Position numbers and translations under genes: made by a program
In this document: piece by piece, positions 1 to 48,418 of the stretch
Position numbering within the stretch: position 1 is the first letter of the stretch
How the letters are laid out: the number at the start of each line of letters is the position of its first letter
Assembly: GCA_033875315.1 (NCBI GenBank)
Contig: JANRJG010000005.1
Location: 1-48,418, forward strand
Origin: Candidatus Methylacidiphilales bacterium
GTDB lineage: Bacteria > Verrucomicrobiota > Verrucomicrobiia > Methylacidiphilales > CAZTYG01
Direction: 5' to 3'
DNA: 48,418 bases
Notes under the pieces: generated by a model
Database searches by the model: none
Told to the model about the DNA's origin: nothing
Seen by the model: the letters and a program-made list of their open reading frames with translations, nothing else

Positions 1-70
1 CCGCCGCACTCGCCCCCTTGGAACGACGCTTGATAATCTTGGCCCGCAAATCAGCACTGTAGGATTTCAT
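1..70 (-). CDS. IS630-like transposase, N-terminal fragment
   Basis: Starts at ATG 70-68 and is open to the window edge, giving 23 residues that begin MKSYSADLRAKIIKRR and continue SKGASAA. This is the typical start of IS630-family transposases, a helix-turn-helix segment that binds the terminal repeats. The catalytic DDE domain lies outside the window. A C-terminal IS630-type fragment on the same strand lies at the other window edge, so the two may belong to identical copies or to one element. Confidence 0.75.
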   Translation of the reverse strand, partial: MKSYSADLRAKIIKRRSKGASAA

Positions 71-140
71 CCCAATCTTCTACGGGATACCACCAACACT
101 GTACAGCTTTTACGAAGCTAATTAAATGCAAAATGCTCTA
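1..140 (-). mobile_element. IS630-like element, left-side fragment
   Basis: The outer end of an insertion sequence that runs out of the window to the left. It holds the start of an IS630-type transposase (1-70, minus) and about 70 bases of leader. Read on the minus strand from base 140 the end starts TAGAGCATTT; the same ten bases start the second element at 48281, so these are probably the terminal repeats, with TA as the duplicated target dinucleotide that IS630/Tc1-type elements use. The repeat match is short, and the exact boundary is inferred. Confidence 0.7.
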
Positions 141-1298
141 AAAGCTGACGATTTCCACCGGCACCGGAGGCTGGACGGGCCGGCTCGGGCGGTCGGCTTC
201 CTTGCCCGAGAGGGTGGACACCGACATCCGCACCACCAGATCCGCGGGCAGGAGGATCTTGACCGGCAGTTGCGCGGCCTGCATTTCGTTCAGCAGGTAG
301 TTGGCCGCCACCCGGCCCATCTCGAAGGCGTAGATGTCCACCGTCGTCATGGCCGGTTCCAGCATATGCGCGAAATGGTTGTTGTCGTAGCCGGCCACGC
401 TCACGTCCCGGGGAACTTCGATCTTCATGTGGCGGAATTCGGCCACCAATTCGAAAGCTTCACGGTCGGTCGCGCAGACGAAGGCCGTCGGCTTGGTCTT
501 GCGCGTCTGGTAGATCTCAGCCGCCCGCCGCGCGCACAGTTCGTGGTGTGGCTCGGGAAAGATCCACTCGGTGTGGGGTTCCAGTCCGTATTGGCGCAGG
601 CTGTTTTGATAGGAGGCCAGTCGTTCCCGGTAGCCTTCGTGGAAACTGAGGCCGACCCCGTAGAATGCGATGTCGCGGTGGTTGTTCTGCACCAGGTGGT
701 CGATGAGTTTTTCCATGCCCGCGCGGTTGTCCGAGCAGACGCAGCCCAGGCCCTCGTGGTGGATGTTGGCGTTGCCCAGCAGGACCGAGGGGATGCTGGC
801 CGTGCGGGTGTATTCCAGCACCTCCGGCTCGGTGCGGCTGGCCAGGGCCAGGCCCATCAGGCCCCGTTCCCGCTGGAGCGCGATCTTTTCGATTTTATCC
901 CGGCAGCTGGCGAAATTCGAGAGAAGGACGGTTTCGTAGCCTTCGTCCGACATGGTGTGTTCGAAGCCGGTGAGCCAGTCCTGGAAGAGACTGTACCAAC
1001 CCTTGAGGATGTCGGTGTTGACCACGAATCCAACTTGGCCCAGGGGTTTCTGGTCCAGCCAGGCCCGGGTCTGCCAAAGCCCGGTGTCCGCCTTGTGGAT
1101 CAGGCGCTCGGCTTCCAGATTGGCAAAACCCAGGGCCAGGGAGGAACGCGGGATGCGCAGCAAGCGACTCAGTTCGGCTTCCGAAGGAAAGGAGGCACCG
1201 AAATAATGCAACCGGGCCAAGGTGCGGAGGAGGGAAATCGCGCGATCTTTGTCACTGAAGGACAATTTGACCGTGGCCTTCTTTGAAGAAGCGGTCAT
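138..1298 (-). CDS. GntR/LacI-type transcriptional regulator
   Basis: A 386-residue DNA-binding regulator. Residues about 10-80 form a winged helix of GntR type (FPSEAELSRLLRIPRSSL), and about 88-355 form a periplasmic-binding-protein-like sensor of LacI type (GQVGFVVNTD, SVAGYDNNHFA, LLPADLVVRMS). Family knowledge suggests it senses a sugar or related ligand and represses nearby catabolic genes; none are visible here, so target and ligand are unknown. The sensor fold is complete, but the last ~25 residues are proline-rich and the stop codon TAG is built from the TA target site and first G of the IS630-like end, so the native C-terminus may differ. Confidence 0.8.
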   Translation of the reverse strand: MTASSKKATVKLSFSDKDRAISLLRTLARLHYFGASFPSEAELSRLLRIPRSSLALGFANLEAERLIHKADTGLWQTRAWLDQKPLGQVGFVVNTDILKGWYSLFQDWLTGFEHTMSDEGYETVLLSNFASCRDKIEKIALQRERGLMGLALASRTEPEVLEYTRTASIPSVLLGNANIHHEGLGCVCSDNRAGMEKLIDHLVQNNHRDIAFYGVGLSFHEGYRERLASYQNSLRQYGLEPHTEWIFPEPHHELCARRAAEIYQTRKTKPTAFVCATDREAFELVAEFRHMKIEVPRDVSVAGYDNNHFAHMLEPAMTTVDIYAFEMGRVAANYLLNEMQAAQLPVKILLPADLVVRMSVSTLSGKEADRPSRPVQPPVPVEIVSF

Positions 1299-1307
1299 GA
1301 CAATTTC

Positions 1308-1337
1308 TATTTAGGCATACCCGTTGTCTGCTGGCAA
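1308..1337 (-). promoter_or_regulatory. putative promoter of the regulator gene
   Basis: On the minus strand TTGCCA (1337-1332), an 18-base spacer, and TAAATA (1313-1308), which ends 9 bases before the ATG at 1298. No Shine-Dalgarno sequence lies between. It overlaps the 3' end of the transglycosylase gene. Confidence 0.4.
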
Positions 1338-2009
1338 GGTAATCCGGGCTTCTGGCGACGATTTGCGCTTTTGGATCGAACGCCGTTCCTGCCAGCGCCA
1401 CCAGTATCCGGTGATTTTTCCCCACAGCAATTCGGGCACGGAAAGGTTGGGATGCTTGCGGTAGAGTTCCCATCGATCAAGGATGTCGAGGACATACTTT
1501 TTGGTGGTCGGAAAATCAATGCGTTCGATGAAGGCCCCGGCCACGGGTTTGGGCAGTTCCCGGGCCCAACGACGTGCATGCGTCCGTCCGGCATTGTACT
1601 CAGCCAGGCCGAAGACCTCCGGCCGGTCGGCTTCGCTCCAGCGACCCCGCGCCCGGGCCAGATACCACGTTCCGGCCAGGATGTTGGTCCGCGGGTCGAA
1701 CAGGTCGGTCTCGCGGTAGTTTTCCAGTTTTTCCGCGTCGGCCCACTCCTGGCCCGCCGGCGGGGTGACCTGCATCAAGCCGCGTTCCCCCGCCAGCCCC
1801 GTCGCCTCCGGGTCAAAATCGCTTTCACGCCAGATGACGGCCCGGATCAATTGGACGTCCATCTGATAGCGGGTGGCCGCCTCGATGATCCAGGTGTCGA
1901 ATTGACTGTCGCGTTCTTTTTCCTTCTTGCCCCACCACCATGCCCCGCCCAGCACCGCCAGCGGCGGCAGCAGGATGGCCAGATAAATGAGGCGGGAGGG
2001 GCGCTTCAT
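1311..2009 (-). CDS. lytic transglycosylase, SLT domain
   Basis: A 232-residue murein lytic transglycosylase, which cleaves the MurNAc-GlcNAc bond with formation of 1,6-anhydroMurNAc. Residues about 7-26 form a membrane anchor or uncleaved signal (LIYLAILLPPLAVLGGAWWW). The SLT fold follows: catalytic Glu62 in IWRESDFDP, then GERGLMQVTP, and AEYNAGRTHARRW for the substrate groove. Length and motifs fit short single-domain family members (MltE or Slt catalytic domain). It lies 12 bases upstream of the regulator gene on the same strand but each has its own likely promoter. Sure of family, not of physiological partner. Confidence 0.88.
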   Translation of the reverse strand: MKRPSRLIYLAILLPPLAVLGGAWWWGKKEKERDSQFDTWIIEAATRYQMDVQLIRAVIWRESDFDPEATGLAGERGLMQVTPPAGQEWADAEKLENYRETDLFDPRTNILAGTWYLARARGRWSEADRPEVFGLAEYNAGRTHARRWARELPKPVAGAFIERIDFPTTKKYVLDILDRWELYRKHPNLSVPELLWGKITGYWWRWQERRSIQKRKSSPEARITLPADNGYA

Positions 2010-2016
2010 GCGTCCA

Positions 2017-2044
2017 ACCCTAGGGCTGCCCGTTCCGCACGCAA
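2017..2044 (-). promoter_or_regulatory. putative promoter of the transglycosylase gene
   Basis: Minus strand: TTGCGT (2044-2039), 16-base spacer, TAGGGT (2022-2017), then 7 bases to the ATG at 2009. The transcript would be leaderless or nearly so. Confidence 0.4.
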
Positions 2045-2098
2045 GCCCGGCAGCCCAAAAGGGCGTGACCCCATCCCGCCCTTCCTCATCATGGTGAT

Positions 2099-4360
2099 GT
2101 GCCCGCCCCCCGCCAGACTTCGCTCGACCTCGCCTCCGCCGGATCGGCCGTCTATGTGCGCGTCGTCCCGGAAATCGCCCTCGACAAAGCCTTCGACTAC
2201 GTCCTGCCTCCGTCGCTCAAGGGAAAAGTCCTGCCCGGCCACCGCGTCCGTGTCCCTTGGGGCAAAAAATCCGTCCTGGCCTATGTGGTCGATTTCCCGG
2301 AAGTACCCGAAGTCGCCCGCTGCCGCGAAGTCGAAGCCCTGGTCGATGCGCATCCCCTCATCCCACCCCCGATCCTCGCCCTGGCCCGCTGGATGGCCGC
2401 TTATTACTGCTGCGATCTCCCCCAGGTGCTGAAAATGATGCTTCCGGGCGTCGTCCGGCAAAAAGAGGACGCCTATAAAAAGCAACTCCGAGTCACCGTG
2501 CCGGACCACCTCGTCCCGGGGGAAGTCGAGGCCGCCCTCGGCCGGGCTACCGCCCAGAAAAAAGCCTGGCATGCCGCCCGTGCCAAGGGCGGGGGATTCC
2601 TGGCCGAGCTCTGCCGCGAACTCAAGACCACTGCCACCACCTTCCACGCCCTGGCCGACCGGGGCTTTGTCCGTATCGGCCTGGAAACCATTGAGCGCGA
2701 TCCGGCCACCGCCCAGGTGACCACCTCGGATGCGCTCCTCCTCAACCCGGAACAAAAACATTCCCTGGAACTCATCCTTGCCGAGGCCGCCCTTCCCCAA
2801 CCCAAGCCCGTGCTCATCCAGGGCGTCACCGGTAGCGGCAAGACCGAGGTCTACCTCCAGGCCCTTTCCGCCGTCCTCGACCGCGGAAAAAGCGCCATCA
2901 TCCTCGTTCCAGAAATCGCCCTCACCCCCCAGACCATCGAACGCTTCCGCTCGCGCTTCGAGGGACGGGAAATCCGAGTGGCCGTGCTGCACAGCCACCT
3001 CTCTGCCGGGGAGCGGCACGACCAGTGGCAGAACATCCGCAGCGGCAAGGCCCGCGTCGTCATCGGCGCCCGCTCCGCCATCTTCGCCCCCGTACCCAAC
3101 CTCGGGTTGATCGTCGTCGATGAGGAACACGAGTCCGGTTACAAGCAGGAGGAGGCGCCGCACTACCAGGCGAGGGATGTCGCGGTCATGCGCGGCTTCT
3201 TGGAAAAAGTCCCGGTCGTCCTCGGCTCCGCCACCCCGTCCCTCGAGTCGGTCCACAACGCCCGCCAGGGCAAATACCGCCTCGTCCGTCTCAACGCCCG
3301 GGCCGAGGATTTCCGCCTGCCCCGAGTTCACATCGTCGACCTGCGCAAAGAACCCCAGCGACCCGGCCATCCCGCGCTGCTGAGCGAAGTGCTCAAAAAG
3401 GCCCTCACGTCCCGCTTGGAAAAGGGCGAGCAGGCCATCATCTTCCTCAACCGGAGGGGCTTTGCCTCCAGCCTCCAGTGCCCCAAGTGCGGCCACGTCG
3501 AGGAATGCCCGCACTGTGCCGTGCCCCTGACCTATCATCGCAGTGAGCAAACCCTCCGTTGCCACTTCTGCGACCACCGCGCGGACGTGCCGCGCAAGTG
3601 CCCGGAATGCAATTTCGATCAATACCGCCTGGCCGGCACCGGAACCCAGCGGATCGAGGAAGCGGTGGCGCGCGACTTCCCCGCCGCCCGCTGGTGCCGG
3701 ATGGATTCCGATTCCATGCGCAACAAAGGGGCTTTCGTGAAGGCTCTCGATGACTTCCGGGAAAAGCGCACCGACATTCTGGTGGGCACCCAGATGATCG
3801 CCAAGGGCCTGCACTTTCCCAACGTCACCTGTGTCGGCGTGGTCTCGGTCGACCACGCCCTCAACCTGCCCGATTTCCGGGCGGGCGAGCGCGTCTTCCA
3901 GCAACTGGTCCAAGTGGCGGGACGGGCCGGGCGGGGGGAGGTGCCCGGCGAGGTCTTCGTCCAAACCTACAGCCCGCACCAGGACGCCATCCAGTTTGCC
4001 CGGCACCACGATGTCGATGGCTTCCAGGAATCCGAGTTGCAATACCGCCAGGCCCACGGCTACCCGCCGTTTTCACGGGCCGTGCTCATCACCTTCCGGG
4101 GGCGGTCCGAGGAAAAAACCAAGTTCTGCATCGAGACCGCGGCGCGGCGGCTGAAGGAGGCCCTGGAGCCGAAGATCCAAGTTCCCGACCCCGGCCCGGC
4201 GCCGTTGCCGCGGTTGCGCGACCACTTCCGCTACCAGATCTTTTTGCTCGTGCCCTCGATCGCCGCCGTGGCACCGCTGTTGAAACGGGAGATCGTCGAC
4301 GTGAACTGGCCCGGTGAAGTCCGAGCCGTGGTCGACGTCGATCCGGTCAACTTGCTGTAG
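2099..4360 (+). CDS. priA: primosomal protein N' (replication restart helicase PriA)
   Basis: A 753-residue 3'-5' DNA helicase that reloads the replisome at stalled forks. After an N-terminal DNA-binding domain comes Walker A GVTGSGKTEVYL (about 240-251), the DEEH box (DEEHESGYKQEE, about 340), and four zinc-binding cysteine pairs CPKC, CPHC, CHFC and CPEC (about 461-502), then helicase motifs IV-VI (TQMIAKGLHFPNVT, QVAGRAGRGE). All family landmarks are present and the length is normal. The start is GTG at 2099; no ATG in this frame gives a better N-terminus. No obvious operon partners; an inverted repeat begins at its stop codon. Confidence 0.96.
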   Translation: MPAPRQTSLDLASAGSAVYVRVVPEIALDKAFDYVLPPSLKGKVLPGHRVRVPWGKKSVLAYVVDFPEVPEVARCREVEALVDAHPLIPPPILALARWMAAYYCCDLPQVLKMMLPGVVRQKEDAYKKQLRVTVPDHLVPGEVEAALGRATAQKKAWHAARAKGGGFLAELCRELKTTATTFHALADRGFVRIGLETIERDPATAQVTTSDALLLNPEQKHSLELILAEAALPQPKPVLIQGVTGSGKTEVYLQALSAVLDRGKSAIILVPEIALTPQTIERFRSRFEGREIRVAVLHSHLSAGERHDQWQNIRSGKARVVIGARSAIFAPVPNLGLIVVDEEHESGYKQEEAPHYQARDVAVMRGFLEKVPVVLGSATPSLESVHNARQGKYRLVRLNARAEDFRLPRVHIVDLRKEPQRPGHPALLSEVLKKALTSRLEKGEQAIIFLNRRGFASSLQCPKCGHVEECPHCAVPLTYHRSEQTLRCHFCDHRADVPRKCPECNFDQYRLAGTGTQRIEEAVARDFPAARWCRMDSDSMRNKGAFVKALDDFREKRTDILVGTQMIAKGLHFPNVTCVGVVSVDHALNLPDFRAGERVFQQLVQVAGRAGRGEVPGEVFVQTYSPHQDAIQFARHHDVDGFQESELQYRQAHGYPPFSRAVLITFRGRSEEKTKFCIETAARRLKEALEPKIQVPDPGPAPLPRLRDHFRYQIFLLVPSIAAVAPLLKREIVDVNWPGEVRAVVDVDPVNLL

Positions 4361-4443
4361 TTGGCCGCAAAAAAGCGCAAAGCGCGCAAAAAAATCCAAG
4401 GCATTTTCCTTTTGTGAATTCTGCGCCTTTTCGTGGCCAACTA
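4358..4443. repeat. imperfect inverted repeat after priA
   Basis: Arms 4358-4382 and 4419-4443 begin TAGTTGGCC and end GGCCAACTA and pair at about 20 of 25 positions around a 36-base loop. The left arm overlaps the priA stop codon. The arms contain the GCGCAAAGCGCGCAAA-type tract also seen in degenerate form near 45844-45868. It may act as a transcription end signal or be a dispersed intergenic repeat. Confidence 0.6.
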
Positions 4444-4505
4444 CCTTGTTCTCACTCAGGCATTCACCCCATAGTGGCGGTCGGGTCCGGGGATAACATC
4501 AGGTT

Positions 4506-4853
4506 ATGACGGACACTTTTCTTTCCACCGGTCACATGGCGTTATGGCTCCTGATTGCCGGGTTGTTCTTTCCCCGTCTGGCCCTTCTTTTCGCATGGCT
4601 CATCACCGGGACCTATCCGGCGAATCCCCTGTCTGACCTGGTGAACGTGCTTTCGTGGCTCTTCTTCCCCCGATTCCTGATGGCCTATTACATCTACCTA
4701 GATATGGGCACGCAGAACTTCTGGTTCTGGGCCTACATCGTGGTGGGCATCGTCAGCATCTTTGGCGAGGGTGGTTACGTCCACCGGCGCATCATCCGCC
4801 GGACCCGCGTCAGCCGCGACGGTCGCACGACCACCACGGTCGAGGAAGAGTAG
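4506..4853 (+). CDS. small membrane protein, unknown function
   Basis: A 115-residue protein with three hydrophobic stretches, roughly residues 11-35, 44-66 and 72-87 (ALWLLIAGLFFPRLALLF, LSWLFFPRFLMAYYIY, FWFWAYIVVGIVSIFG), and a basic tail rich in Arg, Thr and Glu (RRIIRRTRVSRDG). Topology would put the tail in the cytoplasm by the positive-inside rule. I do not recognise a family. A TAACAT hexamer ends exactly 6 bases before the ATG, but no TTG box lies 16-18 bases upstream of it. The gene stands alone between priA and the photolyase pair. Confidence 0.7.
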   Translation: MTDTFLSTGHMALWLLIAGLFFPRLALLFAWLITGTYPANPLSDLVNVLSWLFFPRFLMAYYIYLDMGTQNFWFWAYIVVGIVSIFGEGGYVHRRIIRRTRVSRDGRTTTTVEEE

Positions 4854-4910
4854 GGGCAACACCTCCCAATCAATCCGTCAAGAGTGCGGAGTAACCTCCG
4901 GCACACTCGT

Positions 4911-4938
4911 TTGTCCTCAGGTCAATGTGTGGCAGAGT
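4911..4938 (+). promoter_or_regulatory. putative promoter of the split photolyase genes
   Basis: TTGTCC (4911-4916), 16-base spacer, CAGAGT (4933-4938), 5 bases to ATG 4944. The same -10 type recurs before pabB and the gene at 47498. Confidence 0.35.
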
Positions 4939-4943
4939 GAAGC

Positions 4944-5747
4944 ATGATTCTCCCGCCGCCCGGACCCGACCGCGAGGCCAGCGTCCGCCGGCTGGCCACG
5001 TTGCTCGAGGGACTTTATGCCGGGTCCCCGGCGGACGCCAGGCCCGGTGTCTGGGTCGGTGGACGCAACGCCGCCCTCGCGCAGCTCCGCTCCTGGACGG
5101 CCGGGGGCTATGCCGCCACTCGCAATTCCCTTCTTCCCGGGCACGGCAATGTCTCCCGCCTTTCCCCCTATCTTCGCCATGGAGTGCTCACGTTGCGTGA
5201 GGTGGCGGAACACGTTCGCCACACCTGCACCTCGGAAGCCGACCGGGTTAAATTCTGGGCCGAACTCGGCTGGCGGCAGTTCTGGCTCCTCGTCCGCCGC
5301 GCCCGGGGAGACGCGATCTACCACGACTTGGAGCCGCCGAAGGTTCCGCTCGGCGAAGAACGGATGCCCGACGATATCGCGGAAGGCCGGACTGGGCTGG
5401 CCTGCATGGATGCCTTTGTGAAAGAATTGACCACCACCGGCTGGCTGCACAACCACGCCCGCCTCTGGTTCGCCGCCTACGTGGTTCACTTCCGCAAAGT
5501 CCGCTGGCAGGAAGGGGAGCGCTTCTTTTACCGTCATTTGCTCGATGGCGACCCGGCCAGCAACGCCCTTTCCTGGCAGTGGGTGGCCTCCACGTTCTCC
5601 CACAAGCCCTATATCTTCAACCGCGACAATCTCGAGCACCACACCCGCGGCGTTCATTGCCGGACCTGCACCGCGGCCTGCCCCTTCCAGGCTTCATATC
5701 CGGAACTGGAGCGGCGGCTTTTTGGGAAGGAACCCGGCCATGACTGA
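4944..5747 (+). CDS. photolyase/cryptochrome FAD-binding domain protein
   Basis: A 267-residue protein holding only the C-terminal FAD-binding helical domain of the photolyase/cryptochrome family. Diagnostic segments: FWAELGWRQFW (about 107-117), TGWLHNHARLWFAAYVVH (about 167-184), and DGDPASNALSWQWVAS (about 203-218), which in relatives contact FAD and the DNA lesion. The end carries HCRTCTAACPF, a cysteine cluster whose role I cannot assign. A full photolyase is about 450-500 residues with an alpha/beta domain first; that domain is missing here but appears in the next gene, which overlaps this one by 8 bases. Flavin-dependent repair of UV dimers or light sensing is likely. Confidence 0.85.
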   Translation: MILPPPGPDREASVRRLATLLEGLYAGSPADARPGVWVGGRNAALAQLRSWTAGGYAATRNSLLPGHGNVSRLSPYLRHGVLTLREVAEHVRHTCTSEADRVKFWAELGWRQFWLLVRRARGDAIYHDLEPPKVPLGEERMPDDIAEGRTGLACMDAFVKELTTTGWLHNHARLWFAAYVVHFRKVRWQEGERFFYRHLLDGDPASNALSWQWVASTFSHKPYIFNRDNLEHHTRGVHCRTCTAACPFQASYPELERRLFGKEPGHD

Positions 5748-6156
5748 ACCTGTGCTTGTTTGGTTGCACGGGGATTCCCTCTCCCCCGAAGATCCCGCCG
5801 CCCGGCTCCATCCAGGGGCCCGCCGCGTGTTCGTCTTCGATCGCCCGTTGCTCGAACGTTCGCCGCTCAGTTTCAAACGAATCTTCTTCCTCTACGAATG
5901 TGCGGGCGAAGCGGCGGACGAACTCCGCGTGGGTGACCCGGTGGAAGAATTGATCAGCGCCTGCCACAGCGCCGGAGTCCGGCGCATCGCCGTGACCGAG
6001 AGTTTAGCGCCGCGTTTCCATGAACTGGTCACACGGTTGGGAGAATCCATGGCCGTCGAAATCGTGCCCGCAGACAGCTTCGTCCCCGTTCCCGCGGACT
6101 ACGTTCCCAAGCGGTTCAGCGCATTTTGGAAAAACCACGGCCGGGAATGGCAGTGA
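5740..6156 (+). CDS. separate photolyase N-terminal-like alpha/beta domain
   Basis: 138 residues; ATG 5740 overlaps the stop of the FAD-domain gene, so translation is probably coupled. The layout matches the N-terminal Rossmann-like domain of photolyases: first strand PVLVWLHGDSLSPEDPAA, RVFVFDRPLLERSPLSFKRI, then RVGDPVEELISACHSAGVRRIAVTE and an ending near VEIVPADSFVPV, as in the antenna-binding domain of intact enzymes. The call rests on pattern and order, not on a catalytic residue. If right, the two halves are encoded in reverse order compared with normal photolyases and should form a heterodimer. The alternative is an unrelated small alpha/beta protein. Confidence 0.65.
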   Translation: MTEPVLVWLHGDSLSPEDPAARLHPGARRVFVFDRPLLERSPLSFKRIFFLYECAGEAADELRVGDPVEELISACHSAGVRRIAVTESLAPRFHELVTRLGESMAVEIVPADSFVPVPADYVPKRFSAFWKNHGREWQ

Positions 6157-6271
6157 GACAGAGTTCATGGAATAGCCGACCCTCTCCCAAAAAGAGGCTT
6201 CCGGGCTCACGGTGTCAGGTATCCGCTTCGACCACCAGCAGACGGACTCCGGCGTGACAGGGGGGATTTTC

Positions 6272-6339
6272 AGAGGACGGAGAACGGAGGACAGATGGCG
6301 GATGGCGGATGGCGGAGTGGTCGCCACGGCCACTCTCCG
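6272..6339. repeat. GA-rich repeat tract and hairpin before metG
   Basis: GA-rich units GAGGACGGAGAACGGAGGAC are followed by three tandem GATGGCG heptamers (6294-6314) and an imperfect hairpin, CGGAGTGG (6313-6320) against CCACTCTCCG (6330-6339). Similar GGAGGACAG units lie near 18738-18768 and 22180-22205. The rest of 6157-6407 holds only this repeat and the metG promoter. Confidence 0.6.
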
Positions 6340-6370
6340 ACATCCCCTACAGGACGACGGCGGTTCGTGC

Positions 6371-6398
6371 TTGGAGGGTGGACGGGGGCGGGTATACT
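6371..6398 (+). promoter_or_regulatory. putative metG promoter
   Basis: TTGGAG (6371-6376), 16-base spacer, TATACT (6393-6398), 9 bases to ATG 6408. No Shine-Dalgarno sequence precedes the ATG, so a leader of about two to four bases is expected. Confidence 0.5.
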
Positions 6399-6407
6399 TC
6401 TGCCTTT

Positions 6408-7949
6408 ATGCCCGAGCGCTTTTTCATCACCACGGCCATCGACTATGTCAACGGGAAGCCCCACTTGGGCCATGCCTATGAGAAGGTGCTGACCGATTTC
6501 CTCGCCCGCTTCCACCGTCGCGCCGGGGATGAGGTTTTCTTCCTCACCGGGGTCGACGAACACGGACTGAAGGTCCAGCAGAGTGCGCAAAAAGAAGGGG
6601 TCGAACCCAAGGTGCTTTGCGACCGCAACGCCGCCCTCTTCCGGGCGCTTTACGACCGGCTTGGGGTCAGCTACGACGACTTTATCCGCACGACGGAAGA
6701 CCGCCACAAGCACGTCGTCCGCCTGATTCTGCAGAAGCTCTTCGACGCCGGGGAAATTTACGCCGGGGACTACGAGGGTTATTACAGTCCGAAGCAGGAG
6801 CAGTTCCTGACCGAGAAGGAGATGGTCGACGGGAAGTTCCCGGCCGAATACGGTGACGTCATCACGCTGAAGGAGCCGGTCTATTTCTTCCGTTTGGAAA
6901 AGCACCGCGCCTGGCTGCAGGACTTCATCCGCAGCAACCCGGACTGGATCTTCCCGGCCTTCCGCAGCAAGGAAGTGCTCGGTGCGTTGGAGAACCCCAT
7001 CGGCGACCTCTGCATCTCGCGCCCGAAGTCGCGCCTGGCCTGGGGCATCCCGCTGCCCTTCGATGAGGACCAGGTGACTTATGTGTGGTTCGATGCCCTG
7101 ATCAACTACATCTCCGGCATCGGCTACGCCGGGGAGGGGATCGATCCGCGCTGGCCGGCGGTGCATGTCATCGGCAAGGACATCATGGTCCCGGCCCACG
7201 CGGTTTACTGGCCGATCATGCTCAAGGCCCTCGGTCTGCCGCTGCCGAAGCAACTCCTCGTCCATGGCTTCTGGCTGCGCAACCAGGAGAAGATGAGCAA
7301 GTCCGTCGGCAATGTCGTCGACCCGCTGGATGTCATCGATGTCTACGGGGTGGACGCCTTCCGTTATTTCGTCCTCCGCGAAATGGCCCTGGGTCAGGAT
7401 GCGGACTTTTCGCCGGAGCAATTCCACCAGCGCTACCAAAGCGAGTTGGGCAACAACCTGGGCAACCTCGTCAACCGCACGGTGTCGATGGTGGGCCGTT
7501 ACCGCGAGGGCGTGGTGCCCGTTCCGGAGGCGTCCACCTTGACCCCGGCGGATGAAGCCCTGCGCGCGGACCTGTTGGCCGGCATCGCCACCTATCGCGA
7601 ACTTGTGGGCAAGCTCCAGATCCACATGGCGCTGGTAGAATTGTGGCGGGTGATCACGCGGGCCAACCAGTATGTCGAGGAATCGGCTCCGTGGAAACTG
7701 GCCAAAGATCCTGCTTCTTCGCCCCGTCTCGACCGGGTGCTTGCAGAAATGACGTCGGCCCTCGTCGTGCTTTTGGCCGAGTTGCAACCTCTGCTGCCGC
7801 AAACAGTGGAGAAGGCGCGCGGCCAACTGGGTGGCCTGACTCTGCCCGCTGGGGTGGATGATCCGGCCTGGCCGGTCTTGCCTGCGCAACTCCGTTTGGG
7901 CGCCCCCGAGCCCCTTTTCCCCAGAATCGAAATCGTCCCGGCGGTTTGA
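6408..7949 (+). CDS. metG: methionine--tRNA ligase
   Basis: A 513-residue class I synthetase that charges tRNA-Met. The HIGH-type motif is PHLGHAYEK (about 18-26) and KMSKS is at about 294-298 (EKMSKSVGNV); the anticodon-binding helical domain follows. The connective peptide (YYSPKQEQFLTEKEM) has none of the usual zinc-binding cysteine pairs, so it belongs to the zinc-free subtype, and the C-terminal EMAP-like tRNA-binding domain is absent. The frame is open further upstream, but ATG 6408 gives the conserved start MPERFFITTAIDYVNG and sits just after a promoter-like sequence. Confidence 0.96.
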   Translation: MPERFFITTAIDYVNGKPHLGHAYEKVLTDFLARFHRRAGDEVFFLTGVDEHGLKVQQSAQKEGVEPKVLCDRNAALFRALYDRLGVSYDDFIRTTEDRHKHVVRLILQKLFDAGEIYAGDYEGYYSPKQEQFLTEKEMVDGKFPAEYGDVITLKEPVYFFRLEKHRAWLQDFIRSNPDWIFPAFRSKEVLGALENPIGDLCISRPKSRLAWGIPLPFDEDQVTYVWFDALINYISGIGYAGEGIDPRWPAVHVIGKDIMVPAHAVYWPIMLKALGLPLPKQLLVHGFWLRNQEKMSKSVGNVVDPLDVIDVYGVDAFRYFVLREMALGQDADFSPEQFHQRYQSELGNNLGNLVNRTVSMVGRYREGVVPVPEASTLTPADEALRADLLAGIATYRELVGKLQIHMALVELWRVITRANQYVEESAPWKLAKDPASSPRLDRVLAEMTSALVVLLAELQPLLPQTVEKARGQLGGLTLPAGVDDPAWPVLPAQLRLGAPEPLFPRIEIVPAV

Positions 7950-8054
7950 GCCTCGTCGTTCCGAACCCTCGTTCCGGGTGATCCACCGGATTTCCTGCCA
8001 AGCTAAGGGGTCTATTCTGGACTTGCTCATAATAAGTTAATCTAATTTTAATGC

Positions 8055-8081
8055 TTGCCATGAGGGATGGTATCTTATTAT
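8055..8081 (+). promoter_or_regulatory. possible pckG promoter
   Basis: The 223 bases before pckG contain an AT-rich stretch, unusual for this window. TTGCCA (8055-8060) and TATTAT (8076-8081) are separated by 15 bases, shorter than optimal. The leader would be about 85 bases. Weak assignment. Confidence 0.3.
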
Positions 8082-8172
8082 GATTCCTTATGATTTAAAC
8101 CTGCCATGGCGGGACTGACCGAGGGATCGGTGGCTCGCCTGGCGGAACCGGAAACCAACCAGAATACGAAGT

Positions 8173-9993
8173 ATGAGCACCCCACGCGTCGGAAAAGGAC
8201 ACACCACCAACCCCAACCTCCTCAAGTGGATTGAAAAGATCACCGAACTCTGCCAACCGGATCAGGTTCATTTCTGCGACGGTTCGCAGGAAGAATCAGA
8301 TGAGTTGCTGCAACAGATGGTCGCCTCGGGCATGGCGGTCAAGTTAAACGAAAAGAAGCGCCCGAACAGTTTCCTCTTCCGTTCCGATCCGAGCGATGTG
8401 GCGCGCGTGGAAGACCGGACCTACATCTGCAGCTTGAGCCAGGACGATGCCGGTCCGACCAACAACTGGATGGACCCGCGCGAAATGCGCAAGACCCTCA
8501 AGCCGCTTTTCGCCGGATGCATGAAGGGCCGCACCATGTATGTCATCCCCTTCAGCATGGGCCCGATCGGGTCGCCCATCTCCCACATCGGCGTCGAGTT
8601 GTCGGACTCTCCCTACGTGGTGGTCAACATGCGCCTGATGACCCGCATGGGCCAACGGGTCTTCGACGAAATCGACAAGGGCGATGTCTTCGTCGTCCCC
8701 TGTGTGCACTCGGTCGGTGCTCCGCTTGCCCCCGGTCAGAAAGATCCGGCCTGGCCCTGCAACCCGACGACCAAATACATCGTGCACTTCCCCGAAACGC
8801 GCGAGATCTGGTCCTACGGGTCCGGTTATGGCGGCAATGCCTTGTTGGGCAAAAAGTGTTTTGCGCTGCGCATCGCATCCTGCATGGCCCGCGACCAGGG
8901 CTGGATGGCCGAGCACATGCTCATCCTGGGGGTCGAGGACCCGAAGGGCGAGAAGACCTATGTGGCGGCGGCCTTCCCGAGCGCCTGCGGGAAAACCAAT
9001 TTTGCCATGCTCATCCCGCCGAAACCGCTCCAGCAGCAGGGTTGGAAGGTTTCGACCGTGGGGGACGACATCGCCTGGATCAAGCCCGGGGCCGACGGAC
9101 GGCTCTACGCCATCAACCCCGAAGCGGGGTACTTCGGCGTGGCTCCCGGAACCAACGAAAAATCGAACCCCAACGCCATGGCCAGTTGTTCGAAGGACAC
9201 CATCTTCACCAATTGTGCCCTGACCCCGGATGGTGATGTCTGGTGGGAGGACATGACCCCGGAGCCCCCGGCGGGCACCCTGATTGACTGGAAGGGCCAG
9301 CCTTGGACCAAGGAAAGCAAGGAAAAGGCCGCGCACCCGAATGCCCGATTCACCGCCCCGGCGAAGAACTGCCCCAGCCTGGATCCCGCCTGGGAAGACC
9401 CGGCTGGGGTGCCGATCAGCGCCATCATCTTCGGGGGGCGGCGCATGAGCCATGTGCCGTTGATCTTCCAGGCCTACAACTGGACCCACGGCGTTTACCT
9501 GGGCGCCACCATGGGTTCGGAGATGACCGCTGCGGCCTTCGGCAAGATCGGAGAGGTCCGGCGCGATCCCTTCGCCATGCTGCCCTTCTGTGGTTACCAC
9601 ATGGGCGATTACATCCGTCACTGGATCAACATGGGCAAGAAGCTCAGCGAAACCCCCCGCATCTTCCACGTCAACTGGTTCCGCAAGGACAAGGACGGCA
9701 AGTTCCTCTGGCCGGGCTTCGGCGAGAACATGCGTGTGCTCAAGTGGATCGTCGACCGCGTCCGCGGCCGGGGCGTTTCCAAGGAAACCCCGCTCGGCTG
9801 GATCCCGCACCATGAAGACATCGACTGGACCGGCTTGGATTACTCCAAAGCCAAGTGGGATGAACTCATGGAGATTGACCGGTCCATCTGGTTGCAGAAG
9901 ACCCTGCAGCACGAGGAATTGTTCCTCAAGCTGCACGACCACCTTCCCAAAGAGATGATCTACGAGCGCGAGCTGTTGATCTGCCGGTTGTAA
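8173..9993 (+). CDS. pckG: phosphoenolpyruvate carboxykinase (GTP)
   Basis: A 606-residue GTP-dependent PEPCK: oxaloacetate + GTP to PEP + GDP + CO2, the first committed step of gluconeogenesis. The P-loop with the family's reactive cysteine is seen as [13 protein letters not shown] (about 273-285); substrate and metal segments include [23 protein letters not shown] and [18 protein letters not shown] is split by the Arg-rich loop typical of the GTP type. Length is normal for the family, distinct from the ~530-residue ATP enzymes. It stands alone, with a long leader and a strong terminator behind it. With lutABC in the window it fits growth on lactate or other C3/C4 acids. Confidence 0.96.
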
Positions 9994-10020
9994 ACGATTC
10001 GGTTTGTTCCTTGTGTTTGA

Positions 10021-10052
10021 ACGGCCCCGGAGATATCCGGGGCCGTTTTTTT
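10021..10052 (+). terminator. rho-independent terminator of pckG
   Basis: Perfect 10-base stem, ACGGCCCCGG / CCGGGGCCGT, six-base loop, then T-run to 10052, 27 bases after the pckG stop. Confidence 0.9.
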
Positions 10053-10072
10053 AACCAGGGCTCTCGAAATCT

Positions 10073-10102
10073 TGTAGGGGGGCAAGGGACTGCCGCCCTA
10101 CA
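10073..10102. repeat. short palindromic repeat (hairpin)
   Basis: TGTAGGGGGGCA (10073-10084) pairs with TGCCGCCCTACA (10091-10102) with one mismatch and a six-base loop. It lies between the pckG terminator and the next gene and has no T-run, so it looks like a REP-type intergenic repeat rather than a terminator. Confidence 0.55.
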
Positions 10103-10159
10103 GGGATCGTCAAAATCTTCCCGGCTGATTTCTTCCCATCGATCTGATAAAAAAAGGCG

Positions 10160-10861
10160 ATGTCCCGTGGATGCCTGGCGTTGTTCCCGTTTTTACTGAT
10201 GGTTGTGGGGGACTCCTGCCCCGCCTCTGAAGTGCAAGACCATGGCCTGGCCTTTGAGCGTCTGGTGATTCGTCAGCTCACTGGCTCCGAAGAGTTGGAA
10301 AAATCATACACCGCGGAGTGGGACATCCCGGCCGTGGCGAACAAACGGACCGGGCTGCCCATCTCCGTGAAATTCATCGAATGGAAGAACAGTGTCTATC
10401 TCGGCGATGTCTTGCGCCAACGGACCATCCGTGAGCCGTTCGAGATGGTGGTGGGCTTCTTTCAACCCGATGCTGCGCGCGGACGGGCACGCATTGTCGC
10501 CGTGCATCACCTGACCTTCCAGCCCGAGGTTTGGCTCTCGTGGTGGGGCACGGTGACCGAGGCGGACCTGCGGGCAATCATCGAGGCGGCCAAGACCGGC
10601 ACCGTGGCGGAGGCCCAGGAAGCGGCCCGTCCGATGGCGGCGGCCCTGCGAAAAAAGTCGGTGATCTTCAGCATCAACCCGAAAATCAACAAGGACCAGC
10701 GTCGCATCCAGTGTTCCATTCCCTTCAACCGTTTCTACGCCGAGGTCCTGCACCAACCGGAAATTCCGCAGGAAAGATTGGAGTTGTTTGGAAGTGAGTT
10801 CCCGGGCGAAACCCTTTGGTCCGCCCGCCCGTCAACGGGCATTGGGCCCGTCATTCGATGA
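10160..10861 (+). CDS. exported protein, unknown; faint nuclease-fold resemblance
   Basis: A 233-residue protein with an N-terminal hydrophobic signal (about 4-23, ending CPASE), so probably exported. The body contains YTAEWDIPAVANK...ISVKFIEWKNSVYLGD, whose spacing of acidic and lysine residues recalls the PD-(D/E)XK nuclease core, but this is a weak visual likeness and I do not assign activity. The last residues overlap the convergent L,D-transpeptidase gene by 11 bases. No operon partner. Unknown function. Confidence 0.65.
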   Translation: MSRGCLALFPFLLMVVGDSCPASEVQDHGLAFERLVIRQLTGSEELEKSYTAEWDIPAVANKRTGLPISVKFIEWKNSVYLGDVLRQRTIREPFEMVVGFFQPDAARGRARIVAVHHLTFQPEVWLSWWGTVTEADLRAIIEAAKTGTVAEAQEAARPMAAALRKKSVIFSINPKINKDQRRIQCSIPFNRFYAEVLHQPEIPQERLELFGSEFPGETLWSARPSTGIGPVIR

Positions 10862-11666
10862 CTTCGACCGGTGTTCCGACATCGACCATCTGGAGGATTT
10901 TCCGGGCGTTCCAATTGGCCAGACGGAAACAGCCGCTGGATCCGGTGCGGGAGATGTCGGCCGGTTCCGGAGTGCCATGGATGCCATAGCCCGGGAGGCT
11001 GAGCCCGGTCCACGCCATGCCCACCGGGTTGTTCGGCCCTGGAGGCAGGATCATTTTGGCGGTCAGTCCCTCTTTTTCCGCAATATGGGTGAGGACCGTG
11101 GGATCGAAGGTGTAATTGGGGTTGGGAACCTTGTTCTTCACGGTCAGCGCCCCGGCCGGGCGTTTGTTCTTGTTGGCGGCGATGGAGCAGGGGAAGCAGG
11201 CCACGACTTGGGTGCCCTTGTAGGCCAGCAGGGTCGTTTCGGACAGGAGAATCACGATGCGGTCGACCTTGGGCAGGGGAAGTTCCGGCTGGAGGTTGGG
11301 CACGGTGAGGCGGGTTCCGGTTTCGATGACCGTGAGCCCGGGGTTGAGTTCCTGGAGGAAGGAAGGCATGGCGTGGAATTTTTCACCGAGCATTTCCCAG
11401 GCATCGTTGTAGCCGAGGTGGGTGGCTTTGGCTTTATCGGCCCAGAGCACGGGAGTGGGTTGGATGAGGGCCAGGTCCTCGGCGGTCACGGTGTATTCGA
11501 GGAAAGGATTACCGGCCATGCCCAGGGCGATGCGGGTTTCGACGTCGAGCTGGCCGGTCACCGGCAGACCGCGGTTTTTTTGGAACTGGGTGATGGCGCG
11601 CTTGCTGCGCATGCCAAAGTCGCCGTCGATGGTGCCGCAAGAAAAGTGCCAGCGTTCGAGGCGCAC
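10851..11666 (-). CDS. L,D-transpeptidase (YkuD) with peptidoglycan-binding domain, catalytic part
   Basis: Forms 3-3 peptidoglycan cross-links or attaches proteins to the wall. A PG_binding_1 domain (QVRLERWHFSCGTIDGDFG) begins just before the GTG at 11666, a LysM-like segment follows (MPSFLQELNPGLTVIETGTR), and then the YkuD domain with its catalytic motif, HGTPEPADISRTGSSGCFRL (His and Cys). The frame stays open upstream to 12089 and encodes a proline/alanine-rich linker of about 110 residues, with no ATG, GTG or TTG start before 11666. GTG 11666 would cut into the binding domain, so the real protein most likely begins in the gene at 12313 and enters this frame by a -1 shift at 12059-12070, for about 487 residues in all. 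Confidence 0.85.
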   Translation of the reverse strand: MRLERWHFSCGTIDGDFGMRSKRAITQFQKNRGLPVTGQLDVETRIALGMAGNPFLEYTVTAEDLALIQPTPVLWADKAKATHLGYNDAWEMLGEKFHAMPSFLQELNPGLTVIETGTRLTVPNLQPELPLPKVDRIVILLSETTLLAYKGTQVVACFPCSIAANKNKRPAGALTVKNKVPNPNYTFDPTVLTHIAEKEGLTAKMILPPGPNNPVGMAWTGLSLPGYGIHGTPEPADISRTGSSGCFRLANWNARKILQMVDVGTPVEVIE

Positions 11667-12055
11667 CTGCCAGGTGGCGTAGTCCAGTTCGGTGACGGGG
11701 GCGTCGCCGATGATGGGTTCGGCGCGCTTGACGATCCCGGTCAGGGGCGGTTCTTCCGACTTGGGTTCTGCCGGGGGAAGAGCTGAGGGCGCGGGGGCAG
11801 GGATGGGCGTGGATCCCGGAGCGGGTTCAGGATGAGGAGTGGATTCAATCCTGGCTGGGGCGGGTGTGGGCGTGGGCGGAGGAGCAACATCCGCGGGAAG
11901 GGGATCTGCCTTGGGTGCGGGATCGAAGGGGGAGGACGCAGACGCCGGAGCGGGCCCGGGCGGGATCGGGGATTTAGCCGATGGAGCCGGTTGAGCCGGT
12001 GGGGGTGGTAGGGTAGGGGTGCGGCGAGGCGGTGGCTCCGCCGGCTGGACCGGGG

Positions 12056-12313
12056 TTACTTTTTTTTTTGGGCGGGGGCCGATCCGCGCTCATCTTCCAC
12101 TTGGAAAACTTCCGCATCCGGATGGGCCTCGACCATCTTCATGGCCTTTTCGGTCAGGGTGGCCTGATCGGCGTTTTTTTTGCGCTCGAGGTGCAGGAGG
12201 TAAAGGCTGACTCCGAGGGCACCCAAGGACAGGATCAAGACAAGGCCAAGCCAGGATGGGGATTTCCCCCCTTTTCCGCGCGTGTCGTGGGTGCTTTTCT
12301 TCCGCGTAGCCAT
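12056..12313 (-). CDS. membrane-anchor N-terminus of the L,D-transpeptidase (zero-frame ORF)
   Basis: An 85-residue ORF: basic N-terminus (MATRKKSTHDTRGKGGK), one transmembrane helix (about 21-40, LGLVLILSLGALGVSLYLL), then a charged extracytoplasmic stretch ending in KKK and TAA. On its own it would be a short anchored peptide. Its end lies on a run of ten A, directly before the open linker frame of the L,D-transpeptidase, so it probably supplies that enzyme's anchor. It has its own promoter-like sequence and no Shine-Dalgarno motif. Confidence 0.7.
   Translation of the reverse strand: MATRKKSTHDTRGKGGKSPSWLGLVLILSLGALGVSLYLLHLERKKNADQATLTEKAMKMVEAHPDAEVFQVEDERGSAPAQKKK
12059..12070 (-). 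other. putative -1 frameshift (slippery) site
   Basis: Minus strand reads CAA AAA AAA AAG TAA in the zero frame, containing A-AAA-AAG, the heptamer used in E. coli dnaX. A -1 shift avoids the stop and opens a frame of about 400 codons. A short hairpin, GGCGG/CCGCC, lies about 13 bases downstream (minus strand, around 12045-12031). Transcript slippage or a homopolymer sequencing error are alternatives. Confidence 0.5.
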
Positions 12314-12319
12314 GCCTTG

Positions 12320-12347
12320 AAATTCGCCACATGTGGGCGGTTGTCAA
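12320..12347 (-). promoter_or_regulatory. putative promoter of the L,D-transpeptidase unit
   Basis: Minus strand TTGACA (12347-12342), 16-base spacer, GAATTT (12325-12320), 6 bases to ATG 12313. Predicts a leaderless transcript. Confidence 0.5.
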
Positions 12348-12382
12348 TCACCCGGTATCGCTTCATAGGTGCCCGGCGGCCA

Positions 12383-13552
12383 TCAATACACGTCGCGGAC
12401 GTATCGGCGCTCGTCCTTCATCAGGGTCTTGTTGATGTATTCATCGGCCGCTTCCGGAGAGAGGCCGCCGTGATCGCGGGCGATGTCAATCAGTGCCTGA
12501 TGAACGTCCTTGGCCATTCGCTTGGCGTCGCCGCAGACGTAGAAATAAGCCCCGTCCTTGAGCCACTTCCAGAGTTCGGCCCCGTTTTCGCGCATGCGGT
12601 CCTGCACGTAGATCTTGTGTTCCTGGTCACGGGAGAAGGCCGTATCCAGGCGGGTGAGCAGACCGGCTTTCTGCCAGGCGGCAAATTCCTCCTCGTAAAG
12701 GAAGTCGGTGGATTTTTTCTGGTCGCCGAAGAAAAGCCAGTTCGGGCCGGTGGCACGGTCCATTTCGCGTTGTTCCAGAAAGGCGCGGAAGGGGGCAATG
12801 CCGGTGCCGGGACCGACCATGATCACGGGCGTTTGGGGGTTGTCCGGCAGTTTGAAGTGTTTGTTGGGGGCGAGGAAAACCGGCACATGGGGTTTGCCGA
12901 TGACGGTTTCGTCGGCCAGGAAGCCCGAGGCCAGGCCCTTTTTCTTCCGTCCATGGTGTTCGTAGCGGACAATGGCCACAGTGAGGTGGACTTCGTCCGG
13001 GTGTTTGGCCTGCGAGGAGGCGATGGAATAGAGGCGGGGAACGATGCGGCCGAGCATTTCCAGCAATTCAGCGGCACTCGGTTTGTATCCGGGCACCTCG
13101 GTGAAGACGTCGATGACATCACGGGTGAAGATGTAGTCGGCCAGTTTGGCTTCATCGGCGACGATGGCGGCCAATTCTTCTTTTTTGGGCCCGGCGGGGA
13201 GTTTTTCAGCCAGGGCCTTGACGAGCTTGGTGCCGGCCCGGTTGAGGGTGAAATCTTTGGTCAGGAGCTCGTGCAGGGATTTGGTGCTGCCGTCTTTCTG
13301 GGCGATGGGCTCGGCGGGGTTGAGGCCGAGGAGTTGGATCAGGCCGTCGACCACGGCGGGGTCGTTGACCGGAAAGACACCGAGGGAGTAGCCCGGTTGG
13401 TATTGCATGCCGCTCCCGGAAAGGTTGATGACGATGTGGCGGGTTTCCTTGGCCGAGCCGGGCTTGTTGATCTGATTTTTCGAGCTGACAGTGGAAAGAA
13501 AGGGGTTGTTCTTGTTGTAGGGGCTGGCGGGGGCTGCGACGGCGTCACTCAT
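12383..13552 (-). CDS. CysJ-like NADPH:flavin oxidoreductase (FAD/NADPH domains)
   Basis: A 389-residue diflavin-reductase-type module without the N-terminal flavodoxin domain of true CysJ. FAD binding: PRLYSIASSQ; NADPH binding: VGPGTGIAPFRAFLEQR and FYVCGDAKRMAKDVHQAL, with the usual C-terminal aromatic residue (DVY). It moves electrons from NADPH to a carrier; the ferredoxin encoded just upstream is the obvious partner. ATG 13552 has a strong Shine-Dalgarno sequence, GAGGAGAACCC; upstream open frame is ignored. Substrate (sulfite reduction or a general FNR role) is not shown by context, since no hemoprotein subunit is nearby. Confidence 0.87.
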   Translation of the reverse strand: MSDAVAAPASPYNKNNPFLSTVSSKNQINKPGSAKETRHIVINLSGSGMQYQPGYSLGVFPVNDPAVVDGLIQLLGLNPAEPIAQKDGSTKSLHELLTKDFTLNRAGTKLVKALAEKLPAGPKKEELAAIVADEAKLADYIFTRDVIDVFTEVPGYKPSAAELLEMLGRIVPRLYSIASSQAKHPDEVHLTVAIVRYEHHGRKKKGLASGFLADETVIGKPHVPVFLAPNKHFKLPDNPQTPVIMVGPGTGIAPFRAFLEQREMDRATGPNWLFFGDQKKSTDFLYEEEFAAWQKAGLLTRLDTAFSRDQEHKIYVQDRMRENGAELWKWLKDGAYFYVCGDAKRMAKDVHQALIDIARDHGGLSPEAADEYINKTLMKDERRYVRDVY

Positions 13553-13597
13553 GGGTTCTCCTCGGCGGGTTGGTTTGAAAAGGGTGTGAAAATGGAA

Positions 13598-13626
13598 AAG
13601 GCAGCAGGGTAAACCCCGCTGCCTTT
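13598..13626 (-). terminator. hairpin between ferredoxin and reductase genes
   Basis: AAGGCAGC-A-GGG / CCC-C-GCTGCCTT stem with a four-base loop and T-rich flanks on both strands. It follows the ferredoxin stop by about 30 bases and precedes the reductase start, so partial termination may set the ratio of the two products. Confidence 0.65.
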
Positions 13627-13656
13627 CCGGCAAGAATATTTGCTGATTGGCAGCGA

Positions 13657-13887
13657 TCAACCGTCGTTGCCGATGGCGCCCGTCGGGCAGACATCCAGCG
13701 CGCGCTGGGCGGCGTCTTCTTCCTCGGGGGAGGCGGGTTGCTTGTAGAAATAGACGTAGGTCTGGTCGTCGTTGTACTTCAACAACCCGGGGGCTTCGTC
13801 CAGACAGACGTGGCACGGGGTGCAGGTATCATCGACATACCATTTTCCGGGAAGGTTTTCGGGTAGTTTGCGTGTTGCGTCAGCCAT
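13657..13887 (-). CDS. 4Fe-4S ferredoxin
   Basis: A 76-residue acidic electron carrier. Cysteines 22, 25, 28 (CTPCHVC) and 67 (DVCPTGAI) are the four ligands of a single [4Fe-4S] cluster. The ATG lies after AGGAGAACCC, nearly the same translation signal as the downstream reductase gene, 105 bases away on the same strand. The pair suggests an NADPH-reductase/ferredoxin couple, an inference from adjacency. Confidence 0.9.
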   Translation of the reverse strand: MADATRKLPENLPGKWYVDDTCTPCHVCLDEAPGLLKYNDDQTYVYFYKQPASPEEEDAAQRALDVCPTGAIGNDG

Positions 13888-14054
13888 GGGTTCTCCTGGT
13901 TGGGGTTGAGGCTTTGGGCAAAGTATGCGGAAACGCTTTCAATTCAAGGAAAGAATGGCGTCTTGAAACTTCCTGGCCCGGGGGTGGGTCGAGGCGTGGT
14001 TCGCGGGGACCTTTCCCAAGTCCGCAGCCGGGGTTTCAGGGGGTGGCCAGGGCA

Positions 14055-14087
14055 TAAAAAAGCCGCCGGGCATGCCGACGGCTTTTT
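14055..14087 (-). terminator. bidirectional terminator after rpmA
   Basis: Stem AGCCGcCGG / CCGaCGGCT with a short loop, flanked by AAAAAA and TTTTT, so it can stop transcription from both sides. It lies about 70 bases past the rpmA stop. The rest of 13888-14157 holds only the ferredoxin upstream region, with a possible -10 CATACT about 35 bases before its leader. Confidence 0.8.
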
Positions 14088-14157
14088 GCTCTTCTGCTGT
14101 TCTTTAGATGGCTAGTCGGCGCCAGCCTTTGGTCGCTGGACGATGGCCGCCGGCCGA

Positions 14158-14415
14158 TCAGGAAGCCGAAGAGAGCGGGAGAACGTGGACGCGGCGGTTG
14201 GGCTTGTCGAACTTCACATTGCCGTCCGTGAGGGCGAACAGGGTGTGGTCGCGGCCGATGCCGACGTTGGTGCCGGGGCGGACGCGGGTGCCGCGCTGGC
14301 GGATGATGATGTTGCCGGATGCGACGAGTTCGCCGCCGAATTTCTTCACGCCGAGGCGTTTGCTGGCGCTGTCGCGGCCGTTCTGGGAACTTCCTTGTCC
14401 TTTTTTATGTGCCAT
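14158..14415 (-). CDS. rpmA: 50S ribosomal protein L27
   Basis: 85 residues, beginning [20 protein letters not shown], the conserved N-terminal tail that reaches the peptidyl transferase centre, followed by [11 protein letters not shown] and IIIRQRGT. There is no extra N-terminal extension as in Firmicutes. It follows rplU by 39 bases on the same strand, the standard bacterial rplU-rpmA order. Confidence 0.97.
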
Positions 14416-14454
14416 GGAGAGGAGGGGGTGGAGGTTATAGGGAGGGGGGTGAAA

Positions 14455-14769
14455 TCAGGATTTGATCTTGGCGATTTTCACGCGGAGGTAGCGCTGGCGG
14501 TGTCCCACGGTGCGGTGATAACCCTCGGTGCGGCGGTATTTGAAGGCGATGACCTTGTCCCCTTTGACCTCTCCGAGGACTTCGCCGGTGACGGAGGCGC
14601 CGGAGACGGTGGGCTTGCCCACATTGACGGAGGCACCGTCTGCGATCAGAAGGACGTCGTTGAAAGTGGTGGATTTACCCGGCTCTGCGCCCGCGAGGAG
14701 TTCCACGTCAATGAGGTCGCCCTCGCTGACTTTGTATTGTTTACTACCGGTACGGATGACTGCGAACAT
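14455..14769 (-). CDS. rplU: 50S ribosomal protein L21
   Basis: 104 residues, beginning MFAVIRTGSKQYKVSEGD and ending in the basic 23S rRNA-binding region (KYRRTEGYHRTVGHRQRY). Full length. Preceded by AGGAG about 10 bases before the ATG and a clear promoter, and followed by rpmA. A typical two-gene ribosomal operon. Confidence 0.97.
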   Translation of the reverse strand: MFAVIRTGSKQYKVSEGDLIDVELLAGAEPGKSTTFNDVLLIADGASVNVGKPTVSGASVTGEVLGEVKGDKVIAFKYRRTEGYHRTVGHRQRYLRVKIAKIKS

Positions 14770-14795
14770 GATATTTGGCTCCTAGAGAGTTTTCG

Positions 14796-14823
14796 AGAAT
14801 GCCCGAATTCCGGGGTCACTCAA
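14796..14823 (-). promoter_or_regulatory. putative rplU-rpmA promoter
   Basis: Minus strand TTGAGT (14823-14818), 16-base spacer, CATTCT (14801-14796). Unlike most promoters in this window it leaves a leader of about 20 bases with a Shine-Dalgarno sequence. Confidence 0.5.
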
Positions 14824-14900
14824 GGAAAAAGATGGGAATTATGTCCCCTGTGGGCGGGGTGGTGGGGAGGCGTAATCCCGGGGGGATGCCGGGCAGTAGT

Positions 14901-14929
14901 TTGACACTCCCCGACGGTGACGATAATTT
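14901..14929 (+). promoter_or_regulatory. putative promoter of the M16 peptidase gene (leaderless)
   Basis: TTGACA (14901-14906), 17-base spacer, TAATTT (14924-14929), and only 6 bases to ATG 14936. Transcription would start at or within a base of the A of ATG, and no Shine-Dalgarno sequence is present. Confidence 0.65.
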
Positions 14930-14935
14930 GGCCGG

Positions 14936-16219
14936 ATGCCCGTTTACCAAACCCATGCCCTGGGGCGTTCCACTTTGGTTTTCTGCCCCCTTGAGCATGT
15001 GGAAAGCGTGTCAGTCGGACTGTGGTTCCGCACGGGTTCCCGCTATGAGCCCCTGGATCTGCATGGGGGAGCCCATTTTTTGGAGCACATGCTCTTCAAG
15101 GGCACCCGGCGGCGAACCGCCCTCCAGATCAGTGAAGCGGTGGAAAGTCGCGGTGGTGACCTCAACGCGTTCACTTCTGAAGAAATGACCTGTTACTACT
15201 GTCGGGTGGATTCCGACCACCTGAAACTGGTGCTGGATGTTCTCTTCGACATGCTTTGGCACTCCAGCTTCCCGGCCGCGGAAATGTCCCGGGAACGCGG
15301 AGTCATCCTGGAGGAAATCCGGATGTACGACGACCAGCCCCAAGTGGTGGTGCAAGAACACCTCAACCAGGCCATGTGGCCCTCCAGCACACTGGGCCGG
15401 TCCATTCTGGGTTCACCCGATTCGGTGGCGGCCATGTCGCGCACAGCCTTGATGAAGTTTTGGCGGGGTCACTACGGTCCGGATTCCTTGGTGGTCTCGG
15501 TGGCCGGCCGGACCGATTTGGAGACCGTCCAGTCGCTGCTTCATGCCCACCTCCGGGTGGCGACGACCAGCCCGGAAACGCGTGGTTGGAAGCCGGTTTC
15601 CTTCAAGACCCGGCGCACCGTTCGCACCGAGGCCACCACCCGGCCGGTCCAGCAGTGCAATCTCGCCCTGGGCATCCGCGGCATCCCGCGCAAAGACCCC
15701 CGCCGCTTCGCCGAGAAGCTCCTATCCGTCATCCTGGGCGAAAACATGAGTTCGCGCCTCTTCCAAGTGGTGCGTGAAAAGCACGGTTTGGCGTATTCGA
15801 TCCACACTTCGGTTTCGCATTTCAATGACACCGGCGCCTTTTACATCCAGGCCGGGGTGGAGCGGGAAAAGATGGCGGAGGCGCTGGGGTTGGTGGCCAC
15901 GGAATTGGGCCGCATCGCCCGTTATGCCCCATCCGCCGCCGAAGTCCGCCGGGCCAAGGATTACACCATCGGCCAGTTGAAACTCGGCTTGGAAAGCACC
16001 ACCAACCGCATGATGTGGATGGGGGAATGCATGCTCGGCCTGGGCCACCTCATCCAGCCGCGTGAAATCATCGATACGGTTGAGGCCGTTTCGCCGGCCG
16101 AGATTCGCAGTGTGGCGGCGGATTTCTTTCAACCCGGACGCATGACGCTTTCCGCGGTCGGTCCCGAACTGGATGCCGCCGAGTTGGAAGAGGCGGCCCG
16201 TCCGTTCAACAGTCTTTAA
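14936..16219 (+). CDS. M16 family zinc metallopeptidase
   Basis: A 427-residue peptidase of the pitrilysin/processing-peptidase family. The inverted zinc motif HFLEH (His47, Glu50, His51) is intact, with the downstream glutamate region after TLGRSILG, and the second, non-catalytic half begins near residue 220 (RPVQQCNLALGIRG). The GLAYSIHTSVSHFNDTGAF segment is the usual C-terminal substrate loop. Single-subunit bacterial members cleave peptides or signal remnants; the substrate is unknown here. Start chosen because the promoter ends 6 bases before it. Confidence 0.92.
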   Translation: MPVYQTHALGRSTLVFCPLEHVESVSVGLWFRTGSRYEPLDLHGGAHFLEHMLFKGTRRRTALQISEAVESRGGDLNAFTSEEMTCYYCRVDSDHLKLVLDVLFDMLWHSSFPAAEMSRERGVILEEIRMYDDQPQVVVQEHLNQAMWPSSTLGRSILGSPDSVAAMSRTALMKFWRGHYGPDSLVVSVAGRTDLETVQSLLHAHLRVATTSPETRGWKPVSFKTRRTVRTEATTRPVQQCNLALGIRGIPRKDPRRFAEKLLSVILGENMSSRLFQVVREKHGLAYSIHTSVSHFNDTGAFYIQAGVEREKMAEALGLVATELGRIARYAPSAAEVRRAKDYTIGQLKLGLESTTNRMMWMGECMLGLGHLIQPREIIDTVEAVSPAEIRSVAADFFQPGRMTLSAVGPELDAAELEEAARPFNSL

Positions 16220-16253
16220 AAAAATGGCCACGGCAACGCCCGCTCCCAGGCGC

Positions 16254-16281
16254 TTGCTTCCCGGTCAATCCTGCCGAGAGT
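16254..16281 (+). promoter_or_regulatory. putative pabB-pabC promoter
   Basis: TTGCTT (16254-16259), 16-base spacer, GAGAGT (16276-16281), 7 bases to ATG 16289. Its position supports ATG 16289 over the in-frame GTG at 16280. Confidence 0.35.
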
Positions 16282-16288
16282 GGAACCG

Positions 16289-17449
16289 ATGAATCCGCCC
16301 CCCACTGCCGTCATCGTGCGCGATGGAATGCCCGGTACGGCCTATTTTTTTGGGGCGGCCGATTCCACCCTGGTTGGCGGGCCGGGTGATCATGGCCTTT
16401 TGGCGGAGGGTCTGGCCCGCCGTCGCGCCAGTTGCCCGCCCGCGGATACCGTACATCCACCAGGAGCGTGGGTCGGGGCCTTCCGATACGACGGGTCCTT
16501 TGTTTTCCATGATTGCCCGCATGTGCGCGTCGGGACCTGCGATGAACTCTGGCCCGAACAGATGACCGCAGCAGCGGATCAATCCGGGTTGGTTCACCCG
16601 TGGATGGAGACACTTGACCGCCACGGCTATCGGGCGGTCGTCAACGCGGCAAAGGAACACATCCGGGCGGGCGACATTTACCAGGTGAACCTGACCCGCC
16701 GTTTCTGGCAACCGTCAGCTGGCGACAATGCCTACGAACTCTTCCGGCACTTATGGTCCGTGACCGAAGCGCCGTTGTCGGCCTTCCTCAGCCTGCCGGG
16801 CGGCGCGCTCTGCTCGGCCTCGCCGGAACTTTTTCTATCGATTCAAGGGCGCCAAGCAACCACCCGTCCGATCAAAGGCACCCGCCCGCGCGAACGCGAT
16901 CCGATGCGTGATGCCCAGAATGCCTACGAGCTGGTGTCCTCGCCCAAAGAGCAGGCCGAACTGGTCATGATCACCGATCTGGAACGCAACGACCTCGGGC
17001 GAATCTGTGAGTATGGTTCGGTGGAGGTTGCCGAGCTGGTCAAACGCGAGGCCTTTTCCCATGTCTTCCACTTGGTGTCCACCGTGACCGGCCGGCTGCG
17101 GTCGGGTATCGGGCCGGTGGAAGCGGTTGCGGCGTGTTTCCCCGGGGGATCCATCACCGGCGCTCCCAAAAAACGGGCCATGGAGATCATCTCCGCCCTC
17201 GAAACCGAACCGCGCGGTTGGTATACCGGTGCTATGGGTTACTTTGGTTACGATGGATCGGCCCAGTTCAACATCGCCATCCGCACACTGGTGCTGGAGG
17301 AGGGCGTGCTGCATTTTCACACCGGCAGCGGCATCACCGCGGACTCCGACCCCGGGCAGGAGTTTGATGAAACCCGGCACAAAGCCTCCGCCCTGCTCCA
17401 GGCGGTGGCCCAATACCGTTCCTCACACATGGCTGGCGTCACCACATGA
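16289..17449 (+). CDS. pabB: aminodeoxychorismate synthase component I
   Basis: A 386-residue chorismate-utilising enzyme: chorismate + ammonia to 4-amino-4-deoxychorismate, for folate synthesis. The C-terminal catalytic domain shows PIKGTRPRERDP, ITDLERNDLGRI and PGGSITGAPKKRAMEI, with HTGSGITADSDP near the end. These fit PabB rather than TrpE because an aminotransferase class IV gene follows with a 4-base ATGA overlap. The glutaminase partner (PabA) is not in the window. An in-frame GTG at 16280 would add three residues. Confidence 0.9.
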   Translation: MNPPPTAVIVRDGMPGTAYFFGAADSTLVGGPGDHGLLAEGLARRRASCPPADTVHPPGAWVGAFRYDGSFVFHDCPHVRVGTCDELWPEQMTAAADQSGLVHPWMETLDRHGYRAVVNAAKEHIRAGDIYQVNLTRRFWQPSAGDNAYELFRHLWSVTEAPLSAFLSLPGGALCSASPELFLSIQGRQATTRPIKGTRPRERDPMRDAQNAYELVSSPKEQAELVMITDLERNDLGRICEYGSVEVAELVKREAFSHVFHLVSTVTGRLRSGIGPVEAVAACFPGGSITGAPKKRAMEIISALETEPRGWYTGAMGYFGYDGSAQFNIAIRTLVLEEGVLHFHTGSGITADSDPGQEFDETRHKASALLQAVAQYRSSHMAGVTT

Positions 17450-18135
17450 TTGATCCACTGGATGAGGGGTTCCGCTACGGACGGGGGGCGTTTGAGACTG
17501 TTCGGGTTTCCCGGGGACGGGCCCTGCTTCGCGCGGAGCATGTCGATGCCTTGAAAGAAGCGGCCGTGGCCCTGGGTTTGGACAGCAGCCGTATCGAACC
17601 CGGAGATCCGCCTGCCGATAGCGGCTTCTGGCGATGGATCCTGACGCCGCGGCAGTTTCTCACCCTCTGGGTCGATGAAGGCGTTGAGGAAGTGGTGGGG
17701 GTCGAACTCGGGCTATCCCGTCTGCGCGTCTGTTCAACGGCATGGGAATCGCGCCACAAGACCTTGAGCTACCTTTTGCAGATCCAAGCGCGGGAAGAAT
17801 CCGTCACGGGCCGGGATGTCCTCTTGAATGAAAACGGTCATATGGCCGGGGCCACCATGGCCAACCTGTTCTGGGTGCGCGACGGACGCGTCTTCACCCC
17901 CTCGCGGGATTGTGGTTGCCGGAACGGGGCGGTGCGGCGCTGGATTTTACGGAACACACCGGATTTGGCCGAAGTGGCCGAATCCCCCGCCGTGCTGGAT
18001 GGCGCGGATGAAATCTTCCTGACCAATTCCCGCCTGGGTATTGTTCCTGTGCTGCGATGGCAGGGAATGACCTGTAACACCGGGCCCGTCACGCTCGGTC
18101 TGCGTGGCCGGCTTTTGGAAGCCTGGAACGGTTGA
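17446..18135 (+). CDS. pabC: aminotransferase class IV, probable aminodeoxychorismate lyase
   Basis: A 229-residue PLP enzyme, fold-type IV; as PabC it releases pyruvate from aminodeoxychorismate to give p-aminobenzoate. Start MIDPLDEGFRYGRGAFETVR is the family N-terminus, the probable PLP lysine lies in SRHKTLSYL (about 106), and LLNENGHMAGATMANLFWV holds the conserved core. It is shorter than the usual ~270 residues. It overlaps pabB by four bases. D-amino acid or branched-chain aminotransferase activity is possible from sequence alone, but the operon favours PabC. Confidence 0.83.
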   Translation: MIDPLDEGFRYGRGAFETVRVSRGRALLRAEHVDALKEAAVALGLDSSRIEPGDPPADSGFWRWILTPRQFLTLWVDEGVEEVVGVELGLSRLRVCSTAWESRHKTLSYLLQIQAREESVTGRDVLLNENGHMAGATMANLFWVRDGRVFTPSRDCGCRNGAVRRWILRNTPDLAEVAESPAVLDGADEIFLTNSRLGIVPVLRWQGMTCNTGPVTLGLRGRLLEAWNG

Positions 18136-18153
18136 GGATTTCCCCCGGGGGTG

Positions 18154-18181
18154 TTGCAACAGTCCGGGATTCGGCCATTCT
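18154..18181 (+). promoter_or_regulatory. putative sufT promoter (leaderless)
   Basis: TTGCAA (18154-18159), 16-base spacer, CATTCT (18176-18181), 6 bases to ATG 18188. The same CATTCT box serves rplU. Confidence 0.5.
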
Positions 18182-18187
18182 TAAGCC

Positions 18188-18730
18188 ATGTCCGAAAACG
18201 GTTCCCAAATCCAGATCGTCCGCGATGTCGACGCTGTGCAAATTCCCGCCGGGACATCGGTCACCCTCCACGCGGGCAGTGTGGTGGTGCTGACCCAGTC
18301 GCTCGGTGGCAGCTTCACCGTTCATTCCCAGAATCCTCCCGGACTTTTCCGCATCGCCAGCAAGGATGCACCCGCCTTGGGGCTGCAATCCGAGGACGCG
18401 GGCACCTCTCCTGCAACCGGGAGTTTGGAGGAACGCATCTGGGAGCGCCTCAAGACCTGCTACGATCCGGAGATTCCGGTCAACATCGTCGACCTCGGTC
18501 TGGTTTACAGCATGGTTCTTTCCGATGCTGCCGGTGGAAAACGGGTCGATGTCAAGATGACCCTCACCGCCCCCGGCTGCGGCATGGGTCCCTCGATTGC
18601 TGCTGACGCCAAGCAGAAGATTCTTTCCCTCAAGGAAATCTCCGAAGCCGAGGTTGAGGTGGTTTGGGAGCCCCAGTGGAACCCTTCGATGATTTCGCCC
18701 GAGGGCAAGCAGCGCCTTGGAATTGAATAA
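18188..18730 (+). CDS. sufT: SufT-like Fe-S cluster assembly protein (MIP18/DUF59)
   Basis: 180 residues. The C-terminal half is the MIP18/DUF59 domain: YDPEIPVNIVDLGLVYSM (about 98-115) and LTAPGCGMGPSIAADAK (about 129-145), with the conserved cysteine in APGCGMG. The N-terminal ~75 residues carry the extra beta-rich domain (IPAGTSVTLHAGSVVVLTQ) of SufT proteins, which help mature Fe-S proteins. No other suf genes are nearby; Fe-S clients in this window include LutA, LutB, QueG and the ferredoxin. Confidence 0.87.
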   Translation: MSENGSQIQIVRDVDAVQIPAGTSVTLHAGSVVVLTQSLGGSFTVHSQNPPGLFRIASKDAPALGLQSEDAGTSPATGSLEERIWERLKTCYDPEIPVNIVDLGLVYSMVLSDAAGGKRVDVKMTLTAPGCGMGPSIAADAKQKILSLKEISEAEVEVVWEPQWNPSMISPEGKQRLGIE

Positions 18731-18763
18731 GGACAGGGACCGAGGACGGATGACGGAGGACAG

Positions 18764-19660
18764 ATGACGGCTGTTTCTGCCAACTGCGTCCGGCCCGGTT
18801 TCGTGAGGCATGAGCTGGATTGGCGATTGGAGCGGGATGAGCATCCGGCGCGCATCGAGTCCCTGATGGGTGAACACATGCGCCGGCGGGAGCGGGGCGA
18901 AACCCATCCGGTTTACGATTTTCTCTTCGAGTATTATTCCTACCGGCCTTCGCATCTTTTCAAATGGAGTCCGGGCTTGGGGGTTTACTTGGAAGGGGCA
19001 GGACCGGCAGATTTTCCTGACAAACCCTGGGCTTTTGACTGCGACGGAGGATGGATCGATGCCGCGCACTTGCCGCTTCACCGACGTGAGAGTTGGGAGT
19101 GGATCTTGCGCCTGCTGGAGGTGACGGCAGAGCGCCCGCCGGTTTTTGCCTGCGGGGGGCTGCACGAGTGGGCCATGGTTTACCGGGGAGAGGTCCGCCA
19201 TGCTGCCGTGCCGCTGCGGATGCAAGCCGACGACCTCGCGGCATTTGTGGAATCGCAGGCGATCAGTTGCTCGCACTTCGACGCCTTCCGTTTTTTCACT
19301 CCCGCCGCACGGCCTTTGAACCGGGTGCAACCGTCGAAGGAATCGCGCCACACTCTGGAGCAACGGGGTTGCCTTCATGCCAACATGGATCTCTACAAGT
19401 GGGCCTACAAGATCGCGCCCTGGGGATCTTCGATCCTGTTGGCCGACTGCCTGGAGCTGGCCATGCAGGCCCGGGAACTGGACATGCAGGCCAGCCCGTA
19501 CGATCTGCGGTCGTGGGGATTAGAGCCGGTGAAAATGGAAACGACCGAAGGCCGGGCGGCCTTCACGCGGGGCCAGATGGAACTGGCGGAGAAAGCCGTT
19601 CCCCTGCGACGACGCCTGATCGCGGAATACCGGACGGCCCTTTCCTTGCAAAGCCCATGA
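18764..19660 (+). CDS. protein of the family annotated as 3-methyladenine DNA glycosylase
   Basis: A 298-residue soluble protein. The segment RRERGETHPVYDFLFEYYSYRP followed by W.PG (split here) is characteristic of a family often labelled 3-methyladenine DNA glycosylase; I know no experimental support, and no helix-hairpin-helix motif is visible. Other conserved-looking parts are GGLHEWAMVYRGEVRHA and NMDLYKWAYKIAPWGSS. The ATG follows GGAGGACAG, a unit of a GA-rich repeat that here doubles as ribosome binding site. It is coupled to the next gene by an ATGA overlap. Confidence 0.65.
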   Translation: MTAVSANCVRPGFVRHELDWRLERDEHPARIESLMGEHMRRRERGETHPVYDFLFEYYSYRPSHLFKWSPGLGVYLEGAGPADFPDKPWAFDCDGGWIDAAHLPLHRRESWEWILRLLEVTAERPPVFACGGLHEWAMVYRGEVRHAAVPLRMQADDLAAFVESQAISCSHFDAFRFFTPAARPLNRVQPSKESRHTLEQRGCLHANMDLYKWAYKIAPWGSSILLADCLELAMQARELDMQASPYDLRSWGLEPVKMETTEGRAAFTRGQMELAEKAVPLRRRLIAEYRTALSLQSP

Positions 19661-19959
19661 ATACGACCACCCATTTTTGGTTCCAGCCGGGGCCTTCCTT
19701 CGGCTACACCCTCAAGCGCATCGGCGAACACCCTTGGAACACCATCCTGACCATGAAGGAGGCGGTGAAACTCGACCCGGGATCGCTGGTCTTCACCGGG
19801 CCCCACGCCGACGGACACGCGCGTTACTGGAAGGAAATGCTTCCCCAGTTCTTCGAGCAGGGGAAGGAGCCGGTTTTCGAATTGGACACCACCCCGATCC
19901 ACCCCCACAAGGTCGAGGTCGAACCGAGAAAGCCGTTCGAGCCTTACAAAGACCGCTGA
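19657..19959 (+). CDS. conserved-looking small protein, unknown function
   Basis: A 100-residue soluble protein that starts inside the stop codon of the glycosylase-like gene (ATGA), so the two are co-translated. It begins NTTTHFWFQPGPSFGYTL and has alternating aromatic, proline and charged residues, and ends in a lysine/proline-rich stretch (KVEVEPRKPFEPYKDR). No motif that I recognise. Tight coupling suggests it works with the upstream protein. Confidence 0.65.
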   Translation: MNTTTHFWFQPGPSFGYTLKRIGEHPWNTILTMKEAVKLDPGSLVFTGPHADGHARYWKEMLPQFFEQGKEPVFELDTTPIHPHKVEVEPRKPFEPYKDR

Positions 19960-20001
19960 ATGGAACCGAAGCCAACGGAGTTAACGAAGCAAGGCACTTG
20001 T

Positions 20002-20349
20002 TTAGGCAAAGAAGACACATCCCGCGATGGCCAGGGAAGTGAAAGCGGCGAGGAGGACGCCGGCGGCGGCCACATCTTTGAGGTCGCGGATTTTCGCATC
20101 CTTTTCGGTCGTTACCCGGTCGGCCAGCCATTCGAGGGCGGTGTTGAAGGCCTCCGCCGTCCAGACCAGACCGATGGCCAGGGACAACAGCCCCCATTCG
20201 ACTGCGGATGCTTTTTGCCAGATCCCCGCCACGATGACCACAAGCGTGGCCACCAAGTGAACCCGGGCGTTGGTCTGGCTGCGGATGAGCAGCGTGATTC
20301 CCCGGAAAGCAGGCGGAAACGAGCGGAGGATTTTGAAAACGGGGTGCAT
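20002..20349 (-). CDS. dgkA: diacylglycerol/undecaprenol kinase
   Basis: A 115-residue integral membrane kinase with three transmembrane helices (about 31-49, 53-72 and 95-114). Family motifs are FRGITLLIRSQTNARVHL, AEAFNTALEWLADRV (catalytic and Mg-binding glutamates) and KIRDLKDVAAAGVLL. It phosphorylates diacylglycerol, or undecaprenol in many bacteria, recycling the lipid carrier for wall synthesis. The start ATG 20349 is the first in frame. It stands alone. Confidence 0.92.
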   Translation of the reverse strand: MHPVFKILRSFPPAFRGITLLIRSQTNARVHLVATLVVIVAGIWQKASAVEWGLLSLAIGLVWTAEAFNTALEWLADRVTTEKDAKIRDLKDVAAAGVLLAAFTSLAIAGCVFFA

Positions 20350-20431
20350 ATAAGGGGTTTAAGTTGGGCTTTTTTTCTTGAGGCTCAACTTCCATCCCAT
20401 CATGTGCATTTCTTAAACACAGGAAAGCATC

Positions 20432-20459
20432 TTTACATATAAGCGTATTCGCATAAATT
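20432..20459 (+). promoter_or_regulatory. putative vapBC promoter (leaderless)
   Basis: TTTACA (20432-20437), 16-base spacer, TAAATT (20454-20459), 6 bases to ATG 20466. In such modules the antitoxin usually represses this site. Confidence 0.5.
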
Positions 20460-20465
20460 GGCTTT

Positions 20466-20771
20466 ATGAGGACAACCCTCGATTTGCCAGACTCTCTTTT
20501 TCGGGAAGTGAAAACACGCGCCGTCCAACAAGGCGTCACGCTCAAGGACCTTCTCGCCAACTACATCGAAGCTGGGTTGCGCCGTCCGTTCCCCCCGGAA
20601 AAAGACGGTGCGCGGACGAACGTTCGCCCCCCTTTGCCTGTCGCCATTCCCCGCGTTCCAGGGGCTCCCCTGCATCCCGCCCTGACGAATGCGGAACTCG
20701 ACGCCCTGCTGGATGGAGAAGATGCAGCCCACCATCGTCGTGTGCTTGCCCGGCCCTCCACATCCGGATAA
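20466..20771 (+). CDS. VapB-like antitoxin
   Basis: 101 residues. The start MRTTLDLPDSLFREVKTRAV is a ribbon-helix-helix DNA-binding fold as in VapB/CopG antitoxins; about residues 40-80 are proline-rich and disordered, and the C-terminal acidic stretch (NAELDALLDGED) would bind the toxin. Directly followed, with no gap, by a PIN-domain gene: its stop codon ends at 20771 and the next ATG is 20772. Confidence 0.8.
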   Translation: MRTTLDLPDSLFREVKTRAVQQGVTLKDLLANYIEAGLRRPFPPEKDGARTNVRPPLPVAIPRVPGAPLHPALTNAELDALLDGEDAAHHRRVLARPSTSG

Positions 20772-21197
20772 ATGGACATCCCGGACATCAACGTCTGGCT
20801 GGCCTTGGTGGATCAAAATCATGTCCACCATGCATCTGCGGTGCGTTATTGGGAGGAAACGGCGGATTCTCAGATGGCCTTCACGCGTGTTTCGATGATG
20901 GGACTGCTTCGTCTCAGCACCCAGCCGGGTGTGCTCAGTCGCACGCTCACCGCCGCGGAAGCTTGGCGGACTTACCACCAACTGATGGCGACCCCCGGAG
21001 TCACCTACCTGGCCGAACCTGCTTCCTTGGAAACCCGCTTCGCCGCACTCACCACCGAGACCGATCTGCCTCGTCGTCTGTGGACGGATGCCTACCTCGC
21101 CGCATTTGCCATGGCCGGCGGCTCCCGCCTTGTTTCCTTCGACGTCGATTTCAATCGGTTCCCCGGCTTGAACTTCCTCTGCTTACAACCGGTCTGA
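20772..21197 (+). CDS. VapC-like PIN-domain ribonuclease toxin
   Basis: A 141-residue PIN-domain protein. Acidic active-site residues appear as DINVWLALVD (Asp5), the middle glutamate region (AAEAWRTYHQL), and the C-terminal pair DAYLAAFAMA and VSFDVDFNRFPG. Such toxins cleave tRNA or rRNA when freed from the antitoxin. Together with the upstream gene it forms a complete toxin-antitoxin module between two housekeeping regions, a usual sign of lateral acquisition; base composition is not clearly different. Confidence 0.85.
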   Translation: MDIPDINVWLALVDQNHVHHASAVRYWEETADSQMAFTRVSMMGLLRLSTQPGVLSRTLTAAEAWRTYHQLMATPGVTYLAEPASLETRFAALTTETDLPRRLWTDAYLAAFAMAGGSRLVSFDVDFNRFPGLNFLCLQPV

Positions 21198-21496
21198 TTT
21201 CCACCACCGAAAAAACCCAAGGCAGGTTACTCGCGCAAAGACGCGGAGGCGCAGGGGTGAGGCAAGTTTAAAGTTTTCAGACTTAAGTTTTAAGCAGGAT
21301 CTCTTTGTAACCGGGGAATCCTTTGCCCGGTCAGCATTTCGGAAATCCGATAGTCGCCAGTTTGGCTTCAATACTAGAAAGGAAAAAATCGGACCCAGTC
21401 GTTGGGAGCAGTGGGCTCTTTCAGACCTCCGATAACTGCATAAATGTGGAAGGTAGGATCACAGATCTCTTCTGATCAGAAACCTAGGACCGGGGA
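21198..21496. other. intergenic stretch with repeat remnants
   Basis: No gene is supported. It contains GCGCAAAGACGCGGAGGCGC (near 21234-21253), a dispersed intergenic motif type, a less GC-rich stretch, and CCTAGGACCGGGGACTACTG (21483-21502), resembling the GGACC/GGAC repeats of this window. The 62-codon minus ORF here looks like translated repeat. Confidence 0.5.
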
Positions 21497-22183
21497 CTAC
21501 TGACCAAGGACCAGTACAACTGTCAACTTTTTCGGTCCGTGGGCGCCGAGGACGAGGATGCGCTCGATGTCACCTGTGCGGCTGGGGCCGGTTTCGAAAC
21601 ACATCATGCTGGGAAGGTGGTCGCCGTATTTCTTTTCGATCAGCCGGAAGGCGGCGGGAAGGTCGGGCAGCAATTGATCCGCACTAGCAATGACCACGTG
21701 GTGAGGGGGGAGGATGGAGAGGGTGCGTCCACCGGCTGAAGCCGAGGTCGCGAGGACGCCGCCGGTCTGGGCGACGAGGCAGTCGCAGGCGGTCAGGCTG
21801 ACGTCGGTTTTTTCCAAGGCGGCGGCATCGTAGTGGCCGTCGGTGGAAAATCCCGGCAGGTCGAGGGCATGACGCGCGGGATCGACATGGGGGTCAGTGT
21901 GCCAGGCGGCGGATTGCCAGCCGTGGCGCGCCTTGAGGTCGGCCATGACCGCAGGAAGTTGGGCCGACGAGGTCGTGATGAATTCTGTTTTGAGAAGTTC
22001 CGAACGTTCCCGGAACGCGGCCAGGCGGCCTTCCGGGGTGTCGGTCACGGCGGGGAGCCAAGCGGCGTAGCCGCTGGGAGCAGACGACGGTTGACTGTGG
22101 GCAGAGGAAGGATGGGAAAGCTTCGCTGGCGTTTGTAGAGCTTCCTTGATCCGGGCAAAGACGATGGCGCGATCGTCGCTCAT
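21497..22183 (-). CDS. lutC: lactate utilization protein C (LUD domain)
   Basis: A 228-residue LUD-domain (DUF162) protein, subunit of the LutABC L-lactate oxidase system that converts lactate to pyruvate. The LUD core is ALEKTDVSLTACDCLVAQTGG and ...RTLSILPPHHVVIASADQLL, ending FETGPSRTGDIERILVLGAHGP. The first 45 residues are less conserved. ATG 22183 overlaps the lutB stop by four bases; GGAGG from the local GA-rich repeat forms the ribosome binding site. Last gene of lutA-lutB-lutC. Confidence 0.92.
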   Translation of the reverse strand: MSDDRAIVFARIKEALQTPAKLSHPSSAHSQPSSAPSGYAAWLPAVTDTPEGRLAAFRERSELLKTEFITTSSAQLPAVMADLKARHGWQSAAWHTDPHVDPARHALDLPGFSTDGHYDAAALEKTDVSLTACDCLVAQTGGVLATSASAGGRTLSILPPHHVVIASADQLLPDLPAAFRLIEKKYGDHLPSMMCFETGPSRTGDIERILVLGAHGPKKLTVVLVLGQ

Positions 22184-23610
22184 TTCTGGCCTCCGTCGTC
22201 CGTCATCTGTTGTCCGGCCTTACGGCTCTCCCACCATTCCCGGAAGGCATACGGGGGCGGTTCGGGTAGGTCGCGGAACCGGGTCCACGAGATGAGGGGG
22301 TCGAAGGGGGTGGCTTTGACGAGGGAATGCAGGGGCTGGAAGAGGCGTCCGAGTTTTCCAGCCAGGGCGTAGAGTTTGGGTTGGGCGGCCAGCCAGCCGA
22401 AGCCGAGGAAGAGCGGAAGTTCCCACCAGATTTTTTTGCCCTGGATGGCGTTGCGGCGGTTGTGCAGCAGGTGGTGGTGGAGGTCGATCTTGACCGGGCA
22501 GGCGTCGGTGCAGGCGCCGCAGAGCGAGGAGGCGGAGGAGAGGTGTTTCCACGTTTGCAGTCCGCGGAGGTGGGGCGTGATGACCGAACCGATGGGCCCG
22601 GGGTAGGTGGTGCCGTAGGAATGGCCGCCGACGTTTTTGAAAATGGGACAGACGTTGAGACAGGCCCCGCAGCGGATGCAGTGGAGAGCGTCGCGTTGTT
22701 GGGCATCGGCCAGGAGGGTGGTCCGGGCGTTGTCCATGATGATGAGGTGGAATTCCTCGGGGCCGTCGCTTTCGCCTGATTTGCGCGGGCCGGTGATGAT
22801 CGTGTTGTAACAGGTGACGTGCTGGCCGGAACCCGCGGTGGCGAGCATGGGCAGGAGGAGGGCCAGGTCTTCCATTTTGGGGATGACCTTCTCGATGCCC
22901 ATGATGGCGATGTGGATGCGGGGGAGCGAAGTTGTGAGTCGTCCGTTGCCCTCGTTGGTGCACATGACCATGGAGCCGGTTTCCGCCACGGCGAAGTTGA
23001 CCCCGCTGATGCCGATGTCGGCGTCGCAGTATTTCTGCCGGATGGCGCGCCGGGCGATCATGGTGAGTTCTTCCGGGCTGTCGGTCTGGGCGGAGCCGAG
23101 CTTGTCGTGGAAGAGGTTGGAAATTTCATCCCGCTTGAGGTGCATGGCGGGGAAGACGATGTGGAAGGGGGGTTCCTGGCGGAGTTGGACGATGAATTCG
23201 CCCAGATCGGATTCGACGACTTCGAAGCCCTCGGCTTCCAAGGCCTGGCTGAGGTGGATTTCCTCGCCGGTCATGCTCTTGGACTTGATGACGGACTTGG
23301 CCTGGTGCTGGCGGATGATCGAGATGATGTGTTCCTTGGCACGGTCGCCGTTGGCGGCGACAAACACCTTGGTGCCGCGGGCCTCGGCTTTCTCGATGAA
23401 CTCCGGCAGGTAGCGGTCGAGGTGTTCGACGGCCTCGTGTTTGATCGCGGCGGCGGCGTCGCGGGCGGCCTGCCAGTCCTGGAAGCGGTCCTTGTTCTCG
23501 TCGCGTTTGACCTCGTAGCCTTTGAGCGCACGGCGGATGAAGGCGCGGGTGTCTTCGCGGTCGTGGTAGTCCGAACTGCCGAGCTGGAAGGATTTGGAGG
23601 GAGCAATCAC
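22180..23610 (-). CDS. lutB: lactate utilization iron-sulfur protein B
   Basis: A 476-residue Fe-S subunit. N-terminal LUD domain, then two cysteine clusters for [4Fe-4S] binding: CIRCGACLNVCPIF (about 302-315) and CGACTDACPVKI (about 362-373). The middle GGHSYGTTYPGPIGSVITP is typical of LutB. The C-terminal tail SRKAGQQMTDDGGQK is encoded by a unit of the GA-rich repeat, which also reaches the lutC start. It carries electrons from lactate oxidation together with LutA and LutC. Confidence 0.94.
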   Translation of the reverse strand: MIAPSKSFQLGSSDYHDREDTRAFIRRALKGYEVKRDENKDRFQDWQAARDAAAAIKHEAVEHLDRYLPEFIEKAEARGTKVFVAANGDRAKEHIISIIRQHQAKSVIKSKSMTGEEIHLSQALEAEGFEVVESDLGEFIVQLRQEPPFHIVFPAMHLKRDEISNLFHDKLGSAQTDSPEELTMIARRAIRQKYCDADIGISGVNFAVAETGSMVMCTNEGNGRLTTSLPRIHIAIMGIEKVIPKMEDLALLLPMLATAGSGQHVTCYNTIITGPRKSGESDGPEEFHLIIMDNARTTLLADAQQRDALHCIRCGACLNVCPIFKNVGGHSYGTTYPGPIGSVITPHLRGLQTWKHLSSASSLCGACTDACPVKIDLHHHLLHNRRNAIQGKKIWWELPLFLGFGWLAAQPKLYALAGKLGRLFQPLHSLVKATPFDPLISWTRFRDLPEPPPYAFREWWESRKAGQQMTDDGGQK

Positions 23611-23657
23611 AAATTTGAACAGAAGGTAACCAAGTTAAGGAAGCAATACAGGAGCAG

Positions 23658-24374
23658 TTATTTGGAAGCCAGGACCTCGGCGAGGTGGAGGCTTCGGATG
23701 GGTTGTTTTTGGCGGTCGAGCATGCCCTGGATCTGCATGAGACAGCTGGAGTCGTTGGAGATGACGGTGGAGGCGCCGGTCTGGAGGATGGACTGGCATT
23801 TGACGTCGCCCATGGATTCGGAGACATGGGGGAACTTGACCGAGAAAGTTCCGCCGAAGCCGCAGCAGCTTTCGGCTTCACCCATTTCGATCAGCTCGAG
23901 GCCTTTGACGTGTCGGAGGAGATGGCGGGGCTGGCTCTTGATGCGGAGTTCGCGCAGACCGTGGCAACCGTCGTGGAAAGTGGCCTTTGTTTCGAGGCGG
24001 GCGCCGAGGTCTTCCACGCCGAGCTTGGTGACGAGGAAGTCGGAGAATTCCCAGACCTTGGCCGAGAGCGCTTTGGCCTCGGCTTCGCGGGGATGGCCGG
24101 CGAAGAGTTCCGGGTTGAACACTTTCAGCATGGCCCCGCAGGAACCGGAGGCCGAGACGACGACATCGGCCTTGGCGAAGAGATCGAGCATGCGCTCGGC
24201 CGTGCCGCGGGCTTCATCCCAGTAGCCGGTGTTGAAGGCCGGTTGGCCGCAGCAGGTCTGGCCTTCAGGGTAGTCGACCGTGTGGCCGAGTTGTTCCAGG
24301 ACCTTGACAATACTGATGCCTACTTTTGGGAAATAATGGTCGACGAAGCAAGGAATGAAGAGGGAAACACGCAC
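23658..24374 (-). CDS. lutA: lactate utilization protein A (CCG-domain oxidoreductase)
   Basis: A 238-residue Fe-S oxidoreductase with two cysteine-rich CCG domains: FIPCFVDHYFP plus TCCGQPAFNTG, and TFHDGCHGLRELRI plus ESCCGFGGTFSV. This is the LutA/glycolate-oxidase-GlpC type. The start is GTG at 24374 after a promoter-like sequence. First gene of lutABC on the minus strand, 47 bases before lutB. It links lactate oxidation to the electron chain; no lactate permease gene is in the window. Confidence 0.94.
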   Translation of the reverse strand: MRVSLFIPCFVDHYFPKVGISIVKVLEQLGHTVDYPEGQTCCGQPAFNTGYWDEARGTAERMLDLFAKADVVVSASGSCGAMLKVFNPELFAGHPREAEAKALSAKVWEFSDFLVTKLGVEDLGARLETKATFHDGCHGLRELRIKSQPRHLLRHVKGLELIEMGEAESCCGFGGTFSVKFPHVSESMGDVKCQSILQTGASTVISNDSSCLMQIQGMLDRQKQPIRSLHLAEVLASK

Positions 24375-24383
24375 GGGACAACC

Positions 24384-24411
24384 AATATGGTTCGGATTGG
24401 CCGCTTTTCAA
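24384..24411 (-). promoter_or_regulatory. putative lutABC promoter
   Basis: Minus strand TTGAAA (24411-24406), 16-base spacer, CATATT (24389-24384), 9 bases to GTG 24374. It overlaps the stop of the HAD gene by a few bases. No clear operator was seen. Confidence 0.5.
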
Positions 24412-25238
24412 TCGGAAAGCGGTTGCAAGATGAGGGCCCGCAGGCCTTCGACCACACCCTGATCGGCGGGTTGGCTGGCGACGAAACCGCCTTCGGCGAG
24501 GACCTGGTCCTTGACTTCGGGCAGCGAATTGGAGGGACAGATGAGGTGGTGGGCGTAGCGCCGCTGGAGCATGGGGAGGTCGTTCAGGTTGTCGCCGGCG
24601 GCGATGGTGTTTTCGGCCGCGATGCCCTCCTCGGACTGGACCAGGGCCAGGCAACTGCCCTTGTGGAAATCGATGTGGGCGAAGCGCAGGTAAACGGAGT
24701 TGCGCACCGCATGGAGGTCGGGATGGGCTTGATAGAGGGGCTCCAGGGCCTCATGGACCGCGCTGGCTTGTTCGTCATCGGTGGCGATGAGGCCGAGGGG
24801 CGAGCCGACGTCGCGGATGATTTGCAGCCCCTTGAATTTGGCCAGGTCGCGGCGCATCTGTTCGATCATGGCGTCGGCGCGCTGGAAGAGTTCGGCGTGA
24901 ACGTCGAAACAGCGGCGGTTCCATTCGCGATGGCCGATGAGAGATCCGTTGTGGACGCGGTGGACTTCGCGTTCGATCAACATGACCCAATCGGGGAGGA
25001 ACGGGGCCTTCCGGCGGTCGAGTTCTTCACGGAGGCTGTCCCAATCGCGGCCGGTGTTGACGGCCCAGACGACACGGCGGTGCCTGCGGGTTTCGTTGAT
25101 CCAGGCGAAAAACGCCTCGGCCATCGGCACCGGGGATTGGTGGTCGATGAGGGTGCCGTCGAAGTCCGTGGAAAGAAGGAGCGGGGCGAGCTGGGGATCA
25201 GAAGGCGGAGGGCGCAGGGCGGAAGGCAGCGGATTCAT
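24408..25238 (-). CDS. HAD-superfamily hydrolase, sugar-phosphatase type
   Basis: A 276-residue phosphatase of the Cof/sucrose-phosphatase branch. Motif I is LLSTDFDGTLIDH (Asp nucleophile about 25), motif II VVWAVNTGRDW, then a cap domain (about 95-190), motif III KGSCLALVQSEEGI, and motif IV TIAAGDNLNDLPML. The substrate is not evident. The start ATG 25238 overlaps the EVE gene stop (ATGA); the frame is open far upstream, but those codons are shadow of EVE. The N-terminus PLPSALRPPPSDP is encoded by a GA-rich repeat-like tract (25200-25232). Confidence 0.85.
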   Translation of the reverse strand: MNPLPSALRPPPSDPQLAPLLLSTDFDGTLIDHQSPVPMAEAFFAWINETRRHRRVVWAVNTGRDWDSLREELDRRKAPFLPDWVMLIEREVHRVHNGSLIGHREWNRRCFDVHAELFQRADAMIEQMRRDLAKFKGLQIIRDVGSPLGLIATDDEQASAVHEALEPLYQAHPDLHAVRNSVYLRFAHIDFHKGSCLALVQSEEGIAAENTIAAGDNLNDLPMLQRRYAHHLICPSNSLPEVKDQVLAEGGFVASQPADQGVVEGLRALILQPLSD

Positions 25239-25648
25239 GGGTGTGTTCCGAGTTGCAATATCGTTTCGTACTCGGCCGGGGTGATGGGCATGACGGAAAG
25301 CCGGGATTGTTTGAGCAGGGCGATGTTCTTGAGTTTCGCGTGGGCCTTGATTTCGGCCAGGGTGACAGGCCGGGGAAGGGCTCGGATCGGTTTGAGGTCG
25401 ACGACCGACCAATCCCCTTCTTCGGAAGTGGGATCGGGGTAGGCTTCGCGGATGACTTCGGCCAGACCGACGACGGATTTTTCCTCGACGCTGTGGTAGT
25501 AGAGGACCGCATCGCCCTTCTTCATGGCCCGCAAGTTGTTGCGGGCTTGGAAGTTGCGGACCCCGTCCCAGGTGGTTTTTTTGTCCTTGAGGAGTTGGGA
25601 AAAGGGGTATTTGGTGGGTTCTTGTTTGACGAGCCAATGGGAAGCCAT
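25235..25648 (-). CDS. EVE domain protein
   Basis: A 137-residue EVE domain (PUA-like/YTH-related fold): MASHWLVKQEPTKYPFSQL, TWDGVRNFQARNNLRAMKKGD, VLYYHS and a closing ITPAEYETIL are all characteristic. EVE domains bind modified bases in RNA or DNA; members are common in bacteria as stand-alone proteins whose role is poorly known. Co-transcribed with the HAD phosphatase (4-base overlap) and divergent from the small basic protein gene. Confidence 0.93.
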   Translation of the reverse strand: MASHWLVKQEPTKYPFSQLLKDKKTTWDGVRNFQARNNLRAMKKGDAVLYYHSVEEKSVVGLAEVIREAYPDPTSEEGDWSVVDLKPIRALPRPVTLAEIKAHAKLKNIALLKQSRLSVMPITPAEYETILQLGTHP

Positions 25649-25654
25649 GGCGGG

Positions 25655-25682
25655 AGATTACGGGACATCCAGCAAATGCCAA
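25655..25682 (-). promoter_or_regulatory. putative promoter of EVE-HAD operon (leaderless)
   Basis: Minus strand TTGGCA (25682-25677), 16-base spacer, TAATCT (25660-25655), 6 bases to ATG 25648. Among the clearest examples in the window. Confidence 0.55.
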
Positions 25683-25705
25683 ACGACAAAGCGTGTACAA
25701 TCTGC

Positions 25706-25733
25706 TTGCGGATCATGGCGGCTTCCGTAGCTT
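25706..25733 (+). promoter_or_regulatory. putative promoter of the small basic protein gene
   Basis: TTGCGG (25706-25711), 16-base spacer, TAGCTT (25728-25733), 9 bases to ATG 25743. Divergent from the EVE promoter, whose -35 lies 24 bases away. Confidence 0.45.
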
Positions 25734-25742
25734 TTCAACCTT

Positions 25743-25898
25743 ATGTCACAGCACAAAAGCCTCCGTGGGTCCAGCGCCATTGTCGCCAAGCGCAACGTTC
25801 TCAAGCGTTTCGAGCGCGTGGAAGTCATGAAAAAGCGCGGCACATGGAAGTCCGAACAGAAAGTGTACGGACTGCCGAAGACCAAGATCATCGAATAA
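25743..25898 (+). CDS. PVC-type small basic protein
   Basis: A 51-residue, strongly basic protein: begins MSQHKSLRGSSAIVAKRNVL and ends VYGLPKTKIIE. It matches my memory of a small basic protein family shared by Verrucomicrobia, Chlamydiae and Planctomycetes, whose members look ribosome- or RNA-associated; function unproven. It has its own promoter-like sequence and a weak terminator, so it is not a chance ORF. It lies between EVE and the pseudouridine synthase, both RNA-linked. It is the best taxonomic marker here. Confidence 0.85.
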   Translation: MSQHKSLRGSSAIVAKRNVLKRFERVEVMKKRGTWKSEQKVYGLPKTKIIE

Positions 25899-25917
25899 GG
25901 GTTGTCCGCCCTTTTTT
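25897..25917 (+). terminator. weak terminator after the small basic protein gene
   Basis: AAGGG / CCCTT stem with a seven-base loop and six Ts, starting at the stop codon. The five-base stem is short, so some read-through into the pseudouridine synthase gene is likely. Confidence 0.45.
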
Positions 25918-25937
25918 CGCAGAGGAATCGTGTGCCC

Positions 25938-26840
25938 ATGTCCTCTGACGCCCCCCGCCTCAATCGCTACCTCGCCTCTTCCGGGCAGGGTTCGCGCCGT
26001 GCCTGTGAAACCTTGATCCGCGACGGGCGGGTGACCATCAACGGCCATGTGGTGACCGATCTGGCCACACGGGTCGGTCCGGGTGATGAGGTGGCCGTCG
26101 ACACCGTTCCCTGCCAAGTGGCGTCCGAGTTGGTTCTGTTGTTGAACAAGCCCAAGGGGGTGATTTGTTCCAAAGCCCAGATGGACGACCGCCCGACCGT
26201 TTTCCACCTGCTTCCTCCCAACCTGCCTTCGCTTTTTTATGTGGGCCGCCTGGATGCCGACAGCGAGGGCATGCTCATCATGACCAACAGCGGGGACTTG
26301 GCCGAGCGCATCAGCCATCCGCGCAACAAACTGCCCAAGGTGTACGAAGTCCTGCTCGACCGGAATTTTGAAATCAAGGACCGCGAACGGCTCTTGCGCG
26401 GCATCGAGACGCCGTTCAGCTTCGGGCGCATGGAATCCGTCGACCCAATGACCGGACCGCGCGCAAGGGTGGTGCTGAGCCAGGGCTTGAAGCGCCAGGT
26501 GCGCCTGATGTTCCGCTTTTGCGGATACAAGGTCGTGGGCCTGCGCCGGGTGCAGATCGGCGGCCTGCGCATGGGCGAACTCAAACCCGGCCAATGGCGC
26601 GAACTCGACGAGAAGGACCTGCGCCGGCTCATGTCCCTGGATGTGGCTGGAGCGGTGGCCCAGAAGCCCATCCTGCCCAAGTCCTACGCCAAAAAATTGA
26701 CCGCTGATGGTGAAAAACGCCCGCCCGCCCGCCGTCCTTCGCTCAAGTCGCGTCGCACCGAACTTGACCGTCCGCCGCGTCGCAGGAACAACACCAAAGG
26801 ACCCCGCTCCCGTCCTTCGGGTCGATCCGGTCGTTCCTGA
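25938..26840 (+). CDS. rRNA pseudouridine synthase, RsuA/RluB family
   Basis: A 300-residue enzyme converting uridine to pseudouridine in rRNA. S4 RNA-binding domain at about 6-60 (RLNRYLASSGQGSRRACETL), then the catalytic domain with the aspartate in GRLDADSEGML (about 107-117) and KVYEVLLD, LSQGLKRQVRLMFRFCGY. The last ~45 residues are a disordered Arg/Lys/Pro tail that likely binds RNA. ATG 25938 fits the family start; the earlier in-frame codon is ignored. RluB (23S) versus RsuA (16S) is not settled by sequence reading. Confidence 0.92.
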   Translation: MSSDAPRLNRYLASSGQGSRRACETLIRDGRVTINGHVVTDLATRVGPGDEVAVDTVPCQVASELVLLLNKPKGVICSKAQMDDRPTVFHLLPPNLPSLFYVGRLDADSEGMLIMTNSGDLAERISHPRNKLPKVYEVLLDRNFEIKDRERLLRGIETPFSFGRMESVDPMTGPRARVVLSQGLKRQVRLMFRFCGYKVVGLRRVQIGGLRMGELKPGQWRELDEKDLRRLMSLDVAGAVAQKPILPKSYAKKLTADGEKRPPARRPSLKSRRTELDRPPRRRNNTKGPRSRPSGRSGRS

Positions 26841-26917
26841 GATCCGCCGCCCCGGCGGCGAGGTTCAGATTCTTGGTGTCCATCGGGATGGGTTGTGGTT
26901 TAGTTTTCCCACCACGC

Positions 26918-28315
<1,398 letters not shown>

Positions 28316-28319
28316 GCAT

Positions 28320-28347
28320 TTGATTTTTGACCGCGTCGGGGCATGCT
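28320..28347 (+). promoter_or_regulatory. putative lysA promoter
   Basis: TTGATT (28320-28325), 16-base spacer, CATGCT (28342-28347), 10 bases to ATG 28358; a pyrimidine tract and no Shine-Dalgarno sequence fill the gap. Confidence 0.45.
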
Positions 28348-28357
28348 TTTTCCTCCC

Positions 28358-29650
28358 ATGAGCCAGCCTTTTCCGTCCCGTAACTCCGATCCAGCATTCC
28401 TTCAGCAAATCGCCGACAAGGTCGGCACGCCCTTCTGGCTGGTCGATGCGGCCGAGTTGCGCCGTCGCATCGCCGATGTGAAATTTCTCGTGGATGCCCC
28501 CTTCCTGCACGCCCGCTACGCCATGAAGGCCAATCCGGCCGCGCGCATCCTCCGCGAAATCAAGGACCACGGATTGTGGATCGACGCGGTCAGTGCCCAT
28601 GAATGCCAGCGGGCCATGCGGGCCGGGTTCTCCGGAGGCCAGCGCCCCCCCGAAATCCTCTACACCGCCGATGTCTTCCGCGACCGCTGGCAGGACGTGA
28701 TCTTGAAAGATGGCATCCTCCCCAACCTCGGTTCGCCCGGCATGGCCCGCGATCTTCAGGAGGCGGGTTACCGCGGCAACGTGGCCCTGCGGGTCAATGT
28801 CGGCTTCGGCCACGGACACGTCAACGCCTGTGACACCGGCGGCCCCAGCTCGAAGCACGGCATCTGGTGGGAGGATCTGGGTGAAGCGGCCCGGGCCGTC
28901 CGGGCCGCCGGCTGCGAGGTCATCATGCTCCACGCCCATGTTGGCAGTGGTCCGAAGCAACAGGAACTGCGCGACAATCTCCAAAAGCTCGCCGGCGTGT
29001 TCCTTGGCCTGGCCAAGGACTTCCCCAAGCTGGAGTCGGTCAGCCTCGGTGGAGGTCTCCCCTACAACTACCGCCAACACGAGGATCTCGACCTGCCCGC
29101 ACTGAAATCAATCCTGACCGGAGCTCAGCGGGATTTGTCCAAGGCCCTGGCGCGTGATATCCATGTCGAAATCGAGCCCGGGCGTTACTACGTCGTTTCC
29201 GCCACCACCCTGGTGGCGAAGGTCCACGACCTGAAGAGCACCCGGACCAACGAGAAAGGCCAGGGGGTGACTTTTGCCATGATCGATGCCGGATTCACCG
29301 ATCTGGTGCGTCCCGCGATGTATGGCAGCCACCACCGCATCAGCCTCCCGGCGCGGACCGGGGAGCAGGAGGAACCGATTTGTGTGGCCGGACCGCTTTG
29401 CGAGAGCGGCGATGTCTTCACCCGCGGGGCCGACGAGATGCTGGAGCCCCGCCAATTGCCGCGTCCGCAGCGGGGGGATCTTCTCTGCCTGCATGATGCC
29501 GGAGCCTACGGCTATGCCATGTCGAGCCACTACAATTCCCTCGGACGTGCCCCTCAGGTTTGGGTGGAGGAGGATGGAAGCACCCGGTTGATCTCGCGCC
29601 GTGAAACGCTGGAGGACCTGCTGATCCCCGAGTGTGACGAAGCGGTTTGA
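28358..29650 (+). CDS. lysA: diaminopimelate decarboxylase
   Basis: A 430-residue PLP enzyme, meso-diaminopimelate to lysine + CO2. The PLP lysine is Lys57 in RYAMKANP; HAHVGSG, SLGGGLPYNY, EIEPGRYYV and the closing AYGYAMSSHYNSLGRAP are the fold-type III landmarks, with Cys in GPLCESGDVF from the partner active site. Full length. It is followed by a palindromic repeat and then the dapF-dapA-dapB operon, so lysine and wall precursor synthesis are clustered. Sensible start at ATG 28358. Confidence 0.95.
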   Translation: MSQPFPSRNSDPAFLQQIADKVGTPFWLVDAAELRRRIADVKFLVDAPFLHARYAMKANPAARILREIKDHGLWIDAVSAHECQRAMRAGFSGGQRPPEILYTADVFRDRWQDVILKDGILPNLGSPGMARDLQEAGYRGNVALRVNVGFGHGHVNACDTGGPSSKHGIWWEDLGEAARAVRAAGCEVIMLHAHVGSGPKQQELRDNLQKLAGVFLGLAKDFPKLESVSLGGGLPYNYRQHEDLDLPALKSILTGAQRDLSKALARDIHVEIEPGRYYVVSATTLVAKVHDLKSTRTNEKGQGVTFAMIDAGFTDLVRPAMYGSHHRISLPARTGEQEEPICVAGPLCESGDVFTRGADEMLEPRQLPRPQRGDLLCLHDAGAYGYAMSSHYNSLGRAPQVWVEEDGSTRLISRRETLEDLLIPECDEAV

Positions 29651-29660
29651 GATAATCCTT

Positions 29661-29742
29661 CTCCGGGAGGGCGAAGCTACCGCCGCGCCTTGATTTTTTA
29701 AGTTTGATGGAACGGCTCAGCGGGAGCTTCGCCCTCCCGGAG
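29661..29742. repeat. palindromic repeat, copy 1 (lysA-dapF spacer)
   Basis: Perfect 18-base arms, CTCCGGGAGGGCGAAGCT (29661-29678) and its complement (29725-29742), around a 46-base middle. The right arm extends to GGCTCAGCGGG and then matches copy 2 at 35276-35301 almost base for base. No T-run, so a mobile or REP-like repeat rather than a terminator. Confidence 0.8.
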
Positions 29743-29800
29743 GCGGGTGGTCCCAAACCTTGCATTTCCCCGACGGGACGATACGCTTTTCCCTTAACTT

Positions 29801-30616
29801 ATGGGGGTTCAATTCTGGAAAATGAGCGGTGCGGGCAATGATTTCATCTGCCTCGACAACCGCCGCAAGAAGCTGCGACTGACCAAGAAGCAGATTGCCG
29901 CGCTTTGCCACCGCCAGTTCGGCGTGGGTGCGGATGGCCTGCTTGTGGTCGAACCCGGGGATGCCTGCCACGATTTCCGCATGCGATATTACAATGCCGA
30001 CGGCGGCGAGGCCGACATGTGCGGCAATGGTGCCCGTTGTTTCGCCCGCTACGCCCGGCGCATAGCCCGGGTGCGCAAGCCCGCCCTGGCCTTCCGCACC
30101 GGTGCCGGCACCGTGACCGGGGAGTTTCTCGGCGAGGAAGTGCGAGTCGGCCTGACTCCGCCGCAGGACGAGGCTTTAAACCGGCAGGTGGCCACCAGCG
30201 CGGGCACCCTCACCGTCCATTCGATCAATACCGGCGTCCCGCATGCGGTGGTGTTTGTCGATGATGTGGAGAAGACGGAGATCGTCAGGCTGGGTTCCGA
30301 ACTGCGCTGGCACGCCGACTTCCAGCCCAAGGGAACCAACGTCAATTTTGTCCAACGCCTCAGCGCCCGTCGACTGCGTGTGCGCACCTACGAGCGCGGG
30401 GTCGAGGGGGAAACCCTGGCCTGTGGCACCGGCGTGGCCGCCGCGGCCCTCATCGCCGCCCGCGTCCACGGACTGGCCAGTCCGGTGGAGATCAAAGTCC
30501 AGGGCGGGGATCTCTTGAAGGTTTATTTTGATACCCGGGAGGGCGCATTCACGAACGTCCGCTTGCAGGGGCCGGCGGATTTTGTGTTCGAGGGAGAAAT
30601 CGATGTCCACGTTTAA
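29801..30616 (+). CDS. dapF: diaminopimelate epimerase
   Basis: A 271-residue enzyme that converts LL- to meso-diaminopimelate with two cysteines: one in ADMCGNGARC and one in ETLACGTGVAAAA. The start MGVQFWKMSGAGNDFICLDN is typical. First gene of a tight operon: dapA begins 14 bases before its stop. TTGCAT and TACGCT (29760-29765 and 29782-29787) may be its promoter, about 13 bases before the ATG. It supplies precursor for peptidoglycan and for LysA. Confidence 0.95.
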   Translation: MGVQFWKMSGAGNDFICLDNRRKKLRLTKKQIAALCHRQFGVGADGLLVVEPGDACHDFRMRYYNADGGEADMCGNGARCFARYARRIARVRKPALAFRTGAGTVTGEFLGEEVRVGLTPPQDEALNRQVATSAGTLTVHSINTGVPHAVVFVDDVEKTEIVRLGSELRWHADFQPKGTNVNFVQRLSARRLRVRTYERGVEGETLACGTGVAAAALIAARVHGLASPVEIKVQGGDLLKVYFDTREGAFTNVRLQGPADFVFEGEIDVHV

Positions 30617-31484
30617 GGGAACCACCACCGCGCTCGTCACCCCGTTCAAGAACGGCTTGGTCGACGGCGAAGCCTTTGCCGCCCTGATCGAGCGCCAGAT
30701 TGCCGCCGGGATCGAAGGCGTTGTCCCCGTCGGCACCACCGGGGAATCCCCGACACTCAATCACGAGGAGCATCTCCGCGTGATCGAATTGGCGGTGCAA
30801 TACACCAAGGGCCGCACCCGCGTCATCGCTGGCACCGGTTCCAACTCCACCGCCGAGGCCATCGAATACACCCAGGCCGCGGAAAAGCTTGGGGCTGATG
30901 CCGCCCTGCTCGTGGCCCCATATTACAACAAGCCGACCCAGCACGGTCTCTACGAGCATTTCATGGCCATCGCCCGTTCGACCGAGTTGCCCCTCGTGCT
31001 TTACTCCATCCCGGGGCGGTGCGGCATCGAGATCGGCGTCGAGACGGTGGCCCGCCTGGCCGCTGAAGCTGACAATATCGTCGCCATCAAGGAAGCCGGA
31101 GGTTCGGTCGACCGGGTCAGCCGCTTGCGCCAAGCCCTGCCCGACAGCTTTGAGATTCTCAGCGGTGACGACAGCCTGACCGTGCCCTTTATGAGCGTTG
31201 GGGCGGTGGGCGTGGTCAGTGTTGCCTCCAACCTCATCCCTGCCGAAGTGAAGTCGCTGGTCGATGCCGCACTGGCCGGTGATTTCAAGCGTGCCGAAAC
31301 GATCCACCGCAAATACTTTGGGGTATTCACTGACCTGTTTATCGAGAGCAACCCGGTTCCGGTCAAAGCCGCCATGGCCGCCAAAGGTTGGATGACGGAA
31401 GAAGTACGCCCACCGCTGGCCGGTTTGTTGCCCGCCAACCGGGAAAAACTCTTCGCCACCCTCCAAAAAGCCGGGGCGGTTTGA
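30603..31484 (+). CDS. dapA: 4-hydroxy-tetrahydrodipicolinate synthase
   Basis: A 293-residue aldolase condensing pyruvate with aspartate semialdehyde. Schiff-base Lys163 in IVAIKEAGG, Tyr134 in LYSIPGR, and the GTTGESPTL motif are present. ATG 30603 lies inside the end of dapF, after GGAGAAATCG, so translation is coupled. Full length. The longer upstream open frame is a dapF shadow. Confidence 0.96.
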   Translation: MSTFKGTTTALVTPFKNGLVDGEAFAALIERQIAAGIEGVVPVGTTGESPTLNHEEHLRVIELAVQYTKGRTRVIAGTGSNSTAEAIEYTQAAEKLGADAALLVAPYYNKPTQHGLYEHFMAIARSTELPLVLYSIPGRCGIEIGVETVARLAAEADNIVAIKEAGGSVDRVSRLRQALPDSFEILSGDDSLTVPFMSVGAVGVVSVASNLIPAEVKSLVDAALAGDFKRAETIHRKYFGVFTDLFIESNPVPVKAAMAAKGWMTEEVRPPLAGLLPANREKLFATLQKAGAV

Positions 31485-31486
31485 AC

Positions 31487-32224
31487 ATGAAGACGAAAGT
31501 TATCATGGTCGGCGCCAAGGGCCGCATGGGCCAGGCCATCATCCGTTTGGCCCGGGCCTCGTCGGATTATGAGATCGTGGCCGAGGTGGACCAGGGCGAC
31601 CGTTTGGAAGACGTCATCGCCCGGGCCGATGCGGTGATTGATTTCAGCCACCACACCGCCACCCTGGCAGTGGCGCAACTCTGCGTCCGGCACGGGAAGG
31701 CCCTGGCCGTCGGCACCACGGGACACAGCGCGGCCGCCAAGGCCGAGGTCCTGGCCCTGGGTTCAAAAATCCCCCTGATCTTTGCCTCCAACTACTCGGT
31801 CGGCGTCAACACCCTTTTCTACCTGACCCGCAAGGCGGCGGAGATCCTCCGCACCTACGACCAGGAAATTGTGGAGATGCACCACCGCCACAAGAAGGAT
31901 GCGCCCAGCGGCACGGCCCGTTCCTTGGGGGAAATCCTCTGTGAGGTGAAGGGCCGTCCCTACGACGAACTCATCCGGGACGGCCGCAGCGGCGAGCCCG
32001 GGGCCCGGACCTCCGACGAGATCGGTATGCACGCCCTCCGCGGCGGTGATGTCGTTGGAGACCATACGGTCATTTTTGCCACCGAGGGCGAGCGGGTGGA
32101 ACTGACCCACAAGGCCTCCAGCCGCGACACCTTCGCCGGTGGCGCGTTGCGGGCGGCGCGCTGGTTGGTGGGCAAACCCTCCGGGGTCTACACCATGGCC
32201 CAGGTGCTGGGTTTGGAGGGATGA
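31487..32224 (+). CDS. dapB: 4-hydroxy-tetrahydrodipicolinate reductase
   Basis: A 245-residue NAD(P)H reductase. The nucleotide-binding loop is VGAKGRMGQA (about 8-17), and EMHHRHKKDAPSGTA (about 132-146) carries the catalytic His and Lys and the substrate loop. It begins 2 bases after the dapA stop and its stop overlaps folK by four bases. Normal length. Confidence 0.95.
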   Translation: MKTKVIMVGAKGRMGQAIIRLARASSDYEIVAEVDQGDRLEDVIARADAVIDFSHHTATLAVAQLCVRHGKALAVGTTGHSAAAKAEVLALGSKIPLIFASNYSVGVNTLFYLTRKAAEILRTYDQEIVEMHHRHKKDAPSGTARSLGEILCEVKGRPYDELIRDGRSGEPGARTSDEIGMHALRGGDVVGDHTVIFATEGERVELTHKASSRDTFAGGALRAARWLVGKPSGVYTMAQVLGLEG

Positions 32225-32712
32225 AGGTTGGCGTCGGCATCGGCTCCAACCTCGGTGACCGGGGCGCGGAGATCACCGCCGCCTTTGACTTCCTCCGCGT
32301 GCTCGATCCCGCTGTCCGCAGATCGCGGATTTACGAATCCGAACCGCTGGATTGTCCGCCCGGCTCCGGGAAATTCCTCAATGCCGCGGCGGTGATTTCC
32401 TGGTCGGGTGACCTCTTGGATTTGTTGGACCGATTCCATGCCCATGAAAGAGAAAGGGGCCGGGCTGTGGTGCGCCCGGTCAACGCTCCTCGCCCGGTCG
32501 ATCTGGACCTGCTTTTCGCGGAGGACTATATTTGCAACACAGCACGGCTGGTTCTGCCCCACCCGAGGATGCGGGAACGGGATTTTGTCCTCCGACCCCT
32601 GGCGGAGTTGGAGCCCGATTTCCCGCTTCCCCCTGATGGGAGCAACGTCCAAGATCTCCTGACCCGTTGGCTGCACCAGCACGGGGAGTCGCCATGCCAA
32701 CCGATCGATTGA
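32221..32712 (+). CDS. folK: HPPK (6-hydroxymethyl-7,8-dihydropterin pyrophosphokinase)
   Basis: A 163-residue folate enzyme that transfers pyrophosphate from ATP to the pterin. Motifs: GIGSNLGDR (about 6-14), PVNAPRPVDLDLLF (about 86-99) with two magnesium-binding aspartates, and LPHPRMRERDFVLRPL. ATGA overlap with dapB. With pabB/pabC elsewhere in the window it belongs to folate synthesis; folP is not seen. Confidence 0.93.
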   Translation: MKVGVGIGSNLGDRGAEITAAFDFLRVLDPAVRRSRIYESEPLDCPPGSGKFLNAAAVISWSGDLLDLLDRFHAHERERGRAVVRPVNAPRPVDLDLLFAEDYICNTARLVLPHPRMRERDFVLRPLAELEPDFPLPPDGSNVQDLLTRWLHQHGESPCQPID

Positions 32713-33476
32713 CCGTTGAGGATATCCGGAATTGGAATCCGGGCCGGCCGTTGCTGGCTCTGACAGCCTATGACCATCCCACCGCGCGCCACTTGGACGG
32801 GGCCGGTGTGGAAATCCTCCACGTCGGCGACACCTTGGGCATGGTGGTGCTGGGGTTTGAGGACACCACCCCGGTGACCATGGAAGACATGGTGCGCGCC
32901 ACCGGCGCGGTGGCCCGCGGACGCTCCCGGGCATTGATCACGGCCGACCTGCCCTTCCAGAGTTACGGGACCCCGGAGCTGGCCCTGGCCAACAGCCGGA
33001 GGTTGGTCGATGCCGGTGCCGACGCGGTCAAGATGGAAGGTGGAGCGGAAATCCTTCCCCAGATCCAAGCTGTGCTGGGGGCTGGTATCGCCGTGCAAGG
33101 CCACCTGGGCATGCTGCCCCAACATGTCCGGGAAGAGGGTGCCTACCGGCGCAAGGGCAAGCTGGAATCCGAGGCCTCCCGTTTGGAAAACGACGCCCGT
33201 CTGCTCGCGGAGGCCGGGGTCTTCTCCCTGGTGTTGGAATGCATCGTCCCTGCCGTTGCCGACCACATCACCCTCGCCGTCACTGTTCCGACTCTCGGGA
33301 TCGCCTCGGGCTACGGTACCACCGGTCAAATCCGGGTCGTCACGGATCTGACCGGGGCGACCCCCTGGCTGCGGCTGCCCTATGTGGAGGCGGAGTTTCA
33401 CCTGGACCAGGCCTTGCGGCAGGCCGTGGGGTCATTCCGAGCAAAATGCGCCTCCGCCCGGCACGATGCGCATTAA
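32694..33476 (+). CDS. panB: ketopantoate hydroxymethyltransferase
   Basis: A 260-residue (beta/alpha)8 enzyme: alpha-ketoisovalerate + 5,10-methylene-THF to ketopantoate, first step of pantothenate synthesis. Motifs LTAYDHPTAR, HVGDTLGMVVLG (metal-binding Asp), DAVKMEGG and VQGHLGMLPQHV are clear. It overlaps folK by 19 bases, using ATG 32694. It depends on folate made by the same operon's pathway, a sensible grouping. The C-terminal ~20 residues are less conserved. Confidence 0.93.
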   Translation: MPTDRLTVEDIRNWNPGRPLLALTAYDHPTARHLDGAGVEILHVGDTLGMVVLGFEDTTPVTMEDMVRATGAVARGRSRALITADLPFQSYGTPELALANSRRLVDAGADAVKMEGGAEILPQIQAVLGAGIAVQGHLGMLPQHVREEGAYRRKGKLESEASRLENDARLLAEAGVFSLVLECIVPAVADHITLAVTVPTLGIASGYGTTGQIRVVTDLTGATPWLRLPYVEAEFHLDQALRQAVGSFRAKCASARHDAH

Positions 33477-33573
33477 AAATCGTTGTATCCACCAGCCAAA
33501 TGACAGAGAATAGAACATTCCGGTGGCATTGTCCGGGCTGACGCCCGGAAGATACCCCAACCCCATACCTTCC

Positions 33574-34992
33574 ATGGCCAAACCGCTCACTGTTCTGCTC
33601 ATCGATGATGAGATCCTGGTTTGCAATTACATCAAGCAGGTGATCAGCAACCACCAACCGGAGGCCCATGTCGAGGTTTTCGGTGATCCCAAGGAAGGAT
33701 TGGAGCGGGCACTCAAGGCGGATCTCGATGTCATCATCACCGACCTCATGATGCCGGGGATCAGCGGGTTGGATGTCATCCGCGAATTGCACCGCCTGCG
33801 CCCCCAACTCCCGGCCATCCTCATGACCGGCTTCGGAAATCCGGATGTCACCATCGAGGCCGGACGGCTCGGGGTACACGAATTCCTCAACAAGCCGTTC
33901 ACGGCCGCACAACTGATTGATGCCATTGAATCCGCGGCCGAGTCCTACCGTCTGGCCGCCGAGCCGGTGGTCATTGACAAGCCGCCCCAGGAGGGAAAGA
34001 CCCTCGTGGGCAAGAGCCATGTCATGCAGGAGATCTTTCTCCAGATCGGCAAGATCGCCGATTCCCCCGTTCCGGTCCTCATCGAAGGGCCGACCGGTTC
34101 GGGCAAGGACCTGCTGGCCCGCGCCATTTACCGCCATGGCGAGCGTGCTTCCAAACCTTTCATTGCCATCAATTGCGCCGCCACAACCGAACACGAGTTG
34201 GAGACCGAGTTGTTTGGCTATGAAAAAGACGCCTTCCCCGGCGCCGGATCCAGCCGCGCGGGCAAGTTGGAGCAGGCCGAGGGGGGCACGCTCTTCCTCG
34301 ACAACATCCATGAGATGGGGCTGCAAACCCAGGCCAAGTTCCTCCGCTTCATGCAGGAGGGCGCCACCCACCGCCTGGGCAGCCAGAAGAGCTTCCGCGT
34401 CAATGTCCGCATCCTGGCCTCCTGCGAGGACAAGCTCGAACTGGCCGTGGCGGCAAAGAAATTCCGGGATGATCTGTACTTCCGTCTGGCGGTGGTGAAG
34501 ATGGCCGTGCCCGGCCTGGAAGAACGCCGCGAGGACATCCCGCTGCTGGTGGAGTATTTCCTGCGCCAGCATGGCCCGGTTCTCGGCTTTGCCCGCGCCT
34601 CCATCCTGCCCGAGGCCATGGAAAGCCTGCGGCTCATGCGCTGGCCGGGCAATGTCCGCCAACTGGAAAACTTTGTCCGCGAATTGATCCTCAATGCGAG
34701 GGAGCACGCCATCACCCCGGCCCATGTCCAGCAGGGGCTCAAACAAAGCCCGGCCGATGCCGTGGCCGACGACACCTTTGCCGGTCTGGTTTCGCGCGTT
34801 CTGCGCAAGGTCGAGGCGGGCGAACTTCCCTGTGCCATGCCCACCCTGATGGACATGGTGGAGCGGGAAATTTATGGCCAGGCGCACAAGATGACCCGGG
34901 GCAACCGTTCCAAAATGTCCCGGCTCCTCGGCGTTTCCCGCCCGACGGTGCTGGACAAGATCTCGACCCACGGGATCGACAACGTCAGCTGA
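33574..34992 (+). CDS. response regulator with degenerate AAA+ domain and Fis-type HTH
   Basis: A 472-residue NtrC-like protein. Receiver domain 5-120 (acidic pocket Asp11-Asp12, phospho-acceptor Asp57, Lys in LNKPF), AAA+ domain about 140-380, and Fis-type HTH near the C-terminus (NRSKMSRLLGVSRPTV). Walker A is GPTGSGKD (172-179). The sigma-54 contact loop GAFTGA is DAFPGA (219-224), and the Walker B DE pair is DN (Asp243-Asn244). So it resembles enhancer-binding proteins but probably cannot open sigma-54 promoters in the usual way. No histidine kinase is adjacent. Start ATG 33574 gives a normal receiver N-terminus. Confidence 0.9.
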   Translation: MAKPLTVLLIDDEILVCNYIKQVISNHQPEAHVEVFGDPKEGLERALKADLDVIITDLMMPGISGLDVIRELHRLRPQLPAILMTGFGNPDVTIEAGRLGVHEFLNKPFTAAQLIDAIESAAESYRLAAEPVVIDKPPQEGKTLVGKSHVMQEIFLQIGKIADSPVPVLIEGPTGSGKDLLARAIYRHGERASKPFIAINCAATTEHELETELFGYEKDAFPGAGSSRAGKLEQAEGGTLFLDNIHEMGLQTQAKFLRFMQEGATHRLGSQKSFRVNVRILASCEDKLELAVAAKKFRDDLYFRLAVVKMAVPGLEERREDIPLLVEYFLRQHGPVLGFARASILPEAMESLRLMRWPGNVRQLENFVRELILNAREHAITPAHVQQGLKQSPADAVADDTFAGLVSRVLRKVEAGELPCAMPTLMDMVEREIYGQAHKMTRGNRSKMSRLLGVSRPTVLDKISTHGIDNVS

Positions 34993-35041
34993 AGCTCGGG
35001 TCTTGTCAGCCGTCGCGGGATCTTTTAATTTATCACGCTCC

Positions 35042-35113
35042 GCCGGTTTAGCTCAGTGGTAGAGCAGCGGTTTTGTAAACCGCTGGTCATCGGTTCGAAT
35101 CCGATAACCGGCT
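35042..35113 (+). tRNA. tRNA-Thr (anticodon UGU)
   Basis: 72 bases fold as a cloverleaf: acceptor GCCGGTT/AACCGGC, D stem GCTC/GAGC, anticodon stem GCGGT/ACCGC with loop TTTGTAA (anticodon TGT), T stem ATCGG/CCGAT with TTCGAAT loop. Reads ACA and other ACN codons. The 3' CCA is not encoded. Confidence 0.95.
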
Positions 35114-35534
35114 CCCCTTTTCCTCCTCCTCCCCAAAATCTCTCCGCGCGAGCCAGTGCCTTTCCGAGCACCCCCACAGAAGAGATGATACCCAATTATG
35201 TAGAATCGGCGACAATGTGCCTTACGGGAGGGCGAAGCTCCTGCTGAGCCGCCCTTGGAAGAACGACCTCAAACCGGCTCGGCAGGAGCCTCGCCCTCCC
35301 GCTGATCCTGTCGCTCAGCCATGAGGGTTGGGCACTAGGCGCGGAGATGCGGGGTTTTTTCTGCTAAACCGGTCAAGCAAGAACCGGGAACATCCCCTTC
35401 CGCTAAACCGGACGCTACAAAAGCCCAAGCTCCACCTTCTGTTTTATGACTATCCTGTCACAGTCGGGTAACAAGCTGGCTAAGTGGCGGCCTAACTCTT
35501 CTCTTGGACGGCCCGATTGTTCTATTCTCCGGCG
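35114..35534. other. intergenic region after tRNA-Thr
   Basis: About 420 bases without a convincing gene. It holds a palindromic repeat (35225-35301) and GCTAAACCGG twice (35363-35372 and 35402-35411), which is the complement of bases 2-11 of the tRNA-Thr gene. TATTCT (35523-35528) ends 6 bases before the next start codon. Confidence 0.5.
35225..35301. repeat. palindromic repeat, copy 2
   Basis: 26-base arms (35225-35250 and 35276-35301) with two mismatches, outer part CGGGAGGGCGAAGCT, inner part CCTGCTGAGCC, 25-base middle. Same family as 29661-29742. Confidence 0.8.
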
Positions 35535-37382
35535 ATGGAAGATCCCCGCCCCCAAGTGCCCTTGATCGACCTGCTCCGTTCCCTGCCTTGGTTGGCCCGG
35601 GTGCCGGGTGTGCGACTGCTGGTCCGCGGGATCGAGGCGTTGCTCGGATTCCGCGAACTCAACGCCATTTATGCCGGGGTGCGTCGGCGTTGCCTGGAGG
35701 AGGGCAAGGATTTCTTCCGTGCTTGCATGGAGGAGACCGGTCTTTCGCGCCGGGTGGACAACGCCGACCTGCTGAAGATTCCTGAAAGCGGACCGGTGGT
35801 GGTGGTGGCCAACCATCCCCTGGGCGGTCTCGATGCGATTGCCTTGGCCGACCTGGTCATTTCGCTGCGCCCGGACACCAAGGTCATGGCCAACTATTTG
35901 TTGGCCCGCATGCCCGAGAGCCAAGCCCGCCTGATTCCGGTGGATCCGTTTGACGGGGCGGATGCCGGTCGTCGCAACATCGGCTCGATGAAGCAGGCGC
36001 TGCGCTGGTTGAACCAGGGCGGCCTCTTGTTGGTGTTTCCGGCCGGTGAGGTGTCCCACCTCCATGCCCGCACCATGACCGTGACCGACCCGGCTTGGAA
36101 CCCGCACGCGGCCCAGTTGATCCTGCGCACCCGGGCTGCGGTGGTACCGGTGTTTGTCGCCGGACGGAACAGTTGGGTGTTTCAAATCCTCGGACTGATC
36201 CATCCCCGCCTGCGCACCCTCCTGCTGGTGCGCGAACTGGTGCGGGCCCGCCGCTCGACCGTGCGAATCCATGTGGGCAACGCCCTGCCGGCTTCCCAAT
36301 TTGACCACATGGCCTCGGCGGGGGAAATGACCGACTACCTCCGCCTGCAAACCTATGTCCTGCAAGGCCGCGGGGACCACTGGCAGAAACCGGACAGTGT
36401 TCCGTTGGTTCCCTTGCAGCCCCTGGCTCCGGCCGAAGATCCCGGGGTCCTGGCCGCGGAAATCCTCTCCCTTTCTGAGGATCGCCTGCTGGCCCGCCAC
36501 CAGGAATGGGAAGTCCATTACAGTCGAGGGGCGGAATTGCCGGCCGTGCTGCGGGAAATCGGACGCCTGCGCGAGATGACCTTCCGCGAGGTGGGCGAGG
36601 GCACCGGACTGGCTGCGGATCTCGAATCCTACGATGAAGATTACGTCCACCTCTTCCTTTGGGACCGCTCGGCCCGCAGCTTGATCGGCGCCTACCGCAT
36701 CGGGGAATCCGACCGGATCCTGAAGAAAAAAGGTGTACGGGGTCTTTACACCCGGTCCCTCTTCCATTTCCGGCCCGCCTTCGTCCAGGCCATCGGCCCG
36801 GCTTTGGAACTGGGGCGGTCATTCATCCGTCCGGAGTACCAGAAGAAGTACCATTCGCTCAACCTGCTCTGGCGTGGCATCGGCGGGTTCCTGCTCCGTT
36901 TCCCCCGATACCACACCCTTTTCGGGCCGGTCAGCATCAGCCGGGATTATCATGAGATTTCCCGCAATTTGTTGGTGCAATTCCTGCGCAACCGAAAACA
37001 GGACCGTTTGCGCAAACGGATGACCCGGGCGCAGCACCCACCCCGTCCGCCCTGGGTCCCGGGACTGGGGCTGGATGCCGCCGGGGCGCGCATGCAGACC
37101 ATCGAGGATGTCTCGGCCCTGATCAGTGAGATCGAGAACGATGGCAAGGGCGTGCCGGTGTTGCTGCGCCACTACCTCAAACTCAACGCCCGCCTGATCA
37201 ATTTCAATGTTGATCCGGCTTTTTCCGATGCGCTGGATGGCCTGGTGGTGGTCGATCTGCGGGAAAGCGAACCGAAGTTGCTTCAGCGGTTTATGGGGAA
37301 AGACGGTTTGGAGTCGTTCGCCCACTACCATCGCCGGAATGGGACAGAGGATCTGTCCCCGTTGATAGGTGAATTCCCGTGA
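35535..37382 (+). CDS. bifunctional acyltransferase, OlsF-like (PlsC domain plus GNAT/OlsB domain)
   Basis: A 615-residue fusion. The N-terminal half (about 70-260) is a lysophospholipid acyltransferase: VVVVANHPLGGLDAIALADL, then VFPAGEVS. The C-terminal half (about 320-540) is an OlsB-type N-acyltransferase of the GNAT superfamily: REIGRLREMTFREVGEGTG, GAYRIG, ELGRSFIRPEYQKKYHSL. This order matches what I recall of OlsF, which makes ornithine or other amino-acid lipids in two acylation steps. Substrate unproven. ATG 35535 chosen over TTG 35517. The last bases overlap the PEP-CTERM gene start (GTGA). Confidence 0.8.
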   Translation: MEDPRPQVPLIDLLRSLPWLARVPGVRLLVRGIEALLGFRELNAIYAGVRRRCLEEGKDFFRACMEETGLSRRVDNADLLKIPESGPVVVVANHPLGGLDAIALADLVISLRPDTKVMANYLLARMPESQARLIPVDPFDGADAGRRNIGSMKQALRWLNQGGLLLVFPAGEVSHLHARTMTVTDPAWNPHAAQLILRTRAAVVPVFVAGRNSWVFQILGLIHPRLRTLLLVRELVRARRSTVRIHVGNALPASQFDHMASAGEMTDYLRLQTYVLQGRGDHWQKPDSVPLVPLQPLAPAEDPGVLAAEILSLSEDRLLARHQEWEVHYSRGAELPAVLREIGRLREMTFREVGEGTGLAADLESYDEDYVHLFLWDRSARSLIGAYRIGESDRILKKKGVRGLYTRSLFHFRPAFVQAIGPALELGRSFIRPEYQKKYHSLNLLWRGIGGFLLRFPRYHTLFGPVSISRDYHEISRNLLVQFLRNRKQDRLRKRMTRAQHPPRPPWVPGLGLDAAGARMQTIEDVSALISEIENDGKGVPVLLRHYLKLNARLINFNVDPAFSDALDGLVVVDLRESEPKLLQRFMGKDGLESFAHYHRRNGTEDLSPLIGEFP

Positions 37383-38236
37383 AGATTGTCGGTTGGATTC
37401 TGGGCGGGATACTGGTGTCTCAAGCGATGGCTCCGGCCCTCGTGCTTGATTGGAACACCCCCGGAATTGATTGGCCTGACCCTTTGCCCCGCGATCTGAG
37501 CCAGGGTTTCGATATCGATCCTTCGAATCCGGGCAATGACATCACCATCACAATTGCCGAAGTGGGAGGGACAGGCTTTTTACAAGCCCACGGTTCGGGG
37601 AATGAACCTCCGAATGACGTGGTCTTCCACACCGGGGGCACGCCGGGCAATGAGACGCTTTTCCTCAACGTGAATTTTGCCGAGGAAAACGGCTTGGATT
37701 ATCTGCTCTTCACCATCACGTTTCCCTACGCCCTCGGGGTCAACAACCTGGTCTTCTCCGCCTTCGATGTGGATTCGGTCACGAACGGAGGCCAGAATTT
37801 TGTCGATGCCCTGACCAACTTTGCCGGGACCACCCCCTCCGGGGGGACGGTTTATCCGTCCCTGAGCGGCAGTGCGAGCAATGCGGTATCCGGCAGCGGG
37901 TCGACGGTGCGGGTCGACGGTACAGGGGGTAATCCCGATGCGGCCGCCGGTGCCAACGTCAGCATCAATTTCGGATCCAATGCGGTGACCCAGATCACCT
38001 TCCGATATGGAAGCGGCAACGTGGTGGGTGCCGGGGCCGACCCGACCAGCCAGAGCATCGGGCTGAGTGCGATCTCCTTCGACGCGGTGGTGCCCGAGCC
38101 GCAAACCTGGATTGCCGTTCTTTTCCTGGTGTTCTTGGCGGGGGCCACGGAGTGGCGGCGCAGGTCAACCGCGCGCTCGGCGGCTGCGCACGGCTGCGGC
38201 CAGTTCATCGAGCAACGGGAGCGTCTGGTCAAATGA
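37379..38236 (+). CDS. PEP-CTERM sorting domain surface protein
   Basis: A 285-residue secreted protein. N-terminal signal peptide (KIVGWILGGILVSQAMA, about 2-18), a Gly/Ser/Asn-rich beta-type body of low complexity, and a C-terminal PEP-CTERM tripartite signal: VPEPQTW, hydrophobic helix IAVLFLVFLAGA, and basic end EWRRR. Such proteins are cut by exosortase and displayed with exopolysaccharide; no exosortase is in the window. The coding frame runs about 25 residues past the basic end and overlaps the convergent DAHP synthase gene by 72 bases. GTG 37379 overlaps the upstream stop, so it is coupled to the OlsF-like gene. Confidence 0.85.
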   Translation: MKIVGWILGGILVSQAMAPALVLDWNTPGIDWPDPLPRDLSQGFDIDPSNPGNDITITIAEVGGTGFLQAHGSGNEPPNDVVFHTGGTPGNETLFLNVNFAEENGLDYLLFTITFPYALGVNNLVFSAFDVDSVTNGGQNFVDALTNFAGTTPSGGTVYPSLSGSASNAVSGSGSTVRVDGTGGNPDAAAGANVSINFGSNAVTQITFRYGSGNVVGAGADPTSQSIGLSAISFDAVVPEPQTWIAVLFLVFLAGATEWRRRSTARSAAAHGCGQFIEQRERLVK

Positions 38237-39223
38237 CAGGCAAGCGTCGGTGATGCTCTGGCCATAGACGGAATTTCCCGGAACGTAGTCCTGTCGTCCC
38301 CCGACGAGGTGGCTTTCCAGCATGACTCCGGCCAGGGCGGTTTGCCCGCCGGCGATTTGCGCGGAAAGATTGGCGGCCACATCGGCCTGGCGCAGGTGGT
38401 CCTTGTTGCTGTTGCCGTGGCTGCAATCCACCATGAGGAAGTGGGGAAGTTTTTCCGACTGGAGCAGGTCCACCGCTTCCCGGACGTGTTCCGCGCCGTA
38501 GTTGGGGCCGGTGCGACTGCCCCCGCGCAGGATGAGGTGGCAGGAATCGTTGCCCTTGGTGCCGAAGATCGCCGCCACCCCCTGCTTGGTCACCGAGGGG
38601 AACCAGTGCGGGCTTCGAGCCGAGCGGATGGCGTCCACCGCCATGCGGATGTTGCCTCCGGTGCCGTTCTTGAATCCCACCGTCATGGAGAGGCCGGAGG
38701 CGAGTTCGCGATGGATCTGGCTCTCCGTGGTCCGGGCCCCAATCGCACCCCAAGATACCAGGTCGGCAATGAACTGCGGGGTGATGGTGTCGAGGAATTC
38801 CGTGGCCGCGGGCAGGCCGAGGGCTACCACATCGCGGAGGAGGGCGCGGGCGGTGCGGAGGCCCTTGTTGATCTCGAAGCTGTTGTCGAGGTTGGGATCA
38901 TTGATCAGGCCTTTCCAACCGACGGTGGTGCGGGGTTTTTCGAAATAGACACGCATGACCACGAGGAGGTCGGCCTTGAGGCGGTCGGCTACGGGTTTCA
39001 ACCGAGTGGCGTAGTCCAGGGCGGCAGAGGGATCGTGGATCGAGCAGGGTCCGACGATGACGACGAGCCTGTCGTCGCGCCCGGCGAAAACATCGCGGAT
39101 GGCGGCGCGGTCGGTGGAGACCTTTTCCTGGAGCGACTCCGCAACCGGGATTTCCTCGATGAGGATGGCCGGGGGCAGCAGGGGGCGCAGGTGGGAGATG
39201 CGGACGTCGTCGACCGGGAGCAT
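38165..39223 (-). CDS. 3-deoxy-7-phosphoheptulonate synthase (DAHP synthase, AroF/G/H type)
   Basis: A 352-residue class I DAHP synthase: PEP + erythrose 4-phosphate to DAHP, entry to the shikimate pathway. Motifs: VVIVGPCSIHDPSAALDY, VVMRVYFEKPRTTVGWKGL, GARTTESQIHRELASGLS, FLMVDCSHGNSNKDH, all with metal-binding Cys, His and Glu in place. Length fits AroF/G/H enzymes; which feedback effector is used cannot be read. Its 3' end overlaps the PEP-CTERM gene convergently. Feeds pabB/pabC. Confidence 0.95.
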   Translation of the reverse strand: MLPVDDVRISHLRPLLPPAILIEEIPVAESLQEKVSTDRAAIRDVFAGRDDRLVVIVGPCSIHDPSAALDYATRLKPVADRLKADLLVVMRVYFEKPRTTVGWKGLINDPNLDNSFEINKGLRTARALLRDVVALGLPAATEFLDTITPQFIADLVSWGAIGARTTESQIHRELASGLSMTVGFKNGTGGNIRMAVDAIRSARSPHWFPSVTKQGVAAIFGTKGNDSCHLILRGGSRTGPNYGAEHVREAVDLLQSEKLPHFLMVDCSHGNSNKDHLRQADVAANLSAQIAGGQTALAGVMLESHLVGGRQDYVPGNSVYGQSITDACLSFDQTLPLLDELAAAVRSRRARG

Positions 39224-39263
39224 GAATCCAATACCAGGGCGGAGACTGGAAAGCCTGAAACCG

Positions 39264-39551
39264 TTACTTGGTGGGGGCGTTGCGCCGGATCTGGTACTTG
39301 TCGACGATCGCCTTGGCGTCTTTGTCGTTGTCAGCCAGGGTGAGGAGGTCGTTGATCATGGCTTCGAGACCGGATTGGACCTTGGCCGACTGGTCAACCA
39401 ACTGCTTGCGCTGTTGGAACTGGTTGGTCATGGCCGAGCGGGTCTGGATGGCATTGAAGATCTGCCAACCCAGGATCAGGCAAAGGGCGAGCGAGAGGAG
39501 GGTGAGGGGCAGGAAGGCGTCGAACGAGGATTCTTCGGAATATTCGGACAT
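39264..39551 (-). CDS. small membrane-anchored protein, unknown
   Basis: 95 residues: short acidic N-terminus, one transmembrane helix (about 13-32, AFLPLTLLSLALCLILGWQIF), then a helical, probably coiled-coil segment (QFQQRKQLVDQSAKVQSGL). It resembles the next gene upstream in architecture, though not clearly in sequence. Both lie upstream of the DAHP synthase gene on the minus strand. Family unknown. Confidence 0.65.
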   Translation of the reverse strand: MSEYSEESSFDAFLPLTLLSLALCLILGWQIFNAIQTRSAMTNQFQQRKQLVDQSAKVQSGLEAMINDLLTLADNDKDAKAIVDKYQIRRNAPTK

Positions 39552-39608
39552 ATGATTGGATGAGTGGAATGGATGGAATAGGGAGGATGGTGGGAAAGGA
39601 AACGAGGG

Positions 39609-39881
39609 TCAATTTCCGCCGTTGGCGTTCTGGTTCACCGTGATACCATGCTTGGAGAGCAATTCCTTGACGCGGGAGTTGCTGACCGAGGCCACGGCGA
39701 GATCGCGGACCAAAGCCGTGCCGACCTGCTGGCTGAGCTGGCCGCGGTTGATGTTGACTTGCTGCTCCTGCAGGCCGCGTTCGACATTGCGGTTGGCGGT
39801 GGTGACGACGAGGAGGGCGATGGTCAACAGAAGGGCGAGGGAAGCCAGGCCGGTGCTGACGTAGTATTGCCAAGGTTTCAT
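39609..39881 (-). CDS. small membrane-anchored protein, unknown
   Basis: 90 residues with one transmembrane helix (about 8-28, STGLASLALLLTIALLVVTT), then a Gln/Asn-rich helical part (RGLQEQQVNINRGQLSQQV) and a short tail. Same layout and size as the gene 57 bases downstream, so the two may form a heteromer. No function recognised. Confidence 0.65.
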   Translation of the reverse strand: MKPWQYYVSTGLASLALLLTIALLVVTTANRNVERGLQEQQVNINRGQLSQQVGTALVRDLAVASVSNSRVKELLSKHGITVNQNANGGN

Positions 39882-39967
39882 CTAGAAGGGTTTGGCAGGT
39901 GGGTATGCGTGCGTCAAGTGGTCTTTAAAGGGCCCTTTTGTCGCGGCATCCGGGTTTTGGGTTTTTA

Positions 39968-39996
39968 TTGTACCGGACCGGCTTTCGTGGGATATA
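39968..39996 (+). promoter_or_regulatory. putative promoter of the D,D-carboxypeptidase gene
   Basis: TTGTAC (39968-39973), 17-base spacer, GATATA (39991-39996), 6 bases to ATG 40003. Confidence 0.4.
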
Positions 39997-40002
39997 AGCA
40001 AG

Positions 40003-41109
40003 ATGAAGTACTTGGTCCTGGCTGGGGTGGTGACGGCGCTCTGCCCCTGTGCGCGCCTGTGGGCTGCCCAGCCCGCGGTCCCCCCGGCGCTGGAGAGAGA
40101 AATTCTGGCGGCATCCGCGCTGCTGGTCGACGCCCAGACGGGTGAAGTGGTCTTCAGCCGGAGGCCCGACACGCCCTACCCCCCGGCCAGTACCGTCAAG
40201 TTGCTCACGGCCTTGCTGGTCTGGGAAAAGACCGGGCTGGAGGGAGAGGTGGAAATCGCCCCCGAGGACGCCGATGTGGAGCCCAGCCATGTCCCCCTCA
40301 AGGCGGGGGAAGTGGTCCCTGTTCGTGATCTGACCAAGGCCCTGCTGGTGGGATCGGACAACGACACGGCCATGGCCCTGGGGCGCAAGGTTGCCGGAGA
40401 CAGCCGGACCTTCGTCCAGCAGATGAACGAGCGGGCCCGCCAGCTCGGGTGCTCCAGAAGCAATTTCCTGAATCCCAACGGACTGCCGGCCCCCGGTCAG
40501 GTGACCACCGCGCGCGATCTGATGCGGATTTTCCGGGCCGTCCTGGCCGTGCCCCAGCTCCGCAGCATTTGTGCCATGCCCTCGTTCGTGCTGCGCACGG
40601 CGGTGGGGGCGCAACGGGTGAAAAATCACAACAAGTTGCTGGGTGTGTATGCCGGGATGGGTCCGGCCAAGACGGGGTGGACAGTGGCCTCGCGCCACAC
40701 CTACGCCGCCTCGGCGACGCGGGACGGCCGAGAATTGTGGTTGGTGATCCTGAACAGTCCCAACAAATGGAATGACGCCCGTTTGCTTTTTGATTATGGG
40801 TTCTCCCGCCCCAAACCGGAGCCCCGGGCGACCGATCCCGAAGTCTTGACCGTGTCCGCGCCGCCGGTGCGGGTCAAGCCCCCGACGGCGGCCCTGCGCG
40901 GGGCCCCCGAGCCGGGCCCAGCCATTTCGACAACGGCTGCTCCGAATTCAACGCCGTCCAAGTCGGCCCAGCGGCACAAGGTCCGCCAGGGCGAAACCCT
41001 TTATTCCATTGCCCGCACTTACGGAGTGGGAGTCAACCAGATCGTGCTGGCCAACAACCTCAATGATCCCCGGCGTCTCCAACCGGGGACCGATCTGCGT
41101 ATTCCGTGA
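40003..41109 (+). CDS. D-alanyl-D-alanine carboxypeptidase (S11) with C-terminal LysM domain
   Basis: A 368-residue penicillin-binding protein that trims the terminal D-Ala from stem peptides. Signal peptide about 1-22 (LVLAGVVTALCPCARLWAA). Active-site motifs: SxxK at Ser63-Lys66 (STVK), SDN at 118-120, KTG at 223-225. After a proline/alanine-rich linker (about 270-322) comes one LysM domain (HKVRQGETLYSIARTYGVG) for wall binding. The LysM in place of the usual C-terminal beta domain is notable. Its end overlaps the convergent gene by 50 bases. ATG 40003 gives a proper signal peptide. Confidence 0.93.
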   Translation: MKYLVLAGVVTALCPCARLWAAQPAVPPALEREILAASALLVDAQTGEVVFSRRPDTPYPPASTVKLLTALLVWEKTGLEGEVEIAPEDADVEPSHVPLKAGEVVPVRDLTKALLVGSDNDTAMALGRKVAGDSRTFVQQMNERARQLGCSRSNFLNPNGLPAPGQVTTARDLMRIFRAVLAVPQLRSICAMPSFVLRTAVGAQRVKNHNKLLGVYAGMGPAKTGWTVASRHTYAASATRDGRELWLVILNSPNKWNDARLLFDYGFSRPKPEPRATDPEVLTVSAPPVRVKPPTAALRGAPEPGPAISTTAAPNSTPSKSAQRHKVRQGETLYSIARTYGVGVNQIVLANNLNDPRRLQPGTDLRIP

Positions 41110-41812
41110 GACGGCGACGCTTCCAGGCGTCGGCAGCCATCCAGGGCAGGTAGTAGATCACGAAAGAAACCAGGGCCATGGCCTGGAGACTGAGCAGATA
41201 CCAAGGCCAGGGACCGAGGTGGTCCAGCAGGCTGGCGTGTTCCGGTTTGGCGCAGAGATAGCCGAAGTTTTCCCCCAAGAGGATGTTCGCCAGTGCGGCG
41301 CTGGCGAAATACACCTGCAACATCAGGATAGCGCGGGGGAGGGAATGCCGGTTGGGACGCAGCCCGCAGCCGAAGGTCAGGAAGGCGACCGAGGCCAGGA
41401 GGCCGGAGTGACCGATGTGGAAGGTGAAAAAATAGGGGTGGGGGAACCCGTATTGCAGGTCGGGGGTGATCACCCCGTGCAGGGTTCCGGCAAGGCCCCA
41501 GAAATAAGCCAGGTCGTACAGCGACTGCTTTTTCCACAGGAGGGCGCCCAGGATGATGAATCCCAGCCAGTCGCACAGGTGCATGGGCAGGAATTCCAGC
41601 CAGTCCTTGCCCGGGTTTTGCAGTCCGATGATCACCAGTGCCGCCATGTTGCCTGCCATCAAAAAGGCCAAGGCCCGGCGGATGGTTGCTTCCCGCCTTC
41701 CCGTGGGGTCTGGGCGGGAAATCATCACCAGCAAGGCAGGCACGACCACGGTCAGGGCCATGACGACCCCGTGGGACAAGCCGAAGCGGACGAAGGCGGG
41801 ATGGGGTTCCAT
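41060..41812 (-). CDS. TIGR02206/YwaF family membrane protein
   Basis: A 250-residue protein with about six or seven transmembrane helices. The motif FLPMHLCDWLGFI (about 73-85), GLAGTLHGVITPDL and FFTFHIGHSGLL fit the YwaF/TIGR02206 family, of unknown function. The C-terminal ~15 residues overlap the carboxypeptidase gene from the other side. No operon partner. Confidence 0.8.
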   Translation of the reverse strand: MEPHPAFVRFGLSHGVVMALTVVVPALLVMISRPDPTGRREATIRRALAFLMAGNMAALVIIGLQNPGKDWLEFLPMHLCDWLGFIILGALLWKKQSLYDLAYFWGLAGTLHGVITPDLQYGFPHPYFFTFHIGHSGLLASVAFLTFGCGLRPNRHSLPRAILMLQVYFASAALANILLGENFGYLCAKPEHASLLDHLGPWPWYLLSLQAMALVSFVIYYLPWMAADAWKRRRLTEYADRSPVGDAGDH

Positions 41813-41885
41813 GATGGTCCTTTATACGGGGTGCCCCGGACTGTCAGTTCAATTCATTTCCAGTCCGTGCACCAGGCGGGGGATC

Positions 41886-41894
41886 TGCTATAAA
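41886..41894 (+). promoter_or_regulatory. putative queG extended -10 promoter (leaderless)
   Basis: TGC followed by TATAAA (41889-41894), an extended -10 element that can work without a good -35, and 6 bases to ATG 41901. Confidence 0.5.
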
Positions 41895-41900
41895 ACCCCG

Positions 41901-42905
41901 ATGAATCTTGGGGAGCAATTGAAAGTCCTGGCTGCGGGCGAGGGATTCGACCATTGCGCGGTGGCCTCGGTCGAAACACTGGAGTACGGGGGCTATTTTT
42001 TACGCTGGTTGGAGGAAGGAAAACAGGGATCCATGGCCTGGCTGGCCCGTGACCCTTTACGCAGGCTTGATCCCGCGCAAGTGCAACCGGGCGCTCGCAG
42101 TGTGGTCATGCTGGCCTTGAATTACTACCAGGACCCGCTCCCTGGGCGCGGACGGATGGCCCGGTATGCTCTGGGCCGGGACTACCACGATCTGATGCTG
42201 CCCCGCCTGGAGCGACTGGCGTCATGGATGGAGGAACTAGGGGGACGGCAGCGGGTTTATGTCGATACGGGACCGGTCTTGGAAAAGGTTTGGGCCGCGC
42301 GGGCCGGGCTGGCCTGGCAGGGCAAGAGCACCATGGCCATCCACCCCCGCTCGGGCACGTGGTTTTTTCTCGGCACCCTCCTCACCACCCTGGCCTTTCC
42401 ACCCGATCCACCGATGAAGGACCATTGCGGCTCCTGCACCCGCTGCATCGATGCCTGTCCCACCGGGGCCATCCACGCTCCCTACCAGCTGGACGCCCGC
42501 CGCTGCATCGCCTACCTCACCATCGAGCATCCCGGGGACATCCCGGAAGAATTCCGTTCCCTGATCGGGGACCGGGTCTATGGGTGCGACGACTGTCTGG
42601 AAGTCTGCCCTTGGAACCGTTGGGCCCGGGCGACACAAGAGGCCGGCTTTCAGGAAAGACCACGTCCGGATCTGGCGGAGATGTTGGATTGGAAGCCCGA
42701 GGACTTCGACCATCACTTCCGCGGCAGTCCGGTCCGCCGCTTGAAACTCCCCCGTTGGAAACGCAACCTCTGTGTTGTACTGGGCAATATTGGAACAATG
42801 TCCGATCTGCCCGCCCTGGAGCGTGCGGCCGCCGGGGACGATCCCATGGTCGCCCGCCATGCCCGCTGGGCGGTAGAAAAACTCCGAACGCAGGATCGCA
42901 GTTGA
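41901..42905 (+). CDS. queG: epoxyqueuosine reductase
   Basis: A 334-residue cobalamin- and Fe-S-dependent enzyme that reduces epoxyqueuosine to queuosine in tRNA. Two [4Fe-4S] motifs: CGSCTRCIDACPTGAIH (about 175-191) and CDDCLEVCPWNRWA (about 230-243). The N-terminal cobalamin domain includes VVMLALNYYQDP. C-terminal HEAT-like part (about 280-334) as in long QueG. ATG 41901 is set by the promoter spacing. Other queuosine genes are not in the window. Confidence 0.94.
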   Translation: MNLGEQLKVLAAGEGFDHCAVASVETLEYGGYFLRWLEEGKQGSMAWLARDPLRRLDPAQVQPGARSVVMLALNYYQDPLPGRGRMARYALGRDYHDLMLPRLERLASWMEELGGRQRVYVDTGPVLEKVWAARAGLAWQGKSTMAIHPRSGTWFFLGTLLTTLAFPPDPPMKDHCGSCTRCIDACPTGAIHAPYQLDARRCIAYLTIEHPGDIPEEFRSLIGDRVYGCDDCLEVCPWNRWARATQEAGFQERPRPDLAEMLDWKPEDFDHHFRGSPVRRLKLPRWKRNLCVVLGNIGTMSDLPALERAAAGDDPMVARHARWAVEKLRTQDRS

Positions 42906-42930
42906 AGCCCGCGAATATTTGTCCCATGCT
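42902..42930 (+). promoter_or_regulatory. putative promoter of the adenylate-kinase-like gene
   Basis: TTGAAG (42902-42907, overlapping the queG stop), 17-base spacer, CATGCT (42925-42930), 9 bases to GTG 42940. Confidence 0.4.
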
Positions 42931-42939
42931 GGACCCTGC

Positions 42940-43551
42940 GTGAAATACAGGACTTACCTCATCTTCGGTGCCCCGGGCAGCGGCAAGGGCACCCAGGGGC
43001 TGACCCTGGGCACACTCCCGCGTTTCTATCACTGTGCCTGCGGGGACGTCTTCCGATCCATCGACACCCGTTCTGCCATTGGAGGGTTGTTCATGGAATA
43101 TTCCTCGCGCGGGGAACTGGTGCCCGATGATGTCACCATCGCGCTCTGGCAGGAGGCGATCACGGCCAAGATTGTGGACAAATCGTTCAAGCCCGACATC
43201 GACGCCCTCATCCTGGATGGCATCCCGCGCAACAGGCGCCAAGCCGAGTTGATGGAGGAAATGATCGAAGTGCAGCGGGTCTTCCACCTAGTCTGCCACG
43301 ACCGCGAGGCCATCGTCCACCGATTGAAAAAGCGCGCGCTGAAAGACAACCGGTTGGATGATGCCAACGAGGAAGTCATCCGCCGTCGTTTGGAGACGTA
43401 TGAACGCGATACCAAGCCGGTGTTGGACTTCTACGGTCCGGAGCGCATCCAGGAAATCGACGCCACCCAGTCGCCGGCCCAGGTGCTGGTTCAAATTCTC
43501 AACGAAGTCAATCCGCTGGAATCGGGCCGCCACGCCCCGGCTTCGTGGTAA
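42940..43551 (+). CDS. adk: adenylate kinase-family nucleotide kinase
   Basis: A 203-residue NMP kinase, ATP + AMP to 2 ADP. P-loop FGAPGSGKGTQG (about 9-20), AMP-binding region ACGDVFRS and GELVPDD, then LILDGIPRNRRQAE (Asp-Gly-hPro-Arg motif). The LID segment is short, without zinc cysteines. It differs from canonical Adk in several positions (DGIPR where DGFPR is usual), so another NMP specificity is possible. GTG 42940 preferred over TTG 42919 because of the promoter-like sequence. tRNA-Ile2 follows 21 bases on. Confidence 0.85.
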   Translation: MKYRTYLIFGAPGSGKGTQGLTLGTLPRFYHCACGDVFRSIDTRSAIGGLFMEYSSRGELVPDDVTIALWQEAITAKIVDKSFKPDIDALILDGIPRNRRQAELMEEMIEVQRVFHLVCHDREAIVHRLKKRALKDNRLDDANEEVIRRRLETYERDTKPVLDFYGPERIQEIDATQSPAQVLVQILNEVNPLESGRHAPASW

Positions 43552-43572
43552 TGCCCGTTTGCATTTTCTCCG

Positions 43573-43645
<73 letters not shown>

Positions 43646-43719
43646 TTTCTTCCCGCGCGGTCGTGGTGGGCTTTTGGAACTTGAAACTTCCCACCTTAAA
43701 CTTGAAGATCACCTGTCGC

Positions 43720-43804
<85 letters not shown>

Positions 43805-43885
43805 CTTTTCTGCCAATACGGAATGTGGAATGGTGAATTTGGAATGAAATCCGTATTCCTCATTTCGCATTGCGAATTCCCGAAA

Positions 43886-44230
43886 TTATCCCGGGGGCCA
43901 TTCCATTTCCCGTCCGCCCAGGACATGCAGATGCAAATGGGGCACGGCTTCACCGGCGTCTTTCCCGTTGTTGATCACGGTTCGGAAACCGGATTCGGCA
44001 ATACCTGTCAGATGGGCCACTTCCTGGACCGCCAATAGCAATTCCCCCAGCAGTTCCTTTTCTTCAACAGGAACGTGCACCAAGCGGGCATACGGTTTCT
44101 TGGGAATGACAAGGACATGGACCGGGGCTTGCGGGGCGATGTCACGGAAGGCCAGTACGGTGTCGGTCTCGAAGACGATGTCGGCCGGGATTTCCCGGTC
44201 GATGATTTTTTCAAACAAGCCTTTGGACAT
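43886..44230 (-). CDS. HIT family nucleotide-binding protein
   Basis: A 114-residue histidine-triad hydrolase, HINT/PKCI type: [28 protein letters not shown] and the triad HLHLHVLGG (about 99-107). Hydrolyses AMP-linked substrates such as adenosine phosphoramidates. ATG 44230 chosen ([17 protein letters not shown]); upstream codons belong to another frame of the next gene. It ends the nrdR-unknown-HIT cluster. Confidence 0.93.
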
Positions 44231-44241
44231 GGATGCGTTTC

Positions 44242-44793
44242 TCAAAAGACCGCCAAGTCGACCGCGGTGTGTTTCCAGGAGGCAAGGTGGCTGCGGGCGA
44301 AGAGGACGATCTCGTCGTTGAGTTTCTGGCAACCCTGGTCCCACTTGCGGGAACCATCGAGGATCTTGACGCAGTGGCGGATGCCATCGAGCCGGACCCC
44401 TTTGACCACGACATGGCGGGCTTCCTGCAGGCGTGCGGCCAGGTGTTGGAAGAAAATGAGTTCAAGGCCGCTGTGGCGGGCGATTTCCGGCAAGTCGATG
44501 CTGACGCGAGGGGCGACGAGGCTGACATTGCGGGCGATGTCGCCGCAACCGATGCCGTCGAGGGATTTGCGGATGATGGCCTGGAGCTGCTTGGGGGTGA
44601 TGAGGGTACCTGGGTAGTCCTGTTGGAGGTAGAAGGTGATGGCCTTGGCCACTTCCCCGGACCATTCCCATGTGGTGTAGCCGGCGTTGCGGGCTGAATG
44701 GGCGATGGATTCCGAGAGCCAGCCCTCGGAGAGCGGAACCTGGCGGCTGCTGTGCCACTGGACGAGGGGAAGCGATTGCGGGACAGCGATCAT
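44242..44793 (-). CDS. unknown protein encoded between nrdR and HIT
   Basis: A 183-residue soluble protein, 10 bases after nrdR and 11 before the HIT gene on the same strand, so probably one operon. Most conserved-looking part: LITPKQLQAIIRKSLDGIGCGDIARNVSLV, which reads as a helical, perhaps DNA- or nucleotide-binding segment. The N-terminus is PQSLPLVQWHSSRQVPLSEGW. Sequence gives no known motif; context suggests a link to dNTP supply control. Confidence 0.75.
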   Translation of the reverse strand: MIAVPQSLPLVQWHSSRQVPLSEGWLSESIAHSARNAGYTTWEWSGEVAKAITFYLQQDYPGTLITPKQLQAIIRKSLDGIGCGDIARNVSLVAPRVSIDLPEIARHSGLELIFFQHLAARLQEARHVVVKGVRLDGIRHCVKILDGSRKWDQGCQKLNDEIVLFARSHLASWKHTAVDLAVF

Positions 44794-44803
44794 GGAATGG
44801 GGT

Positions 44804-45256
44804 TCAATCGACGGTCAGGCTCTGGACTTCGTTGACGAATTCGTTGATGTCCTTGAATTGGCGGTATACCGAGGCGAAGCGGACGTAGGCCACCTCGTCA
44901 AGCTTGCGCAACGCACGCATGAGCGATTCGCCGATGGCGGTGGTGGGGATCTCCTTGTCGTATTCTTTTTCGAGGTCGTCGATGATGCTGTCGACGGTTT
45001 GTTCCAGCACATCCGGGCTGATCGGGCGCTTTTCACAAGCCTTGAAGAGTCCGCCAAGGAGTTTCTTGCGGTCGAAAGGTTCGTAGCGACCGTCGCGTTT
45101 GACCACGCGCAAATCCTCGCGCTCGATTTCTTCGTAGGTGGTGAACCGGTAAGTGCAGGCGAGGCATTCCCGGCGTCGCCGGATGACGGCTCCGTCCTTC
45201 CAAGGTCGTGAATCGATGACCTTGTCCTGGTTGGAACCACATTTTGGACAGCGCAT
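44804..45256 (-). CDS. nrdR: transcriptional repressor NrdR
   Basis: A 150-residue repressor of ribonucleotide reductase genes. Zinc ribbon: CPKC (3-6) and CLAC (about 31-34); ATP-cone domain from about 47 (VVKRDGRYEPFDRKKLLGGL) that senses ATP/dATP. ATG 45256 gives the invariant start MRCPKCGSNQDKVIDSR. Full length. No NrdR-box pair was identified in the window. Confidence 0.96.
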   Translation of the reverse strand: MRCPKCGSNQDKVIDSRPWKDGAVIRRRRECLACTYRFTTYEEIEREDLRVVKRDGRYEPFDRKKLLGGLFKACEKRPISPDVLEQTVDSIIDDLEKEYDKEIPTTAIGESLMRALRKLDEVAYVRFASVYRQFKDINEFVNEVQSLTVD

Positions 45257-45400
45257 ACTAAATGTTGTGTTGGAACAACCTAGTGGCCTACAGGGTATGG
45301 GGTCAAGAAAATAGCCGTAAGAGAGGGTTGTCGGGCGAGGGTGTACCGGGTAGGGTGGCGTTGATCTCACTGCCTGTCTGAACAGAGCTGTGATCGACAT

Positions 45401-45440
45401 AAAAAAAGCGGCGGATCGTTGGGCGATCCGCCGCTTTCTT
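45401..45440 (-). terminator. strong terminator of the lysine-rich micro-gene
   Basis: Perfect 11-base stem GCGGCGGATCG/CGATCCGCCGC (45408-45418 and 45424-45434) with A7 on one side and TTTCTTTT on the other, so it works on the minus strand and possibly the plus. It starts about 20 bases after the micro-gene stop. Confidence 0.92.
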
Positions 45441-45454
45441 TTAAGCAAGAGAAG

Positions 45455-45535
45455 TTATTTCTTCTTCTTGGCCACCTTCTTCTTGGCGGCTTTCTTCACT
45501 GCTTTTTTCTTCACTGCTTTCTTTTTAACTGCCAT
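45455..45535 (-). CDS. lysine-rich micro-protein, histone H1-like tail
   Basis: 26 residues, of which 15 are lysine, the rest Ala, Val and Met, in AVKKK-type repeats (starts MAVKKKAVKKKAVKKAAKKK). Such Lys/Ala runs resemble bacterial H1-like DNA-condensing tails (as in Chlamydia Hc1/Hc2), so nucleoid or RNA binding is plausible. Evidence it is real: a near-consensus Shine-Dalgarno AAGGGGGTGAG 7 bases before the ATG, a promoter (45584-45612), and a strong terminator. Could instead be a leader peptide or sRNA with an incidental ORF. Confidence 0.65.
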   Translation of the reverse strand: MAVKKKAVKKKAVKKAAKKKVAKKKK

Positions 45536-45583
45536 GTCTGAACTCACCCCCTTCCATGTCGGATAGTCTGATCGACAGATAAG

Positions 45584-45612
45584 GAATTAAATTTTTCCGG
45601 GCGTCCCGTCAA
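45584..45612 (-). promoter_or_regulatory. putative promoter of the lysine-rich micro-gene
   Basis: Minus strand TTGACG (45612-45607), 17-base spacer, TAATTC (45589-45584). Transcription would start near 45577, giving a leader of about 42 bases with a strong ribosome binding site. Confidence 0.5.
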
Positions 45613-45926
45613 ACATTTTTTCGAAGTGTTGCTTGACGTCTTTTGTGGCTGCGGTGGTGTTCTTTATGGTATTTGAATCAAGTGAATAATAATTCAAGCA
45701 GAACTATTTTGAAATTTGATCAAAATACCAATGAAAAATCAAAAATATATCAGGAAAAGACAATCATCTAGATAATAAATGAATAATTAATCATCCGTGA
45801 ATGAGGTCACGCAGAAAACGTGAAAAGTTTTTTCAAATTGCGGAGAAAAGCGCGTAAAACGCGCAAACAGGGTTGTGGGTGACCTGGCCGAGAGGTCCGG
45901 AAGGCGGAGGCGAAGACCATTTTAAC

Positions 45927-45952
45927 AAAAAACAGGCGCCAAAAACGGGCGC
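45927..45952 (-). terminator. probable rpoN terminator
   Basis: Minus strand stem GCGCC/GGCGC (45952-45948 and 45940-45936), then CTG and a run of six T, about 13 bases after the rpoN stop. Confidence 0.6.
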
Positions 45953-45964
45953 GGATCCGTCGTT

Positions 45965-47362
45965 TTAGTGTTCCCGGCGGAGGTTTGATGGAAGGATATT
46001 GAGTTCCGAGCGGTACTTGGCCACGGTGCGGCGGGCCAGATCGACTCCTTTGTCCTTGAGGATGTCGACAATCTCGGAATCCGAGAGCGGTTGGCGGGGA
46101 TTTTCGCGGGCGATGAGTTCGCCGATGGTGTCTTTGACGCTGGTGTTGGAGAGGGTTTGGCCCTCGGCGGTCATGTAGCCGGAAGTGAAGAAGAATTTCA
46201 TCGGCACCACGCCATGGGGAGTGGTGACATACTTACTGGCCACGGCGCGGCTGACGGTGGTTTCGTGCACGCCGATGGCTTCCGCCACCTGGCTCATGGT
46301 CATGGGTTTGAGGTGGGCGTTGCCGTGCTCGAGGTAGTCGCGCTGGCGTTTGATGATCTCCAAGAGGATGTTTTCGATGGTCTGTTGCCGTTGCTGGAGG
46401 CATTTGATGAGGAATTTGCCCGCTCGAATCCGGTCCTTGAGATAATCTTTCAATCCGGCATCGCCGGTGCCTCCTCCAACCAGATCTTTGTAGGTGTCGC
46501 TGATTCTGAGGTAGGGCAGGGAATCGTTGTTGAGCACCGCAGTCCAGGATCCGTCATCATCTTTGATGAAGGCGGCCTCGGATTGGACAACGTTCTGGGG
46601 TTGGTCGGGGCTGAAGGCGGCTCCGGGGTGGGGTTCCAGCTTGGATATATAGTGGGCGGCTTCGCGCAGGCGGTCCTGGGTGACTTTGTGGTCGCGGGCC
46701 AGTTCCTGGAAACGTTTGCGTGCCAGGCGGTCGAGGTCGTGGCTGACCAGCTTGGCCTCCAGTGATTCACCATCCTTGCCCCGGCGCTCGAGCTGGATGA
46801 GCAGGGATTCCCGCAGGTCCCTGGCACCCACACCGGCCGGGTGGAAGCTCTGCACCAAGCGAAGGGCTTTCATGACTTCGTCGAGATCCAAGCGGGTGGC
46901 GGCGGCGATTTCCGTCAATTCGGCGGTCAGGAATCCGTCCTCGCTGAGATTACCAATGATCTCCTCCGCGGCCTTCAGCACGGATTCACTGGTTTGGGTG
47001 AGGATGAGCTGGCCGATGAGGTGGTCGCCCAGGCTTTCGCTTTTGACCTGGGAATCGAAGAAGAACTGACGGCGGGCTTGGGCGTCCTCCTGTGATTGGC
47101 GGCTTTCGCGATTCTGGGAAAAGTAGTCCCGCCAGTCCTCGCGGTCCTCCCGGGCTTGTTCAGAGCGGTCGTCCCATTCCTCGTCCTCCTCGGTGGCAGG
47201 TTCGGGGGGGGCTTCCTCCAGCAGGGGGTTGGTCTCGATTTCCTGCTGGATGAGGGAACGGAGTTCGAGAACGGGGGCTTGGAGGAAGTGCAGACTCTGC
47301 TGCATCTGGGGCGACAGGGTCTGCCCCAGGGATAGGTTTTGTTGGAGTCCAATGCCTGCCAT
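45965..47362 (-). CDS. rpoN: RNA polymerase sigma-54 factor
   Basis: A 465-residue sigma-54. Region I is Gln/Leu-rich at the start (LQQNLSLGQTLSPQMQQSL), followed by the acidic region II (about 55-85), the core-binding region, HTH (TMSQVAEAIGVHETTVSRAV), and the RpoN box ARRTVAKYR (about 446-454). Full length. GGAG 7 bases before ATG 47362 is a ribosome binding site, so this transcript is leadered. It needs an activator ATPase; the one NtrC-like protein in this window has degenerate contact motifs, so its activators lie elsewhere. Confidence 0.96.
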   Translation of the reverse strand: MAGIGLQQNLSLGQTLSPQMQQSLHFLQAPVLELRSLIQQEIETNPLLEEAPPEPATEEDEEWDDRSEQAREDREDWRDYFSQNRESRQSQEDAQARRQFFFDSQVKSESLGDHLIGQLILTQTSESVLKAAEEIIGNLSEDGFLTAELTEIAAATRLDLDEVMKALRLVQSFHPAGVGARDLRESLLIQLERRGKDGESLEAKLVSHDLDRLARKRFQELARDHKVTQDRLREAAHYISKLEPHPGAAFSPDQPQNVVQSEAAFIKDDDGSWTAVLNNDSLPYLRISDTYKDLVGGGTGDAGLKDYLKDRIRAGKFLIKCLQQRQQTIENILLEIIKRQRDYLEHGNAHLKPMTMSQVAEAIGVHETTVSRAVASKYVTTPHGVVPMKFFFTSGYMTAEGQTLSNTSVKDTIGELIARENPRQPLSDSEIVDILKDKGVDLARRTVAKYRSELNILPSNLRREH

Positions 47363-47462
47363 GGAAGAACTCCAAACTGTCAGGCGCGAACCGAAGTATC
47401 AAGCAACTTCTATGCCATGATGGGGGCTTGCTATTTTGGGCTTCCATTCCGAGCGGGCGTTA

Positions 47463-47490
47463 TTGCCATACGGGCGTGTGCGGCCAGAGT
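47463..47490 (+). promoter_or_regulatory. putative promoter of the MBL-fold gene
   Basis: TTGCCA (47463-47468), 16-base spacer, CAGAGT (47485-47490), 7 bases to ATG 47498. Confidence 0.35.
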
Positions 47491-47497
47491 GGCGCGA

Positions 47498-48283
47498 ATG
47501 GGGTCGTATACGTTCACGGTGCTGGCCAGTGGAAGCCGGGGCAATGTGGCAATCCTGCGCACCCCGCTGGGATCGGTCTTGATCGATGCCGGTTTGAATG
47601 GACGGCAGTTGGAGGCGCGATTGCGCGAGGTGGGGGCGGACTGGGGGGAGATCCGAGCGGTGGTGTTGACGCACGAGCACAGCGACCACATTGCGGGGTT
47701 GCCGGCATTGTTGAAGCGGACCGGTGCGGAGATTCTGGCCAACCGGGCCACTTGGGACAGCCTGGGTCTGAACGGAGAGGGCCGTTGGCGCGAATGGCCG
47801 ACCGGTTCAACGGTGGGTGTGCTGTCCGGCGTGGAGATGGATTCTTTTCCAGTGCCGCATGACGCCGCGGAACCGGTGGGGTTGGTGGTGCGTGCCGCGG
47901 GCACGGTGGTCGGAGTGGCGACCGATCTCGGGTTTGCCACTCCCGTGGTGGTCGAACGGTTGCGGGGCTGTGGGGTGTTGCTGCTGGAGGCCAACCATGA
48001 TCCCGCGATGCTGCAAGCCGACACCAAGCGTCCTTGGGCGGTCAAGCAACGGATTGCCAACCGTCATGGGCACCTTTCGAACGGGGCTGCGGCGGAGTTG
48101 CTGGCCCGCGTGGCGGGACCGGAATTGCGCCATGTCTTTCTGGGGCACCTGAGCGAGGATTGCAACCGACCGGAGCTGGCCGAGCAGATCATTGCCGAAA
48201 CGTTAGTCCAGCTGGGTAGGAGTGCGGTGCAAGTCCACCGGACCCATCCGGAACGGGTATCGGCGACCGTCGGGCTTGGCTAG
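47498..48283 (+). CDS. MBL-fold metallo-hydrolase, YycJ/WalJ-like
   Basis: A 261-residue metallo-beta-lactamase-fold hydrolase. Zinc motif HxHxDH is LTHEHSDHIAGL; further ligands in GVATDLGFAT, EANHD and HVFLGHLSEDCN. FTVLASGSRGNVAIL at the start is typical of the YycJ/WalJ group, thought to process nucleic acids. ATG 47498 is favoured; the earlier in-frame ATG 47339 lies inside rpoN. The stop codon TAG is formed by the TA target and first G of the IS630-like end, so the last residues may be altered by insertion, though the fold is complete. Confidence 0.88.
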   Translation: MGSYTFTVLASGSRGNVAILRTPLGSVLIDAGLNGRQLEARLREVGADWGEIRAVVLTHEHSDHIAGLPALLKRTGAEILANRATWDSLGLNGEGRWREWPTGSTVGVLSGVEMDSFPVPHDAAEPVGLVVRAAGTVVGVATDLGFATPVVVERLRGCGVLLLEANHDPAMLQADTKRPWAVKQRIANRHGHLSNGAAAELLARVAGPELRHVFLGHLSEDCNRPELAEQIIAETLVQLGRSAVQVHRTHPERVSATVGLG

Positions 48284-48418
48284 AGCATTTCCGGATCATA
48301 TAGACACATAATGTGCATGAGTGAAGTAGTTGATACATTCTTGTGGAGTGAACAGTGACAAGCAGTCTGCGACCGCCCGCATGAGTTCTTCGTAGGTTCT
48401 TGCACAAGCCCGGCGTAA
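48281..48418 (-). mobile_element. IS630-like element, right-side fragment
   Basis: Begins at TAGAGCATTT (48281-48290), which matches in inverted sense the left element's end at 140, and runs off the window. The transposase stop lies 13 bases inside. It inserted at the very end of the MBL-fold gene. Confidence 0.7.
48296..48418 (-). CDS. IS630-like transposase, C-terminal fragment
   Basis: 40 residues open from the window edge to TGA at 48296. The sequence includes RTYEELMRAVADCLSLFTPQE and CINYFTHAHYV; the ending with TPQEC.NYF.HA.Y is characteristic of IS630-type DDE transposases, after the catalytic glutamate helix. Same strand as the N-terminal fragment at 1-70. Confidence 0.75.
   Translation of the reverse strand, partial: LRRACARTYEELMRAVADCLSLFTPQECINYFTHAHYVSI

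Follow-up and report, generated by a model that had tools for sequence, protein, structure and literature searches.

Ordinary photolyases are single chains that begin with their alpha/beta domain and, to our knowledge, all the well-studied members of the group are single chains. The window analysed here, a stretch of 48,418 nucleotides that is contig 5 of a 3.15-Mb, 95.65%-complete assembly of a Candidatus Methylacidiphilales bacterium (Verrucomicrobiota), contains two overlapping genes that raise the question of whether the same enzyme might also be made as two chains, encoded in the opposite order, and which lesion such an enzyme would repair. The original prediction was that a 267-residue gene carrying only the FAD domain is overlapped by 8 bases by a second gene of 138 residues; both ORFs, their sizes, and the overlap were confirmed, and the pattern VGDPVEELISACHSAGVRRIAV was present in the second protein as described. 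The features concerned, all on the forward strand, are the following:

4944..5747, +, FAD (catalytic) subunit, Phr4-type, without an alpha/beta domain (PF03441 match, AlphaFold2 model)
5262..5264, +, Glu107, CPD-type active-site glutamate (ELxWR), assigned by alignment; PhrB-like proteins have another residue here
5403..5405, +, Cys154, the first of the candidate Fe-S ligands; invariant, in the same column as a PhrB-like cysteine
5451..5453, +, Asn170, occupying the place of PhrB His366, the catalytic histidine of (6-4) enzymes (PMC4619345); assigned by alignment
5658..5681, +, Cys239, Cys242, and Cys246 (CxxCxxxCPF), candidate Fe-S ligands; invariant, in PhrB-like columns
5724..5732, +, Shine-Dalgarno-like GGGAAGGAA 5' of the second ATG; a modest signal
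5740..5747, +, 8-base overlap ATGACTGA, the start of the second gene lying within the end of the first (ORF coordinates)
5740..6156, +, alpha/beta subunit (antenna-type, Phr5-type), 138 aa (orthologues match PF00875; AlphaFold2, Foldseek, VIA-align)

Regarding the FAD subunit, the sole Pfam match of the 267-residue protein was FAD_binding_7 (PF03441; E 2e-23, residues 105-223), and neither PF00875 nor the PF04244 N-terminal domain was found by Pfam search in that chain. The FAD-subunit profile was homologous to the FAD domain of a class I photolyase (E 2e-32), while the structures nearest to its AlphaFold2 model (pLDDT 75) were Fe-S photolyases and class I photolyases, with Z values of 15-16.5.

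The 138-residue protein of the window, when searched alone, had no match in Pfam or NCBIfam, and a sequence search of solved structures with it returned only noise. Among its aligned orthologues, PF00875 was matched by 11 of the 13 rows of a first alignment and by 22 of the 23 rows of a wider one, with a best E of 5e-5, which value is under the strict Pfam cut-off yet consistent; the small protein also gave weak matches to ordinary photolyases of related genomes (L016, L017, L019, and L020), within their N-terminal part. The AlphaFold2 model built from the 23 rows (pLDDT 85.5) displayed an alternating alpha/beta fold, whose top Foldseek match was the Thermus photolyase (E 2e-4), the top ranks being occupied by photolyases and cryptochromes; and in VIA-align this model of 5740-6156 alone superposed on photolyase N-domains, with a Z of 12.6 over 128 residues at 3.3 A for 1iqr and a Z of 12.2 over 110 residues at 2.0 A for 3zxs. 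Sequence profile and predicted fold therefore agree in identifying these 138 residues, as had been proposed, as the photolyase N-terminal alpha/beta domain. A universal stress protein, which has the same fold, was considered as an alternative identity and rejected, the Z of about 9-10.4 being below that of the best photolyases and the profile favouring PF00875. A viral or phage origin of the pair was likewise discarded: a search of viral contigs gave no relatives of the small protein, and the phage matches to the FAD subunit were only distant (about 29-32% identity).

Of 60 related genomes, 13 have an orthologue of the small protein (50-63% identity) as the next gene after that of the FAD subunit, and a complete FAD gene occurs in exactly these 13, adjacent to the small one; one further related genome (G057) has the FAD gene only, as a fragment at a contig end. 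When named genomes were scanned with the small protein, the FAD gene was found just upstream in all 23 of the loci recovered, 15 of which are of the window's kind (Verrucomicrobiota, with two labels doubtful) and 8 of which belong to Chloroflexota. The distribution is patchy, since in a draw of 388 genomes from the phylum of the window the small protein occurred in the window's own genome only; in a draw of 301 genomes from the phylum of Chloroflexus it occurred in 18. The reversed order that had been predicted, with the FAD gene first and the alpha/beta gene second, was seen in three phyla. The junction itself is variable: among the 22 unfused named pairs, a 4-base overlap (ATGA, with GTGA in two cases) is seen in 17, which arrangement would fit a translational coupling through the stop-start overlap, and a 1-base overlap in 2, whereas the genes of the remaining 3 pairs are separated by 8, 8, and 40 bases. 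In the window an ATG of its own opens the second gene, with AAGGA eight bases upstream, and over the 22 pairs the mean Shine-Dalgarno duplex energy was -8.4, compared with -5.1 (sd 3.4) for upstream stretches taken at random, a modest difference.

Other genomes carry the two domains in different states of union. On Deinococcus plasmids we found one split pair, in strain QL22, whose genes overlap by 4 bases, along with three single-chain proteins of 456-472 aa having the same FAD-first order, and two single-chain fusions of 447-450 aa, also FAD-first, were present in Chloroflexota (G742 and G735). At the other extreme, an acyltransferase-like gene lies between the FAD and the alpha/beta gene in G609; the two genes are about 3 kb apart in G585, where a PhrB-like gene adjoins; in G649 they lie on two contigs, surrounded by unrelated genes; and in G513, which holds an alpha/beta relative (L102:6566-7024), no FAD partner of the Phr4-type family was found in the genome—these separated and unlinked cases being mostly from draft genomes, so that single ones may be assembly faults. 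A small gene lying apart from any photolyase gene, which circumstance the original prediction had counted against itself, is accordingly seen in a few Chloroflexota; three of the four such genomes, however, have the FAD gene at another place. Within one sequence family with swapped domain order there are thus fused, adjacent, and separated forms, and these constitute, together with the overlapping and unlinked ones, a good natural series for the question of the antenna domain. Where the genes are separated or unlinked the alpha/beta protein must work in trans; if those cases are true, the antenna subunit could be shared or separately regulated. In the FAD-domain tree, several deep forks of which were without resolution, split and fused forms are intermingled, so that joining or splitting probably took place more than once. 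One locus (L060:2107-3410, in G029) has the FAD and alpha/beta domains in one frame with a linker, that frame breaking inside the alpha/beta part; this may represent either a gene fusion disrupted by a sequencing error or a gene in decay.

The pair of the window belongs to a known kind. Haney et al. (2022) described phr4/phr5, together with a fused phr6, in marine picocyanobacteria (Synechococcus and Cyanobium), and left undecided whether phr4/phr5 gives rise to two chains or to one frameshifted chain (PMC9426592). A phr4 mutant had a raised sensitivity to UV-C, and in E. coli the phr4/phr5 region increased survival after UV-C, that survival not being significantly higher in the light than in the dark; UV protection in vivo by this type is documented in Synechococcus RS9916 only (PMC9426592). 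The two groups resemble each other in having the FAD gene first and the alpha/beta gene second, in including fused forms, and in the four Fe-S cysteines, with a step of 85 residues between the first and the second (C169 to C254 in the Phr4 of RS9916; PMC9426592); moreover, in a comparison made by primer-encoded peptides only, WIRHGVL and NLERYSK of RS9916 phr4 resemble YLRHGVL and NLEHHTR of the window. They differ in the junction, a 7-bp gap there versus the 8-base overlap here, in the host, which here is one of the Verrucomicrobiota, and in that the relatives of the window include overlapping, separated, and unlinked genes. In view of that precedent the novelty is smaller than the original prediction implied. 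Our literature search, which was limited in reach, found no later paper naming both phr4 and phr5; within that search, what appears to be new is the pair in Verrucomicrobiota, Chloroflexota, and Deinococcota, the further fusions, the separated genes, and the CPD-type active site.

On the basis of the natural fusions in the same order, the strict co-occurrence, and the overlap, a two-subunit enzyme is the best reading, and we consider it quite probable that the pair is a Fe-S, CPD-type photolyase with a separate antenna or structural subunit; the fusions, the co-occurrence, and the genomes with the genes apart would support that reading indirectly. The two genes would then specify, as two polypeptides, the halves of a single photolyase: the FAD subunit would bind FAD and the damaged base pair and, to judge from its four invariant cysteines, would carry a PhrB-like [4Fe-4S] cluster; the alpha/beta subunit might dock at the site of the N-terminal domain of ordinary photolyases and hold an antenna pigment delivering light energy to the FAD, or at least stabilise the FAD subunit; and termination-reinitiation at the stop-start overlap could provide similar amounts of both proteins. 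A natural two-chain photolyase would render the contribution of the antenna domain, and the need for its covalent attachment, directly addressable by adding or omitting that domain.

Three other explanations of the pair need to be weighed against the two-subunit photolyase. That the small gene might be a decaying remnant or a random ORF next to a stand-alone FAD domain is suggested by the lack of a Pfam match for the window's protein alone; but the dN/dS of orthologue pairs is 0.06-0.23, so that the gene is real and under purifying selection, the pairing is strict in three phyla, and the photolyase fold is confident. The pairing across loci and the dN/dS refute that explanation, whose probability we hold to be negligible. 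The 138-residue ORF is in the +1 frame relative to the FAD gene and open also upstream of its own ATG, and natural fused proteins exist, both of which circumstances would agree with a programmed +1 frameshifting in the overlap that yielded one continuous chain in reversed order, a possibility raised by Haney et al. for phr4/phr5. The overlap type, however, is variable (overlaps of 8, 4, or 1 bases, and gaps of 8 or 40 bases), a start codon is present in each alpha/beta gene, usually with a Shine-Dalgarno-like stretch, and genes that are unlinked or separated by other genes cannot be joined in that way, in which genomes a frameshift-made single chain would be unneeded; we accordingly view this mechanism as very improbable, though for the window's own pair the sequence by itself is compatible with a +1 shift. 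The pair could instead be a light sensor, that is, a cryptochrome-like signalling protein and not a repair enzyme, since sequence separates photolyases from cryptochromes unreliably and the effect in E. coli occurred in the dark (PMC9426592); yet the pair retains the FAD-domain fold along with the catalytic Glu and Asn, and no signalling gene is located beside the pair within the window, so that we deem a sensor rather unlikely. By analogy, the absence of a significant light effect for phr4/phr5 in E. coli would nevertheless be an odd counterpoint to the photolyase reading.

If the pair is a two-subunit photolyase, the question of its substrate would turn on the active site. C154, C239, C242, and C246 are invariant in the 22 aligned FAD-subunit rows, share columns with the PhrB-like protein of the same genome, and are absent from NewPHL-like and class I proteins. 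By alignment, Glu107 and Asn170 are as in the class I CPD photolyases, the Asn being present at the PhrB-His366 position in the window and nearly all its relatives (Tyr in L059). A PhrB variant with H366N, a substitution described as the CPD counterpart, no longer repairs (6-4) lesions (PMC4619345). Since Asn170 and Glu107 constitute the CPD pattern and that substitution kills PhrB, the Fe-S cysteines are no proof of (6-4) activity, and the two residues weaken the published (6-4) assignment of Phr4/Phr5. In favour of the pair being a (6-4) photolyase, which is the prediction made for Phr4/Phr5 on the strength of the Fe-S cysteines, are the alignment of the four cysteines with PhrB and the fact that the phr4 mutant was sensitive to UV-C rather than UV-B (PMC9426592); against it are the Asn170 where (6-4) enzymes need His and the PhrB-like protein already present in the genome, on which grounds we regard a (6-4) photolyase as unlikely. 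The active-site pattern being that of CPD photolyases, the most likely substrate would be the cyclobutane pyrimidine dimer, which, as for the related NewPHL proteins, might be repaired in single-stranded DNA, an assignment toward which we incline slightly. That Fe-S cysteines and a CPD-type active site coexist challenges the practice of deducing (6-4) activity from the cysteines alone.

The FeS-BCP/PhrB prokaryotic (6-4) photolyases (PF04244) have the four cysteines in the same columns and furnish the best structural matches to the FAD model, but PhrB is one chain with a PF04244 N-domain and has His where the window has Asn170. The class I CPD photolyases (E. coli, Anacystis, and Thermus) are homologous in the FAD domain and share the active-site Glu and Asn, whereas they are one chain with an N-terminal PF00875 domain and without the Fe-S cysteines, the window's pair being split and reversed. 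NewPHL, SPL, and Phr7 are single-stranded-DNA CPD photolyases with an inverted topology (PMC13274461). NewPHL/SPL and the window have in common the FAD domain in first place and the active-site HNHxR and E-x-x-W; and the NewPHL-like C-terminal domain is collinear with the 138-residue family at an hhalign probability of 79%, a moderate signal from an alignment in which L103 is in the wrong frame and contributes noise only, that row being set aside in all conclusions on the small protein. NewPHL-like proteins are nevertheless one chain with a short C-terminal domain and no Fe-S cysteines, whereas the window has two chains and four cysteines. We propose tentatively, at somewhat under even chances, that the family represents a widespread class of two-subunit photolyases combining an antenna domain in trans, a PhrB-like Fe-S cluster, and a CPD-type active site.

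As the genome of the window encodes a class I photolyase and a PhrB-like protein as well, the split pair would most likely be its third photolyase. With respect to antenna pigments, ribH (DMRL synthase) was over the cut-off in that genome, and outside the window CofG was over its curated cut-off, whereas a CofH-like protein narrowly missed the cut-off (G000:C11:67747-68664 and G000:C24:56667-57668), so that this member of the Verrucomicrobiota may make 8-HDF (FO), a photolyase antenna, and both DMRL and 8-HDF would be possible antennae of the pair.

Certain minor observations concern the surroundings of these genes. Directly upstream of the pair, between it and a priA-like gene, the window has a predicted membrane protein of 115 residues (4506-4853). 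In a Chloroflexota genome (L101:1570-3881) the frame of the Phr4-type FAD gene is overlapped at its start by a gene for a PhrB-like photolyase. The MAG records of two loci, L049 and L060, are labelled Paceibacterota and Blastochloris; the genes are those of the window's Verrucomicrobiota order, and the labels look wrong.
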